A stretch of 64,000 nt of DNA from contig RQOL01000374.1 in assembly GCA_013076295.1 (NCBI GenBank), forward strand, positions 1,736,001-1,800,000. The letters run 5' to 3'. Shown here one piece after another: positions 1 through 64,000 of the stretch (its first letter is position 1; every line of letters begins with the position of its first letter). This stretch comes from Sanderia malayensis. Lineage: Eukaryota > Cnidaria > Scyphozoa > Semaeostomeae > Pelagiidae. The notes under the pieces were generated by a model, which saw only the letters and a program-made list of their open reading frames with translations, was not told where the DNA came from and made no database searches. Both the position numbers and the translations under genes were made by a program.

Positions 1-1735
1 ATATTTATCCGATGTGTTTGTCTTCGTTCCGTTCTCCACAGTAATGTTCAGACTGATCGACTTCTGGTGTTTAGATCGAAAGTACCTTCACAGTTAAGGA
101 TTGCTAGCATTAAAGACATTAGTGATCAAGTCATGGAAGCTATAGATAAGATTTATGAAGATATAAGTGAATATAAAGAAAACGGCAGTGGGTGGAATTT
201 TTTAAAAAGTTGTGAGTTGTGAGGGTATGTACGATCCACCTTTGAGTGGATCGTACATATCCTCACACATCAGATCCTACATCAATTCATCAGAAAAGAT
301 TTTAACAGCCTCTATCGAACCAGAAGGTGATTCTGATGTTGATAATGACGATGCTGATGGTAACAGAAGTTGGGTTCCTGGAGGAATAAGATACATTGAT
401 TCGTTTTCTTTCCTAAGCAGAGGTTTAGCAGAACTTGCTAGCAACGTTCCTGATGACGAATTATCCTTAGTGAATGAATATTTGAGAAAAATGCAGCATA
501 ACGTGGACTTTGATGAAGGATTCAGATTATTGAGAAGGAAAGGTGTATATCCATTTGATTGGGTAGATAGTGTAGAAAAGATGCATGCAACATCACTACC
601 TTCGCAGGAAGAATTCTATAATGAACTGAACGATTAGTGATGATGATTATGAACATGCTCAAAGTGTTTGGCGATTCTTTAGATGTAACACCTTCAACGA
701 TTACCATGAACTCTACTTGGTAACTGACGTTCTCCAACTCGCTCATGCTTTTTAATCATTTTGCAAGCTTGGACTCGATTATTATGGTTCAGATCCTGCA
801 TGGTACATATCACTATCAGCATTTGCTTGGGATGTAATGTTGAAGATCACAGGTATCAAGCTGGAATTATTAACTGAAGAGAAGAAAGATATGTATTTGT
901 TCCTGGAAAGAGGTATACGAGGAGGTGTATCGATGGTGATGAAGCGGCATGCAGAGACTACAGCACGCTCATCCATCATATACAAGGATGGAAATAATCT
1001 ATATGGACATGCAATGTCACAAGATCTCCCAGCCGATTGTTTCAGACTCTTAAGTTTTGAAGAGATTCAAAGATGTGATGTTCGTCAGATGTTTGAAAGA
1101 GAAGATCGAAGAAAAGGCTACATTTTTCGAGTGGATCTCGAATTTCCTCATGAATTACATGATAAGCATGCTGATCTACCCCTCGCTCCTGAGAGAGTTA
1201 AAGTTAAGGAAGGATGGTTATTACCACTACAAAGAGAAATGCACCAGCCAGTTTATAATAAGACCTTTTCCACCACAGCAAAGTTAATACCAACACTCTT
1301 AGTTAAGAAGGTGACATCATTGATGTTTACAACAGTGTTTAGATCTTGCTTTAAAACTTACCAAAATACACAACGTTATCGAATTGAATCAAAACAATTG
1401 GTTGAAAAAGTATATTGATTTCAACACCATCATACAGAGTAATGTAGAAAATGACTTTGAGTGGGATTTCTTCAAATTGATGAACAATGCTGTGTTTGGG
1501 AAGACAATGGAGAATGTGCGAAATCATAGAAAGTTTGACGTGTGTACAAGAGGTGAAAAGTTGGCGAAATAGGTTCATTTTCTTCAGTTCTATGGAGCGA
1601 TTAATGTCAATCGAGATACATTGATCGTGCAGAGAAAATTGAAAACAGTACATCTAAACAAACCAATCTACCTTGGTTTCAGTATATTAGATCTCAGTAA
1701 AGAGCACATGTATGATTATCACTACAACTATGCAA
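1..1735 (+). pseudogene. Broken protein-primed DNA polymerase B (Polinton/Maverick-type)
   Basis: Family B DNA polymerases of this type copy linear virus-like transposons from a protein primer. The conserved order is visible across several frames: a GSGW stretch near 187-197, a YDPPLSGSYI stretch near 230-260, an exonuclease-side segment to 637, the YLVTDVLQLAHAF segment (about 714-752), then AWDVMLKITGIKLELL and GIRGGVSM (830-930), the polymerase motif-A-like YKDGNNLYGHAMS (980-1018), and WLKKYIDFNT through MNNAVFGKTMENVR (1400-1525). A last piece, KPIYLGFSILDLSKEHMYDY, lies near 1660-1715. At least three frame changes or stops break it (near 640, 755 and 1290-1390). It ends abruptly where the satellite starts, so the C-terminal palm/thumb is missing, and its 5' end lies outside the window. 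No intact protein can be made. It is probably from the same element type as the integrase pieces at 5-9 kb and 57 kb. Confidence 0.85.
218..267. repeat. Imperfect hairpin inside the polymerase relic
   Basis: Arms 218-239 and 246-267 are inverted repeats of 22 bp with one mismatch around a 6-base loop. The hairpin overlaps codons for a natural-looking YDPPLSGSYI stretch, so it may be chance codon symmetry rather than an inserted element. Confidence 0.7.
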
Positions 1736-1739
1736 AGTT

Positions 1740-2990
1740 GTAGTGATGATGCACCCCACGTTCAATGGGTTAGCTCACTGCGCTGGCCTCTGTGGTTGGC
1801 GCACTGCCTGCACTGCATTCGTGTACGCTCATGCCTCTTTCAACCCCACGTACGATGGGTTGGCTCGCTGCGCTCACCTGTGCTTGACGCACTTCATGTG
1901 CTGCATTGGCTTACGCTCATGCCTCTTTCAATCCCAGGTACGATTCTGTGGTTGGCGCACTTCGTGCGCTGCGTTCGCTTACGCTCATGCCTTTTTCAAA
2001 CCCACGTACAATGGGTTAGCTCGCTATGCTCGCCTCCGTTGTTGGCGCACTTAGTGCGCTGCATTGGCTTACGCTCATGCCTCTTTCAACCCCACGTAGG
2101 ATGTGTTAGCTCGCTGCACTCCCCTGTGGTTGGCACACTTCGTGCACTGCATTCACTCAGGCTCATGCCCCTTTCAACCCCACTTACAATGGGTTAGGTC
2201 GCTGCGCTCGCCTGACTATCTATTATCAAGAAACATTGACTGAAAGGGCACACTTCGTGCGCTGCATTCGCTTACGCTCATGCCCCTTTCAACCCCACCT
2301 TCAATGGGTTAACTCGCTGCGCTCGCCTGTGGTTGGCGCATTTCGTGCGCTGCATTCGCTTACACTCATGCCGCTTTCAACCCCACCTACAATGGGTTAG
2401 CTCGCTATGCTCGCCTGTCTATCTATTATCAAGAAACATTGACTAATAGGGCGCACCTCGTGCGCTGCATTCGCTTACCCTCATGCCCCTTTCAACGCCA
2501 CTTACAATGGGTTAGCTCGCTGCGCTCGCCTCACTATCTATTATCAATAAACATTGACTGATAGGACGCACTTCGTGCGTTGCATTCGCTTACCCTCATG
2601 CCCCTTTCAACCCCACTTACAATGGGATAGCTCGCTGCGCTCGCCTGTGGTCGACGCACTGCGTGCGCTGCATTCACTCAGGCTCATGCCCCTTTCAACC
2701 CCACTTACAATGGGTTAGCTCGCTGCGCTCGCCTGACTATCTATTATCAAGAAACATTGACTGATAGGGCACACTTCGTGCGCTGCATTCGCTTACACTC
2801 ATGCCCCTTTCAACCCCACCTACAATGGGTTAGCTCGCTGCAATCGCCTGTCTATCTATTATCAAGAAACATTGACTGATAGGGCACACTTCGTGCGCTG
2901 CATTCGCTTACGCTCATGCCTCTGCCTACTCCTCCTGCAACAGTTTGGCTCTCTTCGCTCGCCTGATAACCCCTTATCATAATTTGTTTA
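1740..2990 (+). repeat. Satellite array, unit about 88 bp, with a longer variant
   Basis: The region is a run of about a dozen related units. Each holds CGCTGCATTCGCTTACGCTC, a CCCCTTTCAACCCCAC block and TGGGTTAGCTCGCTGCGCTC. Two linkers alternate: a short TGGTTGGCGCACTTCGTG linker, and a longer one containing CTATTATCAAGAAACATTGA. Open frames across it are repeat artefacts. The same unit recurs at 9.01-9.25 kb and once at about 42.28 kb. The array starts exactly where the polymerase relic is cut. Confidence 0.9.
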
Positions 2991-3720
2991 TTAAAGCTTT
3001 GGGCTTGTTTACATTAGGCCTAAGCGTCGCAAGCATGCCGAAGCAACAATGGCGGTCGCCTACTACCTAAACTACAACTATCTCACTCAAAAAAGCAAAA
3101 CAAAGCTATCACCCGTGTTCTCAATTGTTTCCTGTAATTTTCCAGAGGTCTCTCAAACAATTAGCAAGTCTTCACAAAGATAAGTCAGGTCGTAAAACAC
3201 TTTGAAAGGCACCCAGTTATCCTTTGTGTTCAAAACAAAAACACCCGTCTTCTCCAAAAGTACCTGCTGTTCAACCCGAGGGCAAATTTGCATGATAACG
3301 AAATCCGCGTGACTGTTCACGGGAAGTCGCGAAAGAGCCAATCAAATGACAGCAAAAGGCGAAACGGGTCACGCGAAGAGCGATCACTAAGTTCGAAAAT
3401 GGAGTTCGCTGCGCGAATTTGGAAGTTTCGCCAGCGTAAACCGTAGTTTTTTTGTGATAGCACAATTAGCAGAATAATTAATGGAATAATTCAATAATTT
3501 GGAAGAAAATCGAAAAAATAAATCCATTACCATGGTTAAATTAATAAACTAAGCATTCAGTGTGAATTTCATTGCCATATATCCACATACAAAAAAGCCT
3601 TTGTGATTACACGCTACGCCGTTTCGGCCCATTGTTTTAGGGCGTTCAGCCTATTGCTTCGGGTAGAATCTATTGTTTTTGGCAGGGAAAGTGCGTCATC
3701 ACGTGACATCGCAGAATAGT
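2991..3720. repeat. Dispersed repeat A, first copy; no gene
   Basis: This non-coding stretch shares long blocks with 17.94-18.31 kb: GGGCTTGTTTACATTAGGCC, GAAACGGGTCACG, and a TTTGTGATAGCACAATTAGC block followed by an ATTAATGGAATAATTCAA tail. A shorter part (CGCCAGCGTAAACCGT and GCCGTTTCGGCCCATTGTTT) also recurs at 9.76-9.98 kb. Short open frames here are not conserved between copies. It looks like a non-autonomous mobile element, but I could not fix its ends. Confidence 0.65.
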
Positions 3721-3724
3721 AATA

Positions 3725-4147
3725 TTAGATATAGACACTATTTCTCGTATCGTCATCTTTTTGAACTTCTTCACTGTTGAAGACTCGATAGCCCAGGTTG
3801 TATAATATAAAATTATATTCTTTCTTATCTGCTGGTAGGCTCCCTTTGGTAGTATATGCATTGCTATATTTTTGTCTTAGCATTAAATCACTGAATCCAA
3901 CCTGGTCTCTTCCAATCCTAAAGATACATGCCATTTTCCAGAAGCTTCGGATGGAATTTTTATCACTTTCAATCCTATCACTCAGCTCATATAACATTTC
4001 TACTAAAGCCACTTCCCATTTCCCATGAAGATGTAATGGTTCTTTAAACTTTATTCTTTGATTAAAATCACTATAAAGTGAACATGTAAAGTAGAAATCG
4101 TTGATCATTTTAACTGAATTATAAGTCAATCCGGCACTTTTCTTCAA
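3725..4147 (-). pseudogene. Polinton minor-capsid (penton)-like protein, N-terminal fragment
   Basis: The reading frame resembles the start of penton/minor-capsid proteins of Polinton-type elements: an F-x-T-x-S opening, then a segment ending in LHLHGKWEVALVEMLYE. That L-x-G-x-WEV-x-L-x-E pattern is the family hallmark. The natural start may be the methionine about 14 residues in (near 4108), because the preceding residues overlap the end of the upstream capsid-like gene. The frame stops at 3725 and no homologous C-terminal half follows, so it is truncated. In complete elements such proteins build the vertex of an icosahedral particle; this copy cannot. The assignment rests on motif memory and is moderate. 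Confidence 0.5.
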
Positions 4148-5472
4148 ACTGGTTAGATATATCCTGTAGTGTTTCCCAATCGTAGATTCTAATGTTGATT
4201 GACTTTATGTTTGAAGTTATAACATCATATGATGGTGGGTTGATAGCTACTTTGTGAATGGTGTCTTTCCTATCATCATCATAAACCACCAATCCCAATA
4301 GTGGAATGATTTCTCTACTTATAATAAAGTTACAACAAACGGCAAAGACATTGTGATTTATGCTCACATCCTTTCGAAAGAATGTACATCCAATCATTCT
4401 GCCTTTTGTAGCACCCATTAGTGGTTGAGTTAACGTTTCACCTCTATTGGTTAGTGTTATGTACATATTCAAATTACAGGTCTGATCCTTAAAGTAATAG
4501 ATGTCTCACCAGTATATTGTTTAGATGAATAGAAGAATGTTGGATTTATAAGATTATCATCATCATCATCCAACTTGATAGATATTTTTTGAAATTTTAG
4601 TTTCTCCAAGGGAGCAAACACTATGTTCTTTGGTCATCATAAAACGACAGCCTTCTCAATACTCATTTCTTTTAAATTCCACCAACATAGTTGCTTTCTA
4701 GAAGATCACATTTCACATTTATAGCTGTATGTGGATTTATATGTACACCATCTTTGATTCTTGTTAAACATTTGATCTTCCTTCCTTTAACTGAACCCCC
4801 ATAAGCTTTCTTTTTGTATATGATTAAATCCATACTTTGCAGAGGTCGCACAACATCTCCTATTTTATAATTAGATTGATACTTAATGTATTACCAATTA
4901 TGTTCTTCCAAGGAATTAGTGAAATTCCCTTCTAATCCAAGGAAATATGCTAGGGGTCTGGAAAATCTAATGAACAATGAACTAGTGTGTGTTGTTTTCT
5001 CTGGTTCGCAGTATCCTAATGACCTTAAATCATCCTTCATTTCAAACTCTACCTTTCCTTCAATCAAGAAAACTGATAACATATTCTTTAACTGACAACC
5101 GAAATCAGGAAAATCCAATAGCATGTCATTGAATAATCTCTTGAATTCGTAGTACATGAAAGTGTTATATTTCGTTTTGATGACGTCTTTATCGAGAAAG
5201 ACTCTCTCATAAAAAAATTCATATACTCCCCAGTTTATGTTACGATTTTTATCTGTGATCACGGCATACTAATTTGAAATTGAAACCCAATATTGATTGT
5301 ACAATCCTTGCTCTCCTCTATCTGGTAGAGTCATTTGTAATAATCCCATTTCCAACTTTCTCTTGCTATCCAAGTTGAATACATGAGGTAAAGTGACCAT
5401 ATAATCAACTAACTTGTTTCTATCAGTGGTGAATCCTGAAGGAAGGACCATTTCAAATTCCTCATGAATCAT
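4119..5472 (-). pseudogene. Polinton minor-capsid (penton)-like gene with frame breaks
   Basis: Read from 5472 downwards, an opening FEMVLPSGFTTDRNKL and an LEMGLLQMTLPD stretch give the same N-terminal plan as the neighbouring gene. The frame stops at 5269 and resumes at 5262-4891. A further coding-like segment lies near 4860-4685, and the C-terminal part is at 4472-4119, with REIIPLLGLVVYDDDR and INIRIYDWETLQ resembling the known C-terminal jelly-roll region. Several frame changes and stops separate these blocks (near 5265, 4880, 4685 and 4480). It lies directly downstream of the integrase-chromodomain gene on the same strand, as expected for genes of one Polinton. It may be one decayed gene or two fused relics. 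Confidence 0.5.
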
Positions 5473-6366
5473 ATCGCCTCGAATTGTGCTTCAGCAACCC
5501 ATTCATCAAACTTTGGTGCATAGCCTCGCCATCTTATTAAATAGACGTTTTTCTCTTTTCGCTCTTTCTTTTTAAGAACCTCTTCAACAATAAACGTTTT
5601 TGGTAAATACATGAGTTGTAGTTCTTCCTTGTAGAAACAATCACTCACTTTCTCACCTTTAAGGTCTTCAACTTCATACATTGTTGGTAGCCTTTCTTTA
5701 AAACTTTGCTAATCTTAAAAATTTTTTCAATATAATTTCGTAAATAACCTTTCTTGAAGAACCTTTTTTTCAGACTCAAGCTAACGTAATCACCAACTTT
5801 GATATTGACTTGTCTCGTGCTCAGCAAACAACTTCTCTCTGACAATATTAGCGTTGCTTTTATTGACAGCTGATGGTCCCATGCTGATGGATCGATGGTA
5901 GGTGTTGTCATAGGATTGAACAAACTCTTGTAAATTATTGATGTATCTGAGAGTGATTCTTGCGGTAAAGTATCAATACATGCAACCTTTTAGCGTCCTA
6001 TTAAACCTCTCTACAATGGCTGCTTTTACTTCATTGTTAGCTGTGTAGAATCCAATGTTGTCTTTCTTCAGCAATTCTTGAAAATCTTTATTCATGAATT
6101 CATTCCCTTTATCTGACCTCACCTTTTGTAGCCGTCTTTCAAGCAAGATATCTTGAAAGGCTCTTACAATTTCTCCTGATGTTTTCCTCTTCAGAGGTTT
6201 CACCCGAGCATACTTGCTGAATGTATCGATAAGTTAATAGGAATGTAACATTATCATTCCCCTTCTTCAAATAACTCATGTCAACGAGATCACATTCCAA
6301 CAAATAGTCTACATTATTCGTAATTATTCTCACATTTGAAATTCCTCCTACTAGGTTTATGTAATG
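5469..6366 (-). pseudogene. Polinton integrase, catalytic core and chromodomain (3' part)
   Basis: This is a retrovirus-type (rve) integrase that would insert the element's DNA ends. Catalytic acids are visible: an Asp in ECDLVDMSYL (about 6290), an Asp in VRSDKGNEFMN (about 6105) and a Glu in AAIVERFNRTLKG (about 6000). The C-terminal end at 5681-5469 is a chromodomain with VYLIRWRGYAPKFDEW, which in related elements guides integration to modified chromatin. Frameshifts lie near 6335, 6235, 5990-5920 and 5690. The start of the gene is at 8562-8417; an inserted element separates the two halves. The plus-strand copy at 57.4 kb gives the uninterrupted sequence for comparison. Confidence 0.88.
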
Positions 6367-8416
6367 ACTAACACCGCCAGACACGTTAAGCAATGCATTC
6401 TAATTAAAGTTGATTAAGTTGTCATAAGATCACTGTTCGTCAGGCACGCAAAGAAAAACAATTTTGTTTGAAATCATTGAAAACCTGATAGTTTCCAGCA
6501 TTCCCCGACCACATGTTTCATGGAAGCCCTGAGTCGTGATTTCCATTGCGAGGTTGTTGCAGGTGCGGACACGTTAAGCAATTGGTTCTAATGAAAGTTG
6601 ATTAAGTTGCAATAAGATGAGTGGTCGGAGACGCAAAGAACAAGAATTTCCTATGATCAATGGAATCCCCGTGTCCCCATTTCCATTCCAAGGTTGTTCC
6701 AGGTCCATGATGACTTAAATTGAAATCATTGAAAACCTCATAGTTGCCAGCATTCCGAAGGTTGTTCCAGGTCCATGATGATATAAATTGAAATCATTGA
6801 AATCCTCATACTTCTATCCATTCTCCGACCACATAGTCCATGGGAGCCCCGAGCTCTGATTTCCATTCCAAGGTTGTTCCAGGTCCATGTTTTCTCTGAT
6901 GATTTAACTTGATCATTCAAATCTTCAAAGCTTCATCCATTCCCCAGAGCATGGTCCATGGAATCCCGGATCCCAAGTTTCATTTCATGGTTGTTCTAGG
7001 TCCATGTTTTCTCCCATGATTTAACTTGAAATCATTCAAATCTTCAAAGTTGCATCCATTCCCCCACAGCATGGTCCATGGAATCCCGGATCCCAAGTTT
7101 CATTTCAAGGTTGTTCTAGGTCCATGTTTTCTCCCATGATTTAATTTGAAATGATTCTGATCCTCATATTTCCATCCTTTTCCCCATGGAAGCCCGAGGT
7201 CTGATTCCATTCCAAAGTTGTTCCAGGTCCATTTTTCTGCGATGCAAATGTTTGTGCACTTCTGAGCATCCCGGAAACTTCTCGATTTAAACCGAACGGA
7301 GAGAAGCGTTGCGATTGAATAGTATATCAGAAAACATAATTGGATCCATTTAATTCGAAATTGCGATTAGAGAATATACAATATTAAAAATATAGAATCA
7401 AATTCGTAAAAACATATTTACCATTACACGAATTCCATGAAAAGAATACAAAAGTGCATTGTGAAAATTTTGGAGGGGTCCCAAAGTTAGATGCATCTAA
7501 ACACGCAGTCAAAAATTCATGATATATAAAAGGGTTTTAAATACAGCAGATCATGAAAATTTTTAATTGATTCACTCACATATTTCACAGACCAAATGCA
7601 CAACTTTGGCGTTTTGAATTGCAGCTCAGTGGTGAGCACGTTTCCAGTTTAGAATCGATGTGAAGTGGAAGCAAATTTTTCCAGCTTGAGCACACGTTTA
7701 TGTTATGCAGAAGGAAAATGACGTGCTTGAAATCCACAACTTTAGCCTTCGGATGGCCAGTCGTGAACAGTAATTCTGTGCCAAATTCGAAAATGGACAT
7801 CAGTAAAACGGTAGCAAAAATAAAACGCAGTTTGGTTCGGTTTGTCCCGTCCCAAATTCGAAAATGGACATCAACTGCATGCTCGCCCAAGGAAGGAAGC
7901 AACTTCCTCGTCAATCAAAGGCCACAGTACCAAAAGGCGCGATCGGATTAGTGTCAAACGCAACAGGGATTCATTGTTTCGAAAATGGTAAACAACACAC
8001 GATGGATCTTTCCAGAAGCACGACATCATTTCAAATGCCTTTAGCCAGGGGTCGCATATCACAACATGTTTTGTTCGACTGAATGCTTTAGTATGCGAGG
8101 AAGCTCGGGACATCTCCCCCTCGCACGCAAAACAAAAGCCGAGGCACGGCAGTATCTGACACATTACACAAAGCAGAGATTTGAGCAAAACAAAGGGCGG
8201 AAGAATTTTCGAAGGACAAAAGTGAAAATAGCTCAAAAAATACAACGAATTTTGAGCTGAAATAGAACGACTGCATCAAAGGAGGCGAAGAGGAATAAAT
8301 CGAAGCGTTTTCGAAAAAGAACATGCAAAACACGAAAGGCCCAGCCGTGGGACAACACCCCGGCCGGGTGGGCTTTGACCAGCGTTTCCGTCACCGCTCA
8401 GATATTATATAAGGTA
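6367..8416. mobile_element. 2.05-kb non-coding element inserted in the Polinton integrase (copy 1)
   Basis: Comparison with the uninterrupted integrase copy at 57.5 kb shows that integrase sequence stops at 6366 and resumes at 8417, with at most one base shared. There is therefore no ordinary target duplication. Left end ACTAACACC, right end near TATTATATAAGGTA. Inside are four to five imperfect repeats of about 120 bp (6.53-7.25 kb, containing AAGGTTGTTCCAGGTCCATG) and a distal part (7.25-8.41 kb) shared with copy 2. I see no convincing coding region; short frames at 7.6-8.3 kb are not kept between copies. A GC-rich imperfect palindrome (around CCCCGGCCGGG, 8360) lies about 55 bases from the right end. 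Non-duplicating insertion suggests a Helitron/Helentron-like element, but canonical TC/CTRR ends are not clear. Confidence 0.8.
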
Positions 8417-8562
8417 GAATACACCAAACTAGTTTTGCTCCATTCTTTGATATCTTTCCTTTTTAAATTAGGAATCAACTTCTTAAATTCACTATATGCT
8501 TTATTAAAACCCCCTAGAGAACCAGGCACAGAAGGATCAGAATATAACTTTTCAATATTCAT
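8417..8562 (-). pseudogene. Polinton integrase, N-terminal fragment
   Basis: The frame opens with MNIEKLYSDPSVPGSLGGFN and runs through EFKKLIPNLKRKD into SKTSLVYS before the inserted element cuts it. The start ATG overlaps the stop of the upstream basic-protein gene in an ATGA arrangement. Its continuation is 6366 down to 5469. The same N-terminus is present at 9386-9290 and 57393 onward. Confidence 0.85.
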
Positions 8563-8801
8563 ATTAAATCATTTAACATCTGCATTACTTTAACGTTAGA
8601 GCATCCTTTCTTCCTTCTCCTTCTCCTCCCTTTCAAATGATGTGGTGTTGTTTTCATAACCTTCTTTTCATTGCCACTCATCTTTGATGCTACATTCTTC
8701 TTCCTTGCAACCTTCTTTTTCGTTGATGGAAGTTTGTTCGAGATTTCCTTCTTAGGTTCTGGCTCACTTGAAAGCATGATTAATTTTTCATAGTCGATCA
8801 T
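8559..8801 (-). CDS. Small basic Polinton protein, copy 1
   Basis: This 80-residue frame has an acidic N-terminal segment, a lysine-rich middle and an arginine/lysine block (HHLKGRRRRRKKG) near residues 53-65. It ends by overlapping the integrase start through ATGA. A nearly identical copy lies at 9385-9627 and a C-terminal fragment at about 57.28-57.40 kb. In all three places it precedes the integrase N-terminus, which shows it is part of the element's gene order. Composition suggests nucleic-acid binding, perhaps a core-type protein; I cannot name the family. Only one residue near the C-terminus differs between the two full copies. Confidence 0.65.
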   Translation of the reverse strand: MIDYEKLIMLSSEPEPKKEISNKLPSTKKKVARKKNVASKMSGNEKKVMKTTPHHLKGRRRRRKKGCSNVKVMQMLNDLI

Positions 8802-9007
8802 AACTATCTATTACTAATGTTTAAGTATTCAATCTTATTTATAGCTATTTTGGCCTTAATATGATCATTGGAGCTTCATGTGGAAAGATGTTTGTTGTCA
8901 GTCAAAGTCCATCATCTTTGGATTGCGTGAAATCGCAGAGTAAATATCCATACTAGCCGGGGGCGCTCCCGTTCGCTCGCTTCCCGGAGGGGGCAAGTTA
9001 AAAAAAC

Positions 9008-9255
9008 CTAATGTGGTTGGCACACTTCGTGCACTGCATTCGCTTCCGCTCATGCCCCTTTCAACAGCTCGCTGCGCTTGCCTATCGTTGGCGCACTTCG
9101 TGCGCTGCATTCGCTTACACTCATGCCCTTTTCAACCCCAGGTACAATGGGTTAGCTCGCTGCGCTCGCTTGTGGTTGGCGCACTTTGTGCGCTGCATTT
9201 GCTTACGCTCATGCCCCTTTCAACCCCACGTACAATGGGTTAGCTCGTTATCATG
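9008..9255 (+). repeat. Short array of the 88-bp satellite
   Basis: About three units match the array at 1.74-2.99 kb (GCATTCGCTTACACTCATGC and AATGGGTTAGCTCGCTGCGC). It sits between the two copies of the basic-protein/integrase-start segment, apparently at the junction of that duplication. Confidence 0.88.
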
Positions 9256-9289
9256 CTCGTTATCTCTGCTTGTCTAGCCGTTTCCTTTT

Positions 9290-9627
9290 CAAATTAGGAA
9301 TCAACTTCTTAAATTCCCTATATGCTTTATTAAAACCCCCTAGAGAACCAGGCACATAAGGATCAGAATATAACTTTTCAATATTCATATTAAATCAATT
9401 AACATCTGCATTACTTTAACGTTAGAGCATCCTTTCTTCCTTCTCCTTCTCCTCCCTTTCAAATGATGTGGTGTTGTTTTCATAACCTTCTTTTCATTGC
9501 CACTCATCTTTGATGCTACATTCTTCTTCCTTGCAACCTTCTTTTTCGTTGATGGAAGTTTGTTCGAGATTTCCTTCTTAGGTTCTGGCTCACTTGAAAG
9601 CATGATTAATTTTTCATAGTCGATCAT
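9290..9627 (-). pseudogene. Second copy of basic protein plus integrase start
   Basis: The basic-protein frame (9627-9385) repeats the 8801-8559 gene almost perfectly. It is followed, through the same ATGA overlap, by about 30 codons of the integrase N-terminus, broken near 9290 just after the LIPNL segment. The upstream flank (to about 9.75 kb) is also duplicated from 8.80-8.93 kb. This is a segmental duplication of a Polinton piece, too short to be functional as an integrase. Confidence 0.8.
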
Positions 9628-9756
9628 AACTATCTGTTATTAATGTTTAAGTATTCAATCTTATTTATAGCTATTTTGGCCTTAATATGATCATTGGAGC
9701 TTCATGTGGAAAGATGTTTGTTCTCAGTCAAAGTCCATCATCTTTTGATTGCGTGA

Positions 9757-11040
9757 AATCGGAAGTTTCGCCAGCGTAAACCGTGGTTTATTCGTGATAG
9801 CCAATTAGGCGAACAAAAACAAAGAATTTCCAAACCTTTTAGTGGAAACGGTGAGCTCTCATATAGGTAACTTTTTGGTTCAGCAGGCAAAGAACAACTC
9901 ACTCAAACATAGGGCAGATTGAGGGCCTCAAAAAAAGCCTTTATGGATACCTCGTTTGCCGTTTCGGCCCATTGTTTTTCTATTACTGCTACCCCTGTTT
10001 TTTGCGTAGCTACCAACCTAACATGTGCTCCCCTCTATTTGCTCTAGTATACACTTTTGACACTGGGCTACCCTTTAAATATATCTTTAAATTTAAGGGA
10101 GTTTCTCGCCTATCGCGCGAAGCTTTTTTTCACGCTTTATTTCGGCCCCATGCTATCCTTTCGATTCGGCCTGTTGCCCAAAAATTTGATACAAAATTTG
10201 ATAACTATTAAGAAATAGATTAGATAGATAGATAGATGGATAGATTATTAAGAAATTCCATAGTTTACATAATGCAGCCTGTATTCAATTATTAAAATAT
10301 GTGAATATTTCATCTATAGCCGCTGCATATTCCTTATCAAAGGCTTGGACACATTTCAGCTTATCAAAAGCGGTGTATACCCTTTTGACTTACTATGCTG
10401 TTACGCGTTGATTTTATGAAAAGAGTATGTGTGGTCATCCTACTTCTACAGCAGCCTATATATTTGCATAACGGTGCAAAAAAGGCAGGGGTGCAAAAGT
10501 TAAGTTACATTATTATAATTGAAACATTTTTGTTTGTATATATGCGCTTTAATAGTTACCCGATTTTGCAACAAGTACATCTTCATTCGCTTGGTAGTTG
10601 AGGCGAGAGTGCATGGCTTAGGCCCGCAAAATGTCAGTCTTCGAACGCGGCGTATTCCCGTTTTATGGTTCCAAAATTATCTTTAACTGGTCAATAATGG
10701 CTTAGTAATATTCTTCTACTTCTTCGGCCAACAATTTTTTAAATTGATCAATTTTTAATGAAATAATTAAAGAATATATATCGCGGGTAGTACTACGCAC
10801 CGCTGTGAAAAGAATCACATTTTTCATTTCTTACTGTGTTAGCTTCGTTTTGATGTTTGGATCTCGTTTTCAACAACGAATGTGAAAATGGTCTATTGCT
10901 TCGAAAACGCGAATACAGTTGTTTGCCATCGGGCATTTTTCAATCTCTTTATCTACGTTGACGTGCTTGGGTGTATTACAGACCCAAATGTAAAATTTGC
11001 TAACTTTGGGCATGAAAAGTTTCGAATGGGCAAGGATGTA
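9757..11040. repeat. Dispersed repeat pieces, no gene
   Basis: 9757-9985 matches parts of dispersed repeat A. 10130-10205 (TTTATTTCGGCCCCATGCTA) matches 14.81-14.88 kb. 10880-11035 (GCCATCGGGCATTTTTCAAT and GGGCATGAAAAGTTTCGAATG without its last base) matches 15.11-15.25 kb. A short AGAT microsatellite lies at about 10.22 kb. I see no coding region in this stretch. Confidence 0.7.
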
Positions 11041-11324
11041 GGTGCTGTGATGTCATAGCATGATTAGACGCATAGAGAGACCTGCCTTATACATGGCTTA
11101 ATAGTCATGAAGGTGTTGTGATGTCATAGTATGATGAGACTGACAGAGAGACCTGCATTATACATGGCTTAATAGTCATGAGGGTGCTGTGAGGCCATAG
11201 TATGATGAGACTGACATAGAGACCTGCATTATGTAAGACTTAATATTCATGAAGGTGCTATGATGTCTTAGTATGATTAGACTCACAGAGAAACCTGCAC
11301 TATACATGGCTTAATATTCATGAC
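11041..11324 (+). repeat. 71-bp minisatellite, left part
   Basis: About four units of roughly 71 bp are present, each containing AGAGAGACCTGCATTATACA and ending TTAATAGTCATG or TTAATATTCATG. The array continues after the inserted element at 13.86 kb. Confidence 0.88.
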
Positions 11325-12489
11325 TAACACCGGCGGACACGTTAAGCGATGCGTTCTAATTAAAGTTGATTAAGTTGTCATAAGATCACTGTTCGTCGGA
11401 CACGGAAAGAAAAACAATTTTGTTTGAAATCATTGAAAACCTCATAGTTTCCAGCATTCCCCGACCACATGGTTCATGGAAGCGCCGAGTCATGATTTCC
11501 ATTGCAAGGTTGTTGCAGGTGCGGACACGTTAAGCGATTGATTCTAATTAAAGTTGATTAAGTTGCGATAAGATGAGTGGTCGGGGACGCAAAGAAAAAG
11601 AATTTCATGTGATCAATGGAATCCCCGAGTCCCCATTTCCATTCCAAGGCTGTTCCAGGTCCATGATGACTCAAATTGAAATCATTGAGAACCTCATAGT
11701 TGCCAGCATTCCGAAGGTTGTTCCAGGTCCACGATGATTCAAATTGAAGTCGTTGAAGTCCTCATAGTTGCAACCATTCCCCGACCACATGGTCCATGGA
11801 ATCCCCGATGCCAACTCCCAAGTTGTTCTAGGTCCATGTTTTCTCCCATTATTTAATTTGAAATGATTCTGATCCTCATATTTCAATCCTTTCCCCCATG
11901 GAAGACCCGAGGTCTGATTCCATTCCAAGGCTGTTCCAGGTCCATTTTTTCCGTGATGCAAATGTTTGTGCACTTCTGAGTGTCCCAGAAACGTCTCGAT
12001 TTAAACCGAACGGAGAGAATCGTTGTGATTAAATAGTATATCAGAAAACATAATTGGATCCATTTAATGTGAAATTTCGATTAGAGAATATAGAATATTA
12101 AAAATACGGATCAAATTCGTAAAAACATATTTATAGTTACACGAATTCCATGAAAGCAATACAAAAGCGCATTGTGAACATTGTAGAGGGGTCCCAAAGT
12201 TTGATGCGTCTAAACACGCAGTCGAAAATTCATGATAAATAAAAGGGTTTGAAATACAGCAGATCACAAAAATTTTTAATTGATTCACTCACATACTTCA
12301 CAGACCAAATGCACAACTTTTGGGTTTTGAATTGTAACTCAGTGCTGGGCACGTTTCCAGTTTAGAATCCATGTGAAATGGAATGTTTCCAGCTTGAGCA
12401 TACGTTGATGCTATCCAGAAAGAAAATGATGTGTTTGAAATCCATTACTTTAGCCTTCGGATCGCCAGTGGTGAACAGTAATTCTGTGC

Positions 12490-13250
12490 ATGCCAAGGAG
12501 AAAGCGTTTCGGGGGATTAGCATGCTTCTCCGCATGCCCTGCCTCAATCGAATATGAAAATAGCTGTTTTCGAGTCCGGCGAGTTAGAATCTCATATCCA
12601 AATCTGGAAAAATCGAATTAGAGTTAGGGTTAGGGTTAGGGTTAGTTTTAGTATTGATCGATCAGAGCTGTTTCAAACAAATCAAAGTCAATTTTTAGAG
12701 AAAATGTGAGTGAAATTTTGAAAATCTATTGCAGGGTTGGAGAACAGCGAGTTCTTGATCAGGGAATCTCAGCTGAATAAATCAATAAAACTGAGGGGAA
12801 AAATATAAAAAAAACTTAGCCACTTACCAGTGGAGTTCTTTGGGAAGGAGTTCTGGATAGCAAGTTTCAAGTAAAATTCCACTTGATTGTAGGGAAGGGC
12901 AGAATAGCTTCTAGACAACTGCATGTGCTTTGGATGGCTTCGTTTCAGTGAAATCACGAAATTGCTGTTTCTGAAATTCGTTCTTTTGATCTTTCCATCC
13001 AGACCTGTTATTATAAAAGCAGAAATTGATAATTCATCGTTTTAGTATTCGATTTAGTACGGAAAAGATTTGTAAAGCAAAGAATTATTTAGAATTTCAG
13101 ATCGCCTGGAAATTTCTAAAAACCCTGGATCAGACTAAATCGAAAACAAAATAAGAAGGATACAGAGAAGTTTAGTAGAGGCAAATAGAAACAACTTAGC
13201 TACTTACCAGTGAAATCCTGAGAAGTTTTAGTTTGGAATCTCGAGTAAAA
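12490..13250. other. Extra module in copy 2 with splice-like exon
   Basis: This block is absent from copy 1. On the minus strand a coding-like run from about 12957 to 12829 ends in a consensus donor (CTG|GTAAGTGG). A second stretch near 13.23-13.21 kb ends in a very similar donor (CTG|GTAAGTAG). It could be captured host exon sequence or part of a longer element form. I do not recognise the peptide. Confidence 0.4.
12623..12645 (+). repeat. Interstitial TTAGGG tract
   Basis: Three tandem copies of TTAGGG followed by a partial one, inside the extra module of copy 2. It matches the animal telomere repeat but is too short to be a telomere. Confidence 0.85.
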
Positions 13251-13857
13251 CGGCAGCAAAAATAATGCGCAGCCATCCAGGCAAAAGAATTCATTGATTC
13301 AAGAATTCATTCAAGATTGCTTGCACGTCCCAAGTTCAAAAATGAAAAATCGAGTTTGATTGCACCCTCGAAATGAATAATTATTGCACAATGCTTCGAG
13401 TCAAAATTCACAGAATTTGCAAAGCAAAGCACATTTCAGAAGGAAAGAAGGAACTTCCTTGTCAATCAAAGGCCACAGTAACAAAAGACGCTGTCGGATT
13501 AATGTCAAACGCAACAGGGATTCATTGTTTCGAAAACGGTAACAACGCACGATGGATCTTTCCAGAAGCATGACATCATTTCAAATGCCTTTAGCCAGGG
13601 GGTCACAGTGCACAAAGCAGAGATTTGAGGAAAACAAAGGGCGGAAGAATTTTCGAAGGAAAAAAGTGAAAAAATCTCGAAAAATACAACAAATTCTTAG
13701 CTGAAATAGAGCGACTACATCGAAGGAGGAGAAGAGGAATAAATCGAAGCATTTTCGAAAAAGAACATGCTAAACACGAAAGGCCGAGCCGTGGGACAAC
13801 ACCCCGGGCGGTGGGTTTTGACCGGCTCTTCCGTCACCGCTCAGATATTATATAAGG

Positions 13858-14795
13858 AAGGAAGGTGCTATCATGTCATAGTCTGATCCGACTTACAGGG
13901 AGACCTGCATTATGTGTGACTTAATATTCATGAAGGTGCTGTGATGTCTTAGTATGATTAGACTCACAGAGAGACCTACATTACACATGGTGTAATATCT
14001 TGAAGGTGCTACGACGTCATAGTCCGTTCGCACTTACAGAGAGACCTGCATTATGTATGACTTAATATTCATGAAGGTGCTGTGATGGGTTAGTAGGATT
14101 AGACTCACAGAGAGACCTGCACTATACATGGCTTAATATTCATTAAGGTGCCATCATGTCATAGTCTAATCCGACTTACAGACAGACCTGCTTTAGGTAT
14201 GACTCAATATTTGCGAAGGTGCTGTGATGTCTTAGTATCGTTAGACTCACAGAGAGACCTGCACTACACATGTTGTAATATCTTGAAAGTGCTATGATGT
14301 TATAGTCTGATCCAACTTACAGAGAGACCTGCACTATGCATGATTTAATATTCTTGAAGGTGCCATCATGTCATAGTCTCATCCGACTTACAGGGAGACC
14401 TGCATTATGTGTGACTTAATATTCTTGAAGGTGCTGTGATGTCTTAGTATGATTAGACCCACAGAGAGACCTGCATTACACATGGTTTAATATTCGTGAA
14501 GGTGCTATCATGGCATAGTCTGATCCGACTTACAGAGAGCCCTGCATTGTGTATGACTTAATATTCATAAAGGTGCTGTGATGTCTTAGTATGATTAGAC
14601 TCACAGAGAGACCTGCATTACGCATGTTTTAATATCTTGAAGGTGCTAGGATGTTATAGTCTGATCCGACTTACAGAGAGACCTGCACTATGCATGATTT
14701 ACTATTCATGAAGGTGCTGTGATGTTAGAGTATGATTAGACTCACAGAGAGACCTGCATTAAACATGGTTTAATATTCATGAAGGTGTTGTGATG
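13858..14795 (+). repeat. 71-bp minisatellite, main array
   Basis: About thirteen units follow, each with GGTGCT, a TAGTATGATTAGACTCACAG or TAGTCTGATCCGACTTACAG half, and GAGAGACCTGCATTA. Two unit types (TATGATTAGACTCAC and TCTGATCCGACTTAC) tend to alternate, so the higher-order unit is about 142 bp. Confidence 0.88.
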
Positions 14796-15254
14796 TCATA
14801 TTTTCCTTGGCATACGTTATTTCGGCCCCATGCTATTCCTTCGATTCGTCTTTTTGCCCGAAATTTGATACAACACTTCATACGGATTGAGCACCTCCAC
14901 AAAATTAACCTATAACATTGCCATTGTATTGTAATCCTTCGTGTCTAATTGATGTGCTCTTTTAACCTCTGTTAAAATTGTTGTTGAATTGCACGAAAAA
15001 GGTTCTTCCATAGTAATGGATGACAAGTTGACATTTCAGCATTTTGCTGATTTTTACTGTTGCTAATAAATAGGCAAAACAACGGTACCAACGATTGTTC
15101 TGGTATTTGTATCTTTCCCAATTGCTTCAAAAACGTGAATACAGTTGCTTGCCATCGGGCATTTTTCAATCTCTTTATCGACGTCGACTCCCTTGGGTGT
15201 ATTACAAACCCAATGCTAAACTTTGCTAACTTTGGGCGTGAAAAGTTTCGAATG
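14796..15254. repeat. Dispersed repeat block, no gene
   Basis: Repeats sequence also found at 10.13-10.21 and 10.88-11.04 kb. The same block thus flanks minisatellite on both occasions, suggesting the minisatellite belongs to a larger repeated unit. Short open frames here are not credible genes. Confidence 0.6.
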
Positions 15255-15530
15255 TACATGGCTTAACAGTCATGAGGGTGCTGTGATATCATAGTATGAT
15301 GAGACTGACAGTGAGACCTGCACTATACATGGCCTAATAGTCATGAAGGTGCTGTCATGTCATAGTATAATGAGACTGACAGAGATACCTGCTTTATACA
15401 TGGCTTAATAGTCATAAATTAATTAATGGCTTAATAGGCATTATACAGGGACCTACAGTATGCATGACTTGATATTCATGAAGGTGTTTTGGCGTCAGAG
15501 TATGATGACACTCAGAGAGAGACCTACCAT
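15255..15530 (+). repeat. 71-bp minisatellite, right part
   Basis: About four degenerate units (TACATGGCTTAACAGTCATG and GAGACTGACAG motifs). Degeneration increases to the right. Confidence 0.8.
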
Positions 15531-16681
15531 CTAATCTAACTCGTTGCCCCAAACTCACTTGGTTTTCATAATGGTTAATTGTATTCTTTGAAGAATTTTC
15601 GCATCTCACCGATTCCAGCGTAGTTACTTTATTTGGTTTATTCTCACTCGTATCTCTTTTTTCTATTTGTTTGCTTGCTGAAAGTTTTTATCTCCAATTG
15701 ATTTTTATCAATTCTTGCATAGTCTTTCCTTACAACCCTGTAACAGCCACTTGGGGACCCAACTAAGGGTCTTAATACGTGGCTTTACGCTGGTCTGTTT
15801 TGAGGGGCTGAATCTGGGCCTTCTTCTAGCAATTTAGCTGTTTTTTACTAGCATTCTCCCTTCCTATTTACGTACTATCTGGCCCTGCCATTCTCCACTC
15901 AACTATTGTGCGTTCAAAACGAAAATCAGCCAAGAAAGGAGAAAAGCAAGGATGCAATCTTAATGGAAGGCCTGCAAATCCAGCCGCTCAGAGCCAGTTA
16001 GTTAGCCTCAACCAATCAGCTAAGGTGAGGTGTGACAACATTAATCCGGGCTCTCTGCTTGCTGCGAAAACCTCCTCGAGTGCCTCCTTGATTGGCTCCA
16101 GCTTGAGAACCTTGAACTCATTAACGGGTTTCACGCCCCTACTCCCTTCTTAATCTCATTCCGCTACCTTTCAATTCTTTGGGTTTCTTCTAAGTATTGG
16201 ATAGTACAAGCACAATGCAGCAAATTGGATGTATTCTTCCTGAGTATTTTCTACAAGTACATATTGGGTTATCGGCTTTCAGACTATAGCTCTCCATATT
16301 TTAACCAGTTTGAGAGTAGAACAATGGGATTAAGTGAGAATAGGTTACTATTCTCACTAAAGGTACATTCGTTCAAACGAGAACTAAAACTATTTCACTA
16401 CTCCTGTGCCCCTGTGGGCACTGCACGCAATAGCCCTGGACCCGACATACCCATGTGTGGCTATATAACAGTCAGACAGATAGTTTTTACCCCTTTTCAG
16501 TCTTCACTAGCTTCAAGCGTGATTATACTGAAATTGACCCAACCATCTCCCGCAGCGACGCCAATTCAGCCAACTTCTCTTCTCTCAAACAGCGAGCCTC
16601 CTCGCACTCTCCATATCTTAACCAGTTTCAGAGTAGAAAAATGGGATTAAGTGAGAACAGGTTACTATTAACAGTGATTAC
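15531..16681. other. Non-coding stretch with a direct repeat
   Basis: I see no supportable gene. A block at about 16.29-16.36 kb (CCATATTTTAACCAGTTTGA, then TGGGATTAAGTGAGAA) is repeated at about 16.61-16.68 kb with few changes, roughly 320 bp apart. The second copy ends just before the next ORF. Open frames across the block differ in frame and are not supported. Confidence 0.6.
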
Positions 16682-17374
16682 ATGGAATTTATTGAATCAT
16701 TCAATACAGATAAAGAGGATTATTCATCGCTGATTCATTTGAATACATACTACGAAGCTTTCGCTGAGTATGTAATTGGAATATATGGCTATGTAACAAA
16801 ACCATTAGCTTTACCTTGCGAACGAATATATAAAAAGGGAAAGGATACGTTAGCAGAAAAGATCAATAGTTGGTTTGATAGTAACATCAACATGGATGAA
16901 GATAATGTGGATGGAAATGACGATAAAGATGATGATGTGAGCATTGATAGTGATATTGATGAACAATATGAGAGTGAACATAGCTTGGTGTGGATATTTA
17001 GAATGTTGTTGAATACATTACGAAAGAACTATCTACCAATTTCTAACAATCGAAAATGGCTCCACAATAATACTTGCAAAGGGAGAAAATGGGGAAAAAA
17101 CATTACCTTCGATCTTCATGGCTCAATTGATGATGATATTGACAGACGGGAGCTATGGCAATTCACTCCACATCTGTATACAAATGGAATACCAATGCTA
17201 ACAATTTGTGTAAAATGTGGAAAGGAATGGGATGGATTCACACAATGTGATTCTGATATGAGTCAACATGTTAGTGAAGAACTCACATATGGTAATGTGA
17301 TAAGTGAAGACATTAATTCATTAAGACAACAATTTAGTGAAACGCAATTTCAATTTGATCAACATTCAATTTAA
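16682..17374 (+). CDS. Unrecognised 230-aa protein with acidic region and a CxxC motif
   Basis: The frame is open for 230 codons in AT-rich DNA, which is unlikely by chance. A hydrophobic/aromatic N-terminal third (about 1-60) is followed by a strongly acidic, Asp/Asn-rich stretch (about 70-100). The C-terminal half has a WQFTPHLYTNG segment and then TICVKCGKEWDGFTQC, a possible metal-binding CxxC...C. No signal peptide or membrane helix is evident. No intact neighbour shares its strand closely. Its codon style resembles the Polinton genes of this window, so it may be an orphan element protein; that is only a guess. Confidence 0.5.
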   Translation: MEFIESFNTDKEDYSSLIHLNTYYEAFAEYVIGIYGYVTKPLALPCERIYKKGKDTLAEKINSWFDSNINMDEDNVDGNDDKDDDVSIDSDIDEQYESEHSLVWIFRMLLNTLRKNYLPISNNRKWLHNNTCKGRKWGKNITFDLHGSIDDDIDRRELWQFTPHLYTNGIPMLTICVKCGKEWDGFTQCDSDMSQHVSEELTYGNVISEDINSLRQQFSETQFQFDQHSI

Positions 17375-17942
17375 ATATTTATGCTTACCATAATGATGTA
17401 ATTGTTCTAAAAATATTTATCATTATATCATTTCAGGCTTGGAGAGAAGGTGGATAGCATGTATCATGAGATAGCTGCTGTTTTTTACGCTGCAAATGGC
17501 AAATGTAATTTTCACAATGGTGTTTCGTATGACGATGTTATTTGCGTTAAATACAATTAATGAAGAGTTAAATACAATTAACTTTTGAAATAAGAATTTG
17601 AAACAGCTTGGCTTGGCATCACAAAATGATCATTAAACAGGACAACTTATAGTTGGGAAACTATTTCCAAATTTACATGGGACATATTCAATGTATCTTA
17701 CTGTAGGTAATTCACTTAGATCATATTTTTAACTCATTCCAAATTAAATTTCATCAAGTTGTTAAACCAGCTTAGTTTTGGTTAGGCCATGCAAACTTCA
17801 CTTCACTGCTTGTAACGAAATCGAAAATTTAGATTAACTATCTTGTACCTTTATAGTTTACTTGCTTCCAAAATAAATGTTTTATGCCCTGACTACATGT
17901 GCCAGCCAGTGTTAGCTTGGATTTGAAATTATTCTTAAATTC
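17375..17942. other. Non-coding AT-rich stretch
   Basis: No ORF, repeat or motif that I can support. Splice-like TTTCAG at about 17.43 kb raises the possibility of a second exon of the preceding ORF (GCTTGGAGAGAAGG...), but the frame closes quickly. Confidence 0.4.
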
Positions 17943-18330
17943 ATGGATTCTTTACTCTTCATTGCTCGCCTGATAATCCCTTATCATTATTTGTTGATTA
18001 AAACTTTGGGCTTGTTTACATTAGGCCTAAGCATCGCCACTGTTCTCGTGAAAAGAGCCAATCAACTTGCAGCAAAAGGCGAAACGGGTCACGTGAACAG
18101 CGAATACGTGGTTCAAAAATGGAATTCGCAACGCAAATTTGGAATTTTTGCCACCGTACACTGTAGTTTTTTCGTGATAGCACAATTAGCAGAATAATTA
18201 ATGGAATAATTCAAAAGAACTTAAAAAAAAAACGAAACCAAAAATAGATAGCCTTGGTCTAATTAATAAAGTTCGAAGGCAAATCAGCGTGGCTGAAAAA
18301 AGCCCTCGTGATTACACGGTTTGGGAAATC
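17943..18330. repeat. Dispersed repeat A, second copy
   Basis: Matches 2.96-3.62 kb through GGGCTTGTTTACATTAGGCC, AAAGGCGAAACGGGTCACG and GATAGCACAATTAGCAGAAT, with an internal deletion relative to the first copy. Confidence 0.75.
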
Positions 18331-18359
18331 TGCCTATTGTTCAAGCTATTGTCCGGCCC

Positions 18360-18528
18360 GGCAATTGCAAGGCGATACTGACTCATGGGGTGAGCCGCCG
18401 GTATGCGGAGTCGGTTTGTCATACAGAGACAGGGACCGGCCAAATGCGGTATTGACTCACAGAGGTGAGTCACTGATATGCGGGGTCGGTTTGTCATGAT
18501 CAGTTGTCATGATCAGTTGTCATGATCA
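18360..18528. repeat. Short tandem duplication and ATGATCAG triplet
   Basis: A unit of about 75 bp containing a GACTCA...GTGAG segment and GCGG(A/G)GTCGGTTTGTCAT occurs twice (about 18.37-18.42 and 18.45-18.50 kb). It is followed by three tandem copies of TTGTCATGATCAG, the last running into a perfect palindrome. Confidence 0.75.
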
Positions 18529-19005
18529 GCTCCAAAACTGATCAGTTTTGGAGCGCGGCAGGAACAGGAATACAGCATCTGGGACAGGGGACTTATCAAT
18601 AGAGACACTGGTAACTGATAAATGGTAATCAGGAGAGAATGTGGAGGAGTCGGCAGTGAACTCTGCCGCTCTGAGAAAGCCAAAAAAGGCAGTGCAGCAG
18701 GCCGCCCAAAACATAACATCGTCAAAATTAGCAAAATCTAAATACAGTTTAATAGTTTGCAGTGTTACAGCGGTTATTGGCAGTTTTTCCGGTGCCTTTG
18801 TTTTTGGGGGGTTGCGACGAAGGCCACGAACAACCATGGGAATGCGAAGGCAGTTGGTGAGACGATCTGTAAATCCTTGTTGAATGTGAAATGCGCGTAT
18901 TGCCGAGAGGTAAACTTTGAGAGAAGAAGCTTGACAAGAGGTGCTGACGAAAGCAATGAAGCGGATGATCGCGCTGTACGAGAAGTTGCTGCGAAACGCG
19001 CACAA
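18526..19005 (-). pseudogene. Tyrosine recombinase fragment (DIRS/Ngaro/Crypton-like)
   Basis: The 159-residue frame matches the N-terminal SAM-like core-binding domain and start of the catalytic domain of eukaryotic transposon tyrosine recombinases: SLKVYLSAIRAFHIQQGF near residues 28-45, LRIPMVVRGLRRNPP near 53-67, then FWAACCTAFFGFLRAAEF near 98-115, which carries the first catalytic Arg. The beta-strand with a Lys (LPRSKTDQF) follows, and the frame then ends at the palindrome. The HxxR box and the Tyr nucleophile are missing, so it cannot be active. An N-terminal extension may lie in another frame up to about 19.1 kb. Superfamily is uncertain without the rest of the element. Confidence 0.8.
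18529..18554. repeat. Perfect 26-bp palindrome
   Basis: Arms GCTCCAAAACTGA and TCAGTTTTGGAGC meet without a spacer. It lies exactly at the truncated end of the tyrosine recombinase frame. Confidence 0.9.
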
Positions 19006-20560
19006 TGTGAACGATGGATGCGCCGAGAAACGAAAATGTTAACGACGAGCACAACAACCGTGTGGGCCAAACGATTCAGCAGCACGGCAAAAGAGAATCA
19101 GTTATTAAATTGTCTAGGGCGTGAAGAAGCGAAGCAATCGAGTAAACAGAACACAAATAATGCCAAAGTCAAGGTCTGGTGCAATTTGAAATTACGGAAG
19201 GCCGGATATAAAACGAGTGAATAAACGAAGAATGGCGAGTAACGAAGATACGCGTGTCGAATAACTTAAGCACCGACACTAAGGCAAACAACAGCACTAA
19301 GGAGTTGTGCAGTCTTTAGGCTTGTTAAAACTACGTAATGTACATTAAATGAAGGCAGCATGAATATATAAGAGCAAAACAGCAAAACAAAAACAAGGAA
19401 TGATCTCACCGAGAATTTAGGCCAGGGGCGACTGGCTTGACACCGACGAGGGATAAACTTGAAACTGTGGTGTGTCCAAAGCAGCAATAACACGGCAACA
19501 AACAAGTTCAGCGTAAAATTCACAACAGCAATAATTTCTTGAAACTGTACGTTAATTCAGATAAATACAGATACGGCAAAAGACAGCAATACCAAGCAGC
19601 AATTCGACAAGCATGCAGCACGAATGCAATACGAAGCCAATTGATCTCCCACTGGGGAGATATGCTAGCATGGGGCAACAGGGAGCAGTGGGGTGCCTGT
19701 CCATTAAACTTGGTTAAACAACACGTGGTCTAACCCGTGATTATTATGTTCAAAAATGGAAGTGAAAAATTATCTGGAATTCAGGTATAACTTGAATTGA
19801 AGAAAATCATGCAAGTTATATGTTCCATTGGTTTAGTTGTCATTCTATGAGTGCCCATTGGATAGCAATAAGCATCTTTGAATAATTTGCTGACTGTCAA
19901 CACAGGCTTAATAAAAATCATGAACATGGGACATTTTCATTTCATGTAAATTCCAAATTTGAACGATTCTTTGGTGTAATGGTTGGAAAATGTATGGATA
20001 TATGTGATCATGTATTATTAAGAACTTCATACCTGATACTGTCAGAAGATGTTATGTAAAATTTGGCTCCATGTTCCCTTATGGTTCAGTCAATGCTTTG
20101 TATAACAAATAAATCATTTTGAAGATATATACCTAAGAGGACTTGCAATTGCAATGAAGAAAAAGCTGCTAAACACATGCGCTACTGATTTTTTACAAAA
20201 CTGATATTGGATTTACATCAGCTTTATAGAAATACAACATTAGTACCTACCAAAAATTCAAACATAATACCACCTTCCTTGCAAGATGTTATATAGCATA
20301 GTAGTTGTCATTGTCATTAAGATGGTCACAGATTGGGCACAGATATACTTGAAGAATTCTACTAAATGCAAGCAACGGAAATATGACAGGTAGGTATGAG
20401 TACAACATTAAATACTTGTTCTTTAGTATTAAAGCTAAATTGAGAATCTGATTCGAACACCTGACTTTACCCCGAGCATTCAGCGAGAGTGAACTGGCCT
20501 AAGCAAAGTGATCAATCTGATTTAGCAATAAGCTCGGCAGTTGAAATAACAATGAAGGCT
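19006..20560. other. No supportable gene
   Basis: AT-rich sequence with only short, unsupported frames. The first 150 bases may hold the decayed N-terminus of the recombinase. Confidence 0.5.
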
Positions 20561-21183
20561 ATTTACCTTTGTTTGAGATCAACGGTAATGTGTTTGTAGG
20601 CTTTGCAATATCCTCCCACCTGTAATTTGTCCTTTTTAAACAATTGTTCTTTAGCCATGGAAGGTCTGCGATTGTGAAACAGACATTTCAAAAGGCGCGG
20701 ACTTTTGTAAAAATCCCCTGCATTGATCAAAGTGAGGCAACATTCTTTTGTGAAATGAAAGTTTATACAATCGCCTCGTTTCAATGCAGCAAAACCTCCT
20801 GCTATTGGATAATTAAAAATGCAGAAATGCATCTCATTAAATCTTTGTAGAAGAATAAACAATGTGCACATGAATTCCATTGAGGGTATTATTGTACGAA
20901 GACATATATATTAGACATATATTTTTTATACGTATACAGCACTGTGCAAGAAATGGGCAGTTGTCAGTTGTGTACATAGAAAGGAGAAGAATCAGATTGC
21001 CCGTTACATTCGTTAAAAGCCCGAACACCACGTCAAGGAGTAACCTTTGTACGAGATTTCCTTGTTCATGAAAAGTGCAAGTTCAATTCGGATTATGTAA
21101 GAGTAATCTTTAAAGGGTGGGCTTTATCTGCGAGGTTAACTATTTCATCTTGTAATGGGTGGTAAATAATCTTATTCAAAAAT

Positions 21184-21603
21184 TCATAATTTTTTAAAGC
21201 AAATATTGCTAACGGAGAACTTGCAGTTTTCATGGAGGAAGGAAACCATGTTGTCATAGGCAAGATCGGAAAACATGGCAAAGCATAACTCATGATTTTC
21301 AGGCTCTACACAGGAATGACAATGTGCCGATTGCGGAAAGTGGTTGCAATCTCTACTGAACATCTTTTCATTGATGTTTTCAGTTTGCTTACAGCAGATA
21401 CTGCTTGGCTGGAATGAGACATTCAAACCCGTGCTCGGCTTTTTACGGCTTTGCTGGTAGCTGGTTAGTTGTGCTGTACACAACTGGACACCACACACTT
21501 GTATGTGTGTGTGATGCGATCTGCCTTGAAACACAACTGTGACACCCTTAGTGGTTATATTTTGTGTAGGTTGGTAGCCTGTGGTGCAAATCAAAAGCTC
21601 CAT
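21184..21603 (-). CDS. Unrecognised 139-aa frame downstream of the Helitron helicase relic
   Basis: It lies on the same strand and just past the helicase C-terminus, with overlap of frames near 21.6 kb. It is rich in Cys and His in the second half (CCKQ ... CNHF ... HCHSC), which could be a zinc-binding segment. Animal Helitrons sometimes carry an RPA-like single-strand-binding protein, and the position would fit, but the similarity is too weak to assert. Confidence 0.3.
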
Positions 21604-21689
21604 TGTGTATAGGAGATGAGGAGAGACTTAAAGGACTTCTTGGAAGACAATGTTCTTTGTCTGCTTTGTTCTTTGTGTGCATTCTCAGG

Positions 21690-22760
21690 AAGGAATACTT
21701 TGATGCCAGCAAATGACGTAGCCCTGGACATGGCAACATATAATTGACCAGGTGTGAAAACGAGCTGTGGCAAATACAGACCAAAATACCTGAGAGATTG
21801 TCCTTGTGCCTTATTGATTGTTAGGCAATATGCAAGTGTTACTGGAAATTGTCATCGTTTCATTCTGAACGGCATTTCCGTGTCCTGAGTGGAAACTGTG
21901 ATCTTAGGTATCATGACCCGTTGTCCTCTGTGCTCCTTTGTAATGATCTCTGCTGTGATCACGTGATGTCAGAGATGCCGAACTATGAGTCTTGTACCGT
22001 TGCAAAGACCTTTCTTTGGATTGAGATTCCCCAGAAGAATGATCGTTGCACCAACCTAATGCAATGAATATTATTGTGATTAATGACGCCTTTTCTTCCT
22101 GCACTACCCAGGACTTGCACACAATAATGTAATGTGAATAGGATGAAAGATTGTACTGTTCTTACCTTGAGCTTAAGTCTGTGCAACGGCATTCCATTAG
22201 GAGTGAGTTGGTTGAGAAATTCAATGGGGTAGGCCTCTTCCTCATCGGGATCGTCTGTGACAACACTGTCTGTGCTGTAATAAGTTCTGTCGGCTGTCTG
22301 AAGTCTGTCCAGAATTATGTGGTTGACTTGATGTGATAAGTCATTCTTTGGAGTCAGACAACAGCGTTCAGACATTGTTACAGGATCCATCATTAGGTGT
22401 GAATCTGGTGTGTTTGGCCTGGGAAAAATGAAGTTGAGCATGTCTTCTTGAAATGAAGTGTATATCTCTTGTGGCAGAATTACATTGTCCAGTGCATCGT
22501 GTGCTTCTTGCTTCTTGCCAAGTCTGAGAAGCCATTCTGAGAATTCACGGTATCAATCATCTTGAACGGCTCTCATGTTGGTGTGTAAGCGATGCTGCTG
22601 AAACTTTGTCCATAGATCAATGATCTGGTGTGATTTTAGAGTCTTTCCCTTCCTGCTTTCCCTTCCTGCTTTCCTGACAACAGGTAGAACTTGTCTGAAT
22701 TAGTGAACGACCTTGTCACGACCTTGTGTCACTTGTTCAGACGCTAGTAGGCCATATTCC
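21690..22760 (-). pseudogene. Helitron Pif1-like helicase, C-terminal relic
   Basis: Helitrons are rolling-circle transposons whose RepHel protein ends in a Pif1-family helicase. From 22.76 kb downward the order is: FRQVLPVVRKAGRE (motif III region), FQQHRLHTNMRAVQDD, EYREFSEWLLRLG-like, AHDALDNVILPQ, LTPKNDLSHQVNHIILDRL, YYSTDSVVTDDPDEEEAYP, FLNQLTPNGMPLHRLKLK, and finally [15 protein letters not shown] (motif V) and [12 protein letters not shown] (motif VI) near 21.83-21.72 kb. Stops and frame changes occur near 22.69, 22.55, 22.25-21.87 and 21.70 kb. The Walker A/B half and the Rep nuclease are absent. No Helitron ends were located. Confidence 0.85.
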
Positions 22761-22849
22761 TTCAGCATTACAGATTCTGACCGCTATGCTAGTCTCAATG
22801 TACAGCAAATTGAGATTGAGCGTGTTCCCATGCCGATTTCTTTTTTGTC

Positions 22850-24980
22850 ATGGACACTCAAATAACAGATTACGAAGATGAATTATATGAAAAAGTGGAC
22901 CCAGCAGATCATGACTCACTTGTAATTGACGAAACAGTTACAGAACATGGATATATAACTGCTGTGAGTATGTTGCATGTTAACCTTCTGCCTGTCATAT
23001 CGTGGATTAATTTTTCTTGCAGCTTGCTTGTGGTAGACTGATTTGCATCATGTACTCCATGTTGGAAGCTGTAAAATCGTTGTTGAAAAGTCATCTATAA
23101 ATTATGATAATTGAAGTACCATTTTCCAATTCTGTTAATCATAGCAATACTGGTGCATGTTTCAATATTTTTTTACTTGTTTATTTTTAATTCTTGTAGT
23201 TTTGCAATGTCTGAACATTATTTGTTTTTAAGCTTGAAGAACATTCTGTTCAACAAGAGGAAGAAAAATCACCAAGCTCTATATTATGGATCTGGTAAGG
23301 TTAAATATGGTTACTCCGTTGACCACTTCCCATACAGTGTTTGCCATTCATGCCTTTAATTCACAAAAAAAGCAGTTCATGTATGTTTATATTCTTTATT
23401 GCCTTTGATCGTCCTGTCATTTTTGCTAGACATAATGAGCCTTATGTTTCACAATTTTTATCATACATATTATAATTTACCTTTCAGATCTGTAAATACT
23501 TTGTTATCACTTGAAGATCACTACTATTATCACAAAATGTTTTGATGGACAGGAAGTCATTTGGTTTTACAGTTGTAGTTCCAATCCTTCCAGAGAGAAA
23601 TTTGTGAAAGACTTGTCAATCCATTTATCTTGCACACGACAAGGTTGTTGCATTCTTTTTATCATATATACTAAGAACAATAATGCATTTATTTTTATCC
23701 ACACTAGATAGAAGTAAATGCACCAGTGAGCGGAAATTCAACTTTTTTCAACAGAACTAGAAAATTTGAATGAAAATTGTATTCACATAACTGCATCATC
23801 GAAGATACTTGCTGATTATGACCTGTATAATGGAGTATGCCCATCTATTGGTGAGTGATTCTGAAATAAAATACTTCCTAGTTGCATTTCCGTATTCCAA
23901 ATTTGGTGATGGATGTCACATATGTTTCCATATAGATAAAGATAATGGACACCTCTTTGACTTTATAATTGAATGAATCAGATAACGAGGTAATCTCTAC
24001 CCCAAGAACTAAAAATGTACATGATTGTGAGAGGTTGGAAAGAGATTTTTTTGATTTTTGTGATATTGTGCTAGAACAGCAGCAATGATTCATAGCATTT
24101 ACTCATGAATACCAATCTTGTCCCTTGATGAAGTTTCAAGTTCTGGCACTTCAAAATTATAACAATCTTGTTTGCGTCCTTGGAAATGGTAGTGTTGGTT
24201 TTGTCAGTGTTGAAATGGGTTGATTGAAGTGTTGACCTGTATATATAATGTAAATAGTTGTGTTCAGAAATAAATTCATATTGAGGTGTTCAGAAAGGTT
24301 ACAGACCCTTTTGCTGACTCTTCTGAGAATATTCCTGACATTGCTTATGAGCTTCTGGGTAAAGAGAAAAAATGGAACCCATCTGTTGCATACCAATATA
24401 AATCCTTGTCCACTCACTGTATTTCTATTTGATATTTCACAAGACCTGGTAAGGAAAATTTCATCTGGGTACAGGAGCTTTCTGAAAGTTAAGGTTGATA
24501 TCCGTATACTTGTTCACGGTGACATACAATGTAACAACTGTAACATTGAATTTGGACAATTGGAAAAACACACAGTCATATATAATTTATCAGATATCAT
24601 TTCTTATCAATGTAGTATTTATTTCTAATGTGATAATATTTGTGATGCTGTGGAATCTTCTTTATAGCTTGTAGTTGGAAATTTATCTTTTAGTTGTATC
24701 AAAGAAATGCTCAGCGTGCAGTAGTGTCAAGGAATATGATGGTATTAATGGTGGTCTCTCAAATATGGAAAAATTCTTGGTTGGCTATGATGTTTTAAGA
24801 GATTATATATATAATTTTCTGTTGGGAAATAGGTCAGTATACAATGAAAGATTTCTCTGTTGGATAGTTGAGAATGATAATTATTTTTCAGCTGCACACT
24901 TTTTGGCTATTATTGCATTTGGAAGCAAAAGCAAGCGGATTGTGGTATCTAAGCTATCAGCATTGGAGGTCTGCATGTAG
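22850..24980 (+). pseudogene. Unrecognised multi-exon gene or gene relic
   Basis: An ATG at 22850 opens an acidic peptide ending at a good donor (ACTGCT|GTGAGT, about 22.96 kb). Further coding-like blocks bounded by splice-like signals follow: 23.23-23.29 kb (ending G|GTAAGG), 23.76-23.85 kb (CAACAG| ... ATTG|GTGAGT), 23.99-24.09 kb, 24.29-24.42 kb and an open frame 24675-24980 of 101 codons. Phases do not all agree and some blocks carry stops, so I cannot give a gene model. I do not recognise the protein. The mixture of acidic and aromatic residues resembles repetitive, transposon-linked genes elsewhere in the window. Confidence 0.35.
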
Positions 24981-25091
24981 CGGCAGCGGGCACAAATTTT
25001 CAAGTGCTATGACATTTCAGGAAACTGGGTGAATCATTTTAAGCCACACCCAATTTGTGAGGTGGGAAAGACGAGAGCCATGAAAATATAC

Positions 25092-27936
25092 TTACTTAAT
25101 GAAAGACATCAGTTCTATGTTGTACCATAAATAAACGAGACAGACAACGTTTAAATTTGTTAAAACCACAACCCCAATTGATTTTCTAGAAAGGCGTTTT
25201 TGGTTATGCTCTTTAAATACAGTTATAATATTGTTTTTAAACCTGGGCTGTTTGTACAAAAATTGCAGCAAGCTGTGTTCTACTTGCAGAAACACGAGCT
25301 GCTGTTTTCTTGTCTGAAGCATGCAAGACCTTGAGGAAGAAATAACTCGCTTCATCCGACTAAAAATTCCCTCACAATGGACGCTTGTTAGTGGTGTTGC
25401 TGATGCAATTTCTGCAAGTATCATGCCATGGGGGTAGTGCATCAGCCAGCCCTGTGTTCTTTATAACAGTTAAAGGAACTTGCATATTTGGCACTCCTTC
25501 CTTTATAGTTTTGTCTTCTGCTGTTCTGTGTTGAAGCTCAAATTGATCAAGACCTTCCGTGTCAATGCCTGATTCTTGTCTCTCATTTTCTACAAGAACA
25601 TTCTGTTCATCTGTCCTTTTCCGCTTTGCATTCTTTCTTGTTTTTTTTCTTTACACGGGATCATCTCTCTCCTTTACCAGCTTTTGAAGTAAAACACATA
25701 TTTCTTGATTCCTGTAAAGGATATCGAGATTATGCTCCAATGTTGTAGCATCACTAACAGCAAATGGAAAGAATCTCTGACATTCTTCTATCATTCTTCT
25801 AATTTTAGATGACAAATTTCTATTATCTTGTAAAAACTTGCTTGAGCGGATTACGTTCATCCAGCTGAACTTGTCAAGATGTTCGAACCGCCAAGCCAGC
25901 TGTTTTGAGAATTTGATTAAAACTTCCATGCCTACTGTTGTCATTGACTGTTTGAAGTCATTTGAGGCTCCACTGGTTGTCTTTTCGGCACCTCTCCAAC
26001 CTCCTCGGCACATCTGGCAGGGAAATTAGGATCTGCTTTTAGTGTATCTGCCCACACTTCCTCGAAATCTAACTCCGCCAGGAACTTAAGAAAATCATGA
26101 AGCATCGACCGAACCTGGATTGGATCCAATATTGGTTTCTGCATTACAGTAATTATGGTCATACAGTGCTTGAAAATCTTTCTATAAAGTTTCAATAAAC
26201 AAACGACATCAACACTCTGAATACCAGCAATAAGGCCTCGTGCAGTATCCTGAGTGTCAGTTATCTCTGTGCCACCATTTGAAATCTCGTACAACACTGT
26301 GCCAATAGTTTCATAGATTATGTAAGAGTAATTGCAACTATTGCGGGGTCACGGGAAAGCCATCTGGTATATCCTGGCATTGGGAGGTTGTGACCAAGAC
26401 GACATGTTCGCTTCGGACTACTCCTGAAGAAAGAAACCACTTGGTCAACTATTCCAGAAAAACCACTTCCCTGATTTTCTATGAAGCATGAGATGCACAG
26501 AGAGACATCCTGTGAGCAACACAATGGTTGTAGTATGCAAATGGAAAACTGTCCAGAATACGTTTTTGTATGCCATTCAGCTGCCAACTCATTGTTGGAG
26601 CACCATCATATGATTGTCCAATGAGCTTTTCTTTGCAGGTACTAAGAATAATCTTATAACTCACAAGAGTATCTAATAAAACTTTAGTCAACCCTTCAGC
26701 TGACTGATCACTCGAAGAATCAATGAGACCCAACAGATGTTCCTCAATGTTCCCATCATAGATTAATCTTATTGGTATTGCTGATTGCTCTCTGTTACTG
26801 ATATCACTAGTGTCATCCATCATAATTCAAACAAATTTGGATCTCTCGATGCGTTTCTGAACTTCACTTCTAACTACTTCAAAGATGCATTCAGTTAGCT
26901 GGTTTTGGGGATCATGTGATGTATAAGTTATTTTTTCATGATCGAGAAGTACATGAAGTTTATGACTATAATCTCCTAACATATCCATAAGTTCAAGGAA
27001 ATTCCCCCTATTGGATGATTCATCTGACTCAGCATGCCCTCGAAAGGCAAGTCCTTGAGCTGACAGAAAAATTGCAACATCGATATGATGCTTCATCATA
27101 CTTGCATAGCGTGATGCACTTTCATTGTGTTTTTGAATTTCTCTTTCCCTTGCCTCATCAAGTCCAGAAGCAATATCAACGTTACCAAGTAACTGATACG
27201 ATGTATGATTTCCTATGTGACTTTTGGATGACCGATGTCGAGTGGCAATATTCCAAAGATTTCTACCAGATGAATTATATAATATATATTATATGAACAA
27301 AATATAATTTAATGTGGATGACCACAACTTGATATACGAATATCTGTGATAATATCAATGCAATGTAAGCCTTTGTGTGCGTTTGTTTTTGTTTTGACAT
27401 GTGACAGTGAAATATTCATTTCAATAACGGACCGCTGTTGTGTCATGTTTGTGGCTGCAGCCTTTCAATGGCAGGCCTAGTGCACTAAGCAGTTGGCCTC
27501 TATCATAGCCACCAATGCTATGAAGTTCTCAGATGTCATAGCATCTTAGCATGGCCACTGATCACGAAATGGCATGAACATTTCATTTTGAATAATATAG
27601 TATGGCTTGCCTTTGAATGATCTCCTATTACTAGGCATGGCCAACAAAAGTATGTGTTCTTTTCCTCATCTCTGCAAATCCAAGAAAAATGCTGATAAAC
27701 TGCTTCACTAGAACAGTCTTTTAAACTAACACAAGGACATGGACATCCCACTTTTTAAAACGAAGAGGCTGGTCGTGATTCAATTTTCCTTGAGTTTGTA
27801 ACAGACCAAAACGTTTTGAGATACTCCAACGAACACCACCCGATACAATATGATTCATGTTTAAGCCTTTGAGGTCGTTATTCTGAGCATACACTCTAAC
27901 TGACTGACTCACTCTAAAAGCAGATTTGACCAGCAT
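25092..27936 (-). pseudogene. hAT-family transposase-like gene (ZMYM1/DUF4371 type), decayed
   Basis: Read from 27936 down: an N-terminal segment, then a TTF-type zinc finger with WICRDEEKNTYFCWPCLVIG (27.67-27.60 kb). The DUF4371 core follows at 27.10-26.48 kb, with the first catalytic Asp in IMMDDTSDIS and the second in LIGQSYDGAPTMS, then the YYNHCVAHRMSLC segment. Helical insertion-domain pieces are at 26.59-25.65 kb. The C-terminal hAT dimerisation region is at 25.44-25.09 kb (TSVHCEGIFSRMKRVISSSR), where the third acid normally sits. At least seven frame changes or stops break it. The transposon would have moved by cut-and-paste; this copy cannot encode it. Terminal repeats were not found. 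Confidence 0.85.
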
Positions 27937-28780
27937 GCTACGCCATTACTATACGATTGATAAGGGAAATATGCCACATGTGAGTGTCCTATTCAATTGT
28001 TTTCTCCTTCCTATGCTATGAGATTGAAGAAAGTCATAGCGTGTCAGGGTAAACAAGGCTTGGCTGTGATAACTGGCGCTGGCATTGTTAAGTATCCTGA
28101 CGATGATATAGTGGCAAAATGCCTTATCGGTTTATAAATGGAAACAATCAATTATCACATAATGAGATTATTGTATAATGACAAGGGTATCTTTAAATTG
28201 AGAAAGGAAAGGCTGGGAATCATGGAAACTGGAAGGAGGTCTTTTCGCTTGTTAAGAACTACTAAAATTTTCATTTTCTTCAAATAAAAAGAATTTAGTT
28301 CTACAAAACATTGCTATAAAACTCATAGCAGTCATAGCAGTGCCCGCCACCTCTGTCTGCATGGTATGCCTTTTTGAATTTATTGGGCATAGATTATAGT
28401 GTTCTCAACATCTGCAACTTTAAACGCCATTGTTTGTGATGGTACTAGTCTGGGCTTCCGGAAGCAGTTATTGCTTCTTACTAGTGAGAAAGGTTGTCCT
28501 CATCAAATTGTCAAAAGAACCTCGTATGTTTTCACATCATTTGCAATGTGTTTTATTTACTTTTAGGTAATTGCTTTATCCACTGTGTGTCATATCAAAG
28601 ATTATTGTTTTTTCTTTTTGTTTTTTTATCGATAGACTTGCCATACAGGATTGTAAGGCTTAGTTTATATGTCGAACATATGTCGAGTCAAATGTAATTG
28701 AATTAAGTCTAACATAAGTGTGATTGAAATGCGAGTGTTGATTCAGACGTTTAGGTTGTGTTCGATTTTCATTGAGCGTG
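27937..28780. other. No supportable gene
   Basis: Intergenic between the hAT relic and the Harbinger gene. It may contain the ends of both elements, which I could not identify. Confidence 0.4.
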
Positions 28781-28860
28781 TCACAGGTTGAGTCGTGGGA
28801 GCCTGGGCTCGATCACAAATTTGAGCGCTAAATATTTCTCAGTCAAAAAATGTTTCAGAA

Positions 28861-29363
28861 TGGCTCCTATCGATAAAAACAAACAACCAGCTCTCCTTAC
28901 ATATATAAAAAGAAATAGAGAACGCAGGCAGGATGTGCAAAATGCAGTACTCTTCATTCTTGCACATAGACGCAATATCTTGTTACAAGCATCAAAATTG
29001 CTTCTTGAATTGCTGAGAATTTTGACTGAAAATGAGCCAGTTCGCCGTCCAAGATTATGCAGACAATTGGTAAGAAATGATGGATGGTTGTTTTTGATTA
29101 TGAGTTCTTATTCGGATCAAAGGTTCAAGAAATTGTTCCGTGTGTCACCAGAAACGTGTGCATAATCCTTGGGAGACTCTCCAATTCGCTGAAGAAAAAC
29201 ACTGTCACAGAAGAACCCATTTCTCCCAAGTGTCGTCTGGCTGCCTGCTTGTATAGATTACCTGTACACAGTAGCTGAACTTGTTGGTATTGGAGAATCA
29301 ACACTATGGGGAATCGTCATAGAAGTTTGCCAACTTATTGTTGAGCAATTTTGGGAAGAGGCG
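28861..29363 (+). pseudogene. HARBI1-like PIF/Harbinger transposase, 5' part
   Basis: The frame starts MAPIDKNKQ and runs through a helical region (RRNILLQASKLLLELLRI) to DQRFKKLFRVSPETC, then shifts frame to IILGRLSNSLKKNT ... CRLAACLYRL. A small deletion removes the usual LGRG-type turn before DYLYTVAELVGIGESTLWG, another frame. It ends at IVEQFWEEA, exactly where the 4.2-kb element enters. The C-terminal DDE half resumes at 33595 in a matching frame. This N-terminal part normally holds the helix-turn-helix DNA-binding domain. Two frameshifts make the copy inactive independently of the insertion. Confidence 0.85.
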
Positions 29364-29690
29364 TATGGTGGCCTAGATGTGCCACTACTTTTTTCTTTGA
29401 ACAAAAAAATTTTTTGTTTGAATTCAAAAATATAAAAAATTTTGGTTCACTTATTTTTTTATTTTCATTTCAATTACATTTTATCTATTAATTTTTGCCT
29501 CCAATATTAGATGCTTAAAATAATTTCAAATGTCTTTTAAAAATTTTTTAAAAGATTTATTTAAAAAAAAGTAAAAAAAAAACAATTGAAAAAATAAAAA
29601 AAAATTGAGGAACATAAAAAATTATGTTAAACAGCCTAAACGTGCCACAGTATCCCAGAGTGCAATTCGATTCAATTTAGGCGGGAACCA
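29364..29690 (+). repeat. Left terminal inverted repeat
   Basis: The outermost 40 bases match the right end perfectly, through the CTTTTTTCTTTGAACAAAAA region. The middle is A/T-rich and contains a segment (about 29.46-29.53 kb) absent from the right repeat. The inner block AGCCTAAACGTGCCACAGTA at about 29.63 kb is again nearly identical. It ends about 40 bases before the transposase start codon, so it probably contains the promoter. Confidence 0.93.
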
Positions 29691-29728
29691 TCAAATCGTG
29701 GACACGAGGCCAAGGTGGTAAACTAAAA

Positions 29729-31750
29729 ATGGCAGGGAGGAGTGACTTATGGAAAGTTGATGAGAAGATGAGAGAAAATCTTGAAGATTATAATTCTCAA
29801 GGGATTCATCGCCAAGACATGTTAGATTATATGAAGAGAGACTACCCACAGTACAATTGGAGTTTTCGGACTTTGTGTCGACGTTTAAACTTTTTTAAAA
29901 TTGCAAAGACTGATTACTTTGTAACCACACAGCTGGTGAAAGAAGCCGTGGGAGTGGAACTAAAAGGCCCTGGTAGACAACTTGGCTACAGGGCCATGCA
30001 CCAAAAGATTAGACAGATGCATGGCCTAAATGTTCCACGAGATTTGGTCTATGCTGCAATGACAGACCTTGATTCAAAGGGTTTGAGTGGCAGAGCAGTT
30101 GGCGCAAAGAGGCAAAAGAAGGGACATTTTGTCAGCAGGGGTCCTGACTGGGTCCATTCGCTCGATGGCCATTGTAAATTGATGGGATATCAGCGAAGTA
30201 CTTTCCCTCTATCTGTCTATGGTTGTTTGGACACTGCTGGCAGGAAGATATTGTGGCTTCATATCTGGACTGACAATTGCGACCCACAACATGCAGGGAG
30301 ATGGTATTTGGAGTATCTTTATCAATCAAGATTGGCTCCCTCTATGATCCGAATTGATAAAGGATCCGAGACTGGCACAATGGCCACCATACATGCTTAC
30401 CTGCATAGCCAAAACCAAGACAGTGTCGAACACAAGCCAGGAGATACTGTTATCTATGGGAAGTCAACTTCTAACCAAGTAAGATTTATTACTAAACAAT
30501 GTTTTTCTTTTGCAACTGCTGCTTGCCAAATTGTAAGAAATATTTTTATTATTTTCACTGCTATTTTTTTATCCTGTTTTAGATTGAAAGATGGTGGAAG
30601 GAACTTCATCATCGCCTGGAAAAATTTTTCAAAGAGCAACTGATGTGGCTAAAAGCAGAGGGACATTACCGGCCAGACATAGACGAAGACAGGTTCTTCT
30701 TTACTCTTGTGTGCATAATAAATGTACTACCCGTTTATTAATTTCTGAAAAATTTCCCCCGTGTATTGATTTTCAACAATACAAATTTTGAATTTCTGGT
30801 TTGGCATGTAATAAAAATGTTGGGCTTTGCTTGAAGTTGCAAACCTGTGGCAGGAAAATCTGTTCAAAACAGCAAAAAATACTACTTACTAGTACTCTGC
30901 ATTCTGACCCCCATGTTTGTTTTTCTTGGAGATGCCATCCGCCCCGCTTATTATTTTTGAGGAATTCCCCACCCCCAGTTTATTTTGAACCCCCTGTTTA
31001 TTAGAATGCACACAAGAGTATCTGCATGCAACAGCATGCAACCAAAATTATTTTGTATTTTAATGTTGAAAATGTAGTAATTATAAATCAATATAGGATT
31101 GATGCCAATAATTATCAAGTATATTGACTTCTCCCAGGAATGTCGTTGCATATATATTTATACCTGTCCTGGAAAAAGAAATGGCATCATTCAAAGATAT
31201 ATGGAATTCCCATAGGATTAGACACCAAAAGGAAACAATGTTACCAGATGGAGTACCAAACCACATATATGACTTCCCTGAAAGATCTGGACTAGAAAAA
31301 TGTGGTCAGTTGATTTCATTTTGTGAAAATTAAACAAAATGTGATTACATAACATACATAAATGTAGCTTAGGAAATAAAAATTATTTGCATCTATTTGC
31401 ACTGAAAACAAAACTCAATTTAACATAACCGAACATAGTAATTTATTTCATATACAACAGCTACTTGCAACTCTTCTGTCATTAAACTGTCTATGTAATG
31501 TGTAAAAAAGAACATAAACATCTTGAATAAATATCTTTTATCAATTATTTTTGCAGGTCTTTCAGTTACAGAGGAGCAATTAGAAGAAATCGCTAGCCAT
31601 TCTGGTGTACTTAGTGCTCCCACAGATTATTTAGAAGCTGATTTTAGACAACTTTGTCAGCAATTTATTGCAAAGCCAGATGAAATTGAGCCGTCTGAAT
31701 GTGTGGATGCTTATCTATATCTGAAAAATGCAATTAATCATAGCAGATAA
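29729..31750 (+). CDS. rve/DDE integrase-type transposase, four exons
   Basis: Exons: 29729-30478, 30583-30692, 31138-31304 and 31557-31750, all with GT/AG borders, giving 406 residues in one frame. Residues about 1-75 form a helix-turn-helix-like region (QGIHRQDMLDYMKRDYP ... SFRTLCRRLNFF). The integrase core follows: first Asp in WVHSLDGHCKLMG (about 140), second Asp in MIRIDKGSETGTM (about 210), third Glu just after the first intron in IERWWKELHHRLEKFF (about 252). The C-terminal part has FIPVLEKEMASFKDIWNSHR and VTEEQLEEIASHSGVL, matching the widespread animal 'integrase core domain' family. All catalytic acids are present and no internal stop is seen. It would cut and rejoin the TIR ends. 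Exon borders are my prediction. Confidence 0.9.
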
Positions 31751-31960
31751 AGTATACTTATACTAAGTACAATTTTTGCTGCAGAAATGTTTATGTTTTC
31801 TCTGTGTGTAAATTGATTGAAAATTGTGTGTAACTGATTAAAAATATCATCTTGCAGAACAAGAATGTGCACAAAATACACCAGCAAAGCACAACCAAAA
31901 TAAATGATGTTACATGGAAAAATAGATCTTATGTTTCACTAGTGTACATACATGCAGTTC

Positions 31961-33298
31961 CTAAAATGCTGTTGCACTTTTGGAAAATTCTGTCAAGCCA
32001 AGAAGTTCACAGTAGTTATTGCACTTGTGACTTTTTTTGAAATTCTCTATTGCAAGTATGTTTAGAATTCCAGCACAAAATGAAATTTCACCATTGACAA
32101 TTCCTTCATTTGATGTAATCTCTGGGTCGCAAAGATGTAAACCACACCCTTGCAGGTCAACTACCATAATTTTCCCTTCAGACTTTTCCAATGTGAAATG
32201 AACAAAGCACTGTGCTTTCATTCCCAGATAACAATTCCCACACTCCATGCCATTGTTGTTAATATATTTTGTAAAAATACCTGGTATATATTCCTCAATT
32301 GTAACATATTCATTCTCAACTTCACCCAGGAATACCTTATTATAGATAAAACACTCTCCAAATTCTCTGCAAAGTTTTTGGGACTCTATCTTCTCTTTAA
32401 GTTGCTTGGCAAAATATCGTGCAAGATGATGCCCCTGAACAATTCGCTTTGCATGTTCTTTGGGTGTCTGCTTCAACTGTGCTATTATCTCCAATGTTGC
32501 TGGCAAAAATTTCTTGACAACCCAAGTTATGCTTTCGAATTCTGGGTTATTTGTCATGCATGTAGCTTTGTAGGCCACCCTAAACCCACCTTCACCTAAA
32601 GACTGTTTGTCAATGACAAATTCAAGTGTGGTTGGAATCATTGACCACAACATTGATGCAAAATCAAATTTAGATACTTTAATTACCGTAGTTTTTGAAT
32701 CTACCACCTTGCCCAGTTTCAACATATCAGCAACTGACAGGCTTTTTGGGATGATGGATTTTTCAGCTTTACCAGTCACAGTCACAGTTGATGTTACCAT
32801 TGAATTGGTTGATGATGAGGGTTTAAAATCTTCTTTTGAATTTTTCATTCGTTTACCACCTAAATGCACGAAGGGTCCAGGTTCACTTTCTTCCTCATAA
32901 TTGATTTGTGATGATTTCACTGATCTGGCAATAAAGCGAATGTAAATCAAGCTGAGATCCTTCACATGTTTCATTGTATGGCACGAGGGGCCTTGCTCGT
33001 CAGAAAATATATCAATATCCTGGTAGTCCTCTATGATGTTCCTAAAATGTTTTCTGCAGGCAGTCTTTATATTTTCAATGGTAACATCCTCGAATTCGAA
33101 CGGGACAAACTCTCTAGGCCCAACCCTCTTGTACTTTTGTGCCTTTCCTGACACACTCGAACTTAGTCGCTGCACCACCAATTCATCCATGCTGCTGATG
33201 TTTTCGGTTGTACCTTTCTTTCTTTTGGTGCCATTTGTACGCTTTGCTTTCATTTCTTCCTTAAAATTTGCCCAGGCTGCCTTTCCTTTAGCAGCCAT
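31961..33298 (-). CDS. Alpha-kinase (MHCK/EF2K-type, vwkA-like) carried by the transposon
   Basis: Single uninterrupted frame; the first ATG is at 33298 (445 residues), though the frame is open slightly further upstream. The N-terminal half (to about 230) is basic then Ser/Thr-rich without a known domain. The C-terminal half is an alpha-kinase domain: FRVAYKATCM (nucleotide loop), WVVKKF with the conserved Lys, EEYIPGIFTKYINNNG hinge, AQCFVHFTLEKSEGKIMVVD, then DLQGCGLHLCDPEI (catalytic loop), and SHKCNNYCELLGL with the zinc-binding His/Cys set. The glycine-rich segment before the zinc motif is degenerate (AGILNILAI), so activity is uncertain. These kinases phosphorylate Thr/Ser in helical proteins. 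The gene converges on the transposase gene, 210 bp apart, and its start lies just inside the right TIR, so the TIR likely supplies its promoter. Confidence 0.92.
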   Translation of the reverse strand: MAAKGKAAWANFKEEMKAKRTNGTKRKKGTTENISSMDELVVQRLSSSVSGKAQKYKRVGPREFVPFEFEDVTIENIKTACRKHFRNIIEDYQDIDIFSDEQGPSCHTMKHVKDLSLIYIRFIARSVKSSQINYEEESEPGPFVHLGGKRMKNSKEDFKPSSSTNSMVTSTVTVTGKAEKSIIPKSLSVADMLKLGKVVDSKTTVIKVSKFDFASMLWSMIPTTLEFVIDKQSLGEGGFRVAYKATCMTNNPEFESITWVVKKFLPATLEIIAQLKQTPKEHAKRIVQGHHLARYFAKQLKEKIESQKLCREFGECFIYNKVFLGEVENEYVTIEEYIPGIFTKYINNNGMECGNCYLGMKAQCFVHFTLEKSEGKIMVVDLQGCGLHLCDPEITSNEGIVNGEISFCAGILNILAIENFKKSHKCNNYCELLGLTEFSKSATAF

Positions 33299-33331
33299 GA
33301 TAGTTTCACGACAGACAGAACTGTGCTTATT

Positions 33332-33588
33332 TCCCGCCAAAATTGATCGAATTGCACTCTGGGATACTGTGGCACGTTTAGGCTGTTTAACATATTTTTT
33401 TTTATTTTCCTAAATTTTTTTCTTTTTAAATTGTTTTTTTTTTATTTTTTTTAAATAAATCTTTTAAAAATTTTTAAGATACATTTGAAATAAAAAAATA
33501 AGTCAACCAAATTTTATTATATTTTTGAATTCAAACCAAACTTTTTTTTGTTCAAAGAAAAAAGTAGTGGCACATCTAGGCCACCATA
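33332..33588 (-). repeat. Right terminal inverted repeat
   Basis: Inverse complement of the left TIR: inner block at 33.34-33.39 kb (ACTCTGGGATACTGTGGCAC), A/T-rich middle and outer AGTGGCACATCTAGGCCACC end. It is about 65 bases shorter than the left repeat. Confidence 0.93.
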
Positions 33589-34305
33589 GAGGCGGTGGCC
33601 AGTTTGGAGCCCAATACCATTGAAAAACTTCAAGAAATGATGGATGCAGAATGGCAATTCACATCAGCTTATGCAGCCATAGATGGCTGTCACATTGCAA
33701 TCCGGTGCCCTCCCGGAGGTGCAGAGTCTGCCAAAGAATACCATAATTTCAAAAAATTCTATTCTATAATTCTGATGGCAATCGTTGACCCAAAGTACAG
33801 GTTTATTTGGGGAAGTTGTGAATATCCAGGCAACTCTCTTGACTCCATTATTTTCCAGTCAACAGATACATATACAGGTTTGGTATCTGAGAAATTTCCA
33901 AATATTGTACACAAGGAAGGGAATGTCATGGTACCTCCAATACTCCTAGGTGATGGAGCATTTCCATTTCATCCACGGCTGAGGAAGCCATACTCTCATG
34001 CAACCCTGACTCCTGCAGAGAAGTACTGAAACTATAGGTTAAGTAGAGCACAGGTGGTTACAGAAGGGGCATTTGGCAAATTAAAAGGACGCTGGAGAAT
34101 ATTGTCAAGAAAATGTGAAAGTACAATTGATAAAGTTAAAGCAGTAACATTGGCATGTGTTGTCCTGCACAACACTTGCATTGACAAAGGTGATGTGAAT
34201 TTGCGTTGCTGGGATATGAGCTGCGATGCAGAACCATCAGATTGCAGTACAGTTGATGGGGTAAATCCAGACCCAAGCAGGAAGTTCATTTGGGGTATTT
34301 CTTGA
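33589..34305 (+). pseudogene. HARBI1-like PIF/Harbinger transposase, DDE half
   Basis: The frame picks up the interrupted gene (VASLEPNTIEKLQEMM) right after the target duplication. It contains the DDE nuclease: first Asp in YAAIDGCHIAIRCPP, second Asp in LLGDGAFPFHP, Glu in [15 protein letters not shown] single TGA replaces the usual Phe codon at about 34028, within a KY-NYRLSRA segment; the frame otherwise continues to 34305. The nonsense codon and the upstream frameshifts show the Harbinger was already decaying or decayed after the insertion. Normally this protein excises the element at TWA sites with help from a Myb-like partner. Confidence 0.88.
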
Positions 34306-34329
34306 TCATGTGGGCCTCCTTGATCCTAC

Positions 34330-34925
34330 CAAGCTGGATAAGTGATTTGCTGGTGCTGTTGCCCCAGTAACATAGCAAAGGGCCTTGTTTCATGCTGAAT
34401 TGCTTTTATATTAGCATTTTCAAAATACTGAATGAACTTATCTGTAGGATCTTTCTGTAGAGCTGTGTCAATTTTGACCAGAAGCTCATATACAGCCCTT
34501 GTTGTTTGCTCTTTTGTTCCTTTTCTCATCTTTGTAGGAACAAACATTTGCTTTCTTCAGGATTTTTCTCATCATTTTGTACTAGAAAAGTGGAATCAGT
34601 GATAGACAAGCTGCTACTACCCGGCAAACTATTTTATCCATCCAGAATATTGCCTGTTTCAATTTGTTTCCTTTTCTGGACTATCAAGGATGGCTCTATT
34701 GCTTCTTCTGGAGTGCAAGATGCTCTTGTTTGGACAAGGGCAAGTAGCTGGTCAAACCACTTGCCATACCCTGTCTCTTCTTGAAAGCGTTTTATACCAG
34801 CAGTTTTCATTGTCAATGCTGCTTTTTTGCATTCTGAAATACAGCGTTTAAACTTTTCTCTTGTTTGGCCGATGTCAAAAAGAAACTCTTCTGAAGAGTT
34901 TCTTAGAGCATATTTTAAGGATTAG
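34330..34925 (-). pseudogene. Harbinger companion (Myb/SANT-type partner) relic
   Basis: On the strand opposite the transposase, as in PIF/Harbinger elements, a coding-like run from about 34.92 kb reads through EEFLFDIGQTREKFKRCISE and then GIKRFQEETGYGKWFDQLLA, ending near 34634. After a frame break it continues as VPTKMRKGTKEQTTRAVYEL to 34326. The KFKRC and GKWFDQL segments match the C-terminal part of the companion proteins I know from cnidarian Harbingers. The DNA-binding Myb/SANT repeats are not seen, so it is partial. Confidence 0.6.
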
Positions 34926-35283
34926 CAACTAGTGGGGCAAACGTATGAAAAGAGGCCCAAAACTCTTAAAGCATATCCAAGGCCAGACCATACACATGAG
35001 AACTTATTAGCCACGGTGCTTTTCATATATGGTATAGGGCCTGGACGGTTTATAATTTTTTAAAATAGGGCAGGTTTTTCAATAGCAACCTGCTGAGTCC
35101 GTGTTTGTAAGAGCACCTATATGTAAGGCTCTTCACAGAACCTCCCTATTTGTATGGTTTCGTGCCAAACCACACTCGAAAACGCCAGTATTAAAAAGAA
35201 TAGTTGAAACAATTCATAGAATCACAATACCAATATAAGTTTAAAATGTAGTATTAAGATAATTAATGTTCGTTTGTATACTT

Positions 35284-36756
35284 TTACATGCATCCAGATT
35301 CCACTGAAAAAAACTTTTTCACAAAGTCCTGTCTTTTGTACAAATGTTCGTCAGGGTTTGTATTTCGCCTTTCTTTCTGTTGCAAAAATTCAAAAACTGC
35401 CGGCCGTGGGTCATAATTTGCCGTACCTGTTCCATTCAATGAGATATGCATTGTTGCATTGATGGAGTCTTGACTTAGACTGGCCCTTTGGGTTGTCTTG
35501 ACATTGTTGTAATGCGAAACCGCACTCTCTGTTGCCATACTATGAGGCGACAATGCCAAGAAGGTGGCAAGAAACTTTTTAAGCAGACGAGAGCTTGACT
35601 GTGTCATCTTTCTCAGCTTTAAAGCATAGAAGGTACCTTGATCATCAATGGGAACATCATGTATTTCCTGCAGTTTGCTCCCTGAATGACACACATCTGT
35701 AGCGAACTGCTCCAAGTGACATGAGCCTAGAATTTGAGAAACTAGATTTCTGCTAGAATCAATCAATTTTCTAGGAGAATCTGCGTCCAAAATCTTCTGC
35801 AAATTTTCCAGTGTATGATCAGCTTCTATATCCATTCGTTGGCTCAAAAAATTTATGGCTGATTGCACAAGCTCTTGTCTAATAGCAGCTGTGTTTCTGC
35901 TCCCAGACAAGACAAATTCATGAACATTTCTACTTTGGCGACCAGTAGACACAACGTTGATTCCATCAAGGCCATTCACCTCCTCTTCTTTTCCACCTGG
36001 AAAAGGCATCTCCAGCATTAATTTCAACTGCTCTATTGCTGTATCTCTTGCTGTAATAATATCTAGGATAATCAGGTTTGATTTCTGGAATACTTTTTGC
36101 TGATTTTTGAAAATTCTGCAAAGGTCGTACATGATACATGTTAGCCAAACCTTCAAGGAAAGAGAAATGCTTTTCAATGATTTTTGAAAATTGTGCAAAG
36201 GCAATACATGATAAGCCAAAACTTGTAGCAGGAAGATTTGAAGACAAATTATATGAAAATATATATCAGTATATGGCAAAAATTCTAATTATAATTTTTT
36301 TAAATCATTATATTATACATGCCAACCTGCCTAGATCCTGGTTCCCATTTTTTCAGGTACCCAGCAGCAGTCTTTGCTTCATTTCTGTCAGCAGGTATTC
36401 TCCCATCACTCATCTTTGACCAGACTTTTCTGGAAGCATCAAGGTTGTTTAAAATTGCCTTTAGTAAATTGAACATGTGTTCAGCAAAGCGAACTTCAAA
36501 ATGTTTGGGGAAAGCAAGGCACTTCTCTTCCTCCTAAAAACAAATTGCACAATCACATAATGTAAAGCCTAGTGAAGCAATTTTGTTCTTCTTGGAGAAG
36601 TTCGAAAGAATGTTGCAACAGCAATAGCATCTTTAGACCAAAGTCAAAAATTTTCCTTTGTCCGGGTGCAGAAGAAGTAGCTTCTAAATTTCTCCATTTG
36701 CTTTCTAATCTCTTCTGGTATCCGCTTTTTTCTTTTCGTTTCATTATCACAAAAAC
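35284..36756 (-). pseudogene. hAT-type transposase-like gene (KIAA1586-like), partly decayed
   Basis: The main frame (36279-35284) ends with LALSPHSMATESAVSHYNNV, a form of the hAT C-terminal dimerisation segment, followed by PAVFEFLQQKERR. Upstream pieces on the same strand are KVWSKMSDGRIPADRNEAKT (about 36.44-36.38 kb) and an N-terminal KRKEKSGYQKRLESKWRN ... APGQRKIFDFG (36.75-36.64 kb). The zinc finger and the catalytic DD part are missing or unrecognised between these blocks. The N-terminal 60 residues of the main frame are probably intronic. It may be a domesticated-type or relic copy; introns cannot be excluded. Confidence 0.65.
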
Positions 36757-37134
36757 AATGCTGCTGTTAATACTATGGTCGTTGACAAAGAAGCAAAATA
36801 AACTGCCTTATGTTTCTCTTTCCCTCTCAGTCATCAATTTTGATTTCGCGCCATAAGATTATCACTATCACAACTCGAAACACAACCATAACCATAGAGA
36901 CCAACTAGACTAAACCGGGGAACAAGGAAGCAAGAAAACAGAGACGATGAAGTGACAAAGAAGTATACTTGGTGACTGAAAATATGCTAAATCACAAAGA
37001 AATATACTTCGGTGGTTAGGATCATAGCGGCCCATTTTCTGGGGCAAATATGCTGTTTTCCACGTTATTACTGGGGCACAAAGAGGGGCCTACTGGGGCA
37101 TTTGCCCCAAAAAACCCCTCTAAAATATACTGAT

Positions 37135-37560
37135 TTAAGAAAACGTTGCATTGCAAGAGGTGAAGAGACTCTTCACCTCTAGCAATGCAACGTTTTTATG
37201 GTTAGAATTTTCTCGTAATAACCTCCATTTTTGGCTGTTTTCACGTTGGTGAATATGAGTTTCTTTTGGAACAATTGACTGTCGCAAATTATGTCCACCA
37301 AATCGTCTGTGGTTGATACATTTCACTTGGCTTTTCGTCCAACTCTTTTCTTCCCTTCGGCCCCTTTGGTTCTTTCTTATTTGTTTTTTCTGTTCGTAAT
37401 CAACCGATGGCCTAGCCATAGGTTGACCAACGCATTGTTCGCTATCTTCTTCTGCAGAAAACTGCTTTACCAGCTCCTTAAAATTAGGACCAATCTGATA
37501 TTCAACTGAATTATCCTCGCTGCCACTTCCCTCTGATTCAAAACTATCAATTGCAGCCAT
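37135..37560 (-). CDS. Unrecognised 141-aa frame, acidic then basic
   Basis: The frame starts MAAIDSFESEGSGSEDN, an acidic segment like the start of several repetitive cnidarian proteins, followed by a Lys/Arg/Gln-rich segment (EQKKQIRKNQRGRREEKSW). Its last 20 codons run into a near-perfect hairpin, so the natural protein may end elsewhere or splice out before it (a donor search is needed). Possibly a first exon of a transposon gene. Confidence 0.35.
   Translation of the reverse strand: MAAIDSFESEGSGSEDNSVEYQIGPNFKELVKQFSAEEDSEQCVGQPMARPSVDYEQKKQIRKNQRGRREEKSWTKSQVKCINHRRFGGHNLRQSIVPKETHIHQRENSQKWRLLRENSNHKNVALLEVKSLFTSCNATFS
37140..37196. repeat. Near-perfect 28-bp-arm hairpin
   Basis: Arms 37140-37167 and 37169-37196 are complementary except one base, with a one-base spacer. 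AAAACGTTGCATTGC marks the outer arm. It overlaps the end of the 141-aa frame. Confidence 0.9.
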
Positions 37561-37921
37561 CTGTGTACTCTTTTGGACGAAGTAACTTAAAATAAAATCT
37601 GAGAAAAAAGCGTTTTGCTTTTCGTGCTCTTCTTCGTTCCTTTACTCAGTGCATGCTCACAGTTTTGTACAATTACAAACACCGGACCAGACTCAAAGTC
37701 AATTAAATTTCACTCGACATAAATTCATCACCTGAATCCAAGTCGCATTTATGTTAGATCATCTAACAGAGCATCATAATTTTTAGATAAATTTGAGTCA
37801 AATTTAACAGTTGGATTTCAGACGATAGATTTATCATGGATTTATCATAGATTTAATCAAATAATTGCACTTGACTAGACATAAGTTCACCGTATAAACT
37901 AAGCCTAAGACCTGAACTCTT

Positions 37922-38326
37922 GTGGAGATATTGTCAAAGTCGTTGCATCTTGGAGGAAAAGGAAAGCTACCTGATGATGATTTCGTGCAAATGGAAGGGC
38001 AATTGAGTGGTGTATATCCAGCCCTAAGTGATACAGACGAACGGATACAAGCAGAATATGAGAACATTCCTATCAAGCAGATAAGCAGTTTTTTGCTTTG
38101 CATTTGCAATAAAAGTCCAGTGTGCTCTTATATTTCTCCCAATGATGCATCCAGGAATTTACTTACCAATCTTTGCCTGGTTAATGTGAAAGCCATTCCA
38201 GCTCTCTTAATTGCTCTATGTCATGAAATACCAGTCCAGTCTGGTCTTCCTGGCATGGCAAAAATTTTTTGCTTGGCTGATGCAAATATCAATTTGAACA
38301 TTTTTTGTGGAGAGTTTGGCTGGTGA
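37922..38326 (+). CDS. Unrecognised 134-aa frame
   Basis: The frame reads GKLPDDDFVQMEGQLSGVYP, then a hydrophobic, Cys-containing half (FLLCICNKSPVCSYISP ... IPALLIALCHEIPV). It looks protein-like in composition and may be an exon, because the open frame begins without a clear upstream promoter context. I cannot name it. Confidence 0.35.
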   Translation: MEILSKSLHLGGKGKLPDDDFVQMEGQLSGVYPALSDTDERIQAEYENIPIKQISSFLLCICNKSPVCSYISPNDASRNLLTNLCLVNVKAIPALLIALCHEIPVQSGLPGMAKIFCLADANINLNIFCGEFGW

Positions 38327-38526
38327 ATCTTCAGTGGGAAAAGAGGATCCTCTTTCTTTCTTTCCAACATTAACTCTATGCGGGGAACGGGGATCATTTG
38401 AGCTTGACTTCTCAACTTCAAAGGAAGATAGTTGCACGAAAAAGAGCTTGGGTCACCCAACCTTAATTCGTGCAATTTTTACAATTTACTGTCCCCATTG
38501 TGCGTCACATTGTGTTGGTTGTTAAT

Positions 38527-40900
38527 ATTTGTGCAGTAACGATGCAGTAACCTTTACTTCAGGTTTCAATTAGGGATTTCAAGCCATGGATGCTCACGGG
38601 TCTCCAAATGTACCCTTTTCTGTGTTTTGTTCCCGTTTTGTTAAAGGTAATAAAAGGTCTCGACATACTGATCTTAATCTGTAAAAAATCTTGTCATTTG
38701 AAAATATAGTTATAATTCCTTTCATCCCCACGAACCATAATCTATGACAATTGTTGCAATTTGCATGTGTATTGTCTCAACCGGGATGCTGCATTTTCTA
38801 AGCATATTAAGTTTTTAGTTGATCGCTTCCATTGGCGTAATCACAAATGTATGTACCATATGGAGAAATATGAATATTTTTTATGCAAAGTTTTTGCATC
38901 AATAGCTACAGTTTAGATTTTTATTAATTTGTTTTTGAGCTTGCTGCAAAGCATACAACATATCGTCGTACGTGCAATATGAAGATATAAACAGTCAGGT
39001 TAATGAGTAGCAGAATGCAACAATAAAGAAACTCTCAGCTGTTCTCAGCTGTCACACATGGGCTTATGCTAACAGTTTTATGCAACATTGTAAATTTTTT
39101 TGGGTTTCGAAATTGTACCCTGAAGCAATGGTTTTTATTATATTTTTGTATACTGTGTATGATGCATTACACTTTTTTTGGTAAGAAACTAATCTGCGAG
39201 AGATTTAGCAATTGATATTTAGGTAGTTAGATATAAATCCCCTTTACTTGAGCCACAATTTGGCTCTTGATTCATGAATTTGTCATAGTTTTAAATGCAG
39301 TTTTTACGTGACATGCATCACATTTACAACTCAACGCAAATGTTAATTGGTGCAATCATTGCTTTGTTTCAGAACAGCATTGTAAATTTTGTTGCTCCTA
39401 GGTGTCACACTTGAGTCCTTTAACAGTTAAAAGTTAGTTTCTTATTGCACACAGTGTATCTTTGTGTATGTTGCAATCTGTTCTACATATCGTTTCTACA
39501 AAAAGACATTTTGCGAAGATGAATTCTTTTTATTTTTCTTGTGACAATTTCTACTTTGTGCTACTATCAATAAATAATGCAGAACTGTTTATGCTTCAAA
39601 ATTAGGGAAAAAACTATTCACAGGACAACAATGCATATGTGCAGCAAAACCAGCTGGTTGAATAATCAAAATCGTGATTACGTAAATAGAGCACAATGCA
39701 AACAATGGCATGGGAGCCAGGTGTCCTGGGAACATATGCCCCCTACTTTTTTGAAATACTATGGAGAATGCCTCGTTTTTGGATAAACAAATTTTCCCTT
39801 TTGACATTCAAAAGATACCGTAATGCTTTGATTAAAAACCCCCTGAATAAAGGTCCCCTACTTTAAACATTTCTTCAAAAAAAGGTCCCCTTAAATGGAC
39901 GCCCCTTCATAGGGGGGTGCATATATGAAAAAAGCAGAACAGAAGCTGGTCCTTATCGAGGAAGACAATGTTGATGATGACATTGAACCAGATATTTAGA
40001 TGTTTTTTAAAATATACTTCTGGAACCAGACTTTTTGGATGTGAAAGTCTAAATAGGAACCTAACCTAACCTAATGTTTTATTGCAATTTATTTTTGCAA
40101 TTATTGCAAATTTTTGCATTCATCCACATGATATCCACAAAGTGTTCAGAAAACAAGCACCAAACTAACAAAAAACCAGTCATTTATAGGTGAATAGAAC
40201 ATAATAGTGCCTATAGTAACAACATGATTCATGCATGGCAACAATTCAATGAATAATACATGTAATATAACCAATCACAAGCGAATCACAGATCATGTCA
40301 TGACAAGGATCACATTCACAATGCTTAGATCAAAATACAATAAGTAAATAATAACATCAAATCCCGAAGTTAATAGTCTAACTGAAAATCCCTAAGTTAA
40401 TATTGCTGACTTTGGTAACATTGGTAACTAGAAATAATTAGTAAAATAATTTATGTAGCTGTTCCCTAAATTAAGGCACGATAGAGACGTTGCTAAGAAG
40501 GAATGAAATGATTATATCGCACTTGATTGAAATTAAAAATATACATTACACAAAGCATTATGGACCTTGATGGAACACATCGTCCACAATGCTTTCAGCG
40601 TTCAGTCTTTCACCAGACATTCATTTTCCACGAGAGGGATCAAAACCTGTGTGACAGAAAGATTGAACAAAGTTACACAAAATTTTAAATTCCTATATAA
40701 CTGGGTGGAGACAAGCATTCCAAAGAATGTCATTACATTCCAAAGAAGAAACGTTCTGCATTTAAGAAGAAACTAACACTGTAAATATGTTGGTCAGATT
40801 TAGGGAGAATGTCCAGCCACTGGCACAAACAATCAATTAGTACAGAATACTACAAACAAGAACTCAAGAGCGTTAAAATGATATATACATATAAAGACGC
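38527..40900. other. Long non-coding stretch
   Basis: AT-rich with only short frames; none has recognisable motifs or splice support. Several ATTTTTGC-type phrases recur near 40.1 kb. I see nothing I can annotate as a gene. Confidence 0.5.
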
Positions 40901-40901
40901 G

Positions 40902-41900
40902 TCATGCACCATAAGAAATAAGAGGCATCCACTTTCTATTTTTTTGTAACTTCAGTAAGTGACTTCCACACTCATTTGAAACTTGTCCAAGAAAACCATT
41001 CAGGTGAAATAGATTTTTGTAGTTCGTCGTGTATCTACACAAAGCAGTGTCATCGTCATAGAGCTCTTTCATCAGTTGCTGAATAAAAAACTTGATTACT
41101 ATTAAGTGACCCAACATGGCAACATAATTCGGTTAGCATACATACAATATATGCAATCTATCAATGCAATGTATGCGCCATGCCTTAAATTGTAGCACAA
41201 CAATAGTCAAGCCCTGCACTTCCTTTTGATAAAGTTGTAACAAGTTTTCAAGTAATTTGGCATCGCAGAATGATTTCACCCTGAAATTCACTTCAATTCA
41301 GTGTTGAAATGCATCACAAGCTTGCTGACTTACAAATTCAGTGATAAGTCAAATAAATATTGCCGCATGTGTAAGAGAAAAAATTACCTTGATGAACTCG
41401 TTGCAACCGCAATCATCGAATGACTGGTCACTCTTATTTCTTGTTACACAAACGAAATGGTAACTAACCAGGGAATTCTTGCAATTAAATTTGGCAAAAT
41501 GCCTATGTTTTACTACGCAATAAATTTCAGCAGCACATTTCAGCAGGGCATTTTTAATGGCAGCAAAGGCAGCAAGTGACTTTCATTGCCAGTTGCTACC
41601 AGCAAAAGCTACTAATGGACTACTTGATCGTTTGATAGGATCTCCAGGATATAGTATAGTTCCACTCAGTTGCAGGTCGGACATTTGAGAAAAATTAAGC
41701 TATATCATTAAAATCGCCCACAAAATATTATCTATGAAAACATGTACTTGCCTCCTTCACTATTAGGTCTTCATCGAGGATACTCTTGTGAATAACAGCC
41801 ATTTTCAATGCTGCCGAACTACATTCACTTCCACATGATCTTGCCAATGATCTATACAGACTGTCATGAAAGCCATCAATCTTGAGTGGCTCCAAGTTTA
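40902..41900 (-). CDS. Possible multi-exon gene, unrecognised
   Basis: Three minus-strand blocks look like exons. 41.89-41.75 kb: a run including LARSCGSECSSAALKMAVIH. 41.58-41.39 kb: AAIKNALLKCAAEIYCVVKH ... DDCGCNEFIK, ending at a donor AAG|GTAATT. 41.08-40.90 kb: acceptor TTATTCAG followed by QLMKELYDDDTALCRYTTNY to a stop at 40902. A fourth possible block lies at 41.27-41.14 kb after GAATTTCAG. Phases are not all compatible, so the model is incomplete. No mobile-element motif is seen; this could be a host gene or a decayed one. Confidence 0.3.
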
Positions 41901-42274
41901 ACAAGGCTTGTTAAGAACTTACCCTTCTCAAGAATGCACTGATTTTAAAAGGAGTTTATCAAATTATTGCAAGAACACACTGCAAGTGATATCGCACAAG
42001 TCACTTTAATTTTCTCCTTATCTTTATTACATTACTAAATGCATGTATATATAACAACTCTATACAGTGTGGCATGAGACGTGTGTTGTTAATATTGGGT
42101 GAGTTGCAGCCTTTGTTCCATGTGAATTAACTGGCTCATTATTTTACCAAAAACCCCAAATGTAGCATCTATTAAGTGCTTAACACAAAGTGGAAATAGT
42201 AACATCCAACTTAGTAGAAAACTAGCTTCGCGTGGTTGCTTCGCTCCCTCCCCAGAGCCTGTCAAGTAAAAAAA

Positions 42275-42327
42275 AACTTGACTTGGTTGGCATGCTTCGC
42301 GCACTGCATTCGCTACCACTCATGCCC
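42275..42327 (+). repeat. Single relic of the 88-bp satellite
   Basis: Contains GTTGGCATGCTTCGCGCACTG and GCATTCGCTACCACTCATGCC, each minus one end base, matching units at 1.7-3.0 and 9.0-9.25 kb. The microsatellite begins directly after it. Confidence 0.75.
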
Positions 42328-42530
42328 ACACATACATACATACATACCTACATACATACCTAGATACATATGTGCATACATACATACATACATATATACA
42401 TACATACATACATGCCTACATACATACATGCCTACATACATACATACATACATACATTCATACCTACATACATACCTACATACAAACATACATACATCCA
42501 TACATACATACACACATGCCTAGATACATA
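42328..42530 (+). repeat. CATA microsatellite, left part
   Basis: Nearly pure tetranucleotide repeats (CATA with CCTA variants). Open frames on both strands here (Tyr/Ile/His or Cys/Met/Val repeats) are artefacts. The tract is split by the Tigger element and continues at 45980. Confidence 0.95.
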
Positions 42531-42735
42531 CAGTGGAATCCCGCTATAACGAACCCCGCTTATAACGAACTTCCCGCTATTACGAACTAAAACTCCGGTC
42601 CTTGGATTCTGGGTAGTAAAACCTACTGAAAATACTCCCTGTATAACGAACCCTGGATATAACGAACTCTCGTTATTACGAACCAATTTTCCGGTCCCTT
42701 GACCACAATTACCCTCGATATAACGAATTTTTGAG
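42531..42735 (+). repeat. Tigger left end with repeated CGAAC motifs
   Basis: The terminal repeat is followed by at least five further copies of TATAACGAA or TATTACGAA within 200 bp. These are probable transposase-binding sites. Confidence 0.8.
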
Positions 42736-43093
42736 AAAACTTATCGCGATTGCGTGCAAGGCTTGAGGTGTAAATATGGTGTTAATCATAATCTAACCGG
42801 CTTATGATGATGCCCAGTCGTAGCACATCCGGAGGTGCTCAAAACTATTAGCCAAAATCATTGCTATTGTCTTGTAATCCTTTCGTGGTGTTAATCGAAA
42901 TGTATACATTTGTGGACATGAAATAGTTTGGAAATAGTTTTCAAGTCATGCCGGATTCCCAAGGTTTGTGGTTACAAAAATTGACTAATGGCTTTTTCAA
43001 GCTGTATAGTGCATGGGCCCTACGTTAAGTGAAGAGAAAGAAATAAAGACTAACATCCAGCAATATTGAAATGATTATCTCAAAGATTTTGTT

Positions 43094-43483
43094 TTAATAA
43101 TTCAATAAATCTACTCTGCCCTCAAATTGTAGCACACATGGAACTTGCATGCCCTCTTTGTCACCAAGGTTCACTGGTTCGCCAGTTATTCGTACAGAGC
43201 ACTTGGCATGGGCATCACTTCTTAAAAAGTAAAAAATTGTTTTTGCAAAACGCCCGTTGTTGCCTTTTTTCAAATGTCCAACAACTCTGGCATCTTTCAA
43301 TACACATACTGCGTATTTATCCATTTGGTTTTCCGGTTGTCTTCTAGTATTTAAAATTTCATCAATGATAGGCGTCCAGAAACTTCGATAAACATGATAG
43401 CCTTTAACGTAAGATTCCATTTCCCAATTATTTGTTATGACAATAGGTAAATCAACATCAAAGGGAATTTGAACATCAGGCAT
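43094..43483 (-). CDS. HIRAN-like domain protein inside the Tigger element
   Basis: The 129-residue frame has SYVKGYHVYRSFWTP, a conserved-looking N-terminal turn, then NQMDKYAVCVLKDARVVGHL (about residues 52-71), AKCSVRITGEPVNLGDKEGM and a terminal VPCVLQFEG. This order (G-Y/H ... D-x-A/V-x-V ... VGHL/P ... I-G ... L-E-x-P-C) is that of HIRAN-like beta-barrels, which bind DNA ends or damaged DNA in other proteins. It is divergent from the transposase gene, starting about 600 bp from it. It may be an accessory protein of this Tigger or an older insertion within it. Confidence 0.6.
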   Translation of the reverse strand: MPDVQIPFDVDLPIVITNNWEMESYVKGYHVYRSFWTPIIDEILNTRRQPENQMDKYAVCVLKDARVVGHLKKGNNGRFAKTIFYFLRSDAHAKCSVRITGEPVNLGDKEGMQVPCVLQFEGRVDLLNY

Positions 43484-44084
43484 GGATTGTATTTTTGCCT
43501 AATCTTCTCTTACACCTTCAGCCAAATTTGGCTTAGGTATCCAAATCAGTGCCATTACAATTCAAAATTCACTGGGAGCAGTTTGCCTGTTGTTCGTGAT
43601 GAGATGAGAAGACCGACGAAACCAATGTAATGTTTTCATGGTGCCATTGCCATTACCACGTGACACGTGCAACTCATAATTAGGGGATGCCATATCAAAC
43701 AACTTATAACTGATCCCGTCATGTGCTCTGTTCACAGTTCGTAGTTACACTGGTAAAATTGCAATGTAATGCTGGCGCCAACTATGCTTGATGCTTATCA
43801 TCATGATTGTATTTCATATGTTGTCCGTGAATGTTTATATGTGTTAATTCGTTATCTTGATTTCTTGCTTTGTAACTATGTTTGTAGCCATAGCCAGCCA
43901 TAGTTGTGTAATTGTTATTTCCTATTCATCTGTGTCCGTTGATTGATTAGAGACAGAAGTCTTAATTATAATTGTGTATGTTTGTAAAATGATTTAGTCT
44001 TGAGTTGATTATAAAAGAGTTGGCTGCTTATTCGTTCGTATTTTCTGACTCACTCTGCTTGGAACCTGAACACGCCACAGCAAG

Positions 44085-45632
44085 ATGGCCGATAAAGTAA
44101 CAAAGACAAGGAATACACTTCCAATTAAAAGAAAATACCAAGCTTTGCAAGATATTTCGTCTGGGATGCCAAAGAAATCCGTAGCAGAGAAATATGGAGT
44201 GCCGAGAAACACAGCTTCAACTTGGCTTGCAAGCAGAGAAAAAATCGTTGCTGCTTACGAGTCTGGAGGAGTAAATCCTAAACGACAAAAGATGAGAAAA
44301 GCAGACAACGAAAACCTGGACAAAGCAGTTTACGCTTGGTTCCAAAACACTCGTGCCAATAATGTTCCAGTTTCAGGAGTGATTCTGAAAAACAAAGGCT
44401 TGGAATTTGCAACATCATTACACCTTCCTGATTTCAGAGCTTCTGATGGCTGGCTTGACAGATGGAAAGCTAGACACAATGTCACTTTTAGATACGTGTC
44501 AGGGGAAGAAAAGTCGTGTACTCAGGAAATGACGGCACCTTGGGAAGAGACCTATCTCCCAACTATTCTTTCCCGGTATGAATTAAAGAACATTTTCAAC
44601 GCTGATGAATTTGGGCTTTTTTATAAAGCACTACCAACAAAAACTTTGCACTACAAGAACGAGCGATGCTCAGGGGGAAAAAACAGTAAAGAGCGATTGA
44701 CAGGTTTAACTGCTGCTAATGCCATTGGAGAAAAGTTGCCTATGTTTGTGATAGGGAAATCAGCAAAGCCAAGATGTTTCAAAAACATCCAAAGTCTTCC
44801 TTGTCGCTATCGCTCGCAGAAAAAGAGTTGGATGGATGGTAGCCTCTTTACAGAATGGGTCAAGGAGATCGACCGTAAGTTTGCTGCTGAGGGAAGAAAG
44901 ATTGCACTCATCGTTGATAACTGCCCTGCTCATCCAACCATCGACAGTCTGCAAGCGGTAGAACTGATTTTCCTGCCTCCAAACACCACCTCCAAAACTC
45001 AGCCAATGGACCAAGGTGTGATACGATCATTGAAAGCTTACTACCGTACACATGTTGTAAAGAAGTATATTGCAAGCATCGATGCAAACAAAGAAATACC
45101 CCGTATCCATTACTTAAATGCAATGTCATATCTTGCAGAAGCCTGGGACCGAGTAACATCTGATACAATAGTGAACTGTTTTCGGAAAGCTGGTATCTGT
45201 ACAGCAAGCCAACAGCAAAGTTTGAACGATGCTGACGATCCGTTCCAAGAATTAGCCAGTGAAATTGAGGAGTTAAGAGCACGAAATGAGGAACTGATAC
45301 CGCAAGAATTGACAGCAGACGACTACATAGACACTGACGATGGACTACTTGCTTTTCAAACATCTCAACTTACAGACGAAGAAATCATAGCTCAGGTATC
45401 CAATGTTGATGGCGAAAGTGAAGAAGAATGCGAGCTAATAGAGGAAGAAGTTGTACAACCACCAACGAAGGGTGAAGTTTTTCAAGCTCTGGATGTGCTG
45501 CAAACATCGAGCCTTTTTTGTGCAGAAATGGGAAACGAAATGCGCAAGAAGATCAACTCCGTTTCAAAATTATACGACATAGCAACCAGAAACAAAAAGG
45601 AACAAAAATATATCACCGATTTTTTTGCTTAA
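44085..45632 (+). CDS. Tigger/pogo transposase, 515 aa, intact
   Basis: Catalyses cut-and-paste movement of the element. Residues about 12-58 form a pipsqueak-type HTH (KRKYQALQDISSGMPKKSVA ... GVPRNTASTWLAS). About 72-140 is the CENP-B-type second HTH with AVYAWFQNTRANNVPVSG and WLDRWKARHNV. The DDE_1 nuclease carries Asp in IFNADEFGLFYK (about 174), Asp in ALIVDNCPAHP (about 278) and Asp in KTQPMDQGVIRSL (about 309), i.e. DDD. The acidic C-terminal tail is typical. The start ATG follows AACAAG-type leader sequence and the length equals that of active relatives. No stop or frameshift is seen, so it could be active. Confidence 0.96.
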   Translation: MADKVTKTRNTLPIKRKYQALQDISSGMPKKSVAEKYGVPRNTASTWLASREKIVAAYESGGVNPKRQKMRKADNENLDKAVYAWFQNTRANNVPVSGVILKNKGLEFATSLHLPDFRASDGWLDRWKARHNVTFRYVSGEEKSCTQEMTAPWEETYLPTILSRYELKNIFNADEFGLFYKALPTKTLHYKNERCSGGKNSKERLTGLTAANAIGEKLPMFVIGKSAKPRCFKNIQSLPCRYRSQKKSWMDGSLFTEWVKEIDRKFAAEGRKIALIVDNCPAHPTIDSLQAVELIFLPPNTTSKTQPMDQGVIRSLKAYYRTHVVKKYIASIDANKEIPRIHYLNAMSYLAEAWDRVTSDTIVNCFRKAGICTASQQQSLNDADDPFQELASEIEELRARNEELIPQELTADDYIDTDDGLLAFQTSQLTDEEIIAQVSNVDGESEEECELIEEEVVQPPTKGEVFQALDVLQTSSLFCAEMGNEMRKKINSVSKLYDIATRNKKEQKYITDFFA

Positions 45633-45979
45633 AAGAACAAAACGAAATAAAAAGTAGAGAAAATAAAAATAGCTAGTAATGAAAAAATTGACATCAAGTT
45701 GTAATATCTTGCTTTGTGATTGTTCATTGTTAAACATATTTGAGCGTCTTTTCTGTTGCAATTTATCAGAACAATAACTGTTGTCATCCTATAAACTGTT
45801 TTTTGGAACAATACAGTGTTCCACTTAAGCGCGAATACTTGAGGGGGGTTCAATAGACATTCTGGCCCATTTGTGTTTGAAATTTTTCATAAAAAAATTT
45901 CCCTTCTGTATAACGAACTCCCGCTATTACAAACTATTTTCTCGGTCCCTACAGAGTTCGTTATAGCGGGATTCCACTG

Positions 45980-46099
45980 TACATACATACATACATACCT
46001 ACATACATACCTTCATACATACATACATACATACATACATACATACTATACCTACAATGCATACTATAAAGGCATACTGTGCCTACTATACCTATTATA
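45980..46099 (+). repeat. CATA microsatellite, right part, degenerating to CTATACCTA units
   Basis: Pure CATA repeats pass into CATACTATACCTAC-like units, then the 5.9-kb element. The tract resumes at 52.01 kb. Confidence 0.9.
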
Positions 46100-46285
46100 G
46101 ACCAGGCTGTGGTTACGGCAAGTACCACCCGAGCCCGGAGAAATTCTGATGTGGATTTTTGAATAGCTATTGAACCGGGTGTTCAGAAATGTGATGGTAA
46201 ACGGGGGTCTGCTGGTGCATCTGGGAGCTGGGAGGGGGACTTTTTATGTGGAATGCCTCTGTGGAGGAGTCCACAATCAAATCCT
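46100..46285 (+). repeat. Left TIR of the 5.9-kb element
   Basis: Matches the complement of 51.835-52.005 kb with a handful of differences, including GTGGTACTTGCCGTAACC on the complementary strand and TTCAGAAATGTGATGGTAAA. Confidence 0.93.
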
Positions 46286-46707
46286 CATTTCTAACGTAAC
46301 TACAAGACTTTTGGCGTTGGAATTCTCTCAGGTATGTACTGTTTGACTCTTTCTGACTAATTGAAGGTAAAAATGCCCGTTTTTTGTCACGTGACTAAAA
46401 TTTACCCCTTTTCCTTATATGGAATTTCCTCACATTTTTAGAAATTTTAGCATAATTATGGACAAAAGTGACCCACATTCGCTCGAAACTGGCTTAGTCA
46501 GTATTTGTATCGTTATATTTAGTATCTGAATTCATTAGTAGGCACAAATGGCAACGAACATATATAAAAGTAAACAAGTAGAAACTCAACTTGGAGACGG
46601 GGAGTTAGTAGAGCAATATACAGACTATTCCTGCCAGTTGCTTCGGTGTTTCAAAAAATAAATCCGTATACAGAAATGAATAGAACTGAATAATATTTTG
46701 TAACCTG

Positions 46708-49700
46708 TTAGTTTTCTTCATCGTCGTAACTTTCTTCATCTCTCCCGAAATCATCTGTCTCAAGTTCCTCGAAAATTGGGTCAATGAGCAGATCTTCAAT
46801 GTCTTCTGGAAATTCTTTTTGAAGCCAGTTAATTTCACAATTCATTTTCCAGCCATACATGCAAGTGTCTGGTGTTTGCAGCTGAGATTCTTCAGAGCTC
46901 CTCCAGATTTTGGCAACATAGTTTGCTCTTCTGGCATGTAAAAGGAGGACGGATTCGTATGGTGGAAGGATCGAGAGGTTGATTATCTTTTCTTCTCTCA
47001 TATACTTGCGCTGAAATAGGGAATATCGGGCCTGGTTCACGTTCTTCTTTCGACAACCGTATAGCACACATGTGTATTCCTGGAGTAATTGGAATGTTTC
47101 GTCTGCAAGTTCCCAGCTTGATCCCAAATCTTTGAATGCTGGCAGAAATCTTGGATTTTTTTCCATCACGCTCCAACAAACACCTTTTCCTTTCCTGTAA
47201 AACGATGAAACATAGTTGTTTCTTGTAAAGGCATGAAAGCCTATCAGGCTCTCTTTCACTTCAGGCTCAAAGTCAATATCATTTAAGGGTAAGCCTCTGC
47301 GGTATTTGCCACTACCAAGATCCAAATAGAAGCGCTCTGGATGATCTTTGAAAATACTAATCATTATGATAGTGATGTCTATGTCTCCAGAGGGTGATCG
47401 CACAATAACTGTTTTCTCGGGCAACCTATCAAATGCATGTTTGCTGTGCAGAATAACTTTAGTGTCAGCTTCTTCTTGATTGCTGACAAGATCATTTTCA
47501 ATAATGGTTTCCTTAATATTCATCCTTACACATTCACTCTCAGTAGAGAAGTAAATTTCTTCCCATTCTAACATTTGCAGACATTGGACTCTGTTGCTCA
47601 TCATAACTTCTCTCATTAATAAAATCATGCGCGTTTTGTTCTTTCCGTTCTTTAAAGACCCTTTGAAGTCCCGTGGCATCTTTGACTGGGGTGAGCGAAT
47701 AATAATTTCTTGTGAACTCCCTCTTTTGAAACGTTCTGCTCCTTTAATGGAGTTTTCACGATATGTATCAGCAACTATATCTATTCGTCTGTATTTTGTT
47801 GGTAGATGTTTTAAAAATTTCCAAGTGAACTCTTCGTATGTTTCAGGGATCTCCGTCATTTGTCGTATGCTTGCCATTAAATCGATAATGAAAGCTGAAA
47901 CGCTATGCTGGTCAGGTTGGCTTTCTCTTGGATGGGACAATTTAGACTTGGCATTTTTTGAAATAATTTCCATGAGCTTGCTTTTAGCAGTTTTCCTTGG
48001 AGAACCATCTGCATTTGCAATGCTAAGGGGAACGGTGCAGAGTGGATATTCCAAAGCAAGTTCGAAATTGACCGCTCTTTCTTTTTTTGTTGATATCGCT
48101 AGCAATTTTCCCAAGATGTTTCTGTTGATTTCAATTGTTTTCGCCACATTGTTTCTTTTAATGGTAGATTTTTTCAAGGAATGGTCGAATAGAACGAGCT
48201 TTTGGCGCTTTATTGGCTCATGAAATGGAACTGCGTCATTTACCAACCAACCTTTCTTCTGCGAATTTTTGATGCAATGTTTCTCCAAACATTATCGTGT
48301 TTAATATACCATCACTAAGAAGTTCATCTACAGGCACGCCTGAACTCAAATTATACAGTAAATCTTTGTTGAGATCAAATCCAAAAGGATCTGTATATTC
48401 TTCTTTTAGTACTTTAATAATTTTTTTTGTGAATAGCTCACTTTTCACGATTTGTGAAGGTCGAATCGATTTATAAATGTTTCCTTGACACTTGATTTCT
48501 GCCATGTTTAGCAGCTCGGATGTAATTTTAGCTTGCTCCGACCTATTCAATGTCCATTTCAAAATAGATTTGGGATCATTGGCAAAGCTTTTTATTCCTC
48601 CTGCTGTCTTGGCGTGGCGATTGAACGTTTGCTCTCCTCTTTGGTCAATTGATGTCCTCAATGGGTAACGATCTTGTGCTTGAATGGAAAGGCCTTCTTT
48701 TTGTAACAGTTCTTTAAGTTCTGGGTATAACTGATCAATGTTATCGAGAATTCCAACGTAATATGAAGCATAATGAGCGTAATTTGGTTTATTCAGTGCA
48801 AAGAACATCGGGAGAAAGGTTTTCCATGCAGCATGTCGAGAAGCAAAATCATTTTCCTGGACAGACAAATGAATCCTTGTTTGACATTCGATCAGATCCA
48901 TGTATAATTGTATCCAGAATTGAGGCGTTTTCCCAAGACCTCCATTACGAGCGTTATCCTTGAAGGTAAGGTATTTTGTGAAGAGCTCCTTCGCGCTTTC
49001 GATCATCTCATTAATAATACTCTGGTTGTATATTTGCTCGGAAAAGACATTTGGAAGAGAAACATTCGTTTCTGTCAAGAATCTGTCGAACAATAACCTT
49101 TCGAGAGCCTCTGAGAAAGCTGCGTGGATAGTCCATGCTCTGTTATAGTGAGAACCAGCCAAAACGCCGTTAAGACTCCCAGAGGAACACACACCTGCCT
49201 GAAACACAACATCCTCAAAACCGGACCCTGTTACCAACTTGCCAATAATGCCAAAGTTCTCTTTTATGAAGTGAAAGTCACCAAGATGAATTATTACATT
49301 GCCAAATTTCTTCGGATAATTCCATACAACTTTAAAGGCATTCATAGCACCGCCGACATCTAAAGTCACATTTACATAAGGCATGTTCACTTCATCTGCA
49401 TGTACATGAGGTAGCTATTGATTGTGCTATAATCGGTCACTTTAGCGTTAATAGGGGGCAAATACATCATCACTGTTTTCTTTATCAATTCTTGAGGAAG
49501 GCCTGCACTTCTCAATTTCATTTTCCAGCCAAAAAAGGAAGAAACGATTTGATCATCTGAATTTAGATTTCTTAATACCATCCACGCAAGGTATATAAAT
49601 TGAAACGAAAGTCTGGACAAATCAGTTTCGTTCTTGTTAAAATGGGCCAAAGTTGACGGCTCTTTCTTTGGATTAATGGAGATATCAGCGTTGCCTTCAC

Positions 49701-50963
49701 TCTTGTCTTCAATTTGTCGTTTCCTTGTTCAATCTATTTTCAATCTTTGACTTCCAAGTTCTGCAAACTGGGATTCTTCCTGAAATGCAACCATGTGTGT
49801 AGAATGGACTGCTCCGTATCCTGTTGCTGTTTCAAGGTTCATATCAAAGTTATCTGCCCAAAATACTGTCAGGACTGTATGGTTTTGCGACTTTGGCTTT
49901 AAAGGCAATGTACCACTTATTTTAGAGAGTGACTGAGTAGCTTCAGATTGGGCTGTTTCTATCTCACATGTTAAGTTGTATTCCATGCAGTGGCCAAGAT
50001 GGTTGAGGATTTGTATTGGCGTTTTCTGACCTGTGATGCTGTGTAATCTTAGTCCCAACAAGAAGTATTTAGCTGTTATTATTTTCCCCCTCGTAACACT
50101 GTGAATGAGATCTGATGCATATGACTGCACAAGTCGCACCACTGTTGAACCCTCGATGTTATCTTTACATTTCAATATCTGCGTAAAAAATGATGTGACT
50201 GAAGTAGGTGGCTGCCTCTCTTTGTCATTTAGCTCCTGAATACACAGTGGCCAAGAGAGATCGGGGAGGCTTGACGAATATTTCAAGAGGTCTTCTCGAA
50301 GAAATTCCGCAGCCCGCTTGATTATGAGATCACAATTTTACTAATGTGTGCGATTTAATACATTCACTGTTGATAATAACTTCAGGTGTTTTGCCATCAA
50401 CGTGAAGAAATAGCAGTTGATCTCCGAACTTCGATTGTATTTTTGACTTCAGCTTGCTTCGATATCTGGTGTCTTCGGGACGCACACCGTATATGTCATG
50501 TACCGTGGCCATTGAGATGGCCTCGTTTTGTAAAACGATTCTGCCATCAATGCAAGAAACGACTGCATCAAAATCGCCACGTGTGTCCCAAAATTGGTTT
50601 GAGGGCTGAGGTTCTTTTCTTGTGAAATCTTTATAGCAAAAATCGTGGTACTTAAATTCTTTTGCAATCAAATCCATGTCTTTGATTTCATAAAAGAGCT
50701 GCTCATCCTTTGATTCTGCTGCCCGTTTGATTCTCTCTTCCGCCATTTTCGTTGTTATCGTAATAGGCATTGATATGGCTTGCTTTCTTTTGACCCGCCA
50801 TCTTTTGCAGAAGTTGCATTCTTTTGGGAAAACATCCCTCATGTCTGGTGTTGGGAGTGGGCGCTTCCTTCGTAACGATGATCGGGAGCTTGTGCTCTCC
50901 GAAGGAGTGGTTTCGGTATTCTTTTTCTCTTGAGAAAGAATAAGAACAAACTTTTTGTAACAA
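46708..50963 (-). pseudogene. Transposon gene with N-terminal zinc-finger-like and C-terminal PIN-like nuclease region, broken
   Basis: One long protein is spread over five frames. 50.96-50.33 kb: ECNFCKRWRVKRKQA and a KYHDFCYKDFTRKEP segment, a C-C...H-C zinc-binding pattern known at the start of a widespread cnidarian family. 50.29-49.73 kb: LVQSYASDLIHSVTRGKI, HLGHCMEYNLTCEIETAQ, TVFWADNFDMNLET, THMVAFQEE. 49.65-49.39 kb: a middle segment. 49.39-48.24 kb: NVTLDVGGAMNAFKVVW, HLGDFHFIKENFGIIGKLV, NGVLAGSHYNRAWTIHAA. 48.29-46.71 kb: SNQEEADTKVILHSKHAF and RSPSGDIDITI, matching acidic motifs of PIN/XPG-fold nucleases, then GFHAFTRNNYVSSFYRKGK. Frameshifts lie near 50335, 49390 and 48240, and a nonsense TGA near 49728. 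The function of the middle part is unknown to me. Confidence 0.8.
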
Positions 50964-51834
50964 GGCTCCAGGTGGATTCCGTGAACAACTGGGTCGATAT
51001 TATCTGGTACCGAGTCACATTGGTGCTTGTGATGATTGGCTCCGCCCTTTGTCTCTCTGATAGACTTTGCAGCTTGAATTCTATCGTTTTATTTTACTGT
51101 ATCGTGCATCTTGCAATGTGTAGTGTACAATGCATTTCAGACTAGTCATGACTATGATAAAAATAAGACCCCAACTCATAGTTCTGCTTTTTAAAATGAC
51201 TTAAAACGCCATAGTCATCATACCCAGCTCTCTTACGTGTACAGTAAGGTCCCGCAATTCTTGTAAGTTTTAATACTGAAGTTGGCAAATTGCTTAGAAA
51301 ATTTCAGCACTGGGGTCATTTTCAAACATCCATTTAAATGTGTAGCTATTAAAAACGTTATTACTACTTTATTTCTCGAGAGGAAAAAACATGTCTAAGA
51401 AATCTATAATTAATAATTTGAAATTTATACTTCTTACCAGGTTTGAATCCGTGGTGAAAACTGTATTTTCTTTTTGCTTATGTTAAGTTTTTGATATGGA
51501 TTCTACTGCACATTGTATCGATCGACTTATTAACGTGTTCTTCGTACTATGGTCTAGTTTGAATGCCAACCGGAATTGAAATTCCATTACGTAAATGAAG
51601 ACTAAGCTATTGCAAATAACAAATCTATTGTTTTGGGAAAATAGTTACAAATGTACATAAATACATAACATGCTGTGTATGACGCAGGCTTCTAAGAGGC
51701 GTATACATCCAGTTCACATTCCATTTAAATTAATATTACATAATTGGCGTGTAATATATTATAATGTACAGTAATCGGTTAATGCAAAACGTCAAGCATT
51801 AGCTCTGGATATGTTTAGCAGCACAAATGTTGAA
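50964..51834. other. Non-coding part of the 5.9-kb element
   Basis: Between the start of the nuclease-type gene and the right TIR I see no second gene. It probably holds the promoter and perhaps a first exon that I cannot define. Confidence 0.45.
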
Positions 51835-52005
51835 ATTGCTCCTCCGCAGGGGGAGTCGACATAAAAAGTCCCCCCAGCTCCCAGACGGAACAGCAAACCC
51901 CCGTTTACCATCACATTTCTGAACACCCGGGTCAAAAGCTATTCAAAAATCCACATCAGAATTTCTCCGGGCTCGGGTGGTACTTGCCGTAACCACAGCC
52001 CGGTC
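51835..52005 (-). repeat. Right TIR of the 5.9-kb element
   Basis: Inverse complement of 46100-46285; the outer 75 bases differ at only a few positions. Confidence 0.93.
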
Positions 52006-52165
52006 TATTATAAGATCATACTTTACCTACATACTATACCAACATACTAGACCTACTATACCTACTATAAAATCATACTATACCTACATACTATAGCACC
52101 ATACTAACCTACTGTAAAAACATTCTATACCTACATACGATGCTTACATACTATACTTCCATCTT
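52006..52165 (+). repeat. Degenerate CATACTATACCTAC repeats, right remainder
   Basis: Continuation of the microsatellite that hosts both transposons. Confidence 0.8.
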
Positions 52166-52813
52166 TTTGCAGCATATTGACATTGAGGAATATTTTGACA
52201 ATGAAATTGATGTTGAGCCCTATGCTGACACAGATGAAATGAGCTGACCGGACATGAACCAAACTCATCCCATAATACTCGACAGTGACCGTGATGGAGA
52301 TATGGTGGATTCTGATCTTTGGATGACAATAGGGGGAATACAGCTAAACAATGATGAAAAAGAAATACTCACACGACATGATATGTGGTTAAGTGATTTG
52401 ATAATAAATGCTGCTCCACACTTGATAGCCTTGGAAGCTCTAAATTTGGTTTTGAAATGCAAAAAATTATTGCTTCTTTGGTTCACAGAAACACGGAACA
52501 AATAGTTGTCAAAATTGAAGACATTCAGCTCCAGGAGGATAGCAATAGTTGTGGAATGTTTGCAATAGCCAATGCTGCTGCTCTTTGCTTGACTGAAGAT
52601 CCAAGGGAAATCCAATTCGACTTGAGCAACTGAAGATCCCATTTATTGCATTGCCTAAACAAGCGTGAAATGCCACGATTTTCAAAACTCTGCAAAAACA
52701 GGAAGCTTAATCTTGGAAAACTGGTTTCCTTCTCTGTGCATTGCACCTGCCGAATGCCATTAGATCCAGATGATGTTTGGGCTGTTGATGATGTGGATTT
52801 GCAGTACATGTAG
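52166..52813 (+). pseudogene. Ulp1/C48 SUMO-protease-like relic
   Basis: Coding-like blocks: ACAG-type acceptor near 52.17 kb then IDIEEYFDNEIDVEPYADTD; MTIGGIQLNNDEKEILTRHD and MWLSDLIINAAPHL (52.32-52.43 kb), the start of the family's peptidase region; then VVKIEDIQLQEDSNSCGMFA and IANAAALCLTEDPREIQFD (52.51-52.62 kb), which holds the oxyanion Gln and nucleophile Cys context; then a SHLLHCLNKREMPRF tail and a FSVHCTCRMP motif. The block that should carry the catalytic His and Asp is deleted between 52.46 and 52.50 kb, and a stop follows LSN at about 52.63 kb. Such proteases accompany several DNA transposon families. Confidence 0.75.
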
Positions 52814-53400
52814 CAATGAATGCAATTTGCAAAATGCCAAATTCAAAATTACTGACTACAGTTCATTTCACTCTGTTGTTAGCTTCAGTGGTAAACATCC
52901 ATAGATTAGACTCATTTCCTGTTGACAATTGATCAGCTCTTTTATTTTAATTCTTTGCACTTTTGTTCCTAATAGACCATATTTTTAGTTACTGGAGATA
53001 TTTTGTTTATTGTTTGCAACAGTAATAGTAAACTATTCATCCGACTATTCATTCTACTAATGCCATAAATTCTTTGGCCCAATATCTCTTACCGGTTAAC
53101 ATCACTGGTGTTGAAGTATGGTGTAAACATTCAACAAAACATTAAAATAATAACTGTCTCCAGCAGCTCAATACACATTGCATGTGGCTCTCAGTGAAAT
53201 TACAACTAGTTTGACTTAAACCAAAGTCAAATTAACCAAGAACAAAGTCAATTCCTTCAAATGTTCTGATATCACTTCACATCTTCAAAAGTGTCAGCCA
53301 TTGCGCACAGCAAACTTGCGAAACTGTCTTTTCTCGATGCTCTTCCGATTCCCGTGACTTATCATAATTGTTAATCTACGAGATTTCCCACCGACACCGA
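52814..53400. other. No supportable gene
   Basis: AT-rich spacer between two relics. Could be internal to one element that carried both the protease and the integrase; no terminal repeats seen. Confidence 0.4.
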
Positions 53401-53439
53401 TTGTAGTTGATTGTGACCGATTGTGTTGTAATTGAATGT

Positions 53440-54094
53440 AGTTAACAGAAGACGGTACTCCGTGGCTGGTCCCTTTGCACTATGGCACATGGACATCAAC
53501 TTTGTGATTAACGGTTGTGTGGATGGCTTTTCCTGTTGCATTAGGTTTCTGAAATGCAGTACCAACAACAAAGCAAGCACTGCCTTAAAGCTATTCTTGA
53601 AAGCTGTATCAAATTTTGGTTTACCGTCTAGAGTCAGAGGAGATAGTCGAAAATATTGATGTGGCTTGGTATATGCCTACTCATCAAAATCGTGGAGCAG
53701 ACCGTGGTAGTTTCATTGCCGGTAAAAGCTGCCATAATCAGCGGATAGAAAGGTCATGGAGAGATTTCAAGGATCCACATTCATTTTTTATCACTTGTTC
53801 TCGCATTTAGAAGAGAGAGGATACCTTGATTTGAGAAGCGAATTACATCTGTTCTACTTGCAATATGCATTTGTTCCAATCATCCATATGCATTTGGATT
53901 ATTTTTGTCATGGTTGGGACTTTCACCCTCTTCGAACTAAACACAATAATAGTCCTAGGATGCTTTGGCTGGAAGGTCAACATGTCTACGAAGTAGAAGA
54001 TTTTGACCAAGAGCATCTGGAAACATATGGTATTGAGTGGGATGGTCCTACATCCAACACGAGCGAAGGTGCCGTTGTGGTACCTAGAATTTGA
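53440..54094 (+). pseudogene. rve integrase-type transposase relic (same broad family as the 29.7-kb gene)
   Basis: The core is readable: [20 protein letters not shown] (first Asp at about 53.49 kb), [34 protein letters not shown] (second Asp region near 53.64 kb), then in another frame [20 protein letters not shown] and [12 protein letters not shown], with the third Glu in RIERSW. After a second shift [20 protein letters not shown] and RTKHNNSPRMLWLEG follow to 54094. Two frameshifts (near 53.65 and 53.77 kb) inactivate it, and the N-terminus is missing. It belongs to the 'integrase core domain' family common in aquatic animals, but to a different subfamily from the 29.7-kb gene. Confidence 0.85.
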
Positions 54095-55390
54095 AATCCA
54101 TTGACAGATAGCGACTTCGAAACACTGCAACAATCTATAAGGCCATGCAAAGAAAGCTCAAATTATGGCCTTGATGTTTATTTGGAATGTGTACATTTTG
54201 TCACACAGCTCTTGCAGGAACAAGATTAAACATTACATCAAAATATCTTTAATTAAAAAACACATCATTATTTTATAAACATTGCACGCATTGCTATATT
54301 AATTACTGTTTTCAAGTATAGGTCAGGACATTTGAAGAAGAAACATCAGTTGGGTTTTCATCACTTTATAACAAACATAACAGAACATAGACTATTTACA
54401 AGTAATGAAAAGCATTTTTTGACTTGAACCTAAGATGTAATATATAGCAAGAAATAACAAACAATGTAAGCGTGAGCCACTACAATAAAACAATTAGAGG
54501 CCTTGGTTCATTGACAATACTGATGATCAGCTAATTTTCATAAGATAAACATCTGCTGCAATAGTATCCATGAAGATCTTGATAAAAGTGGTGCAATCAT
54601 TTTTTATTTATAAGAAACTCTTTACGAAATTCAGTACTGGAGCTGCTGGGTAGCTAAGAAAGTCTCACTACTGACTGACCTAAATAGTATATTCTGAATA
54701 GAACACATCATATCTCACTGCGGGTCCAAAAAGTCAATAAACTTTTAAGAGACTTTGAGTACTCCATTTCATTTCCTCAAAGTGTTAGAAACTATCAGTG
54801 CTGCAAATTTTGTAGGCTTCTAATGAAAAATCAGTGTAATGTATTGCAAAAAATGCAAGAGCCAAAACGGGGCTCAACCCCCCAAATCAAGAAAAATTAA
54901 AACCCCCCTGTGCCCTGGTTGGAAATCATCACTGATTGACAATAACATTCTAACCGTAATTCATCAACTTTCTTGCTGAGTATTTTGGGGGAATTCTCGG
55001 CATCGAGTTCCTCATAAAAGTTTTACATTATAAAAAGCCTGTCAACCTTTTGAGAAACTTTTAGTACTCAATTCCATGAAAATTAAGACAATTAATTTTT
55101 ATAAGAATTTTCCTAAAATTCTTATAAAAATTGAGTCTATTTATATTAACAACTTAATAGTGCTGGTATTGTCAATAATTACAGTAACAGATTTTGAGTA
55201 TTTATAACATAGTTCAAATGTTGTGAACTCAATATTGTAGCAAAATAAAATAAAGTGAACTATTCAGCCATTAAAATATGTTTTTAGTTACCCAGAAGTT
55301 TCTCATAGTGATACATGATCATCATTCGCTCACAGTGCCCCAAATCCTTCACTTTCGCACTTCAAGGCGATGTCCATTGCTTGGAAGAAC
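54095..55390. other. Non-coding stretch
   Basis: No coding evidence. A short hairpin lies at 55094-55132. Confidence 0.5.
55094..55132. repeat. Perfect 18-bp-arm A/T hairpin
   Basis: AATTTTTATAAGAATTTT (55094-55111) is followed after three bases by its exact complement (55115-55132). Confidence 0.9.
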
Positions 55391-55396
55391 TTTTGT

Positions 55397-55756
55397 TTAG
55401 CACTGTGTACTATCGGGATATTGATTATTTTCAGACATGCTGAAGGTGTAGGATAAAAAAAGTGTCATCATCAGACAAAAATTAAACAATGATTTTCGTA
55501 TCAGTGGCACAAATTGCGGGTTCTCCCCAGGGGGTCCAGGTACTGGATCAATAGTGTTGTCGTTTATAAGCAAGAGCTCATCCAGTTCTCCCTTTTCATT
55601 ATCAAGTATTGGCATGAGTTCGCTTGCATCATTTGTTGTAAAATCAACCATAGGTTTCAAACATTTCTCGTTCTGCTCCCGTATTTCAGATATGAAAAAT
55701 TTCCTGTCGCATGTTGCACATTTTACCTGTGGAGTAGTCCCACATTCAAACTCCAC
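55397..55756 (-). CDS. Unrecognised fragment with a possible zinc motif
   Basis: The frame begins MEFECGTTPQVKCATCDRKF and has EIREQNEKCL, a C-x2-C ... C pattern like small ubiquitin-binding or C2HC zinc fingers. An acidic stretch and a Pro-rich PGPPGENP follow. The last 30 codons are hydrophobic and probably not translated. It may be an exon of a repetitive E3-ligase-like family, but evidence is thin. Confidence 0.3.
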   Translation of the reverse strand: MEFECGTTPQVKCATCDRKFFISEIREQNEKCLKPMVDFTTNDASELMPILDNEKGELDELLLINDNTIDPVPGPPGENPQFVPLIRKSLFNFCLMMTLFLSYTFSMSENNQYPDSTQC

Positions 55757-55859
55757 TGTAACTTAAACTCCCCTTTGGTGTCTGTGGTCATTGCTTTCAT
55801 GAGGGAATGTAATTTTTTTCTTTCCCAATCCTGCATCCTTCAGGGCCATGGCTTCATTT

Positions 55860-57250
55860 AAATGTACTGAGATGTTGCCCGGATTTTGATGTTCCACTTT
55901 GCATCTTGTTTAACCAACGTATTCAGACCGGTTGTGTGCCCCAGAACTGGAGGGAAATGTTGCACCCTTGCACAAGAAAGGACCTCGTTCTGATAAGAAA
56001 AATTATCGACACGCATCATTGATGAGTCAAGTGGTGAAATTTTCTGAGAGATTGTTTTTGGACAATATTCTAGAGTTGTTGCGTAACAGTGGTACAATTA
56101 GTTGTGACCAGCATGGATTTCAATCAGAATGTAGTTGTATATCTCAAATGTTGTTATGCTTGAATGACTGGACTACAAGTTTCGATAATTACATACAAAC
56201 GGATGTGATTTATATGGATTTTGCGAAAGCTTTCGATTCGGTGCCTTTCAAACGTCTTCTCCTGAAATTGAAACAAGTTGGTATTCGTGGCAAAACTCTA
56301 CATTGGATACAGTCGTTCTTATCCAATCGTCAACAGAGGGTCATTCTACAAAATGGATGCTCTCAATGGACAGATGTGATAAGTGGTGTATCCCCACGGT
56401 CAATCCTGGGACCCATTCTATTCTTCATTTACATAAACGACTTGCCCAATGTTGTTCTGTCCAAATCGAAACTGTTTGCTGACGATTCAAAAATTTATTG
56501 TGAAATTCATTCATTTGATGATTGCAATGAATTACAGAATGAGTTGAACTCTCTCTCTCTCTGTATGGAGTGACACGTGGAGGTTGAGATTTAATGCTGG
56601 GAAGTCTGTTGTGTTGAGTTTGAGAAACAAGTTTAGTTATAAATTCACATTGAATGGTGGGTACCTTGAAGAAATAGATGATCAGAAGGATCTAGGAATT
56701 CTCATCTCCAACGACCTCTTTCCACGTTCACACATCATCGGGATTGTGAAGAAAGCTAATCATCGAATCGGGATGATAAGACGTTGTTTTGCAAACCTTA
56801 CTGCAAAGAAAGTTAAGACATTATATGCAACTATGATTGGTTCAGTACTCGAGTATGGGGCTCCAATGTCGAGTCCATACTACAACAAAGATATAGAGTT
56901 ATTGGAAAAAGCCCAGAACCGGTGCTGGTGTCTCTCAAATGAAGTTACTGAGTTGCCCTCTCTTGAGACAAGACGACTGCTTGGTGACTTATGCGAGGTT
57001 TACAAATACCTCCATGGGAAAATCAAAACTGGTCGTGAGGAACTGTTTGCAATGGCCGAACGTTGGCTTGGTGGACACTCATTGAAACTGCACAGACCTT
57101 ACGCTAGGTTGGTTACTCGATCCAACCTCGATCTTTTCCATGACAGTGTTGGAAGCATGGAACAATCTGCCTGATAATGTTGTTCAGGCACCAACTCGCC
57201 GTCATTTAAAGAAGATGTTCAGATCCTACTCATTTGAGACAATAGGATGA
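55860..57250 (+). pseudogene. CR1/L2-like LINE reverse transcriptase, 3' part
   Basis: Non-LTR retrotransposon ORF2. The pre-RT segment near 55.9 kb reads QTGCVPQNWRE in one frame, then shifts to NVAPLHKKGPRSDKKNYR. RT motifs follow: IYMDFAKAFDSVPFKRLL (first catalytic Asp, about 56.22 kb), WIQSFLSNRQQRVIL, SGVSPRSILGPILFFIYIND (normally PQGSVLGP), KLFADDSKIY (the catalytic FADD, about 56.48 kb). After a TGA near 56573 it continues as CKSVVLSLRNK-like, QKDLGILISNDL and SVLEYGAPMSSPYYNKDIEL, and the terminal WNNLPDNVVQAPTRRHLKK near 57.2 kb. Frameshift and stop make it inactive. It is 5' truncated, as usual for LINEs. The Polinton fragment begins directly after its 3' end. Confidence 0.88.
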
Positions 57251-57278
57251 TTTAACTGTTTATCTGTTGATCTGTATC

Positions 57279-57396
57279 ATCAAAGATGGGTGGAGATGAA
57301 AAGACGGTTATAAAAACAACACCACATCATTTGAATGGGAGGAGGAAACGATGTTCTAACGTTAAACTAATGCAGATGTTAATTGATTTATTATGA
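57279..57396 (+). pseudogene. Small basic Polinton protein, C-terminal fragment (third copy)
   Basis: Reads KTTPHHLNGRRKRCSNVKLM then MLIDLL and a stop, matching the last 37 residues of the 8.56-8.80 kb gene with a shortened Arg/Lys block. It overlaps the integrase start through ATGA as in the other two copies. Confidence 0.8.
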
Positions 57397-57956
57397 ATAT
57401 TGAAAAGTTATATTCTGATCCTTCTGTGCCTGGTTCTCTAGGCGTTTAAATAAAGCATATAGGGAATTTAAGAAGTTGATCCCTAATTTAAAAAGGAAAG
57501 ATATCGAAGAATGGAGCAAAACTAGTTTGGCGTATTCATTACATAAACCTAGTAGGAGGAATTTCAAATGCGAGAGAATAATTACGAATAATATAGACTA
57601 TTTCTAGGAATGTGATCTTGTTGATATGAGTTATTTGAACAGGGAGAATGACAATGTTACATTCCTATTAACTTGTATCGATACGTTCAGCAAATATGCT
57701 TGGGTGAAACCTCTGAAGAGGAAAACACGAGGAGAAATTGTAAAAGCCTTTCCAGATATCTTGCTTGAAAGACGGCCACAAAAGGTGAGGTCAGATAAAG
57801 GGAGTGAATTCATGAATAGACGTTTTCAAGAATTACTGAAGAAAGACAACATTGGATTCTACACAGCTAACCATCAAATAAAAGCATCCATTGTAGAGAG
57901 ATTTAATAGGATGCTAAAAGGTCCCATGTATCGATACTTTACCGCAAGATCGATCA
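57393..57956 (+). pseudogene. Polinton integrase, third copy, truncated
   Basis: N-terminus MNIEKLYSDPSVPGSLG, a one-base deletion near 57445, then AYREFKKLIPNLKRKDIEEW to the uninterrupted SLHKPSRRNFK junction used to define the 2-kb insertion. A TAG at about 57605 lies just before the first catalytic Asp (ECDLVDMSYL). Core motifs CIDTFSKYAWVKPLKR, VRSDKGSEFMN and ASIVERFNRMLKG are otherwise in frame. Sequence homology to copy 1 stops after TACCGCAAGA at about 57949, where a hairpin begins; the chromodomain is absent. Confidence 0.88.
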
Positions 57957-57984
57957 TACATCAAGGAAACATGTATGATCGATC
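57948..57984. repeat. Hairpin at the integrase breakpoint
   Basis: GATCGATCATACAT and its exact complement are separated by nine bases. The truncation of the integrase coincides with the first arm. Confidence 0.9.
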
Positions 57985-58012
57985 AGTATACAAGTCAAAC
58001 CTCAGATCATGA

Positions 58013-58297
58013 TATGATTTCCCAACTTACAAGATCGCCCCACCTCCATCTTATTATCCCAGACAGAGTGGCAGTGGCGATGGTACAATGATAAAGAGAG
58101 CAGAATCTCTAATGAAAAGAATCTTGAAACTTATTGAGGCAAAAATAGGAAAAGCTCCTAAGAGGGTAGCACTTCCAGTCATCAAAGAAAATGGAGAGAA
58201 AGCTCTCAAACGCATAGCTGCTGGGGAGAATGTGAAGAAAGTAACAAAGGCTGATGAGGTAGACCTGCTCCAAGTCTATTTCGTAAAAACTCCGTAA
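58013..58297 (+). CDS. Unrecognised basic protein fragment after the integrase
   Basis: The frame reads PTYKIAPPPSYYPRQSGSGD, then a Lys-rich helical segment (MKRILKLIEAKIGKAPKRVA ... GEKALKRIAAGENVKKVTKA). It stops at 58297. Its position next to Polinton integrase and basic composition suggest a structural or core-type element protein; I do not recognise it. The upstream start is not defined because the join to the integrase is rearranged. Confidence 0.45.
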   Translation, partial: YDFPTYKIAPPPSYYPRQSGSGDGTMIKRAESLMKRILKLIEAKIGKAPKRVALPVIKENGEKALKRIAAGENVKKVTKADEVDLLQVYFVKTP

Positions 58298-59270
58298 AAG
58301 TAAGGAGGGGGAACAGCGAAATAGACTTGTACATCTTGGCTGCTCATGAATAATTAATGAGATGAGCAAACTCATGGTTGGTCACTGAGATGCCAGGGGG
58401 TTCTGTTCAGAGAAGTTGGCAAAGCAAAATTGGCGGAAGCAGAGGAAAGATGGTGGCATGCAATGCAACAACAAGACTAGGGAGCAGCGAATCATAGGTA
58501 GCTTTTTAGGTATAACGAACAAAGCGTTGGCTTAGCAGAAGAAACGATGTATCGAGTAAAGCTAAGAATATTTGCTCCGTATCACCAACAGGTATGATTC
58601 AGCTTGTCATTGAAAATATGCTAGGCCAAAATAGGTTAGGCCCAAAATAGCCTCACTGACTGTGTCTCACAATACTTTTATATTATTAATTTCTTAACTA
58701 TTTAAATCTGTCCATCTAAAAGTAAGCCAGCAGTTTCTCTGATATTTAGTTTCTTATGAAAAAAAAATGTGTGCAAGAAGACACAGAATATTGTGATTAC
58801 TAGACCATTTTTACTCAGAGCAAACAGTTATACTTTGCTCAACCATGTGATACATGTTTATTTTTTTTTGTCTTTTGATATTTATAATTTGTTAAATTGT
58901 TGCCTCTTTGGACTGTCATCATTTTATTATTATTTCAGTGTCAATATGCACATCAAAATTTGGAAGAAAAAAGTGAAGTAACCATACTCATTGCATCAAT
59001 GAACAAGTAAATGTGATTACACCAGCACCATAACAAGATCTAGCAGGCAACATATTACTGAAAAAACTTGGTTCATATTCAGGTCCAGCACACCATCCAT
59101 ATAATTAGATGACAGAAGGATATGGCAGGCACAATATGACATTCTCAAAATTTTGAGGACTGTTGAAACTGTTATGAAAAATTATTTTATATCATGAAAT
59201 AATATTTTGGATACTTTGTTGTTTATTACTGAATTATTGGTTTTCTAAAGCATGCCAAAAAATTTCTTCC
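58298..59270. other. No supportable gene
   Basis: AT-rich sequence with short frames only. Confidence 0.45.
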
Positions 59271-59860
59271 ATCACACACACTTAACATTCTTTACCTAGA
59301 TATTGTAGAGCCCCATTTTCATTATTGCTGTGGAGTGACGGAAATAAATAAGTTGCAAAAATAGAGCTGCCAGAATTATAACTGATAGCAGCTTTGACGT
59401 CTCCGCCAGACTGCTAATAGAGAAATTGGGATGGAAGACTATTAATGATCTGATCACTACAGAAACCAAAACAATGGTCTACACATCTCTCAACGATCTT
59501 GCTCCTCAATATCTTTGTCAACTTTTCATCAAAAACTGGAAAATTTCTTTGCGTAACCTTCGTAACACTAATGCGGATGCAAGGATACGGGAGAAAAACT
59601 CCTCCAACGGAAAAAATGTTTTTCTGGTAGAAAATATGGAATAGCCTTACAACTGAGTGGAAACAAGCTTCCTCCCTAAATATTTTCAAACAATATATAA
59701 AATTTCAGGGATTACTTTTATGGTTAATTATTTACTCTTTAACCTTTTATATTGTAAATATTTTAAAGTCAAAAATTATCCAATCAAACCAGAAACCAAT
59801 TATTTACCACCTGAATTGTTCATACTGGAGTCCTTCAATAAAATTTTAAGAACGTGAAGT
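59271..59860 (+). pseudogene. CR1/L2-like LINE, 3' end fragment
   Basis: Coding-like text runs YLDIVEPHFHYCCGV (59.3 kb), LQ-NRAARIITDSSFDV-like, KLGWKTINDLITTETKTMVY and LNDLAPQYLCQLFIKN (59.42-59.54 kb), the conserved C-terminus of ORF2 in these LINEs. It then decays (VETSFLPKYFQTIYK). A short AATAAAATTTTAAG tail near 59.84 kb may be the 3' end. It differs from the 55.9-kb LINE, so two families are present. Confidence 0.75.
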
Positions 59861-60017
59861 TGTGTGACAAAAAGTAATGAAAACAGTTCCAGGGGGTAAT
59901 AGAGTCATAATTCCCCTCTGTTTATATGGGGGGGCTGCAACGTGTGTCAACACCTACAAAACGTTCAATAGATCAATTCTTTGCATTACATGAGGCATAC
60001 CATGTGCTTCTAACTTC

Positions 60018-63000
60018 ATGGACGGAACACCAACAAAATTAAGAGAGTGTATTTCTCCATTGGTAAGTCGTGATTATTGTGCAGTGTGTATGAAAGATGT
60101 TCACCAATACAAGACTCCAAAAGATCACATAATCAATTTATTTCATCCGAACGGACACAAGACAGAATTTGGTCCGATTTTGGAGGAACACTTGGATGTA
60201 GAGCTTGGGGATATTGATTTCAGGATATCGTGCAAAGCCTGTTGCCGCAGTGTTAAAACAGCGGTGAAGAACAAGGAGGAGAAGAGAGCAAGTTTTCTGA
60301 GGGGAAGGGAAACAGTTCAACTAAAATACCTGTCAAATAAAGTGAAACGGGGTGTGCCCACAGACACAGAATGTCCACCAGAAAGCAAAAGAACAGTTCA
60401 TGAAAAACCTGAAAGGAGAAGACAACTGGTGAGTGACGCTTCGGCACAAACTGAGGATAAATGGCCATTTTGCGAACTAGGGAGAAATCTGCTTTCCCAT
60501 TTTCAAGATGGTGTTGTGAAAGAAGAAGTCCAGGTAGGTTGGTGTTTGTGAATTTATCCCCGTGCCGAGTTTATATCTGTTGTTTATCTTGTTCTCGCTT
60601 ACAACCACCAAAATACAAATACCGCAAATGACCGTAACTGTTTTTTATTTATTTTAATGTGTTTTAATTTATATTTTCTCTCAAGGTCATTTCCGCATCA
60701 GGTGGTTTAACAGTTACAAAACCTGTCCCAAGCGACTTGCAAGCCGTCACTCGTTGCCTATGCTCGGGAAATTGCGAAGCGATTGCTAACATTATATGGA
60801 AACTTCCAGGATGCCGTGCAGAATTAGAGAAAATTGTCTCCCGTCAAGTTGCTGTCGAGTGTGCCAAGATATGCTCAGACCAACAAAGTACATTCAAAGC
60901 TGTACAAGAACGCTCTATCGAACAATTTTCCTTCGAGGGCCAAGAGAAAGAGCTTGAAAAAAACTCGCCTTTATTGCGGAAAATTGTCGTCAGTGCTGGA
61001 ACCAATAAGAGGAATCTTTCAAGGAATAAAAGAAAAACAATCGATTCAATCAAACCAGCTCTTCTTACGTCGATAGCTGTTATTCTCAAATGCAGAAATC
61101 AATATATGAATATGAATGCGCTGGTCAATTCTATTATACTCCGAAGGGGCGGTGCTGACAAAATGACCTACAGGCGATTGAATGAATTAGGCTTATGCAC
61201 TTCTTATGGAAAAGCCTTGACTTGTCAAAGTGCTCTAGGGAAGATAATACATCAGTAGTAAAGTGCTGGGCGGGTGCAAACGATGATGTGGGAACAGAGG
61301 AAGCAACTGAAAAATTGGGAGTAGCAGAAGCAGACGAAAAAGACCAATGTAACATTTCAATTGCGAATATTACAGATCAAAAGTCAAATGACATTCAAGG
61401 AGACCATTCTCCCGAAAATAACTTGCTAGAAATGCAACAAGCTACTCAAGATACGAAAGATAGTGAATATGGGTGGAATGAATGGGATTTCATTGAAGAT
61501 AGTGAAGATATCTTAAATTTGTCGACTGTTTTGGAAGAATTCAGTATGGATGAAGCACGTTCCACAGAATGTTTACATGAAACTGCCGACGAGCCCTCGT
61601 TGCAAGTTTCTACGACAAAAACTGTACCCTGTTTCATTCTAGCTGGGGACAATGTGAATTTTGCACCAAAGTCGAGACACACAAATCATTTAAAACGAAA
61701 TGAGCAAATAAATCTGTTCAACTGCATTGCAACCAAAAAAAGAGTCCCATACGCTAAGGATAGAATAGATGGAAAAGTGCCCATATGTACAGCGCCTGCC
61801 GAGGTACCACTGAAAGTGTTCTTGCCTGGTACAGATGAAGATGCATCCCTGAGAGCAGAATTTAAGCATAAAATTGGTTTAACGTTAATCAAATACGTGA
61901 AGGAAGTAAAGTGGTTCGAGAAATTACTGCCGAATAATTTGCATCACGAGAATATTCCATACACAAAATCTAAATCTGAAACGGTAAGACAAGTTCTTAA
62001 TATTTGTATCTTTATAAAAGCTCCTCCTAAATACGGCTCTTGAAAGAAAGTAAATATTTAAAAGGGAACCGTATCTTTACAGGTCTGCCTTGGGGTTCTA
62101 TCTAAAGACGAAAATGTCACGAAAGACATAACAGAAACTATGCAATTCTTGCATCAGTTTGTGCCAAAAAAAGATGGTAAAATTCAAAATGTCTTATCAT
62201 TCGGCGATGAACTCACGTGCGAGAGGGAGCACAATGCACAAGAAGACCAACGGGATGCATCGTCAACTCTAAAACGACTGGAGGGTTTAATCCCATGCAT
62301 TGCTGATTTTCACACCTTTGGAAATTTCTTGATGGTAAGATTCGTTTCCTATTTTCACTACAAACGAATTGGTTTTGATTGAAATGCCCAAGCTATAAAG
62401 ATGTTTCCATTTTAGCCACCTGGTTGTAAGGTATATTTTTTGAGGTGACAGAAAAGGAAATCAAGCCCGTTTTTATGATAACCGGCTAACTTTTTTATGT
62501 TAACAATCAATTCTCATCAAATGATATCAGGATTGCGAGTTACTGATATTTTATTCGCTGGAAATAATTATCACTCATTTCAGGTGATCTGGGACATTCT
62601 TTATGATACAGAATCTTCTGCTGATATTGGCACTCTCCATGCTGCACGGAACTTTTTAAATGCCAGAAATGTCCCTTTAAATCCGATGGATGATGTTGAC
62701 GCAACGTTCGATTTTCTTGAGCAGTATACCGGTGCTATGATATTGGCTGCATTTGAAGAAGTTAAAGGTCATGGCAGTAATGCTTGTGGACTTAAAGAAG
62801 AGCGAGAGGAAGTCGTAAATTCAATCATAGACACGATAGTCGACACATTTGTATTGCCCAGCATTGCTGTCGACTGGAAACCTGAAGAAACTCAATGGAA
62901 ATGTGAGAAATGTAACAAAACATACAAGAAGATAGCTGGCTTGCGAAAGCATACAAAAGAAAAGCACGGGGAAGGGCAAGAAATTGTTAAAGGATATGAG

Positions 63001-63857
63001 TGTAAGTATTGTACAAAGTTCTATGTTAGGATTGTCAATTTCAGAAGACACATTTTGAAGCATCATGATGAAGCTGGAGTTGCCATAGACGAGCAGTTAC
63101 TCATTGAAGAGATCAGAGACAGTGCAGTTATTCCCGACACTTTACCAAAACTGAACGGTGATCACGAGAAAGAAGAAACCAACGAAGGTGATTACGTTCA
63201 TATGTTCTAACGATCCGCACTGCTTTTGGGACTGTTTGCTTGTAATTCTACGGATGCAAGAAAGCATGGCGACGGCAAAAGAATCTTGAGGCTTTACAAA
63301 TTTTTTTTCTCATGTTCAAAATGGTTGGTAAAACAAAGTATGCCTTTTATTTGTTCCAGTTTTTGTGCCAAGTATTCTATCTTCTCCCGGACGAGCTTGC
63401 CTTTGACATTGTTTTCAATAGATTTACCAACAATAGAGGACTCTCAGATTCAAATGTTGAAATTGATCGAGAAGTAGTACACTGGAATAAATTGTTCAAA
63501 ATGGACTGTAAGGAGTTCAACGGAAAAATAACAACCAAAAGTATCGAAAGAGCCAGTTGTTCGTATCAATCTGTTGAAGGTATTTTGAAGGCTTTTGACA
63601 AAAGCCTTCAAAGTACTTCGGTACATAGTCCCTCTGGGAAGCATGTAAGGAAAAATGCTGATGACGATGTAATTGCACTTGCTGATCAATTCAAGAGGCA
63701 GAACCTTTCCCAAGTTAAGCCTGGTAGAAAGCACGGGTCATACCCTGATTTCCCCGATAATTTGTTTAGTCGTCTTGATGCACCCTTATTAAAACAGTGG
63801 ATGGGGCAAAAAATAAAGCATTTTAGAGGACTAAATGTTTATTCACAGTTCGAATAA
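60018..63857 (+). pseudogene. DUF6589-type gene with two C2H2 zinc fingers, five exons, three disabling changes
   Basis: Exons 60018-60533, 60686-61983, 62083-62334 and 62584-63857, with GT/AG borders and phase-0 introns (a fifth may split the second). Exon 1 has a CAVCMKDVHQYK ... CKACCRSV zinc-binding N-terminus. Exon 2 holds RRLNELGLCTSYGKAL and the acidic domain start FILAGDNVNFAPKSRH. Exon 4 contains DLFHTFGN-like ADFHTFGNFLM. The last exon has VIWDILYDTESSADIGTL, then two C2H2 fingers (WKCEKCNKTYKKIAGLRKH and YECKYCTKFYVRIVNFRRH, about 62.90-63.07 kb) and the C-terminal VGKTKYAFYLFQFLCQV. A one-base loss near 61240, a TAA at 63208-63210 and a shift at the T8 run near 63304 interrupt it. 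Function of DUF6589 is unknown; such genes are multicopy in cnidarians. Some breaks may be assembly errors. Confidence 0.72.
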
Positions 63858-64000
63858 AGAAAAAGATCGCGAATATGCACGTATAGATTTCTTTTATGTA
63901 GTTACCCGAAAACAGTTTAGACTTTTAAAAAATCATCAGAATTTGTTACGAATTTATTGTTTAGTTATAGTTATATTGGTACATAATAGCAATACATCCA

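What the first reader, a model, noticed from the sequence alone, without database searches (positions are those of the whole stretch)
29364..33588. Two-gene DNA transposon carrying an alpha-kinase
Seen: a closed 4,225-bp unit with matching TIRs and a GAGGCG duplication contains an apparently intact rve transposase (all three acids, 406 aa after splicing) and an apparently intact alpha-kinase facing it. Known: alpha-kinases are signalling enzymes (MHCK, eEF2K, TRPM6/7); IS3EU-type elements are not, to my knowledge, described with a kinase. Inferred: the kinase is a cargo or accessory gene, perhaps phosphorylating the transposase or a host factor, and it could explain the many vwkA-like kinases annotated in cnidarians.
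Basis: partly seen in the sequence, partly recalled or inferred. Interest (0 to 1): 0.92.

Follow-up and report, generated by a model that had tools for sequence, protein, structure and literature searches.

The report
Animal jumping gene with built-in kinase
A small piece of mobile DNA carries two genes that face each other, its own cutting-and-pasting enzyme and a protein kinase, and the kinase is a steady partner in many related elements rather than a one-off passenger.

Summary
In detail: 29364-33588 is a 4,225-bp element with long TIRs, TATGG..CCATA ends, a GAGGCG duplication and an empty-site paralogue, carrying a spliced DDE/rve transposase and, facing it, an alpha-kinase. It is no one-off. 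Ten insertion sites in this genome have both TIRs and perfect 6-bp TSDs around a kinase with a whole (3) or partial or broken (7) transposase. Where the two genes lie within 6 kb, 40 of 40 converge. Their distances correlate over nine pairs. Between families both proteins are constrained; close copies diverge neutrally. Not found in print in my searches: the pairing in animals, and that some cnidarian 'TRPM6-like' or 'vwkA-like' proteins belong to this clade. A sister rve lineage here has a HECT-like E3 ligase in the facing position. The substrate is unknown; I lean to host counter-defence over transposase regulation.

The parts
29358..29363 (.). target-site duplication GAGGCG, left
29364..33588 (.). 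IS3EU-type DNA transposon, 4,225 bp
   Evidence: empty site
29364..29671 (+). left terminal inverted repeat, about 308 bp, begins TATGGTGGCC
   Evidence: alignment
29729..30478 (+). transposase exon 1 (holds D146 and D210)
30583..30692 (+). transposase exon 2 (holds E252)
31138..31304 (+). transposase exon 3
31557..31750 (+). transposase exon 4, ends in stop
31961..33298 (-). alpha-kinase gene, single exon, 445 aa
32009..32596 (-). alpha-kinase domain PF02816 (residues 235-430)
   Evidence: fold
32927..33184 (-). conserved N-terminal domain without a Pfam family (residues 39-124)
33346..33588 (-). right terminal inverted repeat, about 243 bp, ends GGCCACCATA
   Evidence: alignment
33589..33594 (.). 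target-site duplication GAGGCG, right

Best explanation
It is a two-gene cut-and-paste DNA transposon of the IS3EU type. Shown: TIRs, TA..TA ends, 6-bp duplications, a DDE/rve transposase, and an alpha-kinase that is a co-inherited, long-constrained second gene, convergent with the transposase wherever the two were found close together. Inferred: the transposase cuts at the TIRs and inserts with a 6-bp stagger, and the kinase acts in trans as a mobility factor. I commit to host counter-defence as its likeliest job: phosphorylating chromatin or silencing proteins so that the element is expressed or can insert. Reasons: other modifying enzymes occupy the neighbouring or the same slot (TET/JBP between the two genes in fungi, a HECT-like E3 ligase in a sister lineage here), and its closest solved relative by sequence is the TRPM7 kinase; TRPM6/7 kinase domains are reported to phosphorylate histones. 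Rough odds: accessory gene of the element about 0.9; counter-defence about 0.45; own transposase as target about 0.3.
For: Anatomy and empty site. Ten insertion sites with perfect 6-bp TSDs: window GAGGCG and C494/C229 CAAGTG; C830 GGCGTG, C686 CATATG, C815 CTGATG, C303:5.48 Mb TTTGTG; four of eight family-2 copies. The kinase frame is free of stops in 9 of these 10. Of 30 kinase loci read with 1.5-kb flanks, 25 have a transposase piece downstream on the opposite strand and 26 have the TATGGTGGCC terminus 285-1002 bp upstream of the kinase match. 40 of 89 merged kinase loci have a transposase match within 6 kb, 40 of 40 convergent; 40 of 62 kinase-type transposase loci are near a kinase against 6.5 of 62 in a shift control. 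Mantel r 0.795, 0 of 20,000 permutations, nine pairs; the six pairs of this genome alone r 0.813, 5 of 720. Between families kinase pS 0.71-0.85 and pN 0.29-0.47, transposase pN 0.20-0.39. Seven contig lengths shared by kinase and transposase hit lists against 0.10 on average with offsets, one named Ciona intestinalis for both genes; consecutive models Seg1936.5 and Seg1936.6. TRPM7 kinase nearest by sequence and fold; histone statement seen in PMC13143021. HECT partner.
Against: No substrate, localisation or expression data. Close copies diverge neutrally (A-B 1 synonymous and 15 non-synonymous; ratios 0.6-1.4). The window kinase has changes at near-invariant positions. The family-2 kinase lacks the last zinc cysteine, yet family 2 amplified. 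49 of 89 kinase loci and 22 of 62 kinase-type transposase loci show no partner within 6 kb (both lists are capped and read exon by exon). Seven of the ten TSD-flanked sites have a partial or broken transposase. Without the most distant element the in-genome correlation is r 0.769, 4 of 120 permutations. No fungal kinase sequence was compared, so common origin with the fungal elements rests on gene order alone.
Confidence: 0.6

Rival explanations
1. The kinase regulates its own transposase: it phosphorylates the transposase or the paired-end complex and so sets when and how often the element moves.
For: The two genes are convergent and co-inherited and both constrained. A dedicated substrate would explain tight pairing.
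Against: A sister rve lineage uses a HECT-like gene instead, and the <38% transposase group has a kinase nearby in only 1 of 31 loci, so rve transposases do not need a kinase in general. No phosphorylation data.
Confidence: 0.3
2. The kinase is a passenger that was captured and is carried along without use.
For: Close copies diverge neutrally; some copies hold stops or in-frame losses.
Against: Present across families about 40% alike with saturated synonymous sites and constrained protein; co-inheritance with the transposase; TSD-flanked in ten sites; 70 relatives keep the catalytic and zinc positions nearly throughout.
Confidence: 0.07
3. The kinase helps the host cell or the element's persistence in another way, for instance by changing cell state or DNA repair, and neither silencing nor the transposase is the target.
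For: Alpha-kinases act in signalling and translation (eEF2K, MHCK, TRPM7; recalled, and fold match).
Against: No direct evidence either way.
Confidence: 0.15

Closest known systems
Fungal TET+ IS3EU transposons (Kojima 2025, PMC12730594; abstract, section 4.1 and found passages seen)
   Same: 6-bp TSDs, TAYGG..CCRTA ends, TIRs over 30 bp, transposase and alpha-kinase in opposite orientations
   Different: those carry a TET/JBP gene between the two and live in fungi; the words 'kinase' (2 occurrences) and 'phosphorylat' (0) show that the main text gives the kinase no function
IS3EU / GingerRoot superfamily (PMC10045372, found passages seen)
   Same: TA..TA termini, usually 6-bp TSDs, DDE transposase
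   Different: the word 'kinase' does not occur in that paper's main text
Styx of Zymoseptoria (PMC10853768, found passages seen)
   Same: IS3EU-related transposase, from a proposed two-protein ancestor
   Different: four coding sequences; the second ancestral protein is not called a kinase in the passages shown
Alpha-kinases TRPM7 (1ia9), MHCK A, eEF2K
   Different: no channel part; a different conserved N-terminal domain; in the tree the transposon-type rows lie apart from four host alpha-kinases (vertebrate TRPM6/7 were not in that tree)

Membership tests
IS3EU DNA transposons | termini TA..TA, TAYGG..CCRTA | tested here: met
IS3EU DNA transposons | 6-bp target-site duplication | tested here: met
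   perfect in 10 insertion sites; of the other four family-2 copies L034 has 5 bp, L031 is displaced by 2 bp, L028 and L030 are unresolved
IS3EU DNA transposons | TIRs longer than 30 bp | tested here: met
   other families
IS3EU DNA transposons | DDE/rve transposase | tested here: met
   D146, D210, E252; PF24764 70.4 bits
IS3EU DNA transposons | no HHCC zinc motif upstream of the core | not tested
   Pfam reported only PF24764; the motif itself was not searched
IS3EU DNA transposons | transposase groups with Repbase IS3EU in a tree | not testable with these tools
   Repbase sequences are not held
Alpha-kinase family | Pfam PF02816 above cut-off, and fold | tested here: met
Alpha-kinase family | catalytic and zinc positions present | tested here: met
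   12 of 13 listed positions as in the relatives; N411 of the GNL motif is I in the window copy; the roles of the positions are recalled
Alpha-kinase family | kinase activity | not testable with these tools
   needs an assay

The most novel reading that the evidence does not exclude
IS3EU-type transposons are an old two-gene platform: a transposase plus a facing enzyme that modifies host molecules, alpha-kinase in one lineage and HECT ubiquitin ligase in a sister lineage (with TET/JBP added in fungi), the partner serving to disarm host silencing. Many stand-alone alpha-kinases annotated in cnidarians, and perhaps the expanded alpha-kinases of rust fungi, are transposon genes rather than host signalling genes.
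Probability: 0.35. Interest if true: 0.85.

Novelty: new member of a known kind. Interest (0 to 1): 0.64.

Why it matters
It reclassifies a set of supposed signalling kinases in cnidarians and other animals as transposon genes, which affects gene-family and TRPM evolution studies. It also makes a question testable: what a transposon-encoded kinase, or a HECT-like ligase in the same position, does for mobility or against host silencing.

Tried and rejected
One-off passenger: disfavoured by ten TSD-flanked insertions and 40 of 40 convergent pairs. Reading the neutral divergence of close copies as 'no selection on the kinase': rejected because the between-family comparison shows constraint and copies decay after insertion. 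dN/dS on saturated pairs gives no usable ratio, so only pS and pN are used. Kinase relatives in viral contigs: 59 pattern matches, none confirmed. Known fold of the N-terminal domain: no Pfam family, no solved relative by sequence (best E 0.79); a fold search with its own model could not be run, so 'ubiquitin-like' would be only my reading of the predicted strand order. A domain shared by the kinase and the HECT partner: hhalign probability 0.1, not supported. Fungal kinases could not be reached: protein search lists show at most the best 120 hits. A coelacanth paper that came up for HECT (PMC4255032, found passages) was irrelevant. Paper searches: (8 of 10). The 38% identity line between two transposase groups was drawn after seeing the list; the shift control there took the largest listed coordinate as contig length.
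Full report
What is there. The element spans 29364-33588. Its ends read TATGGTGGCC.../...GGCCACCATA and are flanked by GAGGCG. The two TIRs align over about 308 and 243 bases with a gap of about 62 columns. The element sits inside a Harbinger-type transposase gene (PF13359 on its right side). With the element and one GAGGCG left out the Harbinger frame is continuous, and an uninterrupted paralogue at C686:3187173-3187357 aligns across the junction at 89%. The transposase has four exons in my model and 406 aa with D146, D210 and E252; spliced, it scores 70.4 bits for PF24764. The kinase is one exon on the other strand, 445 aa, PF02816.

Other copies of this family. A search with the left 237 bases matched eight other contigs. 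One, C688, is a weak match. The other seven resolve by shared flanks into three sites. B: C494 and C229, CAAGTG on both sides, lacking the start of the transposase; C372 has the same right flank and only the right half. C: C866 and C391, left 998 bp only. D: C666 and C352, right part only, with a 327-bp in-frame loss in the kinase. Among A (the window), B and D the kinase differences look neutral (A-B 1 synonymous and 15 non-synonymous; A-D 4.5 and 18.5) and B has one stop. This is what decay after insertion gives.

Other families in the same genome. The kinase protein has 106 matches; by my count of that table 17 are near full length without a stop. Of 30 loci read with 1.5-kb flanks, 25 have a transposase piece downstream on the opposite strand (none at L027, L036, L037, L042, L043, though one search lists one 3.6 kb beyond L027). 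26 of 30 have the TATGGTGGCC terminus upstream of the kinase match (not at L027, L036, L038, L046). The 30 are not independent: six belong to sites A, B and D, eight to family 2, and L041 shares its flank with L031. Complete units with perfect 6-bp TSDs are C830 (3,421 bp, GGCGTG), C686 (3,394 bp, CATATG), C815 (4,052 bp, CTGATG) and C303:5.48 Mb (4,782 bp, TTTGTG). In pieced alignments the transposases of C830 and C815 show D, D, E and no stop; that of C686 does not cover E and has a stop, that of C303 has K for E and a stop.

Family 2 (L028-L035) is eight near-identical copies with eight different upstream flanks. Four have perfect 6-bp TSDs, L034 has 5 bp, L031 is displaced by 2 bp, and the far ends of L028 and L030 are unresolved. 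The six with both ends measure 3,768-3,771 bp; in L034, whose sequence I read throughout, the middle of the transposase with both D residues is missing. L028 has the whole transposase but lacks the outer 37 bases of that TIR. The kinase frame is free of stops in all eight. So ten insertion sites have both TIRs, perfect TSDs and a kinase; the transposase is whole in three (window, C815, C830) and partial or broken in seven.

Genome-wide pairing. The transposase protein has 115 matches. After merging within 1.5 kb there are 89 kinase and 93 transposase loci. 40 of 89 kinase loci have a transposase match within 6 kb, and in 40 of 40 it lies downstream on the opposite strand; haplotype and tandem copies are among the 40. 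Of transposase loci at 38% identity or more, 40 of 62 are near a kinase; below that, 1 of 31; a shift control gives 6.5 of 62. Of 97 PF02816 matches in the genome, 80 lie on or within 500 bases of these kinase matches; six of the other 17, on C479 and C613, read as host alpha-kinase exons. All these lists are capped.

Co-inheritance and constraint. For nine pairs (six from this genome, three inferred from other species) kinase and transposase distances correlate, r 0.795, none of 20,000 permutations as high; the three closest pairs are the same in both matrices. The six of this genome alone give r 0.813, 5 of 720 permutations; without the most distant element r 0.769, 4 of 120. Between families synonymous sites are saturated (kinase pS 0.71-0.85) while non-synonymous change is limited (kinase pN 0.29-0.47, transposase 0.20-0.39). 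Within one family of five copies the ratios are 0.6-1.4.

Other animals. The kinase search gave 222 hits and the transposase search 371, the best 120 of each listed; a second kinase lineage gave 101. Among longest-contig lengths of 3,000 bases or more, seven are shared between kinase and transposase lists, against a mean of 0.10 and a maximum of 2 with offsets: 3,556 (P0329/P0174), 85,488 (P0243/P0152), 162,400 (P0002/P0183), 969,663 (P0036/P0233), 3,130,359 (P0274/P0178), 3,786,630 (P0321/P0182) and 12,273,785 (P0294/P0200, both named Ciona intestinalis). Gene models Seg1936.5 (kinase, named as eEF2 kinase) and Seg1936.6 (transposase) are consecutive in one EukProt set; that this is Aurelia is recalled. 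Same contig does not prove same element. Proteins named TRPM6-like, vwkA-like or MHCK D-like from Dendronephthya, Paramuricea, Saccoglossus, Actinia and Ciona, and a Stylophora protein named TRPM6, are among the hits. Seven of them put in a tree (P0020, P0048, P0055, P0085, P0095, P0294, P0295) fall with the transposon kinases and apart from four host alpha-kinases (99% SH-aLRT, 136 columns, quick tree, 26 and 4 rows). A 2026 TRPM study says that some cnidarian 'TRPM6-like' sequences hold only a kinase domain and were misnamed; the word stem 'transpos' does not occur in its main text (PMC13143021, found passages). An anther-smut genome paper reports alpha-kinases highly expanded in rusts (PMC4469406, found passages); with Kojima 2025 this suggests transposons there too, which I did not test.

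Prior work. IS3EU has been listed in Repbase since 2013, with TA..TA ends and usually 6-bp TSDs (PMC10045372, found passages). Kojima 2025 states that all TET+ IS3EU families of fungi have TET/JBP between transposase and alpha-kinase genes, the latter two in opposite orientations (PMC12730594, section 4.1). So the pairing is in print for fungi. Searches that did not show an animal IS3EU kinase or an IS3EU HECT partner. Repbase entries and most subscription papers could not be searched, so it may well be known there.

How it most likely works. Shown: mobile unit, paired genes, co-inheritance, constraint. Inferred: the transposase acts at the TIRs; the kinase helps the element in trans. The choice of counter-defence over transposase regulation rests on the different partner in a sister lineage (below), on the TET/JBP neighbour in fungi, and on reported nuclear histone phosphorylation by TRPM6/7 kinase domains (seen in PMC13143021). 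It is a lean, not a result.

A sister lineage. A complete 5,534-bp element on C773 has ends TACGGTGGCCC/GGGCCACCGTA, AATTTC on both sides, an rve frame of 409 codons (PF24764 E 3e-30) and, facing it, an open frame of 658 codons. The part of that frame I scanned (552 aa) matches the last part of the HECT profile (31.7 bits, cut-off 23.9, E 1.6e-7; no single stretch passes the E limit by itself). Eight of 32 transposase loci of this lineage have a HECT match within 6 kb, all eight convergent; of 45 kinase-type places entered, one has, not convergent.

Noticed in passing
L076+L074 (C773:10831-16364); L075 (C758) is about 99% identical, flanks included: Second type of IS3EU-like element: TACGGTGGCCC..GGGCCACCGTA ends, TSD AATTTC, rve transposase facing a HECT-like E3 ligase gene instead of a kinase; 8 of 32 loci of this transposase lineage have a convergent HECT match within 6 kb.
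   Followed up: partly
window, either side of 29358-33594: A Harbinger-type transposase gene (PF13359) is interrupted by the element; an uninterrupted paralogue lies at C686:3187173-3187357.
   Followed up: yes
L028-L035: Recently amplified family of eight near-identical kinase-bearing copies; six measure 3,768-3,771 bp, the form in which L034 lacks the middle of the transposase; the kinase has F in place of the last zinc cysteine in the two proteins printed.
   Followed up: partly
L027 (C323:206297-207610): Open 503-aa kinase frame with no TATGGTGGCC terminus within 1.5 kb upstream and the nearest transposase match 3.6 kb away; a larger element or a domesticated gene.
   Followed up: no
L013 (C372), positions 1-968: At the B insertion site one contig has the left half of the element replaced by other sequence that looks by eye like a PIF1-type helicase gene, perhaps a Helitron.
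   Followed up: no
C686:3387242-3405653: Kinase and transposase matches repeat at 7,640-bp steps: a tandem duplication that carries a decayed element.
   Followed up: no
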